Shown: positions 1-41,447 of the stretch, piece by piece
Position numbering within the stretch: position 1 is the stretch's first letter
How the letters are laid out: each line of letters opens with the position of its first letter
Source: a virus
Reading direction: 5' to 3' (one strand)
Virus record (IMG/VR): IMGVR_UViG_3300045284_000480
Coordinates: 1-41,447 of that record
Length of the DNA stretch: 41,447 nucleotides
The notes under the pieces: generated by a model
Seen by the model: only the letters and a program-made list of their open reading frames with translations
The model's database searches: none
Told to the model about the DNA's origin: nothing
Position numbers and translations under genes: made by a program

Positions 1-186
1 CTGGCCTTTTTCCGCGCGGCGGCCGGCGCTCCGCGGGGGCTCACTCGGCGTCACCAGCCGCGTTTCCGCAGGTCAGAGGCTTGTGCGGGATCCGCTGGAG
101 GAGTTCCAGGCCCTGGATCGACCGCGCGCCCGCCCTTCACAATCCGTGACTTAGTAACCGTCCGTGATTCCGTGACGGAGCGTGCG
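1..186. other. Left end, no supported gene
   Basis: I see no convincing coding sequence here. A plus-strand frame is open from base 1 to a TGA at 190-192, but it has no start inside the window and its codon use does not stand out. A half-copy of the phage operator (ACTTAGTAA) lies at 149-157, about 40 bases before the first complete operator. If the window is a full genome this may be the region near the packaging end, but nothing in the sequence proves that. Confidence 0.4.
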
Positions 187-188
187 AC

Positions 189-217
189 TTGACGGCTTAC
201 TAAGTTTGTGGTAAGCT
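189..217 (+). promoter_or_regulatory. Operator-containing promoter P1 (rightward)
   Basis: -35 TTGACG (189-194), 17-nt spacer, -10 TAAGCT (212-217). The spacer and -10 contain the phage dyad CTTACTAAGTTTGTGGTAAG (196-215). An ATG lies exactly 6 nt after the -10 box, the same spacing as at the leaderless starts on the minus strand. Confidence 0.8.
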
Positions 218-223
218 TGCGGA

Positions 224-427
224 ATGCAGATCGATGTGGGGGCCACCCCCGGAGCAACGCTCATGACCACGATCCACAACGACGAGGGGGCGTACGAGGT
301 GCCCCGGTCCCTCGTGCTCGCGCTGGACGGCTACGCCGAGGCGGTGGCCGGCGTCCTGGAGCACCTGCGGGAGACCGGTCAGGTGCAGCCCGGGGACGTG
401 GTTGACACGAACTGGCCGGCGCCGTAG
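224..427 (+). CDS. Small protein driven by the left-end operator promoter
   Basis: This encodes a 67-residue protein that I do not recognise. It is mildly acidic, with a predicted helix around PRSLVLALDGYAEAVAGVLEHL. The ATG at 224 is preferred because it lies 6 nt after the -10 box of P1, as at six minus-strand genes whose mRNAs would be leaderless. The alternative ATG at 263 has a GGAG Shine-Dalgarno 8 nt upstream and would give 54 residues. It is the only gene between the window edge and the terminase genes and is transcribed towards them, so it may be an early or prophage-state gene. Its function is unknown. Confidence 0.6.
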   Translation: MQIDVGATPGATLMTTIHNDEGAYEVPRSLVLALDGYAEAVAGVLEHLRETGQVQPGDVVDTNWPAP

Positions 428-517
428 CCTCGGCCCTCGATGCGCGTAGCTTGTCCGGGCTTAGTTGGCGCCTCACCAGCGCAGGGAGGGTTAGCCCGGG
501 GTCTTAGGGATGGCCTG

Positions 518-531
518 CCCCCGCAAGGGGG
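518..531 (+). terminator. Short GC hairpin with GCAA tetraloop
   Basis: CCCCC (518-522), loop GCAA, GGGGG (527-531). It lies about 90 nt after the stop of the 224-427 gene and could terminate that transcript, but no T-tract follows. Confidence 0.35.
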
Positions 532-565
532 AGCGGTTCGAACCCGTAGCGCGCGCTCCACGAAC

Positions 566-620
566 ACCGCCCCATCGGTAGACCCGGAACTTACCTCGTG
601 GTCAATGCCGATGGGGCGGT
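566..620. repeat. 13-bp perfect inverted repeat, possible bidirectional terminator
   Basis: ACCGCCCCATCGG (566-578) pairs perfectly with 608-620 around a 29-nt loop. It lies between the convergent ends of the left-end gene and TerL, whose TAA is at 627-629. The position fits a bidirectional terminator, although the loop is long and no T-tract is present. Confidence 0.5.
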
Positions 621-626
621 CACCGT

Positions 627-2174
627 TTACCGGCCCTGCGCCTCGCGAGCCTTCTGCGCTTCCTCGGCGGTGGGCAGGGGCTTCCGCGCCGGGGGCAGCG
701 TGCGGGCCAACCAGGTAGCCCCGGCCGCCGCGTAGCACCCGCTCACCGGCCCGGCGCCGCGCCGCCCGAACGTCCACCGGTTGCCGAGGCGCAGACGCTG
801 CGCGTTGCCGATCTGCGTGTTTAGCGACGGATCGTTGGGGTGCAGCACCTCGCCCGTCTTCACCAACTCGGCGAACGACATTGCGGCGGTGGGCGCCTCC
901 GTGGTGAGTGCCTCCAGGTGCACCCGCTTGGGCGGCCACACCACCCCGACGCGCTTGCGCTTCTGCATGTCCGCAGCGACAACGGCGGCCGGCCCGTCCG
1001 GGAACCAGCCGATGGCCCGCGGCTTCACCTTGGCCACCAGGTCTGGGAGGTCCCTGCGTAGCTCGCGGGTGCAGTTCGGTCCGGTCCAGGTCTTGACCAC
1101 ATCGAGGTACACGATGCCGTCCACCTCGGCGGCGGCCACCAGGTCCGCGCGGTCTCCCATGAGCGAGACGTCCAGGCAGAGCGCCACCTTGTCCCGGTGC
1201 TCGGCGAGGTCCAGCGGCTTGTCCGCCTTGGCCTTCTCCCACAACGCGGGCTCGATCGCAGGGTTGAGCAGTTGCACCCGGCGGCACATGACCTCGGTGA
1301 CGAACGAGGACAACTCCTCGCCACCGGCGCGCTTGGCGCGGCCGGCCGCGGACAGCAGGGCATCGGGGTCCGGGCCGTGCCCTGGGCGGCCCATGTTGGG
1401 GTTGGCCTGCCCGAGCGCGTCCACGTCCTCCGGGTCCGCGCCGTCCGGACTGCTCCACTCCAGGAGCCCGAGGCGGGGGTCCCCGATTCCGGTCTCGATG
1501 AACTCCACGGCCGGGTCCCGCAGGCTGTCCAGCACCACCGCGTAATCGTCACCCTGGTTCGAGCACGCCACCATCTGCGCGTTGGCGTCGGTGTTCATCG
1601 CGTTGGAGGCGGCATCGATCGCCTCGCGGTTCTTGTGCTCGCGAATCTCGTCACAGAACCACCGGTTCAACGTCTGCGACCGGGCGGCCTTGGCGTTGTT
1701 GGCTGCGAACAGGAGTTCGGCGGTGGCGTCCACCTGCGTGGCGCCGATCCAGAAACTCTCCTCGCTGGTGGTCTCGCGCTTGTGCGTGGGAGAGAGCCGC
1801 TTGGCCAGGAGCGGGTTTGCCTCGGCGCGGCTCATGATGTCCACCCACGCCTTCTTGGCGTAGCTCCGGTCGGATGAGGTGACGAGGGTCAGGCGCTGGT
1901 CCTCGACAAACATCCAATAGAGGGTGAGCACCTTGGCAAGGAGGGACTTCCCGTTCTGCCGGGCAACCAAGATCAACATGGTCCGGAAGCGGACCCGGCC
2001 GTCCGGGAGCAACTCCCCGAGGTGGATAGCCGCGAGTTCCTGCCACGGGTCGAACGGGGTCCCGCAGACGTCCCGGGCGAAATCGATGACGTCGAATCCG
2101 TAGCTGGTCTCCGGCGTGAGGGCGCACATGCAGGGGCAGCCCCCCGGCGGGCCGGTCACCAGGGGTGGCGTCAT
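627..2174 (-). CDS. terL: Terminase large subunit
   Basis: This is the ATPase/nuclease that pumps DNA into proheads and cuts the concatemer. The 515-residue protein has the actinophage TerL opening TPETSYGFDVIDFARDV (about residues 20-36), a Walker-A-like ARQNGKS (71-77), an FCDE Walker-B-type motif (173-176), and a C-terminal nuclease half with LCLDVSLMGDRAD carrying the first catalytic Asp. The length is normal for the family. ATG 2174 lies 17 nt after the TerS stop, but its Shine-Dalgarno is weak; longer starts overlapping terS are possible. Unusually, terS and terL are on the strand opposite to portal and capsid. Confidence 0.93.
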   Translation of the reverse strand: MTPPLVTGPPGGCPCMCALTPETSYGFDVIDFARDVCGTPFDPWQELAAIHLGELLPDGRVRFRTMLILVARQNGKSLLAKVLTLYWMFVEDQRLTLVTSSDRSYAKKAWVDIMSRAEANPLLAKRLSPTHKRETTSEESFWIGATQVDATAELLFAANNAKAARSQTLNRWFCDEIREHKNREAIDAASNAMNTDANAQMVACSNQGDDYAVVLDSLRDPAVEFIETGIGDPRLGLLEWSSPDGADPEDVDALGQANPNMGRPGHGPDPDALLSAAGRAKRAGGEELSSFVTEVMCRRVQLLNPAIEPALWEKAKADKPLDLAEHRDKVALCLDVSLMGDRADLVAAAEVDGIVYLDVVKTWTGPNCTRELRRDLPDLVAKVKPRAIGWFPDGPAAVVAADMQKRKRVGVVWPPKRVHLEALTTEAPTAAMSFAELVKTGEVLHPNDPSLNTQIGNAQRLRLGNRWTFGRRGAGPVSGCYAAAGATWLARTLPPARKPLPTAEEAQKAREAQGR

Positions 2175-2190
2175 GAGGCGCGGCAGTGTA

Positions 2191-2613
2191 CTACCCGGAT
2201 ATGCGGGCTCCAAGCCGACGCCGTTCCCGGGCCTGTCGGATTTGGTCAAGAGGGTCTGTGACTCCTGCACTCTGCGCACCTCCCCCGGCGGTCAGGCCAC
2301 CGCGGGCGGCGGTGGTGAGCCCGAGCCCCGTCAGTGCGGCCAGGAGCTTGGGGCCGAGGTCCGAGGCCACGGAGTGCTCAGAGAGCGCCGTGGCCACCAC
2401 CTGGAACGCCTCGTACGGGTCGTCCTCGTCCAGGGAGGTACCAGCGATGGCGCGGCTCAAGACCTCCATGTGGCGGCGGTACTTGGCGGCCGGCGCCGCG
2501 TTGTCCATGAGCCCGGCATAGCGGAGCGCGAGGGCCTCGGCGGCGGCATCCCGGGGGTCCGCCTCCTGCCTGCCCGCGAGCGCCGCCCGGACGCCGGTGA
2601 TCATGTCCTCCAT
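2191..2613 (-). CDS. terS: Terminase small subunit
   Basis: The product is a 140-residue protein, mostly helical and charged, with DPRDAAAEALALRYAGLMD in the first third as in many actinophage small terminases. These bind the packaging site and recruit TerL. The assignment rests mainly on position directly upstream of terL, size and helical character; I do not see an unambiguous helix-turn-helix. It starts at ATG 2613 and is divergent from the portal gene across 62 bp. A weak minus-strand -10-like TATCCT lies in that gap, with no convincing -35 box and no copy of the phage operator. Confidence 0.75.
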   Translation of the reverse strand: MEDMITGVRAALAGRQEADPRDAAAEALALRYAGLMDNAAPAAKYRRHMEVLSRAIAGTSLDEDDPYEAFQVVATALSEHSVASDLGPKLLAALTGLGLTTAARGGLTAGGGAQSAGVTDPLDQIRQARERRRLGARISG

Positions 2614-2675
2614 GTGGACGAGGATACTTCCGCGTCGGATGGTTTCCTAACGGACCATGAGGTACCCTCTGCTCC

Positions 2676-3956
2676 ATGTGGCGGAGGCTTGGATCATGGG
2701 CGCGTAAGACGCTGTCCACCTTCCGTGCCTCGCTCATGTCGATCAGTGACCCCCGCCTCGCCGAGTTCTTCCACTACGGCGCCCCGAACATGTCCGGCGT
2801 GGACGTCACCGAGGGGAGCGCGCTCGGCATCTCCGCCGTGTGGCGTGCCATCTCCCTCATCAGTCAGACCCTCGCGCAGTTGCCCATGCGCACCCTGCGG
2901 GACACCGGGGATGGGCAACGCCAGCGGATGACGTCCTTCCTGGACACCCCCGGCGGTCCGGAGGGACCGACGCCGTTCGAGTGGCGGGAGACGGTGTTCG
3001 CCCACCTCCTGCTCCACGGCAACGCGTTCCTCGCCCACGTCTACGGTGGGGCGGGCCAACTCCTGGCCCTCGTGCCTCTGCACCCGCTCTGCGTGCAGAT
3101 CGAGCTACCGCACCCCGAGGACGAGGAACAGCCAAAGGGCGGCAAGTGGTTTTGGGCCAGCCTGATCGATGGCACCCGGGAGCGGTTCGACGCGAGCACG
3201 CTCACCCACATCCCGGGGATGAGCCTGGACGGCATCCGCGGTATCAGCGTCATCGAGTACGGGCGCAACTCCCTCGGTACCGCCATCGCGGGGGACCGGG
3301 CGGCGGCCTCCATGTTCGGGCAGGGCCTCACCGTGGCGGGCCTCGTGACGCCGGACGAGGACGAACCCGATTGGGATGACGCCTCGTACGTCAAGGGTGA
3401 GGTGAACGCGGCCCTCACCGGCGTGGAGAACGCGGGCAAGATTGCGGTCATCGCGCGGAAGCTGAAGTTCCAGCAGATGCAGATGAGCGCGGAGGACGCG
3501 CAGTTCCTCCAGTCCCGTCAATTCAGCATCGAGGAAATCGCGCGCTGGTTCGGCGTGCCGCCGTTCGAGTTGATGCAGACGGACAAGCAAACCTCGTGGG
3601 GTACCGGCATCGAGGCGCAACAGCGTGGCCTCGGTCGGACGGTGCTCTCCCCGTGGGCCACCCGCATGGAGCAGAGGCTCTCGCGCCTCCTGCCCTCGCC
3701 CCGGTTCGTTGAGTTCGACTTTGCGGGCCTGGAGCGGCCGGACCCCAAGACGGAGATCGAGCTACTCATCTCCGAGGTGGACGGCGGCCTCCTCACGATC
3801 AACGAGGCGCGCTCCATCCGCAACCTCCCTCCGGTCCCGGGGGGCGACATCCTGCGCCTGCGCGGGCAGCCCATCAACGCGGAGCCCGCCAAGACTCCCG
3901 CGGAGCAGGCGGCCACCGACCCCACCGAGGAAGAGGCAACCACCGATGCGCCATGA
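2676..3956 (+). CDS. Portal protein (HK97-type)
   Basis: This forms the dodecameric portal ring at the packaging vertex. The 426-residue protein has classic HK97 portal signatures: an early WRAISLISQTLAQLPM helix, HLLLHGNAFLAHV, then FSIEEIARWFGVPPFELM and GIEAQQRGLGRTVLSPWATRMEQ, and a C-terminal stretch on nascent-chain side GGLLTINEARSIRNLPPVPGG. The length is typical. It begins the rightward virion operon, and its last 11 bases overlap the protease gene, suggesting translational coupling. No operator-type promoter is visible upstream. Confidence 0.95.
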   Translation: MWRRLGSWARKTLSTFRASLMSISDPRLAEFFHYGAPNMSGVDVTEGSALGISAVWRAISLISQTLAQLPMRTLRDTGDGQRQRMTSFLDTPGGPEGPTPFEWRETVFAHLLLHGNAFLAHVYGGAGQLLALVPLHPLCVQIELPHPEDEEQPKGGKWFWASLIDGTRERFDASTLTHIPGMSLDGIRGISVIEYGRNSLGTAIAGDRAAASMFGQGLTVAGLVTPDEDEPDWDDASYVKGEVNAALTGVENAGKIAVIARKLKFQQMQMSAEDAQFLQSRQFSIEEIARWFGVPPFELMQTDKQTSWGTGIEAQQRGLGRTVLSPWATRMEQRLSRLLPSPRFVEFDFAGLERPDPKTEIELLISEVDGGLLTINEARSIRNLPPVPGGDILRLRGQPINAEPAKTPAEQAATDPTEEEATTDAP

Positions 3957-4734
3957 CATCCGCAACCTGGTGGCGCTCGCGGACCGCGGGCGCTCCCTCG
4001 TCAACCTCGCCAGCGGCAAGCCGAGCGGCCGGCCGCGGGCCTCGCGCCCCCTGCCGATCCGCAACGCCCCGACCACCGGCCGCACCGTGGTCCGGCTGTA
4101 CGGCGCCATCGGCCAGTCCTGGTACGACGAGGAGGCGGTCTCCGCCGGAGACCTCGCGCGGACCCTGGACGGCATCGGCCCCAACGGGATCGACCTCCAC
4201 ATCAACTCCGGCGGGGGTGACGTGTTCGATGGCATCGCCATGCACGCGCTCCTCCTCGACCACCCGAGCGACGTGGAGGTCATGGTGGACGGCATTGCCG
4301 CCTCCGCGGCCTCGTTCGTGGCGATGGCGGGGGACAAGGTCCGGGTACAGAAGCCCGCGAAGATGATGATCCACAACGCGGCCGGGTTCGCGTGGGGCAA
4401 CAAGGCCGTGATGCGGGAACTCGCGGACGTCCTGGAGGAGATCGACGTGACGATTGCCTCCATGTACGCTGACCGGTCCGGCCGGCCGGCCGAGGAGTGG
4501 TCCACCTACATGGACGAGGAGACGTGGTTCTCGGCGGCCATGGCCGTGGAGTTGGGGCTCGCGGACGAGGTGGCCAACGATCGCACGGCCGCCGAGCCCG
4601 AACCGGACCCGGCGGAGGAAGAGGAAGACCCGGAGGCTCCTCCGGCGGAAGAGGACGCGGTGGAGGACCGCCGCTCCATCGCGCTCCGCGCACACCACGC
4701 GGGCTTGATTCTGGCCACGAAAGGGCTGAAGTAA
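3946..4734 (+). CDS. Head maturation protease, ClpP-like
   Basis: This is a serine protease that processes the prohead. The 262-residue protein has the ClpP fold pattern: INSGGGDVFDGIAM (87-99), a nucleophile region GIAASAASF with Ser120 in the ClpP position, and a catalytic His in MMIHNAAG (His143). The N-terminal 45 residues are basic, and the C-terminus ends in a very acidic Glu/Pro-rich stretch before a final helix, which may act as a scaffold-like tail. ATG 3946 overlaps the portal stop by 11 nt, and the stop overlaps the capsid ATG in TAATG. There is no separate scaffold gene, so the acidic tail or the capsid delta domain may take that role. Confidence 0.93.
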   Translation: MRHDIRNLVALADRGRSLVNLASGKPSGRPRASRPLPIRNAPTTGRTVVRLYGAIGQSWYDEEAVSAGDLARTLDGIGPNGIDLHINSGGGDVFDGIAMHALLLDHPSDVEVMVDGIAASAASFVAMAGDKVRVQKPAKMMIHNAAGFAWGNKAVMRELADVLEEIDVTIASMYADRSGRPAEEWSTYMDEETWFSAAMAVELGLADEVANDRTAAEPEPDPAEEEEDPEAPPAEEDAVEDRRSIALRAHHAGLILATKGLK

Positions 4735-5936
4735 TGCGAACCATTGAGGAAATCCTCAACGACATGAACGCCCTCGTGGCCACGGCCGAGGGGCGCAACT
4801 TCTCCGATGACGAGGTCTCGCGGTACGAGACCCTGAAGTCGGAACTCCAGCGGGCGCAGAACTCCGCGGCCATCCGGGACCACAACACCCGGATGAACTC
4901 CCCGGCCGGCGCCGTGCCGCGGACCGGCACCGGTGCGCCGCGCCGGGAGGAGACCATCCGGGACGGCTTCAACGCCTACCTCCGGACGGGGCAGCCCAAC
5001 GCGGACATCTCCGATCTCCGGGTCACCAACGCGCAGGGTGAGGGCGGCGGCGCCGCCGGTGGGTACATGGTGCCCACCGAGTTCCGCGCCAAGATCATCG
5101 ACCGCATGAAGGCGTTCGGCGGCATCGCCCCCTACGTCGAGACCGTGAACACCACCACCGGCGCGCCGATCGAGTGGGCGGTTACCCTCGATGACACGGC
5201 CAACTCCGGCGAGGTGGTGGCCGAGCACGCCGCTCCGGCCACCGGCGCAGATCTCGTGTTCGACCAGGTGCAGCTTGGCGCGTACCGCTACGCCACGGCC
5301 GGCGCCAACGCGGACCCCCTGCGGGTGTCCGTCGAGTTGCTCCAGGATGCCGCGTTCGACGTGGAGGGGCTGGTCTCGCGGAAGCTGGGCGAGCGCCTCG
5401 CACGCATCCAGGCCCCGGGCCTCATCCGCGGTACCGGCGTCGGTGAGCCGCTCGGGCTCATCACCGGCCGGACCCCGGTCCAGCCGAACGCGAACACCGG
5501 CCCGGTGTATGACGACCTCATCACGTGGGAGCACTCCGTGGACCCGGCTTACCGGGCGCTCGGCAATTGCAAGTGGGCCATGAACGACCAGTCCTTGGCC
5601 TACTTCAAGAAGCTGAAGGACTCCCACGGCGACCCGCTCTGGCGTCCGGCGGACGCGGACATGGCCACCCCGACCGGCGGCGGTGTCCTCAACGGGTATC
5701 AGGTCATCATCGATCAGTCCTTTGTGGACATGGACGTGGATGACCCGACCGATCTGTGGGGCGCGTTCGGCGACTTCCGCGAGGGCTACGTCCGGCGCAC
5801 CGTGCGAGACGTGGTCGTCATCGTCAACCCGTGGACGCGAGCCAACAACGGGCAGATCGAGTTCTCGGCGTGGTCCCGGATGGACGGCACTCAGCAGAAC
5901 GTCAACGCGTACATTGCGATGAGCGGCAAGACCTGA
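4734..5936 (+). CDS. Major capsid protein (HK97 fold)
   Basis: The 400-residue shell subunit has an N-terminal coiled delta-like region (about residues 1-70, charged helices), a linker, then the HK97 core opening GGYMVPTEFRAKIIDRM, and LLQDAAFDVEGLVSRKLGERLARI, GTGVGEPLGLI and NGYQVIIDQS, all typical of phage HK97-family capsid proteins. The protease probably removes the first 80-100 residues. The gene starts inside the protease stop codon (TAATG) and is followed by a strong hairpin, which is common after capsid genes and may reduce downstream transcription. Confidence 0.95.
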   Translation: MRTIEEILNDMNALVATAEGRNFSDDEVSRYETLKSELQRAQNSAAIRDHNTRMNSPAGAVPRTGTGAPRREETIRDGFNAYLRTGQPNADISDLRVTNAQGEGGGAAGGYMVPTEFRAKIIDRMKAFGGIAPYVETVNTTTGAPIEWAVTLDDTANSGEVVAEHAAPATGADLVFDQVQLGAYRYATAGANADPLRVSVELLQDAAFDVEGLVSRKLGERLARIQAPGLIRGTGVGEPLGLITGRTPVQPNANTGPVYDDLITWEHSVDPAYRALGNCKWAMNDQSLAYFKKLKDSHGDPLWRPADADMATPTGGGVLNGYQVIIDQSFVDMDVDDPTDLWGAFGDFREGYVRRTVRDVVVIVNPWTRANNGQIEFSAWSRMDGTQQNVNAYIAMSGKT

Positions 5937-5947
5937 TCCATCCTCGT

Positions 5948-5984
5948 GAGTCCCGCGGACGCGAGCAATCCGTCCGCGGGACTC
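5948..5984 (+). terminator. 14-bp hairpin after the capsid gene
   Basis: GAGTCCCGCGGACG (5948-5961) pairs perfectly with 5971-5984 around a 9-nt loop, 11 nt after the capsid stop. There is no T-tract, so it is more likely an attenuator or mRNA-stabilising stem than a full terminator. Confidence 0.7.
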
Positions 5985-6033
5985 GGGTTCCGCCCATCGA
6001 GACCAATCCGACCACGCGACAGAGGACAAGGAC

Positions 6034-6465
6034 ATGACTGCACGCGACCAGCTCAATGCGCGCGTGGTGGGAACGGCCACCGCGTCCATTGCGACCGCCA
6101 CCACCGTGAACCTCGATTTCGGTACCCCGGACGATATCAAGCTCGCCCCGGGCGCCGCCGCAACCGTCCGCCCCGGAGACCGCCTGATCTGCGTCATCAC
6201 GGCCAGCACGGCGGGCACCACCGACTCCACCTCGTTCTCCGTGCAGGACGCACCGGACTCCAGCGGCAGCATCGGCACCCCGGCCGCCGCGGACACCGGG
6301 ACGTACACCTTCCCGGCGGCGGCCACCGGCAACCAGTACCTCGCCGTTCCGGTGAAGGTCAAGGCTGGCCGGCCGTGGATTCGCGTGCGGGCCACGCGCG
6401 CGTCCGGCACCACGGACACACTGGTCGTTCGGGCCGTGCTCCTCGCGGTCTCGCGCAACGGCTAA
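6034..6465 (+). CDS. Bbp16-like capsid cement (decoration) protein
   Basis: The 143-residue product is a Thr/Ala/Val-rich all-beta protein. The pattern of strands, PGDRLICVITAST, then SFSVQDAPDSSGSIGT, then QYLAVPVKVKAGRPWIRVRAT, resembles the Bbp16-type capsid cement family, which binds the outside of the shell. The assignment is from sequence pattern and from position directly after the capsid gene. It lies between two hairpins (5948-5984 and 6481-6510), so its transcript level may be set separately. The start is the ATG after GAGGACAAGGAC. Confidence 0.7.
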   Translation: MTARDQLNARVVGTATASIATATTVNLDFGTPDDIKLAPGAAATVRPGDRLICVITASTAGTTDSTSFSVQDAPDSSGSIGTPAAADTGTYTFPAAATGNQYLAVPVKVKAGRPWIRVRATRASGTTDTLVVRAVLLAVSRNG

Positions 6466-6480
6466 CCGATACGGACGATC

Positions 6481-6510
6481 CCCGGCCGGGACCACTCAGT
6501 CCCGGCCGGG
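6481..6510 (+). terminator. 12-bp hairpin after the cement gene
   Basis: CCCGGCCGGGAC (6481-6492) pairs with 6499-6510 around CACTCA. It is the second strong stem in the head region and lacks a T-tract; it is a probable attenuator. Confidence 0.65.
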
Positions 6511-6545
6511 ACGCACTGGACGCAAGGACGGAAGGGGGACGCGCA

Positions 6546-7124
6546 ATGTGGGCGCCGGACTACATCACGTTGGCCGAGTTGAAGAAACTCGTGGACGTGG
6601 ACGATGTTGTGGACGATGCGTTCCTCGGGCTCCTGCCCGGTGCTGCGTCCCGGGCCGTGGACCGCGCGTGCGGACGTCAGTTCGGAATCGTGGCCGCGCC
6701 GGAGGAGCGGTACTACCCGGTGCGGTACGTCCGTAACCGGCGCCGGTGGGTGGCTGCCATTGACGATTTGCAGACCACCATCGGACTCATCCTCCCGGCC
6801 GCCATCGGCACGGACTACGTCCTCGGCCCCCGCAACGCGGTGGCCCGCGGCAAGGCATGGCTACAGATCATCTTCCGGGAGACCCCCCTCACGTCCGGTG
6901 AGGAGGAGTTCCCGATGACCGCCTCGTGGGGCTGGAGCGCCATCCCGGACGCCGTGAAGGTGGCCACGCTGCTCCAGGCCAACCGGTGGTCCTCGCGCAA
7001 GGATAGCCCGTACGGCATCGCGGGCTCGCCCGACCAGGGGTCGGAACTCCGCCTCCTGGAGCGCGTTGACCCCGATGTCAAGACCTCGCTCCGTGACTAC
7101 CGCAGAGATTGGTGGGCCGTCTAA
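6546..7124 (+). CDS. Head-tail connector protein (gp6-like)
   Basis: The 192-residue protein begins MWAPDYITLAELKKLVDV, the usual opening of HK97 gp6-like connectors that stack under the portal. It has a mid-region with VRNRRRWVAAIDDLQTT and a Trp-rich end. The first half is predicted to be helical, and the Ser-Trp-Gly-Trp region followed by AIPDAVKVATLLQANRW matches the family. ATG 6546 follows a purine-rich GGAAGGGGGA site. The stop overlaps the next start in TAATG. Confidence 0.8.
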   Translation: MWAPDYITLAELKKLVDVDDVVDDAFLGLLPGAASRAVDRACGRQFGIVAAPEERYYPVRYVRNRRRWVAAIDDLQTTIGLILPAAIGTDYVLGPRNAVARGKAWLQIIFRETPLTSGEEEFPMTASWGWSAIPDAVKVATLLQANRWSSRKDSPYGIAGSPDQGSELRLLERVDPDVKTSLRDYRRDWWAV

Positions 7125-7561
7125 TGGCCTCGTTCGTTCTCAACAACGCAAAGGGCAGGGTCCGCACCCTCGCCGAACTCGGCGCCGCCAATGACGCCCT
7201 CATCGCCATCCCCGTGGAAGCGTCCGGCGTGCAGGCGGACTCGGTCCTCATCGATATGGATGACGTGGCCGCCTTCTTTGCCGGAGCCACCAACGAACAG
7301 ACCACGATGGGCCGAAAGACGCTCACCAATGTGACCGTGACGGTGGATGACACCAACGATCGGGTGAACATCGATTGCGATGACATCGTGTGGACCGGCG
7401 CCACCGGCAACGCCATCTCGGACATCCTCATTGCCTACGATGGGGACACCACCGGCGGCACGGACGCGAACATCATCCCCGTGAGCCTGCACGATTTCGC
7501 GGCCACGCCGGACGGTACGGACATCACGGCCACCGTCACCGACTTCATCCGAGCGGCGTAA
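7124..7561 (+). CDS. Conserved head-tail region structural protein
   Basis: The 145-residue protein is beta-rich, acidic and rich in Thr, Val and Asp, with no Cys-based motif and no signal sequence. I do not recognise a named family. Position between the connector and the LamG/tail-terminator fusion makes a virion role likely, either decoration or neck. Its start overlaps the connector stop (TAATG), and the next gene begins 4 nt after its stop, so it is part of one translational unit. Confidence 0.6.
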   Translation: MASFVLNNAKGRVRTLAELGAANDALIAIPVEASGVQADSVLIDMDDVAAFFAGATNEQTTMGRKTLTNVTVTVDDTNDRVNIDCDDIVWTGATGNAISDILIAYDGDTTGGTDANIIPVSLHDFAATPDGTDITATVTDFIRAA

Positions 7562-7564
7562 CCG

Positions 7565-9160
7565 ATGGGCCGGAGGTTTCAGTCCGGCCACTCGATCGTC
7601 TTCCCGGTTCCGTCCATCCTCAACGGGCAGGACGGAGGCCCGCGGACGATCCTTGTGGTAGGCAAGGCGAACACGTCCGCGTACCAGCCGATCCTCTACA
7701 CCCGCTCCTCCGGCGCTCACGGCTGGTGGTGCGAGGTGGACACCACCGGTGGCTTCCACGTCAACTACGGCACCGGTACCACCGCGCGCAACTGCGGCAC
7801 GGCCACCGTGTCCACCGCATCGATCTGGACCTTCAGCAAGGACAACAGCGGAAGCGTCCACCCGTTCGGCCGAATCTTCACCGGGGCCTCGTTTGCCACC
7901 GATTCCGGGGACGTTGACTCGGGTCTCACGCTGGTGGACGGCACGGCCATCGACACCTCATACGGTGTCCAGGTTGGACGGTGGGGCAACACCGGCACGG
8001 ACTACGCCGCGGACCTGGAGATCTACTTTATCGCGGTGTGGAACTCGGTGGTTGCGGGCTCCGCGCTCGCAGCCCTCACCAAGACCAAGTCCGGGATCAT
8101 TGCCGGGAGCCCGGACTACTGGATCTCGTTCGAGGGCTCGACCACCGTCGACTCCGTCTCGGGCTCGCCCACGGTCACGGGCACCACCGCCGTGTCCGAC
8201 CCCTCGGGCTTCTTTGGCTCGGGCGGCCTGACGCAGGCGCTTCCGGTGGCCAGCGAGACCAGCACGGCGCAGACGTTCGGCCGGCGCAAGACGCGCGCCG
8301 TGCCCGTGGCCAGCGAGACCGCCACCGCCGTGGTGCTCGGCGCCCGCAAGAGCCGCGCCCTCGCCCCCGCCGGGGAGACCTCGTCCGCGCTCGCGCCGGT
8401 GGCCAGCAAGCGCCGCGCCGTGCCGGTGGCCCTGGAGGCGGACTCCGCGGGCACCCTCGGCGGCCGGAAGACCCGCGGCATGCCGGTGGCCACGGAGACC
8501 TCCAGCGCGAGCACCATCCTCCCGAGCAAGCGCCGCGCGCTCCCGCCCGCGGTGGAGACCAGCACGGCGCAGACGTTCGGCACGCCGGAGGGCGGCCTCG
8601 TGCAGGCCCTCCCCACGGCGGTGGAGACCAGCACGGCACGCACCATCGTGGGCAGCAAGCGGGCCGAGTTGCCACCCGCGTACGAGTACTCGACCGCGGT
8701 CACGCTGGCCGGCGGCGCGCCGGAAGGGAGCGGAGTCATGAACCTCGGGGCGATCATGGACGAGATGGCCGCCCGCCTGCGCGGCGCGCCCTCGCTGGCC
8801 GGCCGGACCTTCGCCTACCCGCCGGGCAGCATCAAGGCTCCGGCAGCGATCGTCACCTACCCGACCGACTACAAGTACGACCTCACGTACGGGCGCGGCA
8901 TGGACCGGATCACCGGTGAGGTGGTCATCGTGGTGGGCCGTCCCACCGAGCGGCAGACCAGGGACCGCATCACGAGGTACGCGGACGGGGCAGGGCCGGA
9001 GAGCGTCAAGGCGCTCCTTGACGGGGATGCGGGGGACTACGTGAACTGTGACTCCGTCACGGTTTCGGACGCCCTTTTTGATGGGGTCCAGATCGGCGGC
9101 ATTGACTACCTTGCCGTTGTATTCTCAGTCGACATTGCAGGACGAGGGGCACAGTCATGA
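7565..9160 (+). CDS. Fusion: LamG-like domain, eight 20-residue repeats, tail-terminator domain
   Basis: The product has 531 residues in three parts. Residues 1-215 are a concanavalin/LamG-type jelly roll with LVVGKANTSAYQPIL, WWCEVDTTGGF and VQVGRWG. Residues about 220-390 contain eight repeats of roughly 20 residues, consensus ALPVASETSTAxTxGxRKTR. The last 140 residues (from ATG 8738) look like a small tail-terminator/neck protein: MNLGAIMDEMAARLRG, TYGRGMDRITGEVVIVVGR. A good internal Shine-Dalgarno, GGGAG 7 nt before ATG 8738, could give the terminator domain alone as well as the fusion. The fusion would display a carbohydrate-binding domain at the neck. The stop overlaps the major tail gene by 4 nt. 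Confidence 0.75.
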   Translation: MGRRFQSGHSIVFPVPSILNGQDGGPRTILVVGKANTSAYQPILYTRSSGAHGWWCEVDTTGGFHVNYGTGTTARNCGTATVSTASIWTFSKDNSGSVHPFGRIFTGASFATDSGDVDSGLTLVDGTAIDTSYGVQVGRWGNTGTDYAADLEIYFIAVWNSVVAGSALAALTKTKSGIIAGSPDYWISFEGSTTVDSVSGSPTVTGTTAVSDPSGFFGSGGLTQALPVASETSTAQTFGRRKTRAVPVASETATAVVLGARKSRALAPAGETSSALAPVASKRRAVPVALEADSAGTLGGRKTRGMPVATETSSASTILPSKRRALPPAVETSTAQTFGTPEGGLVQALPTAVETSTARTIVGSKRAELPPAYEYSTAVTLAGGAPEGSGVMNLGAIMDEMAARLRGAPSLAGRTFAYPPGSIKAPAAIVTYPTDYKYDLTYGRGMDRITGEVVIVVGRPTERQTRDRITRYADGAGPESVKALLDGDAGDYVNCDSVTVSDALFDGVQIGGIDYLAVVFSVDIAGRGAQS

Positions 9161-9561
9161 GTTTCGTGCACGGGCGGCACACGTTCATCTCCCTGGATGG
9201 GGATGACCTCTCCATCTACACCGACAGCAGTGAGCTTGGGCTCACTGCTGACACCCACGATGTCACCACCTACGGCAAGGACGCCCACGTCTACGAGGGC
9301 GGTCTCACGGACGGCACGGCCAAGATGTCCGGCACGTACGACAACACCGCCGGTGTTGGCCCGCGGGCCGTCATCCGGCCGCTCATCGGGTCCAAGGTGG
9401 TGTTGGTCCGGCGCACCGAGGGAACGGGCTCGGGCAAGCCGCAGGACACCGTTGACGTGGTGGTCAAGGGCTACACCGAGACCAACCCCGTGGCGGACAT
9501 GGTCAAGTGGTCCGCGGACCTCCAGTGCTCCGATGACGTCGACTCCACTCCGCAGGCGTAA
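9157..9561 (+). CDS. Major tail protein
   Basis: This is the 134-residue subunit of the tail tube. The start SFVHGRHTFISLDGDDLSIYTDSSEL, the strand pattern DVTTYGKDAHVYEGGLTDGTAKMSGTYDN and the C-terminal KWSADLQCSDDV fit small actinophage tail-tube proteins. It starts by a 4-nt ATGA overlap with the fusion gene. Position after the tail terminator and before the chaperones is canonical. Confidence 0.85.
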   Translation: MSFVHGRHTFISLDGDDLSIYTDSSELGLTADTHDVTTYGKDAHVYEGGLTDGTAKMSGTYDNTAGVGPRAVIRPLIGSKVVLVRRTEGTGSGKPQDTVDVVVKGYTETNPVADMVKWSADLQCSDDVDSTPQA

Positions 9562-9573
9562 GGAGCCCGGACC

Positions 9574-9909
9574 ATGACCGCATACGCACTCACCACCCCG
9601 GACCGGGACGGCAACGTGGTGGCCGGCGCCGCCGTCTCGGGAACGGACACCATCACCCGGGCCGTGCTCGGACAGAGGGGCGTAATCCTGGAGATCATCA
9701 ACGGGAACGCCTCGCCAGACACGGTGACCATCTCGGACGCCACCACCACGCGCTCCGGCGCGGCGGCCTCGGCCATCTCCAAGGCCGTGGCCAACGGCAC
9801 GGCTCAGGTGTTCCTGATCCTGCCGCAGCAAGCGGACCCGATTACCAAGGTGGTGAGTCTCACGCACTCCGTGACCTCCACCGTCACCTACAAGATGTAT
9901 CCACGCTAG
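9574..9909 (+). CDS. Small beta-rich tail-region protein
   Basis: This encodes a 111-residue Thr/Val/Ala-rich protein with no obvious catalytic motif. Its pattern of short beta strands (VILEIINGNASPDTVTISDA, QVFLILPQQADPITKVVSL) is similar in style to the cement protein at 6034, so it may decorate the tail tube. It is expressed 12 nt after the major tail gene with a ready Shine-Dalgarno (AAGGAG). A partial copy of the phage operator follows its stop immediately. Confidence 0.55.
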   Translation: MTAYALTTPDRDGNVVAGAAVSGTDTITRAVLGQRGVILEIINGNASPDTVTISDATTTRSGAAASAISKAVANGTAQVFLILPQQADPITKVVSLTHSVTSTVTYKMYPR

Positions 9910-9936
9910 CTTACCAAGTTCTTAGGGGGACTGCAA
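9908..9936 (-). promoter_or_regulatory. Operator-like site and antisense promoter inside the tail genes
   Basis: On the minus strand: -35 TTGCAG (9936-9931), 17-nt spacer, -10 TAAGCT (9913-9908). The left operator arm CTTACCAAGTTCTTAG (9910-9925) is intact and the right arm is replaced by GGGGG, which doubles as Shine-Dalgarno for the tail chaperone. It could block transcription (stoperator-like) or drive antisense RNA. Confidence 0.6.
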
Positions 9937-10274
9937 TGGACGCGAGCGCACTCACCAACCCCGGCCGCATCGGGACCGACACCCACGAGATTGATGGCGT
10001 GGGCGAGGTCAAGTTCCGGGGCATGACGCGGTTCGAGTTGCACAAGGCGGGCCAGATCGGGGAACAGCACGGCGCGGCGGCGCAGGAGGCGTTCATCCTC
10101 TCGTGCTGTCTGCTGGACCCCGTGATGTCCGAGGCGCAGGTCAAGGAGTGGCAGAAGGCGGCGCCCGCTGGCGAAATCGCTCCGCTCCAGCGCAAGATCA
10201 ACGTCCTTTCCAAGATCGGGAAGGATGCCGCCAAAAGCGACGTACAAGGCGATGGAGAGGGACCCGTCAATTGA
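9936..10274 (+). CDS. Tail assembly chaperone, short (G-like) form
   Basis: The 112-residue protein has the pattern of an actinophage tail chaperone: VGEVKFRGMTRFELHKAGQ, then AFILSCCLLDPVMSEAQVKEWQKAAPAGEIAPLQRKI. It coats the tape measure during assembly. Its reading frame closes at TGA 10272-10274. The downstream frame continues the chaperone, as in lambda G/GT, so a frameshift at an AAAA run (10233-10236) is likely. ATG 9936 is served by AGGGGGA, which lies within the operator-like sequence. Confidence 0.8.
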   Translation: MDASALTNPGRIGTDTHEIDGVGEVKFRGMTRFELHKAGQIGEQHGAAAQEAFILSCCLLDPVMSEAQVKEWQKAAPAGEIAPLQRKINVLSKIGKDAAKSDVQGDGEGPVN

Positions 10275-10422
10275 GTTCGAGCACTTCCTAGCTCAGAAAC
10301 TCGGCATGACGGTGCAGGACATGGTGGAGCGGATGAGTGCCGCCGAGTTCGTCTCGTGGGAGATCTACTACGGTCGCGAGGCGCAGAGGGTCCAGATGGC
10401 AAACCGAGGGGGTGGCAAGTGA
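10225..10422 (+). CDS. Tail assembly chaperone, T-like extension (likely +1 frameshift product)
   Basis: This open frame overlaps the 3' end of the G-like gene in the +1 frame and carries FVSWEIYYGREAQR, typical of the T part of GT chaperones. A ribosome decoding AAA at 10233-10235 can slip +1 onto AAA at 10234-10236 with full pairing, giving a fusion from 9936 to 10422. An ATG at 10225 exists, but the purines before it are too close to serve as a good Shine-Dalgarno, so independent initiation is less likely. Most such phages use -1 slippage; here the frames require +1 or -2. Confidence 0.7.
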   Translation: MPPKATYKAMERDPSIEFEHFLAQKLGMTVQDMVERMSAAEFVSWEIYYGREAQRVQMANRGGGK

Positions 10423-10838
10423 GCGGGATGGATCTGAAGATCGGCATCGAGGGACTCAAGGATCTCAACAAGTCCTTGCGCACCCTCGATTCCGAGGCGC
10501 CCAAGGCGCTCCGTCTCGCGCTCAACTCCTCCGCGGACATCTTCATCGGCGAGGTGCGCTTGGTCATCCCCAAGCGCACCGGCCGGGCGGCGGCATCGCT
10601 CAAGGCGGCATCGACCCGGACCGCGGTCCGCATCCGGGTGGGCGGGCCCAAGGCCCCGTACTATCCATGGCTGGACTTTGGCGGCCGGGTCGGACCCAAG
10701 AAGTCGGTGGTCCGCCCGTTCTACCGTGAGGGCCGCTACATCTACCCCACGCTTCGCAAGGAGCGCGCCAAGTTTGAGTCCTCTGTGGAGCGTGCGCTCG
10801 GGGACCTCATCCGCACCTCGGGATTGGACGCCTCGTAA
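10419..10838 (+). CDS. HK97 gp10-like neck/tail completion protein
   Basis: The 139-residue product contains LKDLNKSLRTLDSEAPKALRLALNSSADIFIGEVRLVIPKRTGRAAASLK, the usual gp10 pattern of a helix followed by PKRTGRAAxSL, and PYYPWLDFGG, also family-typical. Such proteins complete the head-tail neck. The position is odd: the gene normally lies before the major tail gene, but here it lies after the chaperones and directly before the tape measure. GTG 10419 forms a 4-nt overlap (GTGA) with the chaperone stop and has GAGGGGG upstream; ATG 10428 is an alternative. Confidence 0.8.
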   Translation: MSGMDLKIGIEGLKDLNKSLRTLDSEAPKALRLALNSSADIFIGEVRLVIPKRTGRAAASLKAASTRTAVRIRVGGPKAPYYPWLDFGGRVGPKKSVVRPFYREGRYIYPTLRKERAKFESSVERALGDLIRTSGLDAS

Positions 10839-12283
10839 TGGCCGGCAACAGCACCACCATCACCTTTGCCGGTGATGCTGACGACCTCCGCAAGGCGGCC
10901 AAGGAATCCACGGATGCCCTGGACGAGGTGGGCGCCGCCGCGGGCCAAGCCAATGAGGACATGGGGAAGACCTCCAAGGGGGGCGATGACCTCTCCTCGA
11001 AAATGGGTCACCTCGGGTCCACGGTCTCCGGCACGGTGGACGCCATCGGGACGCTCGCGGACGGCATGCAGGCCCTCGCCGATGTGCAGAACATCGAGGC
11101 CACCAGGGCGGCGCGTCAGGCTCGCCTCACTGCGGACGTGGAGCAGGCGCAGATCGACCAGAGGCAGGCCGCCGAGGATCTCCGGCAAGCGAACCTCGAT
11201 CTGTCACAGTCCTATCTGGACGGTGAGCAGGCCCTCGTGGATGGTAAGCAGGCGGCCATCGACATCAAGCAAGCCACGCTGGACGCCGAGGTGGCGCAGA
11301 CGGAGTACAACGCGGCCGTGAAGGAGCACGGCAAGAACTCTGCGGAGGCGAAGCAGGCGAGCATCGATCTCGACCAGGCAACCGCGGACCTCTCGCAAGC
11401 TCAGCTTGACCAGAAGCAGGCGCAACAGGACGCCAACCAGTACACCGCCGATGGTCGGCAGGCGATGATCGATGCCACGCAAGCCACCCGGGACGGCAAG
11501 GATGCAACCCTCGACCTCAACGACGCGCTGAAGGAGGCCAACCCGAGCGGGCTCCAGAAGTGGGCGGACAACCTCGCGTTGGTGACGCCTCTCCTCTCCG
11601 CGGTGGTGGGCGTGATGGGTCTCGTGACCGCCGCACAGTGGTTGTGGAATGCGTCCCTGTGGGCGAGCCCGGTCACCTGGATCGTCATTGGCGTGATTGC
11701 GCTCATCGCCGTGATTGTCCTCATCGCGACCAAGACCACGTGGTTCCAGGACATCTGGAATGCCGCGTGGGGCGGCATCAAGAGCGCCGCCTCGTGGGCA
11801 TGGGACGGCATCAAGAGCGCCGCCTCGGCAACATGGGAGTACCTCCAGAAGGTGTGGGACTACGTCCTCGCCACCCCCGGCAAAATCAAGAGCGCCTTCT
11901 CCTCCGCCGGGTCCTTCATCAGCGCGCCGTTCCGGGCAGGCTTCAACGCCATCTCGGACGCCTGGAACAACACCATCGGCAGGCTCTCGTGGTCCGTGCC
12001 GGATTGGGTGCCCTACATCGGCGGCAACACCATCTCCGTGCCCAAGCTCCCGCACTACCACCAGGGCGGCATTGTCCCCGGTGGCCTCGGCGCCGAGACC
12101 CTCGCCGTGCTCCAGTCGGGCGAGCGCATCACGGCCGGCGCCGGTGGGGATGGCGGGTACCGCGAGGTGCGCCTAGTCTCGGACGGTACGGCGATGAGTG
12201 ATTGGGTGCTGGAGATGGTGCGGGACGCGGTTGGCCTGCGCGGTGGAGACCCGGTGCGGGTGCTCGGGAACACGAGGGGTTGA
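10838..12283 (+). CDS. Tape measure protein
   Basis: This 481-residue protein sets tail length and probably helps DNA delivery. Residues about 90-235 form a long coiled coil with an 11-residue-like rhythm rich in Gln, Asp and Ala. Residues about 240-305 contain two or three hydrophobic membrane-type segments (LVTPLLSAVVGVMGLV, WIVIGVIALIAVIVLIA). These are followed by Trp-rich amphipathic repeats (IWNAAWGGIKSAASWAWDGI) and a Gly-rich end. At about 1.5 angstrom per residue it predicts a short tail of roughly 70 nm. It starts in TAATG with the gp10-like gene. Confidence 0.92.
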   Translation: MAGNSTTITFAGDADDLRKAAKESTDALDEVGAAAGQANEDMGKTSKGGDDLSSKMGHLGSTVSGTVDAIGTLADGMQALADVQNIEATRAARQARLTADVEQAQIDQRQAAEDLRQANLDLSQSYLDGEQALVDGKQAAIDIKQATLDAEVAQTEYNAAVKEHGKNSAEAKQASIDLDQATADLSQAQLDQKQAQQDANQYTADGRQAMIDATQATRDGKDATLDLNDALKEANPSGLQKWADNLALVTPLLSAVVGVMGLVTAAQWLWNASLWASPVTWIVIGVIALIAVIVLIATKTTWFQDIWNAAWGGIKSAASWAWDGIKSAASATWEYLQKVWDYVLATPGKIKSAFSSAGSFISAPFRAGFNAISDAWNNTIGRLSWSVPDWVPYIGGNTISVPKLPHYHQGGIVPGGLGAETLAVLQSGERITAGAGGDGGYREVRLVSDGTAMSDWVLEMVRDAVGLRGGDPVRVLGNTRG

Positions 12284-12284
12284 G

Positions 12285-15059
12285 ATGAAGCAAGCGGTGG
12301 GCGTTGACCTCTTCTACGATGGCGTCTGGAACGAACAGCCGGACTCCGTGTACGCCCGAGACCCGATCGTCATCACCCGCGGGAACCCGAGCACGGCCAC
12401 GCTCACGTTCGACAACCACACCATCCCCGGCAAGTACGCGCCCAAGTCCATCGTGGGCCCGCTCTACGGGAAGATCGGGCAGAACACCCCGCTCCGCATC
12501 CGGTGTGACGTGGAGCCGCTGCATCGGGACACCTTCACCCGTACGGCCTCCAACAATTGGGGGACCATCTTTGCCACCACCGCGGGTGGGTGGACCATCG
12601 TCTTCTCCTCGGGCTCGAACGCAGATTTCAACGTCAACGGGTCGCAGGGTACCCACGCGGTCACCACCGCAGCGAGCTACCGGATGTGCTTCCTCGCCGA
12701 GATTGCCACCGACGATCCGGACGTCACGGCCACCGTGACCATGCCGGTCCCCACCGGCGGCAACCTGGAGCCCTGCATCATCCTTTGTGGACTGACCACC
12801 ACCACGTACTACATGCTCCGCGCCAACGTCAAGACCACCAACGCGATCGACCTGGTTATCATTGCGGTGGTCAACGGCTTTGAGACCACGCTGGCGACGG
12901 TGGCCACCTCCCTCACGCACTCGGCCACCACGCCGCTCACGCTGCGCGGCAGGCTCTCGGCCGGGCAGATCGAGTTCGGCGCCGCGCAGGGCAGCGAGCC
13001 CACCTCGTTCCAGGCCGTGGCCTACGATTCCTCGATTCTCGGCCGGGGATGGGTGGGCGTGCGCTCGGGCCGCGCCGCCGCGAACACCAACACCGGGACG
13101 CAGTTCGCATGGGACAACGTGGCCATCCGCATCGGCCGGACCCGGTTCGTGGGCGAGGTGGACACCTGGACCCCGGACCGCGCGGTGAAAGGTGACGCCT
13201 GGACCAAGGTCAAGGCGTGCGGGGTGCGCCAGCGGTTGGGCATTGGCGTGGACCCCCTGAAGTCCTCGGCGCGTCAGTACTACGAGGGCCTTGCGCCGCT
13301 CGGGTACGCGCCGATGGAGCCGGGCTCCCGCCTCACCAACGTGGTAGATGACGCGCGCCCGATGCAGTTCTCCGGGACCGAGATCGATTGGGGCGTGTAC
13401 TCCGGACCGCAGGGATCGGACAAGGGACCCAAGTTCTTCCTCAACGACGACCGGCCGCCGGTCTCGCAGATGTTCCTACCCCTCGATGGAACATCCGTTG
13501 AGTGGCAAGTGAACCTCTGGTTCCGGGCGCATGCCGGCCCCAACTCGGACATCTTCTTTGCCTCGGTGGTCGACTTCATCGAGATTGCCACCTCGGGCAC
13601 CGTGGCGTACTGGACGGTGGAGGCGTTCTCCGATCCGTCCGTGCCGCAACTCGAAATCACGGCAACCGGGTTCGACTCCAACCGGGACATCATCTCGCCC
13701 ACCGTCTCGGCCGTCATCAGCGACTATGAAGCGATCGATGACCGCTGGCACATGATCACCATCCAGGCGTCCGAGTCCGGCGGTTTCGCCTCGGTTGCGG
13801 TCAGCATCGATGCGAACGCGGGCGCCTCGGACTTCACCGCGAGCTACACCAACGGGCGCCTCCTCGGGGTGTATCTCCCCAAGCGCTCGGACCCGTCGAA
13901 CGTGTCCGATCCGTCGATGATGCACCTGGTGGCGTTCGATGACCAGAACGCGGACGTGGCGGACCTCTTCTTTGCCGGGCTCGGTTGGCCAGGAGAGTCC
14001 GCGGATGTGCGGTTCCTCCGCCTCTGCCGCGAGAACAACGTCTTGGCCTACGTGGCTGGCACCACCACCGGCGCGGCGCTCATGGGCCCGCAGGGTCTGC
14101 ATACGCTCCTGGAGCACCTGGACGAGATCGAACGCACCGATGACGCGATCATCTACGAGCCGCGGGCCGTGCTCGGGCTCGGCATGCGCACCGGTCAGTC
14201 CAAGCTCAACCAGAAGTCCAAACTGACGTTGGCCTACGGCGCCGGGGGCGGAGAGATTGCCCCGCCCCTCACGCCGGTGGTGGGCGCCGCCAACATCCGC
14301 AACGATGTGACCGCCTCCAACCCCGCCGGTGGAGAGCGCCGGGTGGAGCAGACCACCGGCACGTACAACACGCAGTTGCCCGGGACGGCGGCCGGCGCCG
14401 TGGGCCGGTACGCCACGCGCATGAACGTCAACTTTGGCGTGGCCGAGGATGACCCGGTGGACGATGACTCGCTCATCTACGCCGCGGGGTGGCGCGTCGG
14501 CAAGGGGACGTGGGATGGGACCTGGTACGCGGGTGCCACCGCGGACCTCGATGCGGCGCCGTACCTCGCCCCCGCGGTGGCCGCCATCGACTACGGGGAC
14601 CTGATCACCCTCGATGCTCTGCCCCTCGATGACGCGCTCCAGGCGCTGGACCACCTCGTGGTCGGCTACACCGAGACCCTCGGCACTCACCGCCGAACGA
14701 TCCGGTTCGACCTGGAGCCCGGCGGCCCGTATCAGGTGGGGGTCCTCTCCGGAACCTCGGGGGATACCGACCCGTTCGTGGGCCACCTCGAAACGGACGG
14801 CTCCACCACCAGCGGCGCCATCCTGGCCGGCGCCGCCTCCTTCAGCGTGGCCACGCCGAGCGGTCCACTGTGGAGCACGGATGCCGATGACTACCCGGAG
14901 AACTTCCTCGTGGGCGGCCAGGAGATCGGCGTGTCCGCGGTCTCCGGCGCGTCCTCTCCGCAGACGTTCACGGTGCAGACCACGGGTCGGCAGTTCGTCT
15001 ACCCTGTTCCCTCGGGGTCACCGGTTGCGGTGGCGGACCCGATCGTCCCAACCCTGTAG
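12285..15059 (+). CDS. Large minor tail protein (tail tip) with embedded jelly-roll domains
   Basis: This is a 924-residue tail tip protein. The N-terminal 80 residues (KQAVGVDLFYDGVWNEQ, ITRGNPSTATLTFDNH) and the segment around residue 290 (FVGEVDTWTPDRAV) form the tail-hub-like scaffold. A beta jelly-roll domain is inserted between them (about residues 85-280). A second LamG-like domain (about 375-600, FFLNDDRPPVSQMFLPLDG, DDRWHMITIQAS) follows, then a region typical of Streptomyces phage tail proteins (FAGLGWPGESADVRFLRLCREN). Carbohydrate binding to the host wall is a reasonable inference. It begins 1 nt after the tape measure stop. Confidence 0.85.
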   Translation: MKQAVGVDLFYDGVWNEQPDSVYARDPIVITRGNPSTATLTFDNHTIPGKYAPKSIVGPLYGKIGQNTPLRIRCDVEPLHRDTFTRTASNNWGTIFATTAGGWTIVFSSGSNADFNVNGSQGTHAVTTAASYRMCFLAEIATDDPDVTATVTMPVPTGGNLEPCIILCGLTTTTYYMLRANVKTTNAIDLVIIAVVNGFETTLATVATSLTHSATTPLTLRGRLSAGQIEFGAAQGSEPTSFQAVAYDSSILGRGWVGVRSGRAAANTNTGTQFAWDNVAIRIGRTRFVGEVDTWTPDRAVKGDAWTKVKACGVRQRLGIGVDPLKSSARQYYEGLAPLGYAPMEPGSRLTNVVDDARPMQFSGTEIDWGVYSGPQGSDKGPKFFLNDDRPPVSQMFLPLDGTSVEWQVNLWFRAHAGPNSDIFFASVVDFIEIATSGTVAYWTVEAFSDPSVPQLEITATGFDSNRDIISPTVSAVISDYEAIDDRWHMITIQASESGGFASVAVSIDANAGASDFTASYTNGRLLGVYLPKRSDPSNVSDPSMMHLVAFDDQNADVADLFFAGLGWPGESADVRFLRLCRENNVLAYVAGTTTGAALMGPQGLHTLLEHLDEIERTDDAIIYEPRAVLGLGMRTGQSKLNQKSKLTLAYGAGGGEIAPPLTPVVGAANIRNDVTASNPAGGERRVEQTTGTYNTQLPGTAAGAVGRYATRMNVNFGVAEDDPVDDDSLIYAAGWRVGKGTWDGTWYAGATADLDAAPYLAPAVAAIDYGDLITLDALPLDDALQALDHLVVGYTETLGTHRRTIRFDLEPGGPYQVGVLSGTSGDTDPFVGHLETDGSTTSGAILAGAASFSVATPSGPLWSTDADDYPENFLVGGQEIGVSAVSGASSPQTFTVQTTGRQFVYPVPSGSPVAVADPIVPTL

Positions 15060-15068
15060 GAGAGCCCG

Positions 15069-15554
15069 ATGGCCCTGCCCGTCTTCACCTCCGGCCGCAA
15101 GCTCCGGGCCTCCGAACTCGCTGCCCTCGTGGCCGCCATGAACGCCCCCACGGTCCGGGCGGTGGACGCCACCAGCCGGACCACCACCAGCACCAGCTAC
15201 ACGGGGACCCTCACGGCCGCCGGGCTCTGCGGGGTGTCGTTCGTGGCGCCGCAGTCCGGGAAGGTGCTCATCCATTGGGCCGCGCGCCTCGGCAACGGCT
15301 CCAGCCCCAACCGCGCGGACTGCTCCCCCGCCATCCGCGCGGGCTCCACGGTGGGCTCGGGGACCTCGTTCCAGGCGGCCGGCGACGGGACCTCGATCAC
15401 GTCGATTGCGAGCGCGCGAATCGGGGCAAGCACGGTGGTAACGGGGCTTACCCCCGGAGATACGTACAACGTGTCCTTGGAACAGCGGTCCTTCAGCGCG
15501 GGCACCACAACGGTTGGAGATCGAGAGGTCACCGTGGTCCCCTTGCTCGCGTGA
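15069..15554 (+). CDS. Small tail fibre/tip protein
   Basis: The 161-residue protein opens ALPVFTSGRKLRASELAALVAAMN, an N-terminal helix that is common in actinophage tail proteins and likely anchors it to the tip. The rest is a Ser/Thr/Gly-rich beta sandwich (SYTGTLTAAGLCGVSFVAPQSGKVLIHWAA, TYNVSLEQRS) resembling small receptor-binding heads. It starts 9 nt after the large minor tail gene with GGAGAG upstream. Receptor binding is inference. Confidence 0.65.
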   Translation: MALPVFTSGRKLRASELAALVAAMNAPTVRAVDATSRTTTSTSYTGTLTAAGLCGVSFVAPQSGKVLIHWAARLGNGSSPNRADCSPAIRAGSTVGSGTSFQAAGDGTSITSIASARIGASTVVTGLTPGDTYNVSLEQRSFSAGTTTVGDREVTVVPLLA

Positions 15555-15593
15555 GAACCGGTACCGTAGGCATCGACGTAGGGGAGGAAACCG

Positions 15594-16487
15594 ATGGCAC
15601 CAATTCGCATCCCGGGTGTGACCTATGCGCTCGCGCCGCGGGCCGAGGAACACGCCTCCGTCCTGGAGTGGAATCCCTCGTGGGTGGTCCTCCATGACAC
15701 CGGGAACAACACGAGCAACCGCCTCGGGGAGGCGAGCTACGCGCACACCCGGACCGACGCCATGAGTAAGTGGACCTCGTCCCACGCCTACACGGACGGC
15801 GGCGGCATCACGGGCTCACTCAGGCTCGATCGGCAGGCATGGGCGGCCAAGGCCACCGGCAACCGGAAGGGCCTGCACATCGAGATGTGCCGGACGGCCG
15901 CAGGGGTCTCGGCGGCCACTCGGGCAGTCACGGCGCCGTTGGTGCGGCAACTGTGCCAGATGGCCGGCATTCCGATGGTGAAGCTCACCCCCGCGGAACT
16001 GCGGGCGGGCAAGAAGGGTGTGGTGGGCCACCTGGACTTCACGCTCGCGGGAATGGACAACAACGACCACCAGGACCCCGGGCCCTCGTTCCCGTGGACG
16101 GAGTTCATGGCCCTGGTCACCAATGAGGAGGAAGACGTGCAGCTTTCGGAGCCCTTGGGGCAGCCCCTGTTCGTCGGTGACCCGGACTACCCGGCGCCGT
16201 GGATGGCGGGCACGGTGGGCCAGATGCTGGCCTACACCCGGCAGGATGCGCACTACGCCCGGTACGCGGCGGCCCGCTCGGCAACCGAGGTGGTGGCCCT
16301 GCGGCACGTCATCGACACCCTTGCCGGAGTCATCAACTCCGGCGGCGGTAGCGTCGACACGGCCGGCATCCTCGCGGGCCTGGATGAGCGCCTCGCCGCG
16401 TTCGCGGAGGAGCAGGCCGCCGAGATGCGGGACGCCGTGGCGGACCTCGGCGAGGGCGGCGCCGCGCAGGTGCGAGCGGATGCGTGA
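15594..16487 (+). CDS. Endolysin, N-acetylmuramoyl-L-alanine amidase
   Basis: This cuts the bond between muramic acid and the stem peptide at lysis. The 297-residue protein has an Amidase_2 domain (about residues 8-170): VVLHDTGNN with zinc ligand His34, GLHIEMCR, GHLDFT with His146, and HQDPGPSFPW with Asp161 in the position of the third ligand. After a linker, residues 200-297 are Ala-rich and helical, with LDERLAAFAEEQAAEMRDAV as a probable oligomerisation or wall-targeting helix rather than a known repeat domain. There is no signal peptide, so export needs a holin. The start has GGGGAGGAAA upstream; a 39-nt gap separates it from the tail genes. Confidence 0.92.
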   Translation: MAPIRIPGVTYALAPRAEEHASVLEWNPSWVVLHDTGNNTSNRLGEASYAHTRTDAMSKWTSSHAYTDGGGITGSLRLDRQAWAAKATGNRKGLHIEMCRTAAGVSAATRAVTAPLVRQLCQMAGIPMVKLTPAELRAGKKGVVGHLDFTLAGMDNNDHQDPGPSFPWTEFMALVTNEEEDVQLSEPLGQPLFVGDPDYPAPWMAGTVGQMLAYTRQDAHYARYAAARSATEVVALRHVIDTLAGVINSGGGSVDTAGILAGLDERLAAFAEEQAAEMRDAVADLGEGGAAQVRADA

Positions 16488-16720
16488 AGATCACGGTAAG
16501 CCGAGCCCGGGACGTGGCCATGCTGCTCCTCGGAACGGGTGGGTGCGCGAGGGAGCTATTCCTCGTGGACAAGCCGGACATGGTGCGGGTGACCGTGTCC
16601 ATCGGGCTGATGCTCGGTCCGGCCGCACTTCTGGCGTGGTGGTCCGCGCGCACTACTCCGCAACGGACCGAGCCACCATCGCGTCCCTCGGAATCGTCCT
16701 CGCCATCGCTGCCCTCCTGA
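16484..16720 (+). CDS. Small membrane protein in the lysis region
   Basis: This encodes a 78-residue protein with one or two hydrophobic stretches (DVAMLLLGTGG and VTVSIGLMLGPAALLAWW) and the layout ARDVxxLLLGTGGCARELFL seen in Streptomyces phage lysis cassettes. GTG 16484 overlaps the endolysin stop (GTGA). The last 25 residues are Ser/Pro-rich and overlap another frame that encodes a transmembrane segment, so the natural C-terminus may differ through a -1 shift. The role is probably in holin function or its regulation. Confidence 0.6.
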   Translation: MKITVSRARDVAMLLLGTGGCARELFLVDKPDMVRVTVSIGLMLGPAALLAWWSARTTPQRTEPPSRPSESSSPSLPS

Positions 16721-16737
16721 TCCTGGTACTCCGATGA
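16636..16737 (+). CDS. Possible 33-residue single-TM peptide or frameshift extension
   Basis: In the frame -1 to the previous gene, GTG 16636 opens 33 codons ending in one clear membrane segment, IASLGIVLAIAALLILVLR. Its TGA forms a 4-nt ATGA overlap with the next gene, the coupling used all along this operon, which suggests that this frame is translated. I see no good Shine-Dalgarno or slippery site, so it is unclear whether it is a separate micro-holin or the second TM of the upstream protein. Confidence 0.4.
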   Translation: MVVRAHYSATDRATIASLGIVLAIAALLILVLR

Positions 16738-16964
16738 GGCGCCTCCACCCGCCGTCTCCCTGGACGGTGCTTGCCATCACCATCGTGGCGGTGGGGCTCC
16801 TCGGGGTGCTCCTGGTCGGGTACGTCAACCGGTCGCAGCAACGCATCTGCGGCATCATCGTGCTCCTCGATGACCGCAACCAGGGCCTCCCGCCCCCGCA
16901 GGACGAGGACTCGGCGCGGTTCCGGCGGGAGTTGCACAACTACCGGACCGGCTTGGGGTGTTGA
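16734..16964 (+). CDS. Small single-TM lysis-region protein
   Basis: This encodes a 76-residue protein with an N-terminal membrane segment (TVLAITIVAVGLLGVLLVGYV, in part) and a hydrophilic tail containing CGIIVLLDDRNQ and RRELHNYRTGLGC. The same design occurs in many Streptomyces phages next to endolysin genes. With the tail outside it could act as a spanin-like or signalling component; this is inference from context. ATG 16734 overlaps the preceding TGA. Confidence 0.65.
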   Translation: MRRLHPPSPWTVLAITIVAVGLLGVLLVGYVNRSQQRICGIIVLLDDRNQGLPPPQDEDSARFRRELHNYRTGLGC

Positions 16965-17017
16965 GCGCGACACCCCGCGGCAATTGTTAACCAACCTAAC
17001 AGTAGGGGAATCTCGAC

Positions 17018-17392
17018 ATGAAGCGTGAGCCCACGCTGGTCATCGCGACCATCGGAACCATCCTCTCCCTCCTGGCCGGTTTCGGCCTGGACTTCCTCTC
17101 CACCGACCAGGCGGGCCTCATCGTGGCCGTGCTCACGGCCGGGCTCGGCATCTGGAACGCCCTGAAGGTCCGGCCGGTGGCGCCCGCGGCCTTCACCTAC
17201 GGCATCACGACGGTGGCCGCCCTGCTGAGCACGTACGGCCTCGACCTCTCGCAGGAGCGGGTGGGCCTGATCACCTCCGCTGTGCTCGCCACCCTGACCC
17301 TGATCCTGCGCGGCGCCGTCTCGCCCACGGCCGGCCCGGTGGACGCCTCCACCGCGAGCGTGCGGGCTCGGTCCGGTCCGTCCCCCTACTGA
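17018..17392 (+). CDS. Holin-like membrane protein
   Basis: The 124-residue protein has three to four hydrophobic segments (LVIATIGTILSLLAGF, LIVAVLTAGLGIWNAL, FTYGITTVAALLSTYG, LITSAVLATLTLIL) and short charged loops, as expected of an actinophage holin that releases the endolysin. The start follows AGTAGGGG. It is the last gene of the rightward block and ends 18 nt before a strong bidirectional terminator. Confidence 0.75.
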   Translation: MKREPTLVIATIGTILSLLAGFGLDFLSTDQAGLIVAVLTAGLGIWNALKVRPVAPAAFTYGITTVAALLSTYGLDLSQERVGLITSAVLATLTLILRGAVSPTAGPVDASTASVRARSGPSPY

Positions 17393-17409
17393 CCGACCAG
17401 CACGCACAG

Positions 17410-17442
17410 AACGGCCCTCCAGAGCGCTCCTGGAGGGCCGTT
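17410..17442. terminator. Bidirectional terminator between virion/lysis and accessory regions
   Basis: AACGGCCCTCCAG (17410-17422) pairs perfectly with 17430-17442 around a 7-nt loop. It lies between the holin stop and the convergent stop at 17455, so it can end transcription from both sides. Confidence 0.85.
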
Positions 17443-17454
17443 CGCTGTGTCTGG

Positions 17455-17794
17455 TCAGGCGCCCAAGGCGGCCTTCCGGAGCGCCGGGGGGATCTCCGGC
17501 AGGCTGAGCAGGACACGGGCCTGACCGATCCAGGACGCCCACGCCTCGGGGCCCATCCAGGCGGCCGGCCGCGTGCTCGCGCTCCAGGTGGTCACAGAGC
17601 GCCGCAGCGTGGCACTCGGCGGCCGTGGTGGCGAGGTAGTGGCGGCCGGCGCGCCCCTTGGCCTCCCGCAGGAGCCCGCGGCTCATGAGCCCCACGATGG
17701 TGCTGGTCTTGCGCCCGTGGGCGATCGGGTCGACGTAGCCCAGAACCAGGGCCATCGCGTACATCTTCTCCATCGCGGGGGTGAGCTTGCGCAT
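17455..17794 (-). CDS. wHTH-like small protein, apparently frameshifted near the 3' end
   Basis: From ATG 17794 the frame reads KLTPAMEKMYAMALVLGYVD, then STIVGLMSRGLLREA, resembling a winged-helix protein of about 70-80 residues, through CDHLEREHAAG. That frame then runs open with non-coding character through the terminator and behind the holin gene. The +1 frame carries credible sequence (MGPEAWASWIGQARVLLSLP) and stops at TGA 17455, just before the terminator. Either an indel around 17550-17580 split the gene, a programmed shift occurs, or a second gene starts at GTG 17595 (46 residues). The promoter, leader and Shine-Dalgarno (GAGGGAG) before ATG 17794 are intact. Confidence 0.55.
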
Positions 17795-17824
17795 TTTCGT
17801 TCTCCCTCATCTCGGTGTAGCACA

Positions 17825-17853
17825 AGCTTACCAAGTTCTTGGTAAGAACGCAA
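17825..17853 (-). promoter_or_regulatory. Operator-containing promoter for 17455-17794
   Basis: -35 TTGCGT (17853-17848), N17, -10 TAAGCT (17830-17825). The dyad CTTACCAAGTTCTTGGTAAG (17827-17846) is perfect. It is followed by the conserved leader (GTGCTACACCGAGATGAGGG). Confidence 0.88.
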
Positions 17854-17855
17854 GA

Positions 17856-17880
17856 GGCCCCCGGGGGAAGTCCGGGGGCC
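17856..17880 (-). terminator. Terminator of the 17889-18188 cassette
   Basis: GGCCCCCGG (17856-17864) pairs with 17872-17880 around a 7-nt loop. It lies between the upstream gene's stop and the next promoter's -35 box. Confidence 0.75.
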
Positions 17881-17888
17881 GTCTCGGT

Positions 17889-18188
17889 CTAGCGGTACCG
17901 GTTGGCCACCGCGAGGGCCTGGAGCCCGCGGGCCGCCCGCTCCCGTTCGATCTCCTTGCGGTTCCAGTCGATGAGCGGGGTGGACCGGTCGCCAGCGACG
18001 AACCGCGCCGCCACGTGGGCGATGGCGGATGCCCACCGCCACCCGGGGGAGGTGTTGGCGAAGATGGTCCCCTCGCTGAGCACGGCCGCCCGGTCCTCCT
18101 CGGGAACGGTCAGCAGGGCTCGCGCCGCTCGGGCGTACCCGCCCGCCTCTTTGGCGGTCTCGGTGAGAGCCTCGGTGGTGAGATCCAT
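17889..18188 (-). CDS. Accessory cassette protein, unknown
   Basis: This encodes a 99-residue, mostly helical, charged soluble protein with no Cys motif, signal peptide or TM. I do not recognise a family; the sequence (LTETAKEAGGYARAARALL, WNRKEIERERAARGLQAL) suggests helical bundles. It has its own operator promoter, leader with GAGGAGC Shine-Dalgarno, and terminator, so it behaves as a moron-like unit. Confidence 0.7.
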   Translation of the reverse strand: MDLTTEALTETAKEAGGYARAARALLTVPEEDRAAVLSEGTIFANTSPGWRWASAIAHVAARFVAGDRSTPLIDWNRKEIERERAARGLQALAVANRYR

Positions 18189-18219
18189 GGTCTTGCTCCT
18201 CTGCCTCGGTGGTGCTTCA

Positions 18220-18248
18220 AGCTTACCAAGAACTTAGTAAGATGTCAA
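18220..18248 (-). promoter_or_regulatory. Operator-containing promoter for 17889-18188
   Basis: -35 is the consensus TTGACA (18248-18243), N17, -10 TAAGCT (18225-18220). The dyad is at 18222-18241. The TGA stop of the upstream gene lies within TTGACA. Confidence 0.88.
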
Positions 18249-18580
18249 ACGGAGCGCTTGGGGCGGCCCGGCCGCCCGGTGCGCCACGGAGCGGGCCGCT
18301 CAATGAGGCCCGCCTTGCTGGCCTGAATCACGGTGTCCCATAGGCTGGCGGGTTTACGCCCGAGGCGTGCCGCAATCTGCTCATGGCTCTCCCCGCAGGA
18401 GCGCAGGAACACGTACTCCTCTGCGGTCTCGGCCATGGACCGGTTGCGGAGTGGGAAGTCCGCGAGCGTGCCGTCCGACTTGGCGGCCATCCAGCACGCA
18501 GCGTCCAGGCCACGCCCCCGCAACTCCCCGGTCTTGCCGCACCGGGCGCACTCCCCGGACCGGCGGTGGTGGTGACTCAT
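18245..18580 (-). CDS. Zinc-binding/HTH protein, candidate regulator
   Basis: The 111-residue protein has an N-terminal His/Cys cluster (His3-5, CARC at 11-14, Cys29) and a C-terminal helix-turn-helix-like stretch, AEEYVFLRSCGESHEQIAARLG then SLWDTVIQASKAGLI, followed by a basic tail RTGRPGRPKRS that could contact DNA. It may be a transcription factor of the phage or against the host. The ATG lies 6 nt after the -10 box, so the mRNA is probably leaderless. It could also bind the phage operator, but the ribbon-helix-helix protein at 36530 is the better candidate. Confidence 0.7.
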   Translation of the reverse strand: MSHHHRRSGECARCGKTGELRGRGLDAACWMAAKSDGTLADFPLRNRSMAETAEEYVFLRSCGESHEQIAARLGRKPASLWDTVIQASKAGLIERPAPWRTGRPGRPKRSV

Positions 18581-18586
18581 GGGGTG

Positions 18587-18615
18587 AGCTTACCAAGTTC
18601 TTAGTAAGAACGCAA
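18587..18615 (-). promoter_or_regulatory. Operator-containing promoter for 18245-18580 (leaderless class)
   Basis: -35 TTGCGT (18615-18610), N17, -10 TAAGCT (18592-18587). The dyad is at 18589-18608. ATG 18580 follows after 6 nt. Confidence 0.88.
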
Positions 18616-18616
18616 G

Positions 18617-18640
18617 CGGCCCCCGCCGTAGCGGGGGCCG
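18617..18640 (-). terminator. Terminator of the 18654-18956 cassette
   Basis: A 10-bp GC stem (18617-18626 with 18631-18640). In the minus-strand RNA the loop is UACG, a UNCG tetraloop closed by C-G. It abuts the next -35 box. Confidence 0.8.
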
Positions 18641-18653
18641 TCTCGGTGAGGGA

Positions 18654-18956
18654 TCAGTACCCCATGTAGTGGCGCTCCTCGTCATCCATGTAGTAGTGCT
18701 GCGGGCCGTAGCAGTTGCTGAGCGAGAGCCCGTGCTCGCACTCGGGGTAGAGCCACGCCTGGAGCGCCGTCATGGTCGGGGGGAGGTCCAGGACGTCCCA
18801 CGCGTGGGTGCTGGACTTGGCGCCGAGGAACTCGATGACCCGCTTGGTCACGTCCTCCGGCCGGCCGTCCCACTGGACCGCGTACCCGCGACGCTCGGCG
18901 CAGATGTGGAGCATGACCCGGACCGTCACCCAAGTGATTCCGTTGCTGATAAGCAT
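18654..18956 (-). CDS. Accessory cassette protein, unknown
   Basis: The 100-residue protein starts LISNGITWVTVRVMLHICAE and ends in a His/Tyr-rich tail (YYMDDEERHYMGY). No family is recognised. The middle (DVTKRVIEFLGAKS, DLPPTMTALQAWLYPEC) is helical. A start upstream at 18986 is unlikely because it would lie inside the promoter; ATG 18956 has GAGGGAG at good spacing and is at the same leader distance as other cassettes. Confidence 0.7.
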   Translation of the reverse strand: MLISNGITWVTVRVMLHICAERRGYAVQWDGRPEDVTKRVIEFLGAKSSTHAWDVLDLPPTMTALQAWLYPECEHGLSLSNCYGPQHYYMDDEERHYMGY

Positions 18957-18987
18957 CTCTTGTCTCCCTCGTCCTCGGTGTAGCACA

Positions 18988-19016
18988 AGCTTACCAAGTT
19001 CTTAGTAAGAACGCAA
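18988..19016 (-). promoter_or_regulatory. Operator-containing promoter for 18654-18956
   Basis: -35 TTGCGT (19016-19011), N17, -10 TAAGCT (18993-18988), dyad 18990-19009, then the conserved leader GTGCTACACCGAG. The -35 box shares bases with the terminator stem at 19015-19045. Confidence 0.88.
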
Positions 19017-19045
19017 GAGCCCCCGCCGGGAAGACGGGGGCTCTT
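19015..19045 (-). terminator. Terminator of the 19055-19390 cassette
   Basis: AAGAGCCCCCG (19015-19025) pairs with 19035-19045 (11 bp, 9-nt loop). The 3' arm in RNA ends at the TT of the next -35 box. Confidence 0.8.
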
Positions 19046-19054
19046 TTGGCTCGA

Positions 19055-19390
19055 TCAGAAGGACGGGTTCCGGTAGTAGCTCCGATGGCCCAGGCCAAGG
19101 CGGACGTAGCTCGCGCCCTTCAGGATGAACCGCTGGCGGTCCTCGTTCCAGAGGTACACGTCCTTGCCAGCGTTCGGGCGGGCCTCGTAGCGGTAGGTCG
19201 CGCTCCCGTCCTGCTCACTGCCGCTCACGCGGATGGCCTCGTCGTCCTGCGCCACCACGCCGCGGATCTGCCCCCTGCGGGCGCCGCTCTTGAAGTAGAG
19301 CACCTCCACGATGGTGCACGCGTAGCGGTCCGAGCCAACCGCGTAGGTGGCGCCCATTCCAACCTCGGGGGTGGTGATGGCCTCGGCCAT
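19055..19390 (-). CDS. Accessory cassette protein, beta-rich unknown
   Basis: This encodes a 111-residue, mainly beta-strand protein (GATYAVGSDRYACTIVEVLYF, ATYRYEARPNAGKDVYLWN) with no membrane segment. The pattern resembles small SH3/barrel-like domains, but I cannot name a family. ATG 19390 has GAGGAGAA 5 nt upstream. It has its own operator promoter and terminator. Confidence 0.7.
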   Translation of the reverse strand: MAEAITTPEVGMGATYAVGSDRYACTIVEVLYFKSGARRGQIRGVVAQDDEAIRVSGSEQDGSATYRYEARPNAGKDVYLWNEDRQRFILKGASYVRLGLGHRSYYRNPSF

Positions 19391-19421
19391 TTTCGTTCTC
19401 CTCTGTCTTGGTGGTAGCACA

Positions 19422-19450
19422 AGCTTACCAAGAACTTAGTAAGACGTCAA
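19422..19450 (-). promoter_or_regulatory. Operator-containing promoter for 19055-19390
   Basis: -35 TTGACG (19450-19445), N17, -10 TAAGCT (19427-19422), dyad 19424-19443. The TGA stop of the upstream gene (19447-19449) is inside the -35 box. Confidence 0.88.
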
Positions 19451-19896
19451 GCCGCCCACGACTGGAACCCGTACCGGCCGATCTCCGGCTGTCCGGCCGG
19501 CCGCGGGAGATCGAGCTTGCACGTGCGGCACCGGAGGCGGAGCCCGTCCTCCCACGGCTGGTGCACGTGGATCTCCGTCGTTTCCTCGCCCACCCGGCCG
19601 ATCCGCTCCAGCGGCCACGGTGCCACGCCTACCGCGTGCCGCCCCTTCCGGCCCGGCCGGTGGCCGCCGCCGCGCCGGGGCTTGCTCTCCCCCACGCCCT
19701 GGTGCCGCCCCACGCCCGGACCGGTGAGCCGCGTAGGCTGCGGGCGCGGCGGCGCCTCCCGAGCCCGCCACGGCACCAGGAGCGCCACGAACGTGCCCAC
19801 GAGGAGCAGGGGTAAGCCCGCGATGAGCCAGATCAGGGCCGAGGTGTCGGTCTCCATGGCTACGAGCATGACGAGGGTCAGTGCTGCGATTCTCAT
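19447..19896 (-). CDS. Membrane protein with two TM segments and Cys pair
   Basis: The 149-residue protein has two hydrophobic segments within its first 45 residues (AALTLVMLVAM; IWLIAGLPLLLVGTFVALLV), a long basic Pro/Gly-rich linker, and a C-terminal globular part with RCRTCK. Its N-terminal part would insert in the membrane with the rest in the cytoplasm. The function is unknown; a role in exclusion or host membrane remodelling is conceivable. It has no operator promoter of its own. It lies behind 19949-20122 and a hairpin, with its own strong Shine-Dalgarno GGGAGG. Confidence 0.65.
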   Translation of the reverse strand: MRIAALTLVMLVAMETDTSALIWLIAGLPLLLVGTFVALLVPWRAREAPPRPQPTRLTGPGVGRHQGVGESKPRRGGGHRPGRKGRHAVGVAPWPLERIGRVGEETTEIHVHQPWEDGLRLRCRTCKLDLPRPAGQPEIGRYGFQSWAA

Positions 19897-19917
19897 GATC
19901 CAAGCCTCCCACGGAAA

Positions 19918-19941
19918 GGGCCCCCGCCGTAGCGGGGGCCC
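19918..19941 (-). terminator. Hairpin between 19949-20122 and 19447-19896
   Basis: A 10-bp GC stem with UACG loop in RNA, nearly identical to the stem at 18617. It is a terminator or attenuator before the membrane-protein gene. Confidence 0.75.
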
Positions 19942-19948
19942 GCGTGCC

Positions 19949-20122
19949 CTACTTGGTGAGCGTGGCCGCAGGCTTGGCCTGACCCGGCCGCATCACGTCC
20001 ACGTTGTCCATCGTGCCGCTCTGGAGCCACTTCCCGGCCGTGTACATCGCCTCGTCCATGTCCTCCGCGTTGGCGGACCCGACGTAGATTCCGTTCTTCC
20101 GGCCGATCAGCGTGACCTTCAT
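19949..20122 (-). CDS. 57-residue accessory protein
   Basis: A small protein, MKVTLIGRKNGIYVGSAN then AEDMDEAMYTAGKWLQSG, with an N-terminal beta hairpin, a helix and a Lys-containing tail. The operator promoter, conserved leader with GAGGGAGA and a hairpin behind it support a real gene. No family is recognised. Confidence 0.7.
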   Translation of the reverse strand: MKVTLIGRKNGIYVGSANAEDMDEAMYTAGKWLQSGTMDNVDVMRPGQAKPAATLTK

Positions 20123-20152
20123 TTTCGTCTCCCTCGTTCTCGGTGTAGCACA

Positions 20153-20181
20153 AGCTTACCAAGAACTTAGTAAGAGCGCAA
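20153..20181 (-). promoter_or_regulatory. Operator-containing promoter for 19949-20122
   Basis: -35 TTGCGC (20181-20176), N17, -10 TAAGCT (20158-20153), dyad 20155-20174, followed by the leader GTGCTACACCGAGAACGAGG. Confidence 0.87.
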
Positions 20182-20196
20182 GGGGCTACCCCTTGC
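20178..20196 (-). terminator. Hairpin around the stop codon of 20186-20476
   Basis: GCAAGGGG (20178-20185) pairs with 20189-20196; the TAG stop forms the loop. It is a compact terminator that also reaches the next -35 box. Confidence 0.6.
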
Positions 20197-20476
20197 AATT
20201 TCCCCCGGGGCCAACGTGCTCCGCCATCCGCTTGAGCATGTCCTCCAACGGGAGGTCCGCGCCGCTCCTCCAGGAGAGGATGCAGACGCGACAGAGGGTG
20301 TGAGCGAGTTGGACGTAAGCCTCTGTGTCATTCACCGGAGCGGCCCACACGGACCACTCCTCGGGGTGCTCCACCTCCACGGCCGCCCCCGGGCCGCCGA
20401 CGCTGTACCCGGTGGGGGTGCCGTGGAAGACGGTCACCTTTCCGTTGTCGTGGAAGATCTTGGTCTCAACGATCAT
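20186..20476 (-). CDS. Unknown soluble protein, co-transcribed with HNH gene
   Basis: This encodes a 96-residue protein. An N-terminal beta region (MIVETKIFHDNGKVTVFHG) is followed by a PEEWSVWAAPV turn and helices ending in a Cys/Gly-rich C-terminus. No family is recognised. ATG 20476 overlaps the HNH stop (ATGA), so it depends on the leaderless HNH transcript. Confidence 0.65.
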   Translation of the reverse strand: MIVETKIFHDNGKVTVFHGTPTGYSVGGPGAAVEVEHPEEWSVWAAPVNDTEAYVQLAHTLCRVCILSWRSGADLPLEDMLKRMAEHVGPGGNCKG

Positions 20477-21063
20477 GCCGCGCTCCTCAGTTTGGCCCCG
20501 TGCCGCGAGTTGCAGCCGGAGCAGGCAGGGCGGATGTTCCCTCGCGCGTAGGTGCCACCTTGGCAACCGGGCAGGGGGAAGCGGTCCACGGTGATGGTCT
20601 CCAGGGTGAGCAGCGTCCCGCAGGCGAAGGAACAGAGCGCCACAGTTCCGTTGCCGAACTCGGTCAGGAGCCACGCCTTGCGGCGGCGGCGCGCGTCCGA
20701 GCCTCCCCGGTCGTTCTTGTTGCTGGTGCCCCGCCGGGCCTTGCCGTTGGCGTCCAGGCGGCGCGGCCGGCGCGAGGCGTTCTCGGCGGCGGCGGCCTCG
20801 TGCAGCGGGCCCACGTCCCAAGCCTGCCCCGTCACCTCGTCCACGTGGATGAGTTCCCACCGCATCCCGGGGCCGAGGCCCTCGTGAGCCTTGAGGCGGG
20901 AGGGCGTGCCGTCCATCCGGAGCCTCTGGCCCGTGACGAACGCGTAGCCCCCGTGAGCGCCCTCCTCGACCGTCACCACCCTGATGCGGTAGGAGGTCCG
21001 GTTGTACGTCTTCTTGACGGTGAGCAGTGTTCCCGGCCGGACATCGGCCCATGTCGTAATCAT
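20473..21063 (-). CDS. HNH endonuclease
   Basis: The last 60 residues of this 196-residue protein hold an HNH zinc-finger nuclease pattern: CSFACG, then a basic stretch and RGNIRPACSGCNSRHG. The first 90 residues form a beta-rich domain (TLLTVKKTYNRTSYRIRVVTVEEGAHGGYAF) that may contact substrate. It may be a homing endonuclease, or may act in recombination or against competing phages. ATG 21063 is 6 nt after the -10 box: leaderless. The gene sits in an operator-controlled unit, unlike most free-standing homing genes. Confidence 0.8.
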   Translation of the reverse strand: MITTWADVRPGTLLTVKKTYNRTSYRIRVVTVEEGAHGGYAFVTGQRLRMDGTPSRLKAHEGLGPGMRWELIHVDEVTGQAWDVGPLHEAAAAENASRRPRRLDANGKARRGTSNKNDRGGSDARRRRKAWLLTEFGNGTVALCSFACGTLLTLETITVDRFPLPGCQGGTYARGNIRPACSGCNSRHGAKLRSAA

Positions 21064-21069
21064 GGAAGC

Positions 21070-21098
21070 AACTTACCAAGTTCTTGGTAACCCGTCAA
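21070..21098 (-). promoter_or_regulatory. Operator-containing promoter for the HNH gene (leaderless class)
   Basis: -35 TTGACG (21098-21093), N17, -10 TAAGTT (21075-21070), dyad 21072-21091 with one end mismatch (final C). The ATG follows after 6 nt. Confidence 0.85.
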
Positions 21099-21107
21099 GC
21101 ACCAAAA

Positions 21108-21129
21108 AGCCCCCGCCGTAGCGGGGGCT
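21108..21129 (-). terminator. Intrinsic terminator of the lipoprotein gene
   Basis: A 9-bp stem AGCCCCCGC (21108-21116 with 21121-21129), UACG loop in RNA, followed on the minus strand by TTTT. It is the most classical rho-independent terminator in the window. Confidence 0.88.
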
Positions 21130-21139
21130 CCTCGGGTGC

Positions 21140-21640
21140 TCAGTTGAGCGTGAACGTGACTCCGCATCGGCGGCCGTTGGACTCGCCGAGGTGGCCTTGC
21201 CCCTTCCACCAGATCTCGCAGGTCATGCCCGAGACGGCGGCCGTCCCCTGCGCCGTGAGGGTGTAGGTGGTGCCCACCTTGCCGGGCTCCTCGTGCTCCC
21301 ACATCCCGTAGTACCCGATCCCGTCCTCGTCCCGCTTGGCCTGGAGGTTGGCGCAGGGCTGGACGGCGCCCGCTCGGGTCCACTCACACACCGGCGTGGC
21401 CTTGTTCTCGCTGTCCCAATTGAGGAACAGCCCCACCTCACCCGGTTGCGTGTTGTGCGCCGAGGGGTCCCCCTGGACCGGTGCCGGTTGCTGGACGGCC
21501 GGCCCACCCTTGGGCTCCTCGACCTTGCCCGGTGCGGGTGCCTTGGCGGGCTCCCCGGTGTCCTTGCCCTGCTGAGCGCACCCGGTTGCGAATGCCACCA
21601 CCATGAGGGTGATCAGCCCGTAGACCTTGAGCCGCTTCAT
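21140..21640 (-). CDS. Phage-encoded lipoprotein
   Basis: The 166-residue protein has a signal peptide KRLKVYGLITLMVVAFATGC with a lipobox (FATGC, Cys21), so it should be lipidated and held on the outer face of the membrane. A Pro/Ala/Lys linker (residues 25-70) precedes a beta-rich domain with cysteines at CEW, CAN, CEI and CGV, probably disulphide-bonded. Lipoproteins expressed from temperate phages often block superinfection; that role here is inference. It has its own operator promoter and terminator. Confidence 0.85.
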   Translation of the reverse strand: MKRLKVYGLITLMVVAFATGCAQQGKDTGEPAKAPAPGKVEEPKGGPAVQQPAPVQGDPSAHNTQPGEVGLFLNWDSENKATPVCEWTRAGAVQPCANLQAKRDEDGIGYYGMWEHEEPGKVGTTYTLTAQGTAAVSGMTCEIWWKGQGHLGESNGRRCGVTFTLN

Positions 21641-21673
21641 CGTTTCCCCTTTCCCCTGTTGACTTGTAGCACA

Positions 21674-21702
21674 AGCTTACCAAGAACTTAGTAAGAACGC
21701 AA
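21674..21702 (-). promoter_or_regulatory. Operator-containing promoter for the lipoprotein
   Basis: -35 TTGCGT (21702-21697), N17, -10 TAAGCT (21679-21674), dyad 21676-21695. The Shine-Dalgarno region is GGGGAAAGGGG. A short palindrome, GGCCCCCGGGGGCC (21705-21718), lies just upstream. Confidence 0.88.
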
Positions 21703-21731
21703 GAGGCCCCCGGGGGCCGTCTCGGTGTGGC

Positions 21732-21965
21732 CTAGTGGATGATGAAGTGGCTCCAGATCTTGACCTCGTACCCGGCCGTGACCATGGCCCGCAGGGCGGC
21801 GGCCTCGCACCGGGCATACGGCGCTCCGTTGAAGTCCCGGCCGTTGCCGTAGAAGTCGAACGTGATCGACGCCTGCGAGTCGTCCTGCATGGTGAAGTTG
21901 AAGCGGATACCCCGCTGGCCGTGCATGGTGCCGATCTCCTCGGTGGTGGTCTGGACCTGCGTCAT
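21732..21965 (-). CDS. 77-residue accessory protein
   Basis: A small beta-rich protein (GIRFNFTMQDDSQASITFDFYG) followed by a helix (RCEAAALRAMVTAGYEV) and a His-ending tail. It is soluble, and no family is recognised. It has its own operator promoter and a leader with GAGGGAG. Confidence 0.7.
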   Translation of the reverse strand: MTQVQTTTEEIGTMHGQRGIRFNFTMQDDSQASITFDFYGNGRDFNGAPYARCEAAALRAMVTAGYEVKIWSHFIIH

Positions 21966-21996
21966 GATCTGGCTCCCTCGTCTCGGTGGTGAGATG

Positions 21997-22025
21997 AGCT
22001 TACCAAGAACTTAGTAAGACGTCAA
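21997..22025 (-). promoter_or_regulatory. Operator-containing promoter for 21732-21965
   Basis: -35 TTGACG (22025-22020), N17, -10 TAAGCT (22002-21997), dyad 21999-22018. The TGA of the gene ending at 22022 lies inside the -35 box. Confidence 0.88.
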
Positions 22026-22225
22026 GGGCGGTAGTAGCGCCGCGGGATGGGGTCCTTCCCGATCCACCGAGCGCGCCGGAGGAGGTTCTCCCACGGCCAC
22101 CCGCCCACGGGCTCACCGGTCACGCAGTGCGGTTCGCTCCAGCACCCCGACGCGCACTTGGCGCCGCGGGTGTAGAACGGGCAGACCCGCGAGGGGTCAC
22201 GGCTCATCAGGCGGAGGAGGCTCAT
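22022..22225 (-). CDS. Cys-rich small protein
   Basis: This encodes a 67-residue protein with a Cys/His cluster (CPFYTRGAKCASGCWSEPHC) and a basic Trp-containing C-terminus (RARWIGKDPIPRRYYRP), consistent with a small zinc-binding protein. It is the last gene of a seven-gene coupled operon starting at 23790; ATG 22225 overlaps the preceding TGA. Unknown function. Confidence 0.65.
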   Translation of the reverse strand: MSLLRLMSRDPSRVCPFYTRGAKCASGCWSEPHCVTGEPVGGWPWENLLRRARWIGKDPIPRRYYRP

Positions 22226-22350
22226 CCCTGCCTCCGCCCCGGGTGCGGGCGCTTCATCGGCGCCCGGTGGCTCCAGCACGCCCACACCCGGAAGCACCTC
22301 GGGCACCGGGGGTACCGCTCCCACCGGATCACCCACGGCCGCCTGCTCAC
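22222..22350 (-). CDS. 42-residue Cys/Arg-rich peptide
   Basis: From GTG 22350, which overlaps the previous stop as GTGA, the frame encodes a short basic protein with CPRC and CW motifs (RYPRCPRCFRVWACWSHR) and ends in ATGA with the next gene. Overlaps on both sides support translation. It is possibly a half zinc ribbon. Confidence 0.55.
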   Translation of the reverse strand: MSRRPWVIRWERYPRCPRCFRVWACWSHRAPMKRPHPGRRQG

Positions 22351-22772
22351 CGGTGGCCCCGGTGCGTGATCGTGACGGTGGTGGTGCAGCCGCTCGGGCG
22401 AGACCGGCCGGCCGCCCGCATGATGGCCCACGCCATGGCGCCGATGGCGAGCACCGGGACCATCAGGGCGCCCGCCAGCGAGGCCGCCCACATGGCGAGC
22501 GCCCACCCGATGAGCGCCACACCGCCGAACCCGACCAGCACCCCGGCGCCGATGAGCACCGGGGTACGCCACGCCGGAGGCTCCGGCGGCCGGTCCTTCA
22601 GCCGGAGCACCGGGACGGCCCACCGGCCCTCGCGGGTGCGGTAGAGCGCGCCGGTGGCGGCAAGCTCTCCGGCCCGCATGGCGCGGCCCACCTCGGCGAT
22701 GAGCAGAGCCCGCGAGGAACTCTCGATCTCGGCAGGCCACGGCTCAGCCGGTAGCAACTCGCGCGAGTGCAT
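22347..22772 (-). CDS. Membrane protein, two TM segments
   Basis: The 141-residue product has a cytoplasmic N-terminal domain (LLPAEPWPAEIESSSRALL, AMRAGELAATGALYRTREG) then two hydrophobic segments (VLIGAGVLVGFGGVALIGWA; AGALMVPVLAIGAMAWAI) and a short basic tail. The start has a strong AGGAGGG Shine-Dalgarno and overlaps the WhiB-like gene by 29 nt. Function unknown. Confidence 0.65.
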   Translation of the reverse strand: MHSRELLPAEPWPAEIESSSRALLIAEVGRAMRAGELAATGALYRTREGRWAVPVLRLKDRPPEPPAWRTPVLIGAGVLVGFGGVALIGWALAMWAASLAGALMVPVLAIGAMAWAIMRAAGRSRPSGCTTTVTITHRGHR

Positions 22773-23019
22773 AACCGTGATCCCTCCTCTCCTTGGTTGT
22801 GGTGGCGCCGTAGACGCCCACCTGGTTGGTGTCCAGCGCCCACAGGAGGCAGGCATTTCGGTGCTCGCACGGCCGGCATACTGCCACCGCCCGAGCCCGA
22901 GCCTGCCACCCCGCGGTCCGGTGGCTCTCGTTGGTGAAGTCATCCGGGTTGCCCCGCTCGGCGCACCTCCCGCGACCCTCGCTCAGGAAGTCCGGGAGCG
23001 CCGCCCTGCCGTAGCTCAT
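22744..23019 (-). CDS. WhiB-family protein
   Basis: The 91-residue protein has the WhiB pattern: Cys19, then Cys48-x2-Cys51-x5-Cys57 for a 4Fe-4S cluster, and a GVYGATTTKERR turn and basic region (canonical GVWGG, so slightly degenerate) for DNA or sigma-factor contact. WhiB proteins are confined to actinobacteria and their phages, where they bind the housekeeping sigma factor. A mycobacteriophage WhiB (TM4) is known to reduce host whiB2 function and exclude superinfection. A similar role here is inference. It starts in ATGA overlap with the gene upstream. Confidence 0.88.
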   Translation of the reverse strand: MSYGRAALPDFLSEGRGRCAERGNPDDFTNESHRTAGWQARARAVAVCRPCEHRNACLLWALDTNQVGVYGATTTKERRDHGYALARVATG

Positions 23020-23453
23020 CGCGTCCACCGCCATACCAGGAACGCCACGGCGGCCAGCGTGCCCACCTGGAGCGTGGCCCGCAGGAACAGCACCACGCGC
23101 ATGGCCCACCGGAAACTCGGGTTGCCGTCTCTGGCCAACCGCATGAGGCGGGCGCTGTCCAGCGGGATGCGCCGGGGGTTCCACAAGTTCTTCTTGTGGT
23201 TGTACACCGGGGCGAGAGCGAGGATGAGCACCGTTTCCACCGAGCGCAGGAGCCACTTCCACCGCGGGAGCGGGACCCGGAGCACCACGCGCGGCTCCAG
23301 GTCCGTCCACGGCTGGTGGTCCATGTGCTGGAGGTGCCGGTGGAAGAACGAGGTGGTCTCGCCAACGTAGGCAAAGTGGTAGCTGAGCAACGGAATCCGG
23401 AACAGCGCCGCGGGCTTCCGGGTCCGGTAGACGTAGACACCCCCGCGGTTCAT
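23016..23453 (-). CDS. GIY-YIG-like protein with C-terminal TM
   Basis: The 145-residue protein has GIY-YIG-type features: VYVYR (6-10), YVGETTS (29-35), Arg39 in FFHRH, Glu73 in SVETVLI and Asn85 in VYNHKKN. The C-terminus has a membrane segment (VLFLRATLQVGTLAAVAFLV). A membrane-tethered nuclease of this type could act on incoming DNA at the envelope; that idea is inference. The canonical GIY is replaced by VYVY, so activity is uncertain. It is coupled on both sides. Confidence 0.7.
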   Translation of the reverse strand: MNRGGVYVYRTRKPAALFRIPLLSYHFAYVGETTSFFHRHLQHMDHQPWTDLEPRVVLRVPLPRWKWLLRSVETVLILALAPVYNHKKNLWNPRRIPLDSARLMRLARDGNPSFRWAMRVVLFLRATLQVGTLAAVAFLVWRWTR

Positions 23454-23644
23454 CGCGCACGCCCCGGCTTGCCACGCACGCCCTTGGTCATGTGGTAGCC
23501 CTCGCAGAAGATGCACCAGTGCACGGTACGGCTCCCCTTCCGGCGCCCGAACGCGGCGAGGGCAATCCTCGCGGCGCGCTTGTTCGGGAGCCGTTCCTTG
23601 CCGATGACGTTGCACAGTTCCTGAGGTCCGAAGATACCGGCCAT
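23450..23644 (-). CDS. Small basic zinc-finger-like protein
   Basis: A 64-residue protein, AGIFGPQELCNVIGKERLPNK with helix KRAARIALAAFG, then HWCIFCEGYHMTKG that can hold a metal (Cys, Cys, His). Small proteins of this layout are common in actinophage accessory regions. It is coupled by ATGA to the GIY-YIG-like gene and by TGATG to the gene before it. Confidence 0.65.
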   Translation of the reverse strand: MAGIFGPQELCNVIGKERLPNKRAARIALAAFGRRKGSRTVHWCIFCEGYHMTKGVRGKPGRAR

Positions 23645-23790
23645 CACACACACTCCTTGTGGCTCAACCCCATGGGCTTGGTCTGCCAAACGACAGCCTG
23701 CCCCTCGACGATCGCGGACCGGCACACCTTGCAGTGCGTCCGGTACCGCGGGATCTTCTTGGTCTGGCTCTTTACCTTGTTGAAGTTCAT
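23644..23790 (-). CDS. 48-residue zinc-ribbon protein (operon start)
   Basis: This encodes a protein with Cys20-x2-Cys23 and His44-x2-Cys47, spacing that suits a treble-clef zinc finger (THCKVCRSAIVEGQAVVW, GLSHKEC). It is the first gene of the seven-gene operon ending at 22022, and its ATG is 5 nt after the -10 box, so it is probably leaderless. Confidence 0.7.
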   Translation of the reverse strand: MNFNKVKSQTKKIPRYRTHCKVCRSAIVEGQAVVWQTKPMGLSHKECV

Positions 23791-23795
23791 GGCCT

Positions 23796-23824
23796 ACCTT
23801 ACCACGTTCTTGGTAAGTCCGGAA
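23796..23824 (-). promoter_or_regulatory. Operator-containing promoter of the WhiB operon (leaderless class)
   Basis: -35 TTCCGG (23824-23819, weak), N17, -10 TAAGGT (23801-23796). The dyad CTTACCACGTTCTTGGTAAG (23798-23817) has one arm change. ATG follows after 5 nt. Confidence 0.8.
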
Positions 23825-23845
23825 GAGGCACGTTGGGGGGCTTGG

Positions 23846-23865
23846 CCTACCAAGATTTTGGTGGG
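23846..23865. promoter_or_regulatory. Degenerate operator upstream of the ATPase gene
   Basis: CCTACCAAGATTTTGGTGGG matches the operator consensus at 15 of 20 positions and keeps the inner ACCAA/TTGGT arms. It overlaps the Shine-Dalgarno region of the FtsK-like gene, so binding could control that gene. Confidence 0.6.
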
Positions 23866-23868
23866 ATC

Positions 23869-25653
23869 ATGGTAAGTATGGAGACGGTGCAGCTAGTCAA
23901 GCCCCGGCGGCACCTCGTGGTGCGCGGCCTCTGGCGCTATTTCGTGACCGGCCGGCCCCTGTGGGGCAAGGGGGACAATGCCACGTTCCTCCTCGACGCG
24001 ACCACCGACTACCGGGGCGGTCCGGTGGAGCGGTTGAGCCGCGCCCGCTGGCGCCGGGTGGCTCGGCGGCACGCTGGCGTCACGGCGCCGCTCTGCCTCC
24101 TCGCGTGGGACTGGCGCGCGGCGGCCCTGTATGCCCTCCTGGCCCTCGTGGGGGTCGGGGGGTGGCTCGGGTACCTCGTGGCGCTCTGGTGGCCGCAGAG
24201 GGCCGTACGGCGCACCTACGTCTACCCTGCCGCGCGTGTGCTCGCCAAGGTGACCGGGCAGAAGTTCCGGCGCCGCGCCGCCCTACGGGACATCCTGCTC
24301 CCGGCCGGGTACGGCGAGGAGCCCACGGAGATCCCGGTGGTGGTCTTCCTGCCGGACATCCCGCTGGACGCTGGCACCAAGCGGCGCGTGGTGGAGGCGC
24401 TCGGGCCGCGCCTCGGGCTCCCGGACGCCACCGCCCGGTGGATCGAGGTTGGCGAGCGCATCCGGGTGGAGTTGCTCCCGCAGTTGCTCCCGCCGGTCTC
24501 CGTGCGCCTCGCGGACCTCATGGACGAGTTGCTGGCCGCGCCGCTGGCGCAACCGGTGGTTGGCGTCCAGGGCAAGGGCCACGTGATCCACATGGACTTC
24601 AACAACGACTCGCCCCACACCCTCGGGTCCGCGGGCTCGGGCGCCGGAAAGTCCACGCTCTACAAGTTCGTGGCCATGCAGCGCCTGCGGCACCCGAACA
24701 CCTACGCGATCATGCTGGACTTCAAGAAATGGTCCCACCTGCGCTGGATGGGCCGCCTGGAGCCCGGCCGCGTGCTGATCGAGGACGAGGTTCCGCGCAT
24801 CCACGAGGTGCTCTGCCGGGTGCTGGATGAGTTGCTCTGGCGCAAGTCCTTCAACCTCGACCAGGAGCGCGAGCTTGAGGCCCTGCCCACCGTGGATGTC
24901 TACGTGGAAGAGATCAACACGTTGATGTCCCTGCTCCAGGAGTATTGGAAGGCGGAGGTTGCGCGGCGCAAGAGCGAGGCGCGCGCGATGCTCCGGCGCG
25001 CCAAGGACAGCGAGGACGAGGGGCTGATCGAGGAGGCGGAGGAGGCCCTCGCGGCGGCCAACGGGCTCTCTGCGACGTCCCCCGCCATCCAGGCCCTGCG
25101 GTACGGGGTCAACCTCGGGCGCGAGTTCCGCATCCACTTCCACCTGATCGGCCAGTCCATGAGCGCTAAGGCCGCCGGGGGCAGGGACACGCGCGAGTCC
25201 TTCCGCACGCGGCTCCTCGCGCGGTGGGACGCCAAGACGTGGAAGATGCTGGCGGACGGAGTCCCGTTCATCGCGTGCCCCGCCGGACCGACCGGCATTT
25301 GGGCGCACGTCCACGGGGCCGAGGTGGAGATCGTCCGGGTCCCGTTCGTGGCGGATGCGGACGCGGTGGCGTACGTCCAGGGCGGCCCTCGTCCGTCCCT
25401 GCCGATGTTCCACGGGGACGCGATCGTGGCCGAGGTCCGGCCGGCGCTGGACGCGTCCGCGAGCCTCCGTGATCTCGTCCCGATGCTCCCGGCGCCGGGG
25501 CTCGGCATCGACGCTCTGCGCAAGGCGGCGCAGCGTCCGGGCTTCCCGGCGCCGGTTGGCACCGTGGTCCGGGGGGTGGCCGCGGAGTACTCGGTGGCCG
25601 AGGTGCTCGCCTGGTTTGCGGACCGCGAGCGCATGGCCATCGATGCAGCTTAG
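23869..25653 (+). CDS. FtsK/SpoIIIE/TraB-type DNA translocase
   Basis: The 594-residue protein has one or two membrane segments (about residues 76-110, LYALLALVGVGGWLGYLVALW), Walker A GSAGSGAGKST (255-265), Walker B VDVYVEEINTL (about 342), GREFRIHFHLIGQS as a following conserved segment, and a C-terminal winged-helix-like end (YSVAEVLAWFADRERM). It resembles the septal/conjugative DNA pumps of actinomycete plasmids (TraB-like). In a phage it may move or maintain an extrachromosomal prophage. The DUF2637-like gene at 26486 supports that context. ATG 23869 or 23878 are both possible starts. It is the only plus-strand gene run within the accessory half. Confidence 0.85.
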   Translation: MVSMETVQLVKPRRHLVVRGLWRYFVTGRPLWGKGDNATFLLDATTDYRGGPVERLSRARWRRVARRHAGVTAPLCLLAWDWRAAALYALLALVGVGGWLGYLVALWWPQRAVRRTYVYPAARVLAKVTGQKFRRRAALRDILLPAGYGEEPTEIPVVVFLPDIPLDAGTKRRVVEALGPRLGLPDATARWIEVGERIRVELLPQLLPPVSVRLADLMDELLAAPLAQPVVGVQGKGHVIHMDFNNDSPHTLGSAGSGAGKSTLYKFVAMQRLRHPNTYAIMLDFKKWSHLRWMGRLEPGRVLIEDEVPRIHEVLCRVLDELLWRKSFNLDQERELEALPTVDVYVEEINTLMSLLQEYWKAEVARRKSEARAMLRRAKDSEDEGLIEEAEEALAAANGLSATSPAIQALRYGVNLGREFRIHFHLIGQSMSAKAAGGRDTRESFRTRLLARWDAKTWKMLADGVPFIACPAGPTGIWAHVHGAEVEIVRVPFVADADAVAYVQGGPRPSLPMFHGDAIVAEVRPALDASASLRDLVPMLPAPGLGIDALRKAAQRPGFPAPVGTVVRGVAAEYSVAEVLAWFADRERMAIDAA

Positions 25654-25663
25654 GATGGGTGGC

Positions 25664-26014
25664 ATGGCTGACACCAAGAGCAAGACCACCAACACCGCAC
25701 CCGAGACGGCGGCGCCGGAGGGCTCGGCGCCGGAGGAGACCCCCGCGGCCCCCAAGCCGGTCCCCACCAGCAAGAAGGATCTCAAGCCGGGTGACGGGCT
25801 CTCCTTCACCCTGGACTCCGGCGCCACCGCGCTCATGCTCGTGACCTCCGTGGTCAGCATGGACCCGGCCGAGGTGGTGGGGCTGGTGCTGCGCGACAGC
25901 GAGTACCCCCGCGGCCTCAACGCCTACGTGTACGACAGCGTGGAGGACGCGCAGGCGGCCACCCACCCCGACGCCGTGGAGCGCCGCCTGCACGCGGCCT
26001 ACTGGCCCGCGTAA
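25664..26014 (+). CDS. Small protein coupled to the FtsK-like gene
   Basis: This encodes a 116-residue protein with a disordered Thr/Ala/Pro/Glu-rich first half and a compact second half (LMLVTSVVSMDPAEVVGLVLRDSEYP, YVYDSVEDAQAATHPDAVERRL). No family is recognised. It follows the ATPase gene by 10 nt and ends at a strong terminator, so the two form a unit; a partner or substrate-adaptor role is conceivable. Confidence 0.65.
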   Translation: MADTKSKTTNTAPETAAPEGSAPEETPAAPKPVPTSKKDLKPGDGLSFTLDSGATALMLVTSVVSMDPAEVVGLVLRDSEYPRGLNAYVYDSVEDAQAATHPDAVERRLHAAYWPA

Positions 26015-26032
26015 GCCGGCCGAGAGCGCCAG

Positions 26033-26062
26033 CAAGCCCCCCGGAGGCGGCCGGGGGGCTTG
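26033..26062 (+). terminator. Terminator after the FtsK unit
   Basis: CAAGCCCCCCGG (26033-26044) pairs with 26051-26062 (12 bp, 6-nt loop). It blocks plus-strand readthrough into convergent genes. Confidence 0.85.
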
Positions 26063-26129
26063 TCCTATGTCTGGCGCCGTACGGCCTCTGAGCAGGCCCT
26101 GGAGGCCCTGGAGTCCTAGGACAGAGGCG

Positions 26130-26426
26130 CTACAGGATCTCCTCCCGCTGGCGCCGCTGGAGGTCCCACACGGCCTTGGCCTGGACCACCTCGGCCGGGC
26201 TCCGGCGCCACCCGCAGCAATCAGGCTCCTGCGGATCGCTCCGGCCGGCGCAGGGGCACCAGGCCGCCGAGCACTCCCAATCGGCCCGGCCGCGGGCCCA
26301 CAACGGCCGCTCCTTGCACCGGCAGGGGTAGGGCTCGGTGGTAGTGGTCCCGGTGACGATCCACCGGTTCCGCGGGAGGGCCGCCGCGCGCACGCGGGCC
26401 GCCTCGTTCGGATCGAGCCTTGCCAT
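26130..26426 (-). CDS. Cys-rich zinc-finger-like protein
   Basis: The 98-residue protein has many cysteines (CRCKE, WECSAAWCPC, DCCGW) likely to bind one or two zinc ions, and helical ends (NEAARVRAAALPRNRW; VVQAKAVWDLQRRQREEI). Function unknown. It lies behind the 26486 gene across a hairpin, with its own GAGGAG Shine-Dalgarno. Confidence 0.65.
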   Translation of the reverse strand: MARLDPNEAARVRAAALPRNRWIVTGTTTTEPYPCRCKERPLWARGRADWECSAAWCPCAGRSDPQEPDCCGWRRSPAEVVQAKAVWDLQRRQREEIL

Positions 26427-26449
26427 GATCGTCTCCTCAATGGACGAAC

Positions 26450-26473
26450 GCCCCGGGGCCGGAGCCCCGGGGC
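26450..26473 (-). terminator. Terminator of the DUF2637-like cassette
   Basis: GCCCCGGGGC (26450-26459) pairs with 26464-26473. In the minus-strand RNA the loop is UCCG, another UNCG tetraloop. Confidence 0.8.
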
Positions 26474-26485
26474 CGAGACTGTGGA

Positions 26486-27199
26486 TCAGGACGCGTCTTG
26501 CATGGCGGCCTGGACGCGGAGGACGTGGGCGAGGGAGAGCGGGATCGTGGACGCAGCCTCGGACGCGTCCACGCCGGACTTGAGCATCTGGACGCAACGC
26601 TTAGTCCGCTGGAGCGGCTTGGCGGTCACGTCCACCACCGCCATGATGTCCACGTCCGTCTTGCCGTCCAGGATCATCGCCACCGCCTTCTCCACGTCCC
26701 ACCGGGCAACGCGGCCGGAGGTGGTGGCCACGGGGCGGGGGAGCGGAGCGGGCTTGGGGGCGAGGGGCACGATCGGCAGGAGCGCCGGGAGCACCTGGAC
26801 CTCCTTGACCACCTCCACGATCCGCTCGGTCACCTCGGCCACCTTGGCGTGGCCGCCGTGGACGATGAGGAAGGCAAAGAACATCGCGAGGGGCATGCAG
26901 GCCGCGAGGAGGTACGTGGGCATCTTGAAGGCGCCGTAGGAGGCCGCGTTGAAGGTCAGCGAGTAGGCGGCGCCGTAGGCCACCGCGAAACCGCCCGCCT
27001 TCTTGTTGCCGCCCTGCATGGCCCGGATGCCGATGTAGATCAGGCCGTCGATGCCGGCCGGGTGCAGCGCCGCCACCACCGCGGGGTTACCGGCGGCCTG
27101 CGTCACGTGGTAGATGTGCTGCGCGGAGGCCGCGAACGCGCTGAGCGCCACGCCACCGGCCACGATCTCGTCCCGCTTGGCCTTCAGGTTCTCGAACAT
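26486..27199 (-). CDS. DUF2637-like membrane protein
   Basis: The 237-residue protein has about four hydrophobic segments in its first 125 residues with the order LSAFAASAQHIYHVT, PAGIDGLIYIGIRAM, YGAAYSLTFNAASYG, LLAACMPLAMFFAFLIVH, as in DUF2637/SpdB-like proteins encoded next to Tra genes on actinomycete plasmids. The C-terminal half has a coiled segment and a helix-turn-helix-like end (TDVDIMAVVDVTAKPLQRTKRCVQML). Its operator promoter links it to the phage regulon, and its likely partner is the FtsK-like translocase. The family call is by pattern. Confidence 0.7.
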   Translation of the reverse strand: MFENLKAKRDEIVAGGVALSAFAASAQHIYHVTQAAGNPAVVAALHPAGIDGLIYIGIRAMQGGNKKAGGFAVAYGAAYSLTFNAASYGAFKMPTYLLAACMPLAMFFAFLIVHGGHAKVAEVTERIVEVVKEVQVLPALLPIVPLAPKPAPLPRPVATTSGRVARWDVEKAVAMILDGKTDVDIMAVVDVTAKPLQRTKRCVQMLKSGVDASEAASTIPLSLAHVLRVQAAMQDAS

Positions 27200-27229
27200 C
27201 TCTTGTCTCCCTCATCTCGGTGTACCAAG

Positions 27230-27258
27230 AGCTTACCAAGAACTTAGTAAGACCGCAA
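27230..27258 (-). promoter_or_regulatory. Operator-containing promoter for the DUF2637-like gene
   Basis: -35 TTGCGG (27258-27253), N17, -10 TAAGCT (27235-27230), dyad 27232-27251. The leader is CACCGAGATGAGGGAGA, as in the other cassettes. Confidence 0.87.
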
Positions 27259-27287
27259 GCCCCGGACGAGAGGAATTCGTCCGGGGC
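27259..27287 (-). terminator. Terminator of the 27300-29443 operon
   Basis: GCCCCGGACGA (27259-27269) pairs with 27277-27287 around 7 nt, just upstream of the next -35 box. Confidence 0.8.
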
Positions 27288-27299
27288 CATACGTCCAGG

Positions 27300-27740
27300 T
27301 CAGCGAGCCCGGTACGCGTCCAGGCGGATCACGTCCGCGGCCGGGGGCTCCATCGGCAGGAGACCGACGAGGGCGGCCATGCTCCGCAGGACGTCCCGGA
27401 CCGGCGGCACGGTGAACGTCACCTCCGCGTGCAGGATGTCCCCCTGGTGCCGGGACGTGTAGACGATCCACCGGCGGGCCACCTCGGGCGCGTGGCCGAT
27501 GGCCGGCCGCCCGGTCTCGTCCACCCGGATGTGGTGGTTGATCATGGCGCCGCCCACCGGCAGGAACCATGTGGCCGAGGCCCGGCGGACTGACCCGGAG
27601 TCCGTCTCCACCCACCGGGGCTCGATCAGCAGGCGGGCCGGACCATGAGCCGTCTCCACCTCGCGGACCACCTCGTGGAACGCCTGGAGCACGCTCGGGC
27701 GGAAGTCATCGGCGGTCCGGGTGCGCCGGTACCCGTTCAC
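27300..27740 (-). CDS. Unknown protein
   Basis: This encodes a 146-residue protein, DFRPSVLQAFHEVVREVETAHG followed by a beta region (SVRRASATWFLPVGGAMINHHIRV, WIVYTSRHQGDILHAEVTFTV) and a Pro-rich end. No family is recognised. It is one of several conserved-looking unknowns in a coupled run; GTG 27740 overlaps the previous stop (GTGA). Confidence 0.65.
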   Translation of the reverse strand: MNGYRRTRTADDFRPSVLQAFHEVVREVETAHGPARLLIEPRWVETDSGSVRRASATWFLPVGGAMINHHIRVDETGRPAIGHAPEVARRWIVYTSRHQGDILHAEVTFTVPPVRDVLRSMAALVGLLPMEPPAADVIRLDAYRAR

Positions 27741-28117
27741 CGGGCACGCTCCGCGGCGCGCCGGATGTCCTTGATGAACTTCTCCGCGATGATCTGCCGG
27801 TCCCGAGCGTCCTCGTTGATGGCCGCCTCCACGGCATCCGCGAGTTCCTGGATCTCCTCCTTCAGTGAGGGGCTCGGGAACAGGAACGGGTACCCCCAAG
27901 GCTCCTGCGAGATCACCAGCACGGCGCCGCCATCGATCCGGCGGAAGTCCGGGGAGTGCCGCATGTCGTACGGGCCGATCACCTTGCGGGTGTCCCACGG
28001 GCCGTGCCCGGTCTCGCGGGGGACCTCCTCCGGCACCCGCCAGTCCTCTTCCGTGTAGTGCTTGCCGCTGGCCTTGAAGAGGTTCACCCGAATCCGGGCG
28101 GGGGTCTCTTCCGTCAT
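27737..28117 (-). CDS. Unknown helical protein
   Basis: The 126-residue protein has a beta-rich N-terminal half (RIRVNLFKASGKHYTEEDWRV, GAVLVISQEPWGYPFLFP) and a helical C-terminal half (LKEEIQELADAVEAAINEDARDRQ, IIAEKFIKDIRRAAERAR). ATG 28117 has a near-perfect AGGAGG. It overlaps the stop of 28114-28398 (ATGA) and also has an operator promoter just upstream, so it can be transcribed both ways. Confidence 0.7.
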   Translation of the reverse strand: MTEETPARIRVNLFKASGKHYTEEDWRVPEEVPRETGHGPWDTRKVIGPYDMRHSPDFRRIDGGAVLVISQEPWGYPFLFPSPSLKEEIQELADAVEAAINEDARDRQIIAEKFIKDIRRAAERAR

Positions 28118-28398
28118 CTCTGACCTCCTGCTGTCCTCGATGTCCATACCAGAAGCTTACCAAGAACTTGGTAAGTCCGCAAGGGCTCGCGTTGGGAGCG
28201 CCCGATGTGCCAGTGCCTGCGGGCCGTCTCGCCGAGGCGCTGGTCATCCTGCCAGCGGCAGGGATAGACGTCCATCGGGTGGTCATAGCCGTAGCGGAGC
28301 AGCACCCGCCAGCGGTGAAGGTACGCGCCGAGGCGGTACCGGTGGGAGATCTTGCGAATGTGGCTGGTCTTCCACCGGTACCAGGGGCGCCCGCTCAC
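28114..28398 (-). CDS. Basic small protein whose 3' end reads through an operator promoter
   Basis: From GTG 28398 (GTGA overlap) the frame gives 94 residues rich in Arg, His and Trp (SGRPWYRWKTSHIRKISHRY). Its last 33 codons run through the promoter/operator at 28154-28182, the dyad being read as TYQVLGK, and stop in ATGA with the next gene. It may be a nucleic-acid-binding peptide. The overlap on both sides is the main support; the operator part may be non-essential. Confidence 0.55.
   Translation of the reverse strand: MSGRPWYRWKTSHIRKISHRYRLGAYLHRWRVLLRYGYDHPMDVYPCRWQDDQRLGETARRHWHIGRSQREPLRTYQVLGKLLVWTSRTAGGQR
28154..28182 (-). promoter_or_regulatory. Operator-containing promoter inside the operon (before 27737-28117)
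   Basis: -35 TTGCGG (28182-28177), N17, -10 TAAGCT (28159-28154), perfect dyad CTTACCAAGAACTTGGTAAG (28156-28175). It is embedded in the 3' end of a coding frame. Confidence 0.85.
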
Positions 28399-28892
28399 GG
28401 CCGCCAAAGCTCGATCCTCATCCCCGGCACGGTGCGGGAGTGCAGCACCTGCGGCACGTACTCCGGCCCGAGCACGGACTCCGGCACCAGGTGCCGCAGG
28501 ATCTCCAGGGTGGACACCCCGTGCACCTGGACGTCCACCATGAGAGCGCCCCGGGACCACTCCCGCACCAGCCAATGCGAACCGAGGAGCGGGGCGTGAA
28601 TGCCGTAGACGCGCACCTCCAGCCCGTGACTGAGCGGGTAGACGGCCGGCCCCGGGAGGCGGCGCGGCAGGGGCTCGGGGAATACCACGCCGAGGAACTC
28701 GCGGAGCACGGCGATGGTGGGGCAGTCCCACCACTCGGTGCCCTCCTCGGCGTACCGGCCGGCAGGGCACCCGGCGCACTCGCTGAATGCGCCCTCCGGC
28801 TTGTGCAGGGCGGCCACCAGGCGGAGGCCCTCATGGGCGGAGGCCGCCTCCACCACGAGGGCGTAGGCGGCCTCACATTCCTCCCTGGTCAT
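28395..28892 (-). CDS. Unknown protein with Cys cluster
   Basis: This encodes a 165-residue protein: an N-terminal helix (REECEAAYALVVEAASAHEG), a CAGCPAGRY loop, then alternating strands (VYGIHAPLLGSHWLV, ALMVDVQVHGVSTLEIL). It may bind zinc through Cys residues. Coupled by ATGA and GTGA to its neighbours. No known family. Confidence 0.65.
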   Translation of the reverse strand: MTREECEAAYALVVEAASAHEGLRLVAALHKPEGAFSECAGCPAGRYAEEGTEWWDCPTIAVLREFLGVVFPEPLPRRLPGPAVYPLSHGLEVRVYGIHAPLLGSHWLVREWSRGALMVDVQVHGVSTLEILRHLVPESVLGPEYVPQVLHSRTVPGMRIELWRP

Positions 28893-29443
28893 CGGACGTA
28901 GAGCGCCCGGTGCTCCGGCGTCGGCTGGTCATCCGCCCACGCCACCTCCCCGGCGGGGGTGAGCCAGAGGAGCGCCCCCTCAGACCCGCGGGCCTGCGTA
29001 CCGGAGAGGTCCGTGAGCCACCCCTCGATCCGGCCGAGGGCCTCGCCGTACGCCCGGATGTGGTTCTTGGCCTCGGCCATCTCGCTGCGGTACGTCCGCA
29101 TGTCCAGCGTGACCGACGCCCGGCCGATCTTCATGCAGTGCTCCCCGTAGCACTCGGCGGTACGGGACAGCCGACCAAGCATGTCCCGGATGGCCGCCTC
29201 GGGGTCCGTGGGGGTCACGGTCACCTCGGCCACGATGACCTCCACCACGCCGTCCAACTCGTTCCAGAAACGGATCAGGTCCGCGGTCTCGTCCTCGGTC
29301 CACGGCCCCGTGAAGCCGGCCGCCGTGAGGACCGACACGGCCATCTCCTTGCCCTCCTGGTCCAGGCCCATGCGTTCGATGAGGTCCGTGAGGGTGACGG
29401 TGGCTTCCGGGTTCTGCGCGCTCTCGGCGCTCTCCTGTGTCAT
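28889..29443 (-). CDS. Unknown acidic protein (operon start)
   Basis: The 184-residue acidic protein has a Glu/Ala-rich N-terminus, helices (LTDLIERMGLDQEGKEMAV, LIRFWNELDGVVEVIVAE) and a second half with RTYRSEMAEAKNHIRAYGEALGRIEGWL. It may be a regulator or anti-host protein, but nothing proves a function. ATG 29443 is 6 nt after the -10 box (leaderless). Confidence 0.68.
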   Translation of the reverse strand: MTQESAESAQNPEATVTLTDLIERMGLDQEGKEMAVSVLTAAGFTGPWTEDETADLIRFWNELDGVVEVIVAEVTVTPTDPEAAIRDMLGRLSRTAECYGEHCMKIGRASVTLDMRTYRSEMAEAKNHIRAYGEALGRIEGWLTDLSGTQARGSEGALLWLTPAGEVAWADDQPTPEHRALYVR

Positions 29444-29449
29444 GCCAGT

Positions 29450-29478
29450 AGCTTACCAAGTTCTTAGTAGAAACGCAA
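29450..29478 (-). promoter_or_regulatory. Operator-containing promoter of the 28114-29443 operon (leaderless class)
   Basis: -35 TTGCGT (29478-29473), N17, -10 TAAGCT (29455-29450). The operator at 29452-29471 has two changes at its right end (GTAGA). Confidence 0.83.
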
Positions 29479-29479
29479 G

Positions 29480-29503
29480 AGGCCCCCGCCGGAGCGGGGG
29501 CCT
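29480..29503 (-). terminator. Terminator of 29522-29800
   Basis: AGGCCCCCGC (29480-29489) pairs with 29494-29503; the loop in RNA is UCCG (UNCG type). It abuts the next promoter. Confidence 0.8.
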
Positions 29504-29521
29504 TCCTGGTGGTGCTCGGCG

Positions 29522-29800
29522 CTACTCGGCCGGCGCGTTGCTGGCGGCGGCGGCGGCCCGGCGGAGCTTGGTCACCTTGCCCTTGAGCACCGTGGCCGCC
29601 GTGTCCGCGTCACCGGTGAACGAGAGAACCTTGGTGGTGCCCTGCGTGATGCCCACCGTGACCTCGGCGGTCTCGTCCAGCGCCTCCAGCGCCTCCACAC
29701 CGACGTTCGAGAGGTAGTTGAGGACCCGCTGGTCCCCCGAGCCCGAGACGATGACCTCGTCCGCGCCCACGGCCTGCACGCTGATGTTGAAGTTGTCCAT
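29522..29800 (-). CDS. Small unknown beta/alpha protein
   Basis: The 92-residue protein reads DNFNISVQAVGADEVIVSGSG, then VLNYLSNVGVEALEAL and an Ala-rich end. No family. It lies after the 29892 gene with a hairpin between them and has its own Shine-Dalgarno (AGGAGCG). Confidence 0.6.
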   Translation of the reverse strand: MDNFNISVQAVGADEVIVSGSGDQRVLNYLSNVGVEALEALDETAEVTVGITQGTTKVLSFTGDADTAATVLKGKVTKLRRAAAAASNAPAE

Positions 29801-29845
29801 GGTTCTGCGCTCCTGTCTGGTGCGTGCGCTCTGCCCGCTCCCCTC

Positions 29846-29874
29846 CCCGGCCGGTCCCCCTCGGTCCGGCCGGG
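29846..29874 (-). terminator. Hairpin between 29892-30539 and 29522-29800
   Basis: CCCGGCCGG (29846-29854) pairs with 29866-29874 around an 11-nt loop. It is a possible partial terminator. Confidence 0.6.
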
Positions 29875-29891
29875 AAAGCCAACGTGCAGGG

Positions 29892-30539
29892 TCAGTTGAT
29901 GGAGAAGCCGTCCGCCCGAGCGGCCTGGTACCAGGCCGCCGCGAGCGCCTTGTCCTCCGGGGTGACACAGTCCACGTCGATGATCCACGAGAACTTCGGC
30001 TTGGGGCCGTTCTTGCCTCGCTTCTCCCACGCGGCCCACGCGGCCTCCACCTGGTCGGTGGTCATGCCCTTCTTGCGGTCCGCGGCCTGCGGGCCACGCC
30101 GGACCCGGCCGAGGAGCAGGGGGCGGGCCTTGCCGTCGATCTTCTTGAGCTGCCCGATGACGTTCCCCTCGGTGCGGTACACCGACGTCCAAAGGAACGG
30201 CAGTTCGTCCGCCTCGATGGTGTGCTCGGTGAGCACGGGCTCCGCGTCCGCATCCTCGCGCTTGTTGTACCAGAAGGTCAGGGCGCCGCCGTCCAGGCAC
30301 GCCATGTCCACGGTGTAGCGCTCCTCGGTCTCGGCGCCGCCCGCCTCGATGCGGTCCTTCCGCTTGGGCGCGTCCTTGACGAACTCCCGCGGCACCATCA
30401 CCACGAGACGGCCCGCGAGGTCCGAGAGGTACGGCCGGGGCACGAACGGCCCGGAGGCGCGCGCCACGTCCTCGGCGGTGGCGAACGGGTCGTCCTCGTC
30501 CACGGTCTCGGCGAACGGGTCTTCCACCTGATCGGTCAT
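29892..30539 (-). CDS. Conserved protein next to the RecB-like nuclease, possible DNA-binding role
   Basis: The 215-residue protein has an acidic N-terminus (DPFAETVDEDDPFATAED), a central beta-rich domain (YLSDLAGRLVVMVPREFV, ALTFWYNK, LPFLWTSVYRTEGNVIGQL) and a C-terminal basic helical part (WAAWEKRGKNGPKPKFSWIIDVD). The order acidic tail/beta domain and the neighbouring exonuclease suggest a single-strand-binding or annealing-type function, but I cannot assign one. The Shine-Dalgarno is GAGGAG. It lies downstream of a tRNA in the same transcript. Confidence 0.65.
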   Translation of the reverse strand: MTDQVEDPFAETVDEDDPFATAEDVARASGPFVPRPYLSDLAGRLVVMVPREFVKDAPKRKDRIEAGGAETEERYTVDMACLDGGALTFWYNKREDADAEPVLTEHTIEADELPFLWTSVYRTEGNVIGQLKKIDGKARPLLLGRVRRGPQAADRKKGMTTDQVEAAWAAWEKRGKNGPKPKFSWIIDVDCVTPEDKALAAAWYQAARADGFSIN

Positions 30540-30580
30540 GCTGCACTCCTCGTGCTAGGTGAAGCGCCTACGTGGCGCCG

Positions 30581-30659
30581 TGGGCCCCGGAGGATTCGAA
30601 CCTCCAACCACCGGATATCGAGCGGCCGTACCGGTGCTCTGCCATTGAGCTAGGGACCC
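30581..30659 (-). tRNA. tRNA-like gene with enlarged anticodon loop
   Basis: A 79-nt cloverleaf on the minus strand. The acceptor GGGTCCC pairs with GGGGCCC (7 bp, one G-U). The D arm is GCTC/GAGC with loop AATGGCA. The T arm is GGAGG TTCGAAT CCTCC. The anticodon stem ACCGG/CCGGT is perfect but encloses 16 nt (TACGGCCGCTCGATAT) instead of 7, so the anticodon is undefined. A GAT or CGA could be presented if part of the loop folds. CCA is not encoded. It is either a pseudo-tRNA, a tRNA with a 9-nt insertion, or a decoy. Confidence 0.75.
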
Positions 30660-30707
30660 CAACGCCCTTCCCTTGTGGGGTCGGGCGCCTCTGTGCGGTT
30701 CGGGGGA

Positions 30708-30731
30708 TCAGCCCCAACTGAAGTCCTTCAT
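30708..30731 (-). CDS. 7-codon leader peptide before the tRNA
   Basis: ATG at 30731 encodes MKDFSWG and TGA, with a near-perfect AAGGAGG Shine-Dalgarno 9 nt upstream. It is the first open frame in the transcript from the 30771-30798 promoter, 48 nt before the tRNA. It may be a short regulatory leader that controls readthrough to the tRNA and the 29892 gene. Confidence 0.45.
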   Translation of the reverse strand: MKDFSWG

Positions 30732-30770
30732 TGGGTCTCACCTCCTTGCAGGGCTTGCCTTGCACCTCTT

Positions 30771-30798
30771 AGCTTACTCAGATCTTAGTAGATGTCAA
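30771..30798 (-). promoter_or_regulatory. Operator-containing promoter of the leader/tRNA operon
   Basis: -35 TTGACA (30798-30793), 16-nt spacer, -10 TAAGCT (30776-30771). The operator (30773-30792) has several changes (CTTACTCAGATCTTAGTAGA). It overlaps the RecB-like stop codon. Confidence 0.75.
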
Positions 30799-31863
30799 GC
30801 GCTCATGCGCACTCTTTGCAGCGTCCCCGAGCACCGGGCCCCACAAGCCCTTGCGCTTCACCTCGGCCACCAGGGCGCGCCCCTCGGCCACCGAGTCCGC
30901 GGCGGCAAACATGGCCGCGTACCGCTCGGTCTCGCCGATCGGCGCGGCCAGCCTAATCCGGCCCCGGGGCGCGGTGGAGTTCTTGGCCTGCGCGCGATCC
31001 CGCACCACCCGGTAGCACAGTTGCGCGGTCTCCCACCCCGCAGCAATGTCCACCTCGTAGACGTCCACCCGAGGCTCCCCGGCCGGGTGCTCGCACGTCT
31101 GCGTGCAGCCGTAGGCGCAGGGCGGAACCCGGGGCATCCAGAGCACCATCCCCACCTCGCGGGTCACGGCCGGCATGTCCACCCACTGGCCGAGTTCGTT
31201 GTCCCACATGGCGTCCGCGTTGGCGTAGCAGGCCAACTGAGCGGAGATCTCCAGCCACGTCCAGAAGCGACGCTGCGTCTTGAGGTCCGCGATGTGGAGG
31301 AGCCCGGTAAGCATGTCCTCCACCACGTTGTCCAGGGTGCCCACCACGCCAAGGCTCTCGACCAGGATGCGGCGCTCCTGCATGGCCGGCAGAGCCCGCA
31401 GGTGGTTGCGGATCAGGGCCTCGGTGTAGAGCGAGAGGTGCCGCCGGGTGTACGAGTTCTGGATGCCGAGCGGCAGGCCCGCGTGGAGGCCCTCGACCAC
31501 CGCATGCCGGTGGTTGCCGAACCGCGCCCCGTGGTCCGCTTCGGCGGCGGTCTTGCACCGCTCCATGAAGCCCTCCACCCACGCCTTGCGCGCGTCCTTC
31601 TCCAGGCCGTCCAGGTCCTTGTCCCGCAACTCCTGGTAGAGCGCGTGCGAGGCGGACACGCCCCGGAGCGTCTGTTCGATCTCCCACATCCGGAGCCCGA
31701 ACTGATCGGAAATCGCGCTCACCAGATTGGAGACGCGCTGGAAACCCCGGGCCTTCTTGGTGCCGTCCCGGTTCGGAAGCATGTAGCGCCCCCGCTGGAT
31801 CACGTCCTGCCGTGCGGCCACGCGGCTCTCCGCGGGCAGTGCGAACGGGTCGTCCTCGATCAT
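30778..31863 (-). CDS. RecB/Cas4-like PD-(D/E)XK exonuclease
   Basis: The 361-residue protein has the RecB nuclease pattern in its middle: VVGTLDNVVED (Asp178), IADLKTQ (Asp193, Lys195), then WLEISAQLACYANAD (Gln209), with an upstream His/Glu region. It probably resects double-stranded ends for recombination or replication. Its promoter lacks the operator: a good -10 TATACT at 31918-31913, weak -35, Shine-Dalgarno GAGGAGGAA. The 3' end lies within the next operator promoter. Confidence 0.85.
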   Translation of the reverse strand: MIEDDPFALPAESRVAARQDVIQRGRYMLPNRDGTKKARGFQRVSNLVSAISDQFGLRMWEIEQTLRGVSASHALYQELRDKDLDGLEKDARKAWVEGFMERCKTAAEADHGARFGNHRHAVVEGLHAGLPLGIQNSYTRRHLSLYTEALIRNHLRALPAMQERRILVESLGVVGTLDNVVEDMLTGLLHIADLKTQRRFWTWLEISAQLACYANADAMWDNELGQWVDMPAVTREVGMVLWMPRVPPCAYGCTQTCEHPAGEPRVDVYEVDIAAGWETAQLCYRVVRDRAQAKNSTAPRGRIRLAAPIGETERYAAMFAAADSVAEGRALVAEVKRKGLWGPVLGDAAKSAHERLTSTKI

Positions 31864-31912
31864 CGGGTTCCTCCTCGGTGGCGTCTAACCGCCAGTCCCG
31901 TTGTGTGGGCTC

Positions 31913-31918
31913 AGTATA
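31913..31918 (-). promoter_or_regulatory. -10 box of a promoter without operator
   Basis: TATACT on the minus strand, about 43 nt before the likely leader end of the RecB-like gene. The -35 region is weak. It is the only good promoter candidate in the minus-strand region without a copy of the dyad. Confidence 0.5.
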
Positions 31919-31938
31919 TCGGTGGGGTACGACAGAAA

Positions 31939-31968
31939 CCGGGCCCCGGTAAGGAATCCGGGGCCCGG
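31939..31968 (-). terminator. Terminator of the helicase operon
   Basis: CCGGGCCCCGG (31939-31949) pairs with 31958-31968 (11 bp, 8-nt loop), 3 nt after the helicase stop. Confidence 0.85.
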
Positions 31969-31970
31969 CA

Positions 31971-33770
31971 TCACGCGGACATCTTGCGGTGGACCGCCTG
32001 CACGATCGGGTCTATCCGGCGGGTGCCGTTGATGATGGAGACCTTGTCCGAGATCTCGCCCATCCGCTCCTTTACGCCCATGGCCACGCCGAGGCTCTCG
32101 TCCAGGGGGGTCATCTTCACGCCAAGGCCCTTGGCGTAGTTGATCAGTTTGGCGCTGGTCGGCTTCTTGCGCCACGCGGCGGTCTTCTTGGCGGTGTTGA
32201 GGTCCGTCCCCATGTCCACGGCGAGATCCTCGGCCCACACCATCGCCTGATCGAGTGGGAGCCCGCGGTGGATGGTCATGCCCACCGGCCGGCCGGGGCA
32301 CTTCTTGCCGCAGGTGCACACCGGCCGGGGCACGCCCTCCTCCCCGGTGCCGCACTCGTAGCGGCGGCCGGACGGCTCCTTGGTGCACCAGCACACCGAC
32401 CACTGACCGGGCTCGGGGTACTGCATGATGAAGACGTAGGCGGTCATGCCCGAGGGGACAAAGAAGGTGCCGCCCTTGGTCTTCAGCCACACCGATGTGG
32501 TGGGGCGGCCCATCGGATCGAAGTCCACCACCTCCACCGGCCCGAGGTAGGTCAGCGGCTCATCGGGCTCCACGCCCTCGCCTGCGTCGAACTCGTCCTC
32601 CAGGTCCACAATGGACCGGCCGGAGTGCGCGTCCTCCTCCTTGAGCGGGCGCTCGGAGAGGTCCGCCAGCGAGCGCAGGTCCCCGTGGATGCCGGCCGCG
32701 CCCACCACATCGAGGATGAGGCAGTCCTGACCCTCGTACGGCAGGCTCTCGTCCACCCGGAGCCCGCGGCCCACAATCTGGATATAGAGGCCCTTGGACT
32801 TGGTGGGGCGGCCCACGATGATGCAGGAGACCTCGGGGTCGTCGTACCCCTCGGTCAAAATCATGCAGTTCCAGAGCACCAGGAATTTACCGGCCCGGTG
32901 ATCCTGGAGTACTCGGCGCCGCGTTCCGGGCTCGGGGTTGTGCTCGCTGCCCAACGGCATGCCGCCGTGGATCACCTCGGCCGGAACGCCCTGCTCCCGG
33001 AACGCCTCGGCGAACACCTCGGCCGAGGCCACCGTGGGCGCGAACCCGAGTGTCTTGCGGCCGGCCGCGTGTTCCTGCCACGCCTTGACCACCAACTCGG
33101 GCGCGAGAGACTCGGCAAGTGCCTCGCCCAACTCCCCCTCGCGATAGTCCGCCTTGCTGGCCTTGACCTTCCGGAGGTCCAGGTCCGGCACCTGGACCGC
33201 CTTGCCCTTGGGCGGCACCAGATAGCGCTTCCGCACCATCCACGAGATGTCCCGCTGGAACGCGACTTTCTGCCACGTCGGGAACAGGCTCTTGCCGTCC
33301 CCACGCATCGGCGTGGCCGTGAAGCCCACGGTCTCGCACTCGCCGCGGAAGCATCCGAAGTGCGTCATGATCTTGATGTACGAGGCGGCAAGCGCGTGGT
33401 GTGCCTCATCCACGATAATGAGGCCAACGCAGGTGATCGAACGCAACACCTTGTCATTGCGCAGGGTCTGCACCGAGGCCACGATGCCGTCTGCGTAGAT
33501 GTCCCGGCGGGTGCCCTTGACAATGCCGATGTTGAGGTGCGGCGCCACCTTCTTGATTTTCTCGTACGCCTGCGCCACCAACTCGTCCGTGTGCACCAGC
33601 ACGATGAACCGGAAACCCTTGTTGGCCTTGACGTAGCGCGAGCCCTTGTGGGCGAACACCACCGTCTTGCCGCCCCCGGTGGGCAGGACGATAAGCTCGC
33701 GCTCCTTGCCGGTGAGCGAGGCGAGCGCCTCCTCCTGGTACGGCCGGGGCTTGAGCACGGTGCGCGTCAT
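31971..33770 (-). CDS. SF2 DEAD/DEAH-box helicase
   Basis: The 599-residue protein has motif I LPTGGGKT (29-36), motif II DEAH (121-124), motif III FTATP (150-154), and motif VI QIVGRGLR in the C-terminal RecA domain, followed by a Cys-containing extension (CWCTKEPSGRRYECG, CTCGKKCPG) that can bind zinc. Such RadD/DEAD-like helicases act in phage replication or recombination. ATG 33770 overlaps the preceding stop (ATGA). It is the last gene of an operator-controlled operon. Confidence 0.92.
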   Translation of the reverse strand: MTRTVLKPRPYQEEALASLTGKERELIVLPTGGGKTVVFAHKGSRYVKANKGFRFIVLVHTDELVAQAYEKIKKVAPHLNIGIVKGTRRDIYADGIVASVQTLRNDKVLRSITCVGLIIVDEAHHALAASYIKIMTHFGCFRGECETVGFTATPMRGDGKSLFPTWQKVAFQRDISWMVRKRYLVPPKGKAVQVPDLDLRKVKASKADYREGELGEALAESLAPELVVKAWQEHAAGRKTLGFAPTVASAEVFAEAFREQGVPAEVIHGGMPLGSEHNPEPGTRRRVLQDHRAGKFLVLWNCMILTEGYDDPEVSCIIVGRPTKSKGLYIQIVGRGLRVDESLPYEGQDCLILDVVGAAGIHGDLRSLADLSERPLKEEDAHSGRSIVDLEDEFDAGEGVEPDEPLTYLGPVEVVDFDPMGRPTTSVWLKTKGGTFFVPSGMTAYVFIMQYPEPGQWSVCWCTKEPSGRRYECGTGEEGVPRPVCTCGKKCPGRPVGMTIHRGLPLDQAMVWAEDLAVDMGTDLNTAKKTAAWRKKPTSAKLINYAKGLGVKMTPLDESLGVAMGVKERMGEISDKVSIINGTRRIDPIVQAVHRKMSA

Positions 33771-34000
33771 GAGCACTCCTCCTGACCAGCGCCGTGCACG
33801 GTGAAGCATGAACCGCAGAGCTTGGCGCGGTCCACGGTCACGTCCAGGAGGGCCACCTTGTCCGCCTCGGGCCAGTGCACCTCCGGGATGCCCTCGCACT
33901 CCGCCTCCACCACCGCGTCCTCCACGTACGCCACACGGGCGCCGCGGGGGAAGGGATTGCCGCAGGCGGCGCAACGCCCCGGGTACCGGGCCACGAACAC
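33767..34000 (-). CDS. Small zinc-ribbon protein
   Basis: This encodes a 77-residue protein with CAAC (10-13) and CGSC (62-65), FVARYPGRCAACGNPFPRG being typical of a small zinc ribbon in phage helicase operons. GTG 34000 is the probable start; it lies inside the frame of the upstream gene. It may be joined to that gene by a frameshift. Confidence 0.6.
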   Translation of the reverse strand: MFVARYPGRCAACGNPFPRGARVAYVEDAVVEAECEGIPEVHWPEADKVALLDVTVDRAKLCGSCFTVHGAGQEECS

Positions 34001-34209
34001 GCCGAGTGCCGCTCGAACGGCCACTCCGCGGTGGAGGCGGCAATGTGGGCGAGCACGGTCACGTGGGTGTGCGAGAGGTCTCCGTTCGCGATGGTGCGCA
34101 GCACGTCCAGGTGGAGCGAGTCCTCCAAGACGTGCGCCTTTTCCTGATCGCCATCGGCGAGGGCCGCCCGGATGCCCTCCAGGCGGCCCCTCAAGTCGTT
34201 GATATCCAT
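33838..34209 (-). CDS. Leaderless small helical protein (3' end uncertain)
   Basis: The first 68 or so residues (DINDLRGRLEGIRAALADGD, KAHVLEDSLHLDVLRTI) are good helical coding sequence from ATG 34209, 6 nt after the -10 box. After about EWPFERHS the frame continues as an antisense-like Arg/Trp-rich stretch to 33838, while the zinc-ribbon frame starts. The true C-terminus may be reached by a frameshift, or the extension is a by-product of high GC content. Confidence 0.5.
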   Translation of the reverse strand: MDINDLRGRLEGIRAALADGDQEKAHVLEDSLHLDVLRTIANGDLSHTHVTVLAHIAASTAEWPFERHSACSWPGTRGVAPPAAIPSPAAPVWRTWRTRWWRRSARASRRCTGPRRTRWPSWT

Positions 34210-34215
34210 GCTGGT

Positions 34216-34244
34216 AGTTTACCACGTTCTTAGTAAGGCGTCTA
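34216..34244 (-). promoter_or_regulatory. Operator-containing promoter of the helicase operon (leaderless class)
   Basis: -35 TAGACG (34244-34239, weak), N17, -10 TAAACT (34221-34216). The dyad TTTACCACGTTCTTAGTAAG (34218-34237) is nearly complete. The TAG stop of the gene ending at 34242 lies inside the -35 box. Confidence 0.82.
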
Positions 34245-34538
34245 CAGGGTGCCCTCTGACTGCACCTTCATCATGGCCACCTCTTCAAGCCGGGTCAGCC
34301 ACTCCGGCGCCTCCAGTACCTGCGCGCGGTGGAATGGCCGATCGGCGCGGCCCACGGCGATGAGCGCCTCCGTGTGCACCTTCCACGGGCCCTCCCACCC
34401 CGAGGCCCGGAACCGGAAGTTCACGGCCTCGATGGCGTACCGGCCGCCCCACTTCATCGTGACCACGTGCCGTGCGGCGGCAAGCTGCACGTGGAGGACC
34501 ACCTCGCGCCGAGGCTCGTTCCAGCGCTCAAGACCCAT
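34242..34538 (-). CDS. Unknown protein (operon end)
   Basis: The 98-residue protein reads GLERWNEPRREVVLHVQLAA then RYAIEAVNFRFRASGWEGPW and ends in a helix. Beta-rich with basic patches; no family. Shine-Dalgarno GGGGAGG. It overlaps the upstream zinc-ribbon gene by 11 nt. Confidence 0.65.
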   Translation of the reverse strand: MGLERWNEPRREVVLHVQLAAARHVVTMKWGGRYAIEAVNFRFRASGWEGPWKVHTEALIAVGRADRPFHRAQVLEAPEWLTRLEEVAMMKVQSEGTL

Positions 34539-34725
34539 CGGGTGTGATACCTCCCCATTGGTCAATCCGGCCGCCCTGCTCCGTGGTCTTGGGTCCATCG
34601 GTGAGGTCATACTCCCTACTCTCGCTCCATCCGCAGGGGCACCCGTACGGGCCGTAGATGACGCCCACGCCCACATCGGCCGAATCTCGCCATAGATCGA
34701 CCTCTCCGCACCTAGGACAATTCAT
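34528..34725 (-). CDS. Zinc-ribbon protein
   Basis: A 65-residue protein with CPRC (3-6) and CPC (29-31), the usual layout of a rubredoxin-like zinc knuckle, then an acidic/Gly end. Position in the six-gene unknown operon. Coupled by overlap to both neighbours. Confidence 0.68.
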   Translation of the reverse strand: MNCPRCGEVDLWRDSADVGVGVIYGPYGCPCGWSESREYDLTDGPKTTEQGGRIDQWGGITPDGS

Positions 34726-35149
34726 CGTCCATCACCATCTCCCACATCGAGACCATCACCGGCCGGCCGAGGCCCTCGCTGTCCTGGAGAATCGTGGCCT
34801 CGGGGAAGGTCCAGTGGTCCCGCACGTTGAAGGTGGCGTAGACCGGGACGTCCACATAGGACACGCGCGCGAGGACCCGCGGCCACCACCAGCGCCCCCG
34901 GTGCGTGGCCTTGAAGGTGTCCCACCACGAGGCGTGCCGCTGCACGGTGGTCATGATCCGGCAGTCCCGCGGGGGCAGGGTCTCGGCGAGGATGTCCGTG
35001 TGGAGCGAGGACACGAGGCGGTTGAGGCGATGGTCCACCTGGACCTCCGGGGCTGCCTGAAGGTACTCCATGGTCCAGGTGCGCGAGACCGCGAACTTGA
35101 GCCGCCGGAGCATGACCTCCCGCATCGTGAAGATGTCACCGGTGTCCAT
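34712..35149 (-). CDS. Unknown protein
   Basis: This encodes a 145-residue protein (MREVMLRRLKFAVSRTWTME, WWWPRVLARVSYVDVPVYAT) with Trp-rich centre and basic patches. No family. ATG 35149 or 35152 overlaps the preceding TGA; the first has better Shine-Dalgarno spacing. Confidence 0.63.
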   Translation of the reverse strand: MDTGDIFTMREVMLRRLKFAVSRTWTMEYLQAAPEVQVDHRLNRLVSSLHTDILAETLPPRDCRIMTTVQRHASWWDTFKATHRGRWWWPRVLARVSYVDVPVYATFNVRDHWTFPEATILQDSEGLGRPVMVSMWEMVMDDELS

Positions 35150-35691
35150 CATTCCTCCCACGGTGGTGCGTCATCCTGGATGGTGGCGCCGAGGCCGCCG
35201 AGCGCCTCCAACGCGCTGTCCCGGTCCCGGGGGGCCAGCGTGCCCCGGCGGGCCGAGACGGTGGCCGCCGGGTCCCGGGGGAACACCTTGTACGAGTCCC
35301 CGATCCGGAGGGCCACCATCTGTTTGTCCCCCTCGGCGAGGTTGGTGCGGCCGGTCTCGATCCAATCCCCCTTAGGGGTCTGCACGAACCACATGCTCGG
35401 CACCGTGGCCCACGTCTTCTGGAGCACCGGGCCGATGGGCTTGTTCACTGCGTTGTGCATCTCCACCACCTCGACGGACACGGTGAAGCGGAGGCGGAGC
35501 ATCTCGGCGCCGTCCAACTCCACGATGGTGGTCCCGTCCTCCTGGTGGCAGAGGCGCACATCGGCGCCGTGGAGGATGCCCTCATCCTCGGTGCTCACCC
35601 AATGCCGCGCCCATTCCCAACCGGCGCCGTGGAATGCCTCGGTGACCTCGCGGATGATGGCCGCGCGGTCCTCGGGCGTGGTCTCCTTCAT
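35149..35691 (-). CDS. Unknown protein
   Basis: The 180-residue protein has an N-terminal helix (PEDRAAIIREVTEAFHGAGW) followed by alternating strands (TTIVELDGAEMLRLRFTVSV, PSMWFVQTPKGDWIETG) and a helical end. No family is recognised. ATG 35691 overlaps the preceding stop (ATGA). Confidence 0.63.
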   Translation of the reverse strand: MKETTPEDRAAIIREVTEAFHGAGWEWARHWVSTEDEGILHGADVRLCHQEDGTTIVELDGAEMLRLRFTVSVEVVEMHNAVNKPIGPVLQKTWATVPSMWFVQTPKGDWIETGRTNLAEGDKQMVALRIGDSYKVFPRDPAATVSARRGTLAPRDRDSALEALGGLGATIQDDAPPWEE

Positions 35692-36227
35692 GCCTGCGTC
35701 CTTCCCAACTCGCTGGCGCCCACGAACACGACGCGCGAGCCTTGGAGGAGATCGGTGTGCACCTCCGTGGCCACGCCCACACCGAACGAGGCGGAGGCGA
35801 TGCCCGAGGGGTGGAACCACACCACGCCCATGGCGCCGATCTCGGGCGGGGGCGTGTCCGCGGTGAAATCCAGCACGATCGACCACGAGTAGTGCCCGGG
35901 GATGCGCGTGTGCACCGGGGGCACCGTGCCGGGGGTGACCTTCTCCTTGCAGACCCGGCACTCGTAGATGCCGAGGCACTCGCACACGATGCCGTCATAT
36001 CCGGCCATGCAGTCCTCCGCGTGCACCTCGTGCAGCGTCGGGTACTGCTGATCCTCGATCGAGTACGCGTGCTTGTGGCCGGCGCCGTCCGTGAACGACC
36101 ACCGCTTGTCCGGCCCCGGGAGGTTCGAGGTGACGTCGATCATGTCTCGCCACACGCTGAGCACGGCGCGGTAGCCCTCCCGGCCGTTCCAGGACCCGAG
36201 GCCCTGCATGTGCACGCCGGAGGTCAC
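35688..36227 (-). CDS. Unknown protein with Cys cluster
   Basis: The 179-residue protein has a Cys cluster (DCMAGYDGIVCECLGIYECR, VCKEKVTPG) that may bind zinc, and a beta-rich C-terminal half (YSWSIVLDFTAD, GAMGVVWFHPSGIASASFG). No family. GTG 36227 has GGAGG in front and overlaps the upstream stop (GTGA). Confidence 0.63.
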   Translation of the reverse strand: MTSGVHMQGLGSWNGREGYRAVLSVWRDMIDVTSNLPGPDKRWSFTDGAGHKHAYSIEDQQYPTLHEVHAEDCMAGYDGIVCECLGIYECRVCKEKVTPGTVPPVHTRIPGHYSWSIVLDFTADTPPPEIGAMGVVWFHPSGIASASFGVGVATEVHTDLLQGSRVVFVGASELGRTQA

Positions 36228-36430
36228 ATCTCCTCCAGGGCGGCATGCAGGAGACGGCCGCGGGCCGCCCGGCCGCGGATGCTCATGGCGGTCCGGGAGA
36301 TGAGCCCCCGCTCCCGCAGTTCCTTCACGATGTCCTCCGGCGTCCCCTGCGGGAGGGCGCCGGACTGCGTGTTGGCTCCCATGAGCGCCTTGACGGCCGC
36401 CTCGGTGAGCCCCTGCTCTGGTCTGGTCAT
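36224..36430 (-). CDS. Small wHTH-like protein at the switch
   Basis: This encodes a 68-residue protein that ends TPEDIVKELRERGLISRTAM then basic SIRGRAARGRLL, consistent with a small winged-helix or HTH DNA-binding protein. It is the first gene of the minus-strand unknown operon and is divergent from the ribbon-helix-helix gene. Its ATG is 6 nt after the -10 box (leaderless). By position it could be the Cro-like partner of the switch; this is inference. Confidence 0.65.
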   Translation of the reverse strand: MTRPEQGLTEAAVKALMGANTQSGALPQGTPEDIVKELRERGLISRTAMSIRGRAARGRLLHAALEEM

Positions 36431-36436
36431 ACCAAA

Positions 36437-36465
36437 ACCTTACCACGTTCTTGGTAAGTCCTCAA
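36437..36465 (-). promoter_or_regulatory. Operator-containing promoter, leftward side of the switch
   Basis: -35 TTGAGG (36465-36460), N17, -10 TAAGGT (36442-36437). The dyad CTTACCACGTTCTTGGTAAG (36439-36458) is the same as at the WhiB operon. Confidence 0.85.
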
Positions 36466-36487
36466 CGGGTGGTGCGTGATCACCGGA

Positions 36488-36507
36488 TATGGTAGATTCT
36501 TAGTAAG
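36488..36507. promoter_or_regulatory. Half-conserved operator before the RHH gene
   Basis: TATGGTAGATTCTTAGTAAG keeps the right arm TTCTTAGTAAG and loses the left. It lies 22 nt before ATG 36530. No good -35/-10 pair is clear on the plus strand (TAGATT at 36493-36498 is a weak -10), suggesting autoregulation at a distinct promoter. Confidence 0.65.
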
Positions 36508-36529
36508 TCAAGGAAGGGAGGGCGGCCCG

Positions 36530-36754
36530 ATGCCACCCAAGGTTGTTGATCGTGAGTTGAAGGCTCTGGCGGATCAGGAGGCACCCGGCGCGCTGACCGA
36601 GCGCGTGGAGGCCGCCGTGGACGTCGTGACGGACAAGGCGCTGGACGCCCTCGCCGCGGAGATGGGCGGCAAGGGCGCCCGCTCCAAGGCCATCCGGCTT
36701 CTGCTCCAGAAGGGCGCCGTTGCGGTGGTGGCGGAGCGCGCCGCCCGAGCGTAG
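36530..36754 (+). CDS. Ribbon-helix-helix DNA-binding protein, candidate phage repressor
   Basis: The 74-residue protein has an N-terminal extension (about residues 1-23), then a short strand (TERVEAAVDVV), helix A (TDKALDALAAEM), a GGKG turn and helix B (ARSKAIRLLLQKG), the layout of CopG/Arc-type ribbon-helix-helix proteins. These bind short dyads as dimers of dimers, which suits a 20-bp palindrome. The gene is divergent from 36224-36430, with two operator copies between them. It is followed by a terminator, so it is a single-gene unit. I propose that it binds the phage operator; a plasmid-type centromere-binding role is an alternative. Confidence 0.72.
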   Translation: MPPKVVDRELKALADQEAPGALTERVEAAVDVVTDKALDALAAEMGGKGARSKAIRLLLQKGAVAVVAERAARA

Positions 36755-36779
36755 CGTCAGGCATCCGAGACATAGAGAA

Positions 36780-36803
36780 GCCCCGAGGTTGCCGCCTCGG
36801 GGC
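36780..36803 (+). terminator. Terminator of the RHH gene
   Basis: GCCCCGAGG (36780-36788) pairs with 36795-36803 around TTGCCG. It separates the regulator from the primase-helicase gene. Confidence 0.8.
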
Positions 36804-36826
36804 CTAACGACACAACTGGAGATCTC

Positions 36827-38977
36827 GTGACACAAGCTACCATGCAGCCCCTCTCCCTGCACCACCGGACGGAGCTTTTCGAGGGCTCCTCGATTGACCC
36901 GGCGGTGGCCTCGGAGAGGGGCTATCAGACCATGGAGCGGCCCAACCGGGTCGACCCATCGCACCCCTCGGACACCCGGAGCGCGCTCTCCCGCATGGGC
37001 TTCCCCTCGTGGGCCATCCGCGAGGACTATTACTTTCCGGGCCTCTGGATTCCGCAGTACACCCCTGCGGGGGTCCGCTATGCCGGTCAGTGGAAGCCCT
37101 TCCGCGCGGTGGCCAACCGCGAGGGCAAGCCCATGCGCTACGCCTCGGCCAAGGGACCTTCCCGGATCGACGTGCACCCGCGGTGGAGCCGAGACCGCGG
37201 AGTGGATGACCCGGCACTCCTGCCCGCCATCCAGGACCCCACACTCCGCCTCTGGATCACGGAGGGGGTGAAAAAGGCGGACGCGCTCACCAGCCGCGGG
37301 GAAGTCACCGTGGCCCTCTCCGGGGTGTACAACTGGCGGAACGGACACGCCTCCCTGGGCGATTGGGAGGACGTCCGCCTCAAGGGCCGCGAAATCGTAC
37401 TGTGCTTCGATGCAGACGCGGTCACCAAGTCCCACGTAGCGCAGGCCATGGCCCGCCTCGGAAAGTGGCTGAAGTACAAGGGCGCGGCCAAGGTCTGGTA
37501 TCTCGTGGTGCCGTTTGGCGTCAATGACAAGGCCACCAAGGGCGTTGATGACTTCTTTGCCGCCGGGGGCACGCTCAAGGAGTTGGAGCAGGCGTTCGAG
37601 ACCAAGCCCCCCACGGTCACCGATCTTGACGATCGGTTCACCGATGCCCGCCTCGCCGAGGCGCTCGCGGTGGAAGTGCTGGACGGCCGGTACGTGTGGG
37701 TGGACGGCCTGGACTGGTTGCGCTTCAACGGCAACGTGTGGAGCAAGGCCACGGCCGTGTCCGCGATCGAGGATGTCCGCCGTTGGGGCCTGGACCACTA
37801 CGGCGAGGCGGCGGCGCGCCTCAAGCTTGACGATCGGGCCATGGCGTCCGACGTGGACGGCTGGAAAACCATGCTGTCCAAGAGCCGCGCCGGGACCGTG
37901 CTGGACTTCTCCCGGGGCCTCGTGGAGCGCGCCGCGGAGGACCTGGACGTGGACCTGGACCACATCAACACCCCGAGCGGCTATGTGGACCTGGAGAAGG
38001 GCCTCATCCGTCAGGTGGGCGCCGAGGAGTACCCCACGCACATGACGGGGGCGAGGTTCGACCCCGACGCACACAGCGAGGTGTGGGAGTCCTTCATCAA
38101 GCGCATCCTCCCGGACGAGGAGGTGGCCAAGTTCGTGCAGCGCCTGTTCGGCTATTCGCTCCTCGGCGAGGTTCGCGAGCACGTCATGCCGATCTTCACG
38201 GGCGAGGGCGCCAACGGCAAGGGCACGCTCCGGGATGCCGTGCTGAAGGCAATCGGGGACTACGGGCTGGAGGTGGACCCGGAGCTACTCATGGCCTCCC
38301 ACAATCCGAGGCACCTCACCTTCCTCATGGAGTTGCGCGGCCGGCGCCTCGTGTTCTGCTCCGAGACACAGAAGGGCCGCAGGTTCGCCGAGTCCGAGAT
38401 GAAGCGCCTCGTGGGTGGAGACCCCATCCAGGCGAACAGGATGCGTCAGGACCCCATCACGTTCCTGCCCTCGCACACGCTGATCATGTGCACCAACCAC
38501 CTCCCGCAGGTGTCGGGCGATGACCCGGCCGTGTGGCGGCGCATCCTGGTGGTGCCGTTCGACGTGGTGATCCCCGAGGGGGAGCGGGACGGCCGGCTAC
38601 CCAAGAGGCTCCAGGAGCCCGATGTGAGCGCCGCTGTGCTCGCGTGGATGTACCGGGGCTTCCTGGACTACCAGGAGCGCGGTTTGGAGCCTCCAGCGGC
38701 TGTACAGGGGCGCACGGCGGCCTATCGCAGTGAGTCGGACCTCACGGGGCGGTTCCTGGCCGAGGTGCTGGAGTCCTCGCCCGGCAGCAAGGTCACGGCG
38801 GCGGCGCTCCTGGAGGCGTACCTCACCTGGTTCCGGACCGAGGCGAGCAAGGAGGACATCCCGCTCAGCAAGCGCGAGCTTGGGATGGAGATGACCAAGC
38901 GGAATTTCAGATCGGGCAAATCGGACGGCCGTATGGTCTACCGGGATGTGGCCCTCACCCCGCCTGAGCAGGGCTAG
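36827..38977 (+). CDS. Primase-helicase (toprim-like/DUF3854 plus SF3 helicase, D5-like)
   Basis: The 716-residue protein combines an N-terminal toprim-like primase part (LWITEGVKKADAL about residue 143, IVLCFDADAVTK about 190) and a C-terminal SF3/D5-type helicase with Walker A FTGEGANGKGT (about 460-470), CSETQKGRRFAESEMKRLVGGD and LIMCTNHLP. It likely opens and primes the phage origin. It is the first replication gene on the plus strand, starting at GTG 36827 with GGAG 6 nt upstream. A large inverted repeat directly follows its stop. Confidence 0.92.
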   Translation: MTQATMQPLSLHHRTELFEGSSIDPAVASERGYQTMERPNRVDPSHPSDTRSALSRMGFPSWAIREDYYFPGLWIPQYTPAGVRYAGQWKPFRAVANREGKPMRYASAKGPSRIDVHPRWSRDRGVDDPALLPAIQDPTLRLWITEGVKKADALTSRGEVTVALSGVYNWRNGHASLGDWEDVRLKGREIVLCFDADAVTKSHVAQAMARLGKWLKYKGAAKVWYLVVPFGVNDKATKGVDDFFAAGGTLKELEQAFETKPPTVTDLDDRFTDARLAEALAVEVLDGRYVWVDGLDWLRFNGNVWSKATAVSAIEDVRRWGLDHYGEAAARLKLDDRAMASDVDGWKTMLSKSRAGTVLDFSRGLVERAAEDLDVDLDHINTPSGYVDLEKGLIRQVGAEEYPTHMTGARFDPDAHSEVWESFIKRILPDEEVAKFVQRLFGYSLLGEVREHVMPIFTGEGANGKGTLRDAVLKAIGDYGLEVDPELLMASHNPRHLTFLMELRGRRLVFCSETQKGRRFAESEMKRLVGGDPIQANRMRQDPITFLPSHTLIMCTNHLPQVSGDDPAVWRRILVVPFDVVIPEGERDGRLPKRLQEPDVSAAVLAWMYRGFLDYQERGLEPPAAVQGRTAAYRSESDLTGRFLAEVLESSPGSKVTAAALLEAYLTWFRTEASKEDIPLSKRELGMEMTKRNFRSGKSDGRMVYRDVALTPPEQG

Positions 38978-38983
38978 GAAGGC

Positions 38984-39075
38984 AGTCAGGGAGGAGAGGG
39001 AGGAGATGTCTGAAACACTGGAGGTCTCGTACGCGTATAGAACTTTCAGGAGTCTCCTCCCTCTCCTCCCTGACT
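38984..39075. repeat. 23-bp perfect inverted repeat with purine arm, origin or terminator candidate
   Basis: The arm at 38984-39006 (AGTCAGGGAGGAGAGGGAGG and so on, nearly all purine) pairs perfectly with 39053-39075. A nested CTGAAA/TTTCAG pair lies in the 46-nt AT-richer loop. It follows the primase-helicase gene and is adjacent to an operator copy. It could be a replication origin or a strong transcript end; no iterons are visible. Confidence 0.7.
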
Positions 39076-39089
39076 AAGATTGTGGTAAG
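39070..39089 (+). promoter_or_regulatory. Operator copy overlapping the inverted repeat
   Basis: CTGACTAAGATTGTGGTAAG differs from the left-end operator (196-215) at two positions. A -10 TAAGAT (39086-39091) fits; a -35 is replaced by the pyrimidine arm of the repeat. A half-site CTAGTAAC follows at 39093. Confidence 0.65.
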
Positions 39090-39116
39090 ATCCTAGTAAC
39101 CGAAAGGAGCCCGGAA

Positions 39117-39224
39117 ATGCTCAAGATCGTGATTGCCCTGATCCTGTTCCCGTCAAGCCTCGTGCTGCTCTGGCTCGGCGTGACGGGGATGATCAGGGCC
39201 TGGAATGTCCGAGGCCGCCGATGA
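39117..39224 (+). CDS. 35-residue membrane peptide
   Basis: MLKIVIALILFPSSLVLLWL is one membrane segment followed by a basic tail (RAWNVRGRR). Shine-Dalgarno AAAGGAG. It ends in ATGA with the endonuclease VII gene, and follows the operator at 39070. Too small for a functional call. Confidence 0.6.
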   Translation: MLKIVIALILFPSSLVLLWLGVTGMIRAWNVRGRR

Positions 39225-39628
39225 CCACCACCGCGGAGTACCTCCGGCACGTGGAGCGCACCTACGGGGTCAAGCCGGCCGAGTACCGCGCCATGTACTA
39301 CGCCCAAGGTGGCCGTTGCTTCATCTGCCGCAAGGCGTCCGGCCGGTCCCGGCGCCTCGGCGTGGACCATGACCACCTCACCGGAGAGGTGCGGGTGCTG
39401 GTCTGCACCGGGTCCATCAACGCGATGACGTGCAACCGCCTCATTGCCATCTACGGCCGGGAGATGCTCGTTCGGGCCGCCGCAGTGCTCTCCGATCCGC
39501 CCCCGGCGCGCGCCCTGCTCCGGGCCATGCGCGCGGACGGGTTCGACCCGGCCGCCACGCGGCTCCCCACCCTCGTGCCGTCCATCCAGCCGTTCCTACT
39601 GCGGGAGGTGCGCGGTGTTCCGTCCTGA
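39221..39628 (+). CDS. Endonuclease VII-like Holliday-junction resolvase
   Basis: The 135-residue protein has the endonuclease VII layout: YGVKPAEYRAMYYAQGGRCFICRK (Cys33, Cys36), LGVDHDHLTGEVRVLVC (Asp49-His50-Asp51-His52), and the Cys71-Asn72 pair in MTCNRL. It resolves branched DNA before packaging. It starts in ATGA overlap with the small membrane peptide and overlaps the next gene. Confidence 0.9.
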   Translation: MTTTAEYLRHVERTYGVKPAEYRAMYYAQGGRCFICRKASGRSRRLGVDHDHLTGEVRVLVCTGSINAMTCNRLIAIYGREMLVRAAAVLSDPPPARALLRAMRADGFDPAATRLPTLVPSIQPFLLREVRGVPS

Positions 39629-39833
39629 GGATGGCAAGGTGGAGTCCTACGGCGGGCGCAAGTTCATCTCGATCCCTCTGGACTACGAGTTCGTGGCCTC
39701 GGGGTGGTGGACGTTCGCATTCATCGCCAAGGTGCTCCGCAATCTCGAACTGCGCGCGGATCAGCTTGAGTGGATGTACACCGAGGAGAACCGGGGCTTC
39801 CTGAAGGCCGTTTTCGAGGTCCACCATGTATGA
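39615..39833 (+). CDS. Small unknown protein
   Basis: From GTG 39615 (GGGAGG upstream) the frame gives 72 residues with a Trp/Phe-rich centre (EFVASGWWTFAFIAKVLRNL) and acidic ends. It overlaps both neighbours. No family. Confidence 0.6.
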   Translation: MFRPEDGKVESYGGRKFISIPLDYEFVASGWWTFAFIAKVLRNLELRADQLEWMYTEENRGFLKAVFEVHHV

Positions 39834-39996
39834 CCCCGTGTACCTCGTGGAGATCGGCAACGAGCCGCTGTTCGTCATCCAGGTGGGCGCGCTCACCGAG
39901 TTCGTGGCTGAGGAGGACCCTTCCTCGTACTGCACGGTGTGGCTGGTGGACGAGTCGGGCGAGGCAGTGAGGGTGATGTCCGGTGAATCCCTCTGA
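39826..39996 (+). CDS. Small unknown protein
   Basis: A 56-residue protein, beta-strand rich (YDPVYLVEIGNEPLFVIQVG, YCTVWLVDESGEAVRV). ATG 39826 overlaps the previous gene; the stop lies 14 nt inside the next one. No family. Confidence 0.6.
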   Translation: MYDPVYLVEIGNEPLFVIQVGALTEFVAEEDPSSYCTVWLVDESGEAVRVMSGESL

Positions 39997-40537
39997 CCCC
40001 GGGTACTACACCATCGGCAAGGTGGAGGCCCCGGACTGGCTCGATCAGGACCCCGAGCCCTCCGTCCGATCCCTGGACCCGCGGCCGGCCGATGCCCCCG
40101 AGGAACGCAAGCCCCTGAAGGCCCTCGTGACCCTTGCCGAGGCCGCCGGGTGGGCCGTACGCGTCGGGTACTCCCTCGGGCAGGCTCGGGCCGTCCGGAA
40201 GGGCACGTACAAGACGGTGCACACGTTCGGCGTGTGGGGCTCGGGGCCGTGGCGCTGGTGCGCCATGTATGAGTGGTCCCCGGACCTCAGTAAGCCGTGG
40301 GGATGGGACCGGACGGCCATCTGGAGCCCCTCGGGCGAGGCGGTGGCCCCGGGGCTCGGTTCGAGGTTCGTGGACGCCAACATCACGGACCTGAAGGAGT
40401 TCCTGACCATGCAGGGCGGGGTGGGGGCCGCGTGGTTCAAGGCGGTCCACGCGCGTGTCCAGGAGCAGGCAGAGGCGCAGAAGGAGAAGGCCAGGGCCAA
40501 GCCTGCCACCAAGAAGACCAAGGAGGGCTCATCATGA
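39983..40537 (+). CDS. Unknown protein with helical Lys-rich tail
   Basis: The 184-residue protein has a Pro-rich N-terminus, a core (ALVTLAEAAGWAVRVGYSLG, TVHTFGVWGSGPWRWCAMYEW) and a basic C-terminal helix (QEQAEAQKEKARAKPATKKT) that may bind nucleic acid. No family. GTG 39983 has GAGGGTG upstream. Confidence 0.63.
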   Translation: MNPSDPGYYTIGKVEAPDWLDQDPEPSVRSLDPRPADAPEERKPLKALVTLAEAAGWAVRVGYSLGQARAVRKGTYKTVHTFGVWGSGPWRWCAMYEWSPDLSKPWGWDRTAIWSPSGEAVAPGLGSRFVDANITDLKEFLTMQGGVGAAWFKAVHARVQEQAEAQKEKARAKPATKKTKEGSS

Positions 40538-40695
40538 GGCGGCGCTGGTGGAAGCGCTACGAGGTGACCGTGGGGTCTCGTGTGTTCCGGTTCTGGAGCC
40601 GTGAAGAGGTCGAGTGGGCCCTCAACCTCGCTGGTGCGCTCAAGGTGGAGCCCAAGAAGGCGAGGGATCGACTCACCGGGGAGGTGTGGGAGTGA
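40534..40695 (+). CDS. Small basic protein
   Basis: This encodes 53 residues beginning RRRWWKRYEVTVGSRVFRFW and continuing REEVEWALNLAGAL; a beta hairpin plus helix. It starts in ATGA and ends in GTGA overlap with neighbours. Unknown. Confidence 0.63.
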   Translation: MRRRWWKRYEVTVGSRVFRFWSREEVEWALNLAGALKVEPKKARDRLTGEVWE

Positions 40696-40754
40696 GGGAC
40701 TGGCTCGGGGTACTGCTCAGGATCGTGATAGCAGGAAGGGGTGGGGCGCTGTGA
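40692..40754 (+). CDS. 20-residue peptide
   Basis: From GTG 40692 (GTGA overlap) to TGA 40752, which forms TGATG with the next ATG. It encodes MRDWLGVLLRIVIAGRGGAL. The coupling on both sides is its main support. Confidence 0.4.
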   Translation: MRDWLGVLLRIVIAGRGGAL

Positions 40755-41038
40755 TGCCCGTGGAGTTGACGTTGGGGCCCAAGCCTGGCCACGCCACGCT
40801 CAAGGTGGAGGGTCACGATATCTCGGGGGCCTGCCAGGAGATCCAGGTGCATTCCAGCGTCTCGGAGATGCCCACCGTGATGGTCAGGCTGGCCATGGCG
40901 CACGGCGTGGTGGATGGCGTGATGCGCCTGGTGGTCCATCCTCGTACGGTGGCCATGCTCGGGGTGTTCGGCTGGAATCCCCCCGAGGGTGCAGAGGTTC
41001 GCGAGGATGGGTCGGTGGTGCTTACCCTGGTGGGGTGA
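40754..41038 (+). CDS. Small unknown beta-rich protein
   Basis: The 94-residue protein reads ELTLGPKPGHATLKVEGHDI then TVMVRLAMAHGVVDGVMRLV and ends in an acidic strand. Its form suggests a small beta barrel; no family. ATG 40754 overlaps the preceding TGA; the stop overlaps the HNH GTG. Confidence 0.65.
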   Translation: MPVELTLGPKPGHATLKVEGHDISGACQEIQVHSSVSEMPTVMVRLAMAHGVVDGVMRLVVHPRTVAMLGVFGWNPPEGAEVREDGSVVLTLVG

Positions 41039-41337
41039 GTCGATCGTGGAGCAGGGGAAGCACCCGAGCATGGCGCAACAAGCGCGCTCGGGTGCTTCTT
41101 GCTAACCAGAACACGAACAAGGGCAAGTGCGCGCTCAATGTGGGGATCGAGTGTGCCCGGCATGGGAAGCCCTGCCCCGGCATCTGCACGGGCGTGGCGG
41201 AACAGGTGCACCACACGTTGGGCAAGATGTTCGGTGATGCCGAGAAAGATCTCATGGCCTCGTGCGCCGCGTGCAATGGTCACGTTGGGCAACCTGGTGC
41301 CGCTGTTCCTGAGGAACGGCCGGTCTCTCGATGGTAA
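41035..41337 (+). CDS. HNH endonuclease (right end)
   Basis: The 100-residue protein has zinc-binding cysteines (32, 40, 47, 51), VHHTLG (His59-60) and CAACNGHVG (77-85), the HNH pattern often encoded next to cos and terminase genes, where it helps packaging. If the genome circularises it would be close to the left-end terminase genes. GTG 41035 overlaps the previous stop (GTGA). It is the last gene in the window. Confidence 0.8.
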   Translation: MSRSWSRGSTRAWRNKRARVLLANQNTNKGKCALNVGIECARHGKPCPGICTGVAEQVHHTLGKMFGDAEKDLMASCAACNGHVGQPGAAVPEERPVSRW

Positions 41338-41447
41338 CTCTCATGATCTTTTGGGTCTCGATCGAGGTCATAGATTTTCTAATGTCACTCAAAGTAATTA
41401 AACTACGGAGAGTCACGAAAAGTTGGGAGCCCTGGAGGGAGGAACAC
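41338..41447. other. AT-rich right end, no gene
   Basis: A 110-bp stretch, clearly lower in GC than the rest, with CTCGATCGAG palindrome (41358-41367) and a final GGAGGGAGGAAC purine run. I see no coding sequence. It could be a packaging-end region or an origin/attachment site; the sequence alone does not decide. Confidence 0.5.

Follow-up and report, generated by a model that had tools for sequence, protein, structure and literature searches.

In the window, by which we mean the entire 41,447-nt stretch of viral DNA that was analysed, two small genes diverge from a 99-bp gap at 36431-36529. The leftward gene (36224-36430, minus strand) encodes a small MarR-like winged-helix protein of 68 aa, here called protein M, and is the first gene of a leftward operon. 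The rightward gene (36530-36754, plus strand) encodes a 74-aa ribbon-helix-helix (RHH)-like protein, which is the candidate master repressor discussed below. The first-pass annotation had read this arrangement as a repressor/Cro-type immunity switch, in which a winged helix-turn-helix (wHTH)-like gene and an RHH gene share one full and one half operator; both open reading frames, the gap and the two operators are present as it described them. The full operator is a complete dyad, CTTACCACGTTCTTGGTAAG, at 36439-36458, consisting of two 9-bp units with an 11-bp period. The M promoter (36437-36465, minus strand) has a -35 TTGAGG at 36465-36460, a 17-bp spacer and a -10 TAAGGT at 36442-36437, and 6 nt separate the -10 from the ATG at 36430; the M transcript is predicted to be leaderless. 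Of the half operator, one unit is intact (CTTAGTAAG, 36499-36507) and its partner is poor (TATGGTAGA, 36488-36496). The half operator overlaps the predicted transcript start of the RHH-like gene, for which an extended -10 (TGG-TAGATT) is predicted at 36490-36498 on the plus strand; the counterpart in the related phage G001 reads TGG-TATGTT.

A hairpin with a 10-bp stem sits between the RHH-like gene and the next gene at about 36780-36803 (plus strand), and hairpins are present at the equivalent place in G001 and G003. The RHH gene had been credited with its own terminator. The hairpin is indeed there, but it has no U-tract, and so a terminator is plausible rather than shown; an attenuator or a terminator would be a possible role. 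The next gene on the same strand (36842-38977) encodes a D5-type primase/helicase (PHROG DNA primase, 1.9e-90) with DUF3854, D5_N and DUF5906 domains, and in each of the six phages examined it lies immediately 3' of the RHH-like gene.

Four uncultured IMG/VR relatives (G001, G003, G006 and G009) have 7-12 operator sites each, and a reversed-pattern control over the related genomes gave no matches. Two of these relatives, G003 and G009, have exact terminal repeats and are therefore full length. The five site-rich phages have in common a helicase, a Cas4/RecB-type exonuclease, the primase, an endonuclease VII and a translocase-like gene; beyond those genes G006 and G009 share little with the window. 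The full plus half layout is kept in the corresponding gap of G001, G006 and G009, with the half operator at an identical position, and G003 has two tandem units there; thus, the gap 5' of the RHH-like gene has full plus half (or tandem-unit) sites in all five site-rich phages. These comparisons support a conserved control region of two divergent genes, in which the pair shares a strong operator and the RHH-like gene has a weaker site at its own promoter.

No close relative was found in phage, plasmid and sampled genome collections, no homologues of either gene of the pair were present in 50,697 phage records, and none of the RHH-like gene were found in plasmids. BLAST matches of the operator in the phage collection were at chance level only. 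Three candidate relatives were set aside: L007 (G002) has a partial match to M but no sites, G004 has no related genes and a single isolated site, which we attribute to chance, and L041 has a 58% primase match but no sites in 11 kb or in the rest of the contig.

The two operators shared by the gene pair are real at the gap, but they are not local to it, and their presence throughout the genome, embedded in promoters, had gone unnoticed. When the 531-bp region was first used as a query against the window, four other places already matched. The consensus dyad, CTTACYAMGWWCTTRGTAAG, occurs at 19 separate sites in the window with three or fewer mismatches, which was the cut-off for a site, compared with about zero expected; 12 of the 19 are perfect, and none of 20 Markov shuffles of the window reached this level. 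Eighteen of the 19 sites are wholly between predicted genes even though intergenic DNA makes up 11.5% of the window (binomial P ~2e-16). The 20-bp operator consists of two 9-bp near-palindromic units located 11 bp apart, and the unit itself is almost palindromic (CTTA-S-TAAG). Both single and paired units are found, and a third unit in the 11-bp register is present at a minority of the sites. Only one site, a partial one (9910), falls in the structural gene block; at 9910-9929 a 16-base operator remnant lies at the junction of two structural genes and reads into the ribosome site of the next gene.

The sites have a fixed relationship to promoters. In the direction of the neighboring gene, the dyad occupies the 17-bp spacer and extends into the -10 (TAAGCT or TATGCT), of which it takes up the first four bases, and -35 hexamers of the TTGACG/TTGCGT type are located just upstream of it. 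A TTG is present at the -35 position of 27 of the 57 sites in the five genomes, versus none on the opposite strand. An ATG is found exactly 6 nt past the -10 at 26 sites over the five genomes, versus a total of 7 start codons at the remaining offsets between 3 and 9 nt (offsets were counted on both strands, and the scripted orientation was wrong for some sites). The window genes with the 6-nt spacing start at 224 (plus strand), 18580, 21063, 28147, 29443, 34209 and 36430, and the gene starting at 23790, which is 5 nt past its -10, is a near match. Since an ATG located 6 nt past the -10 is at the expected transcript start, such targets would be leaderless, and we predict that many of the target genes are probably of this type. 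In another group of targets, the gene is preceded by a conserved 5' leader that contains a ribosome site. Most of the leftward early operons are among the targets, as are the genes for an HNH nuclease and a DUF2637 protein and, via a degenerate site, tRNA-Ala.

The operator-promoters given here were located by the consensus scan, mostly together with a comparison of promoter geometry. On the plus strand, the operator-promoter at 196-215 precedes the leaderless ATG at 224. On the minus strand, leaderless ATGs are preceded by operator-promoters at 18589-18608 (ATG at 18580), 21072-21091 (ATG at 21063, the HNH nuclease), 28156-28175 (ATG at 28147; third unit at 28145), 29452-29471 (ATG at 29443) and 34218-34237 (ATG at 34209). 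Also on this strand are those of genes 17889-18188 (18222-18241, with a TTGACA -35), 18654-18956 (18990-19009), 19055-19390 (19424-19443), 19949-20122 and following (20155-20174), 21140-21640 (21676-21695), 21732-21965 (21999-22018) and the DUF2637 gene 26486-27199 (27232-27251; third unit at 27221), and one at 17827-17846 was assigned by scan and geometry. The minus-strand operator-promoter at 23798-23817, with an ATG at 23790, is in a divergent gap facing the translocase-like gene 23878-25653. This second divergent gap (23798-23865, between gene 23644-23790 and gene 23878-25653) has a full and a degenerate site and resembles the main one. A degenerate operator-promoter with TTGACA (30773-30792, minus strand) is upstream of tRNA-Ala (30580-30659); this apparent promoter of the tRNA's own is inside the end of the exonuclease gene, and a similar site is present at G001:2326. 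A weaker plus-strand operator, found by the scan only, lies at 39070-39089 between the primase and gene 39117-39224.

The RHH-like gene family is present upstream of the primase in six of the six phages, and it co-occurs with the sites. The genes of G006 and G009 are too short and divergent for BLAST and were found by profile. When 4,906 six-frame ORFs were searched with a profile of the window (G000) and G001 sequences, the syntenic genes of G003, G006, G009 and G007 ranked directly after the profile's own two members (E values of 1e-10, 0.019, 0.041 and 0.072, respectively). With a three-sequence profile, the E values were 1e-6 for G006, 3e-5 for G009 and 0.004 for G007.

The earlier assignment of the 74-aa protein to the RHH class is weak. 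The Pfam RHH_1 match (E=0.09) is below the cut-off and was obtained with one of the six family members, and there is no NCBIfam match for the window protein. The AF2 monomer, which was built from a 3-sequence alignment, is all-helical (helices 19-45 and 48-73, no strand, pLDDT 77), and a PDB fold search with it gave no match; RHH strands form in the dimer. Profile matches in the PDB are mainly to the ABC-transporter signature, and PDB relatives were not found. Profile A3 gave 21 weak matches in 395 genomes of the class to which Streptomyces belongs, all of them in frames of at least 262 aa, which are too long for a small regulator, and these were rejected as noise because the profile also matches ABC transporters in the PDB. 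An hhalign comparison to Arc, Mnt, CopG and NikR is colinear and scores 17.5 versus a best score of 15.9 in 40 shuffles, with a probability of 11%. The strand residues of the window protein that are presumed from the alignment to face the DNA (E27, A29 and D31) are atypical of DNA-contacting strands. As in the RHH class, the operators are built from short symmetric units in tandem, spaced by about one turn of the helix. Near-palindromic 9-bp units, the 11-bp spacing and the occurrence of single, double and triple units mean that the operator anatomy fits an RHH protein better than a wHTH protein. Taking these results together, we consider it likely that the 74-aa protein has an RHH fold.

The wHTH-like character of protein M is backed by its AF2 model (pLDDT 90, pTM 0.76), for which the top PDB matches are members of the MarR family; the match to SarZ has a TM score of 0.72 on the query, a Foldseek probability of 1.0 and an E value of 0.11. 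At 68 aa, M has about half the length of a MarR protein. Judging from the model, it is plausible that M is a DNA-binding protein. Its homologue in G001 is 60% identical and that in G003 is weak, and a profile search of the six-frame ORFs of G006, G009 and G007 did not detect one.

These distributions bear on which protein occupies the operators. Among the five site-rich phages, only the window, G001 and G003 have M, which makes the RHH-like protein the likelier binder. In G006 and G009 the operators persist although M is undetectable, so that it is the RHH-like gene that constantly accompanies the operator, the half or tandem-unit site at its own promoter included. An unrecognisably divergent protein or a host protein could also be the one that holds the regulon. 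On balance we favor the interpretation that the RHH-like protein is the repressor of a phage-wide promoter-operator regulon that has its hub at 36.2-36.75 kb. According to this scheme, the approximately 19 operators would sit inside sigma-70-type promoters of early, mainly leftward, operons, where the bound protein would cover the spacer and the -10 and block RNA polymerase. Two RHH-like dimers per full operator would turn the early operons off, including that of the opposite M gene, and one dimer bound to the half site at the gene's own start point would trim the synthesis of the RHH-like protein itself. The position of the sites over the spacer, the -10 and the predicted start of the RHH-like gene points to repression by occlusion. 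The gap between the two genes is better read as the hub of a dispersed early-gene regulon, for which lysogenic immunity is one possible use.

The regulon may be used in either of two ways, both of which are live readings. By binding the sites and repressing, the RHH-like protein would presumably either shut down early transcription during a lytic cycle or silence a non-integrated (plasmid) prophage. The second of these is a lifestyle sub-case of the explanation that we favor. It states that the virus has a temperate switch, with the RHH-like protein as the prophage repressor and M as its Cro-like lytic partner, in an unintegrated P1-like plasmid prophage, and we regard it as possible but doubtful. 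The divergent pair with its shared operators, which is the part of the proposed immunity switch that holds, agrees with this reading, as do the dispersed-operator repressors known in plasmid prophages (P1 C1 with 22 operators, PMC8546580) and the translocase-like and DUF2637 genes, which recall actinobacterial plasmids. However, tyrosine and serine recombinases and ParA (PF00589, PF00239 and PF13614) are absent from the six related genomes, two of which are full length, so that none of the six has an integrase, a resolvase or ParA, and no motif-bearing prophage was found in GTDB contigs. In addition, M is not conserved alongside the operator system, and the strand with the lytic primase begins with the RHH-like gene, which argues against prophage silencing. 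The layout has the divergent regulator genes and shared operators of a repressor/Cro-type switch but lacks, in the six genomes, the integrase and partition genes of a temperate phage.

Another explanation is that M is the operator-binding regulator; it would occupy the 20-bp palindrome as a wHTH dimer and so repress its own leaderless promoter along with the others. The MarR-type fold of M is better supported than the RHH fold, the full operator is in M's own promoter, and wHTH dimers suit 20-bp palindromes. However, M is the protein that could not be detected in the operator-keeping G006 and G009, and a wHTH dimer needs neither near-palindromic single units nor third units phased at 11 bp. 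We consider this explanation improbable.

It is very improbable that a host regulator binds the sites and that the phage borrows a host control system. Streptomyces chromosomes do carry a near-identical palindrome, CTTACTAAGTACTTAGTAAG, and in L024 a copy is beside TetR-type and beta-glucosidase-like genes; however, the chromosomal sites are single and have a TA centre that is absent from the 19 window sites, and the sites travel with the phage gene family. The palindrome is found in L023-L026 and L028-L033 (Streptomyces) and in L034 (Nocardia), and the L024 copy, between the TetR-type gene and the beta-glucosidase-like gene, is the one locus that was read in detail. Matches to the dyad across GTDB are mostly this Streptomyces palindrome with its TA centre and were judged to be unrelated. 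The least probable reading, that the dyads are merely terminators or stoperator-like roadblocks, has in its favor that the dyad at 36458-36439 is followed by T-rich DNA and was flagged as terminator-like, but the sites stand before genes rather than after them, and the promoter geometry, with its fixed -35 TTG and 6-nt spacing to the ATG, led us to reject terminators.

The RHH-like repressor that we favor would belong to a known kind of system, namely dispersed operators, as many operator copies are located at early-gene promoters in the manner of P1 C1, phiC31 c and F55. The differences are that the operators are symmetric, embedded in promoters almost everywhere and linked to leaderless starts, and that the candidate is RHH-like rather than of the HTH type. 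The phiC31 c repressor of an actinobacterial (Streptomyces) phage has many palindromic operators near early promoters; however, phiC31 has larger repressor proteins and an integrase. The closest systems in logic are SSV1 F55 and P1 C1. F55 is an RHH repressor that maintains lysogeny; its sites are tandem repeats at early promoters, with fewer of them at the promoter of its own gene (PMC5569661). The window resembles SSV1 in having a small RHH(-like) virus protein, sites that overlap promoter elements and a reduced set of sites at that protein's promoter; unlike SSV1, which is an archaeal spindle virus with few target promoters, the window comes from an uncultured, tailed actinobacterial phage with about 19 sites and another operator sequence. 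By analogy with F55, an RHH master repressor, with two-unit operators in leaderless early promoters across the genome and one unit at its own promoter, might maintain a prophage that is not integrated and that has neither integrase nor partition genes in a tailed actinobacterial lineage, but we think this unlikely. P1 C1 is one repressor with 22 operators dispersed over the genome (PMC8546580); those operators are 17 bp and asymmetric, whereas here they are 20-bp dyads of two units.

Three other systems are less similar. The stoperators of Cluster A mycobacteriophage L5 are 20-30 dispersed sites for one repressor (PMC6550527), but they are asymmetric, oriented with transcription and mostly outside promoters, whereas the sites described here are symmetric and promoter-embedded. 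Cluster O phage Corndog has more than 30 17-bp dyad repeats per genome, some at predicted leaderless promoters, and no integrase (PMC4351075); unlike the situation here, most of its repeats are off promoters, many are in genes, and the sequence differs. MrpR of SPbeta is a master repressor that acts on a repeated intergenic element, SPBRE, upstream of many operons (PMC10516654), but it is a protein with a tyrosine-recombinase fold and a 15-bp motif.

The result is a prediction, made from sequence, of the whole early regulon of a lineage that has no close cultured relative. The prediction names the co-regulated operons, the transcript starts, which often coincide with the start codon's first base, and the 74-aa gene that would control them. 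If the RHH-like protein is the repressor, one-unit versus two-unit operators would be a compact way of setting autoregulation against target repression, and the same device would be used in both archaeal and bacterial viruses.

The sixth phage, G007 (L065-L067), displays a different pattern. The operator is nearly gone from this genome, and in its place leaderless promoters have another palindrome, TCCRCTATAGYGGA, centred on the -10; its core is present in 12 copies in G007 versus 0-1 in the five site-rich genomes. Examples are at 17113, 17464, 22304 and 22743. The RHH-like protein of G007 is also the most divergent of the family (31% to that of the window). The replacement of the operator together with a divergent RHH-like protein is suggestive of covariation, although it is not proof.

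Several minor observations concern neighboring genes and contigs. A 14.8-kb contig, L010 (IMGVR_UViG_3300039776_000005), has six operator sites, most of which are separated from an ATG by 6 nt, and also encodes a homologue of the translocase-like protein; the contig excludes the part with the repressor gene. The translocase-like protein (23878-25653) has a Walker A motif in the L010 relative and a weak FtsK/SpoIIIE match in G001, G003 and G007. Together with the DUF2637 protein (26486-27199), it recalls actinobacterial conjugative plasmids, and both are conserved in several of these phages.
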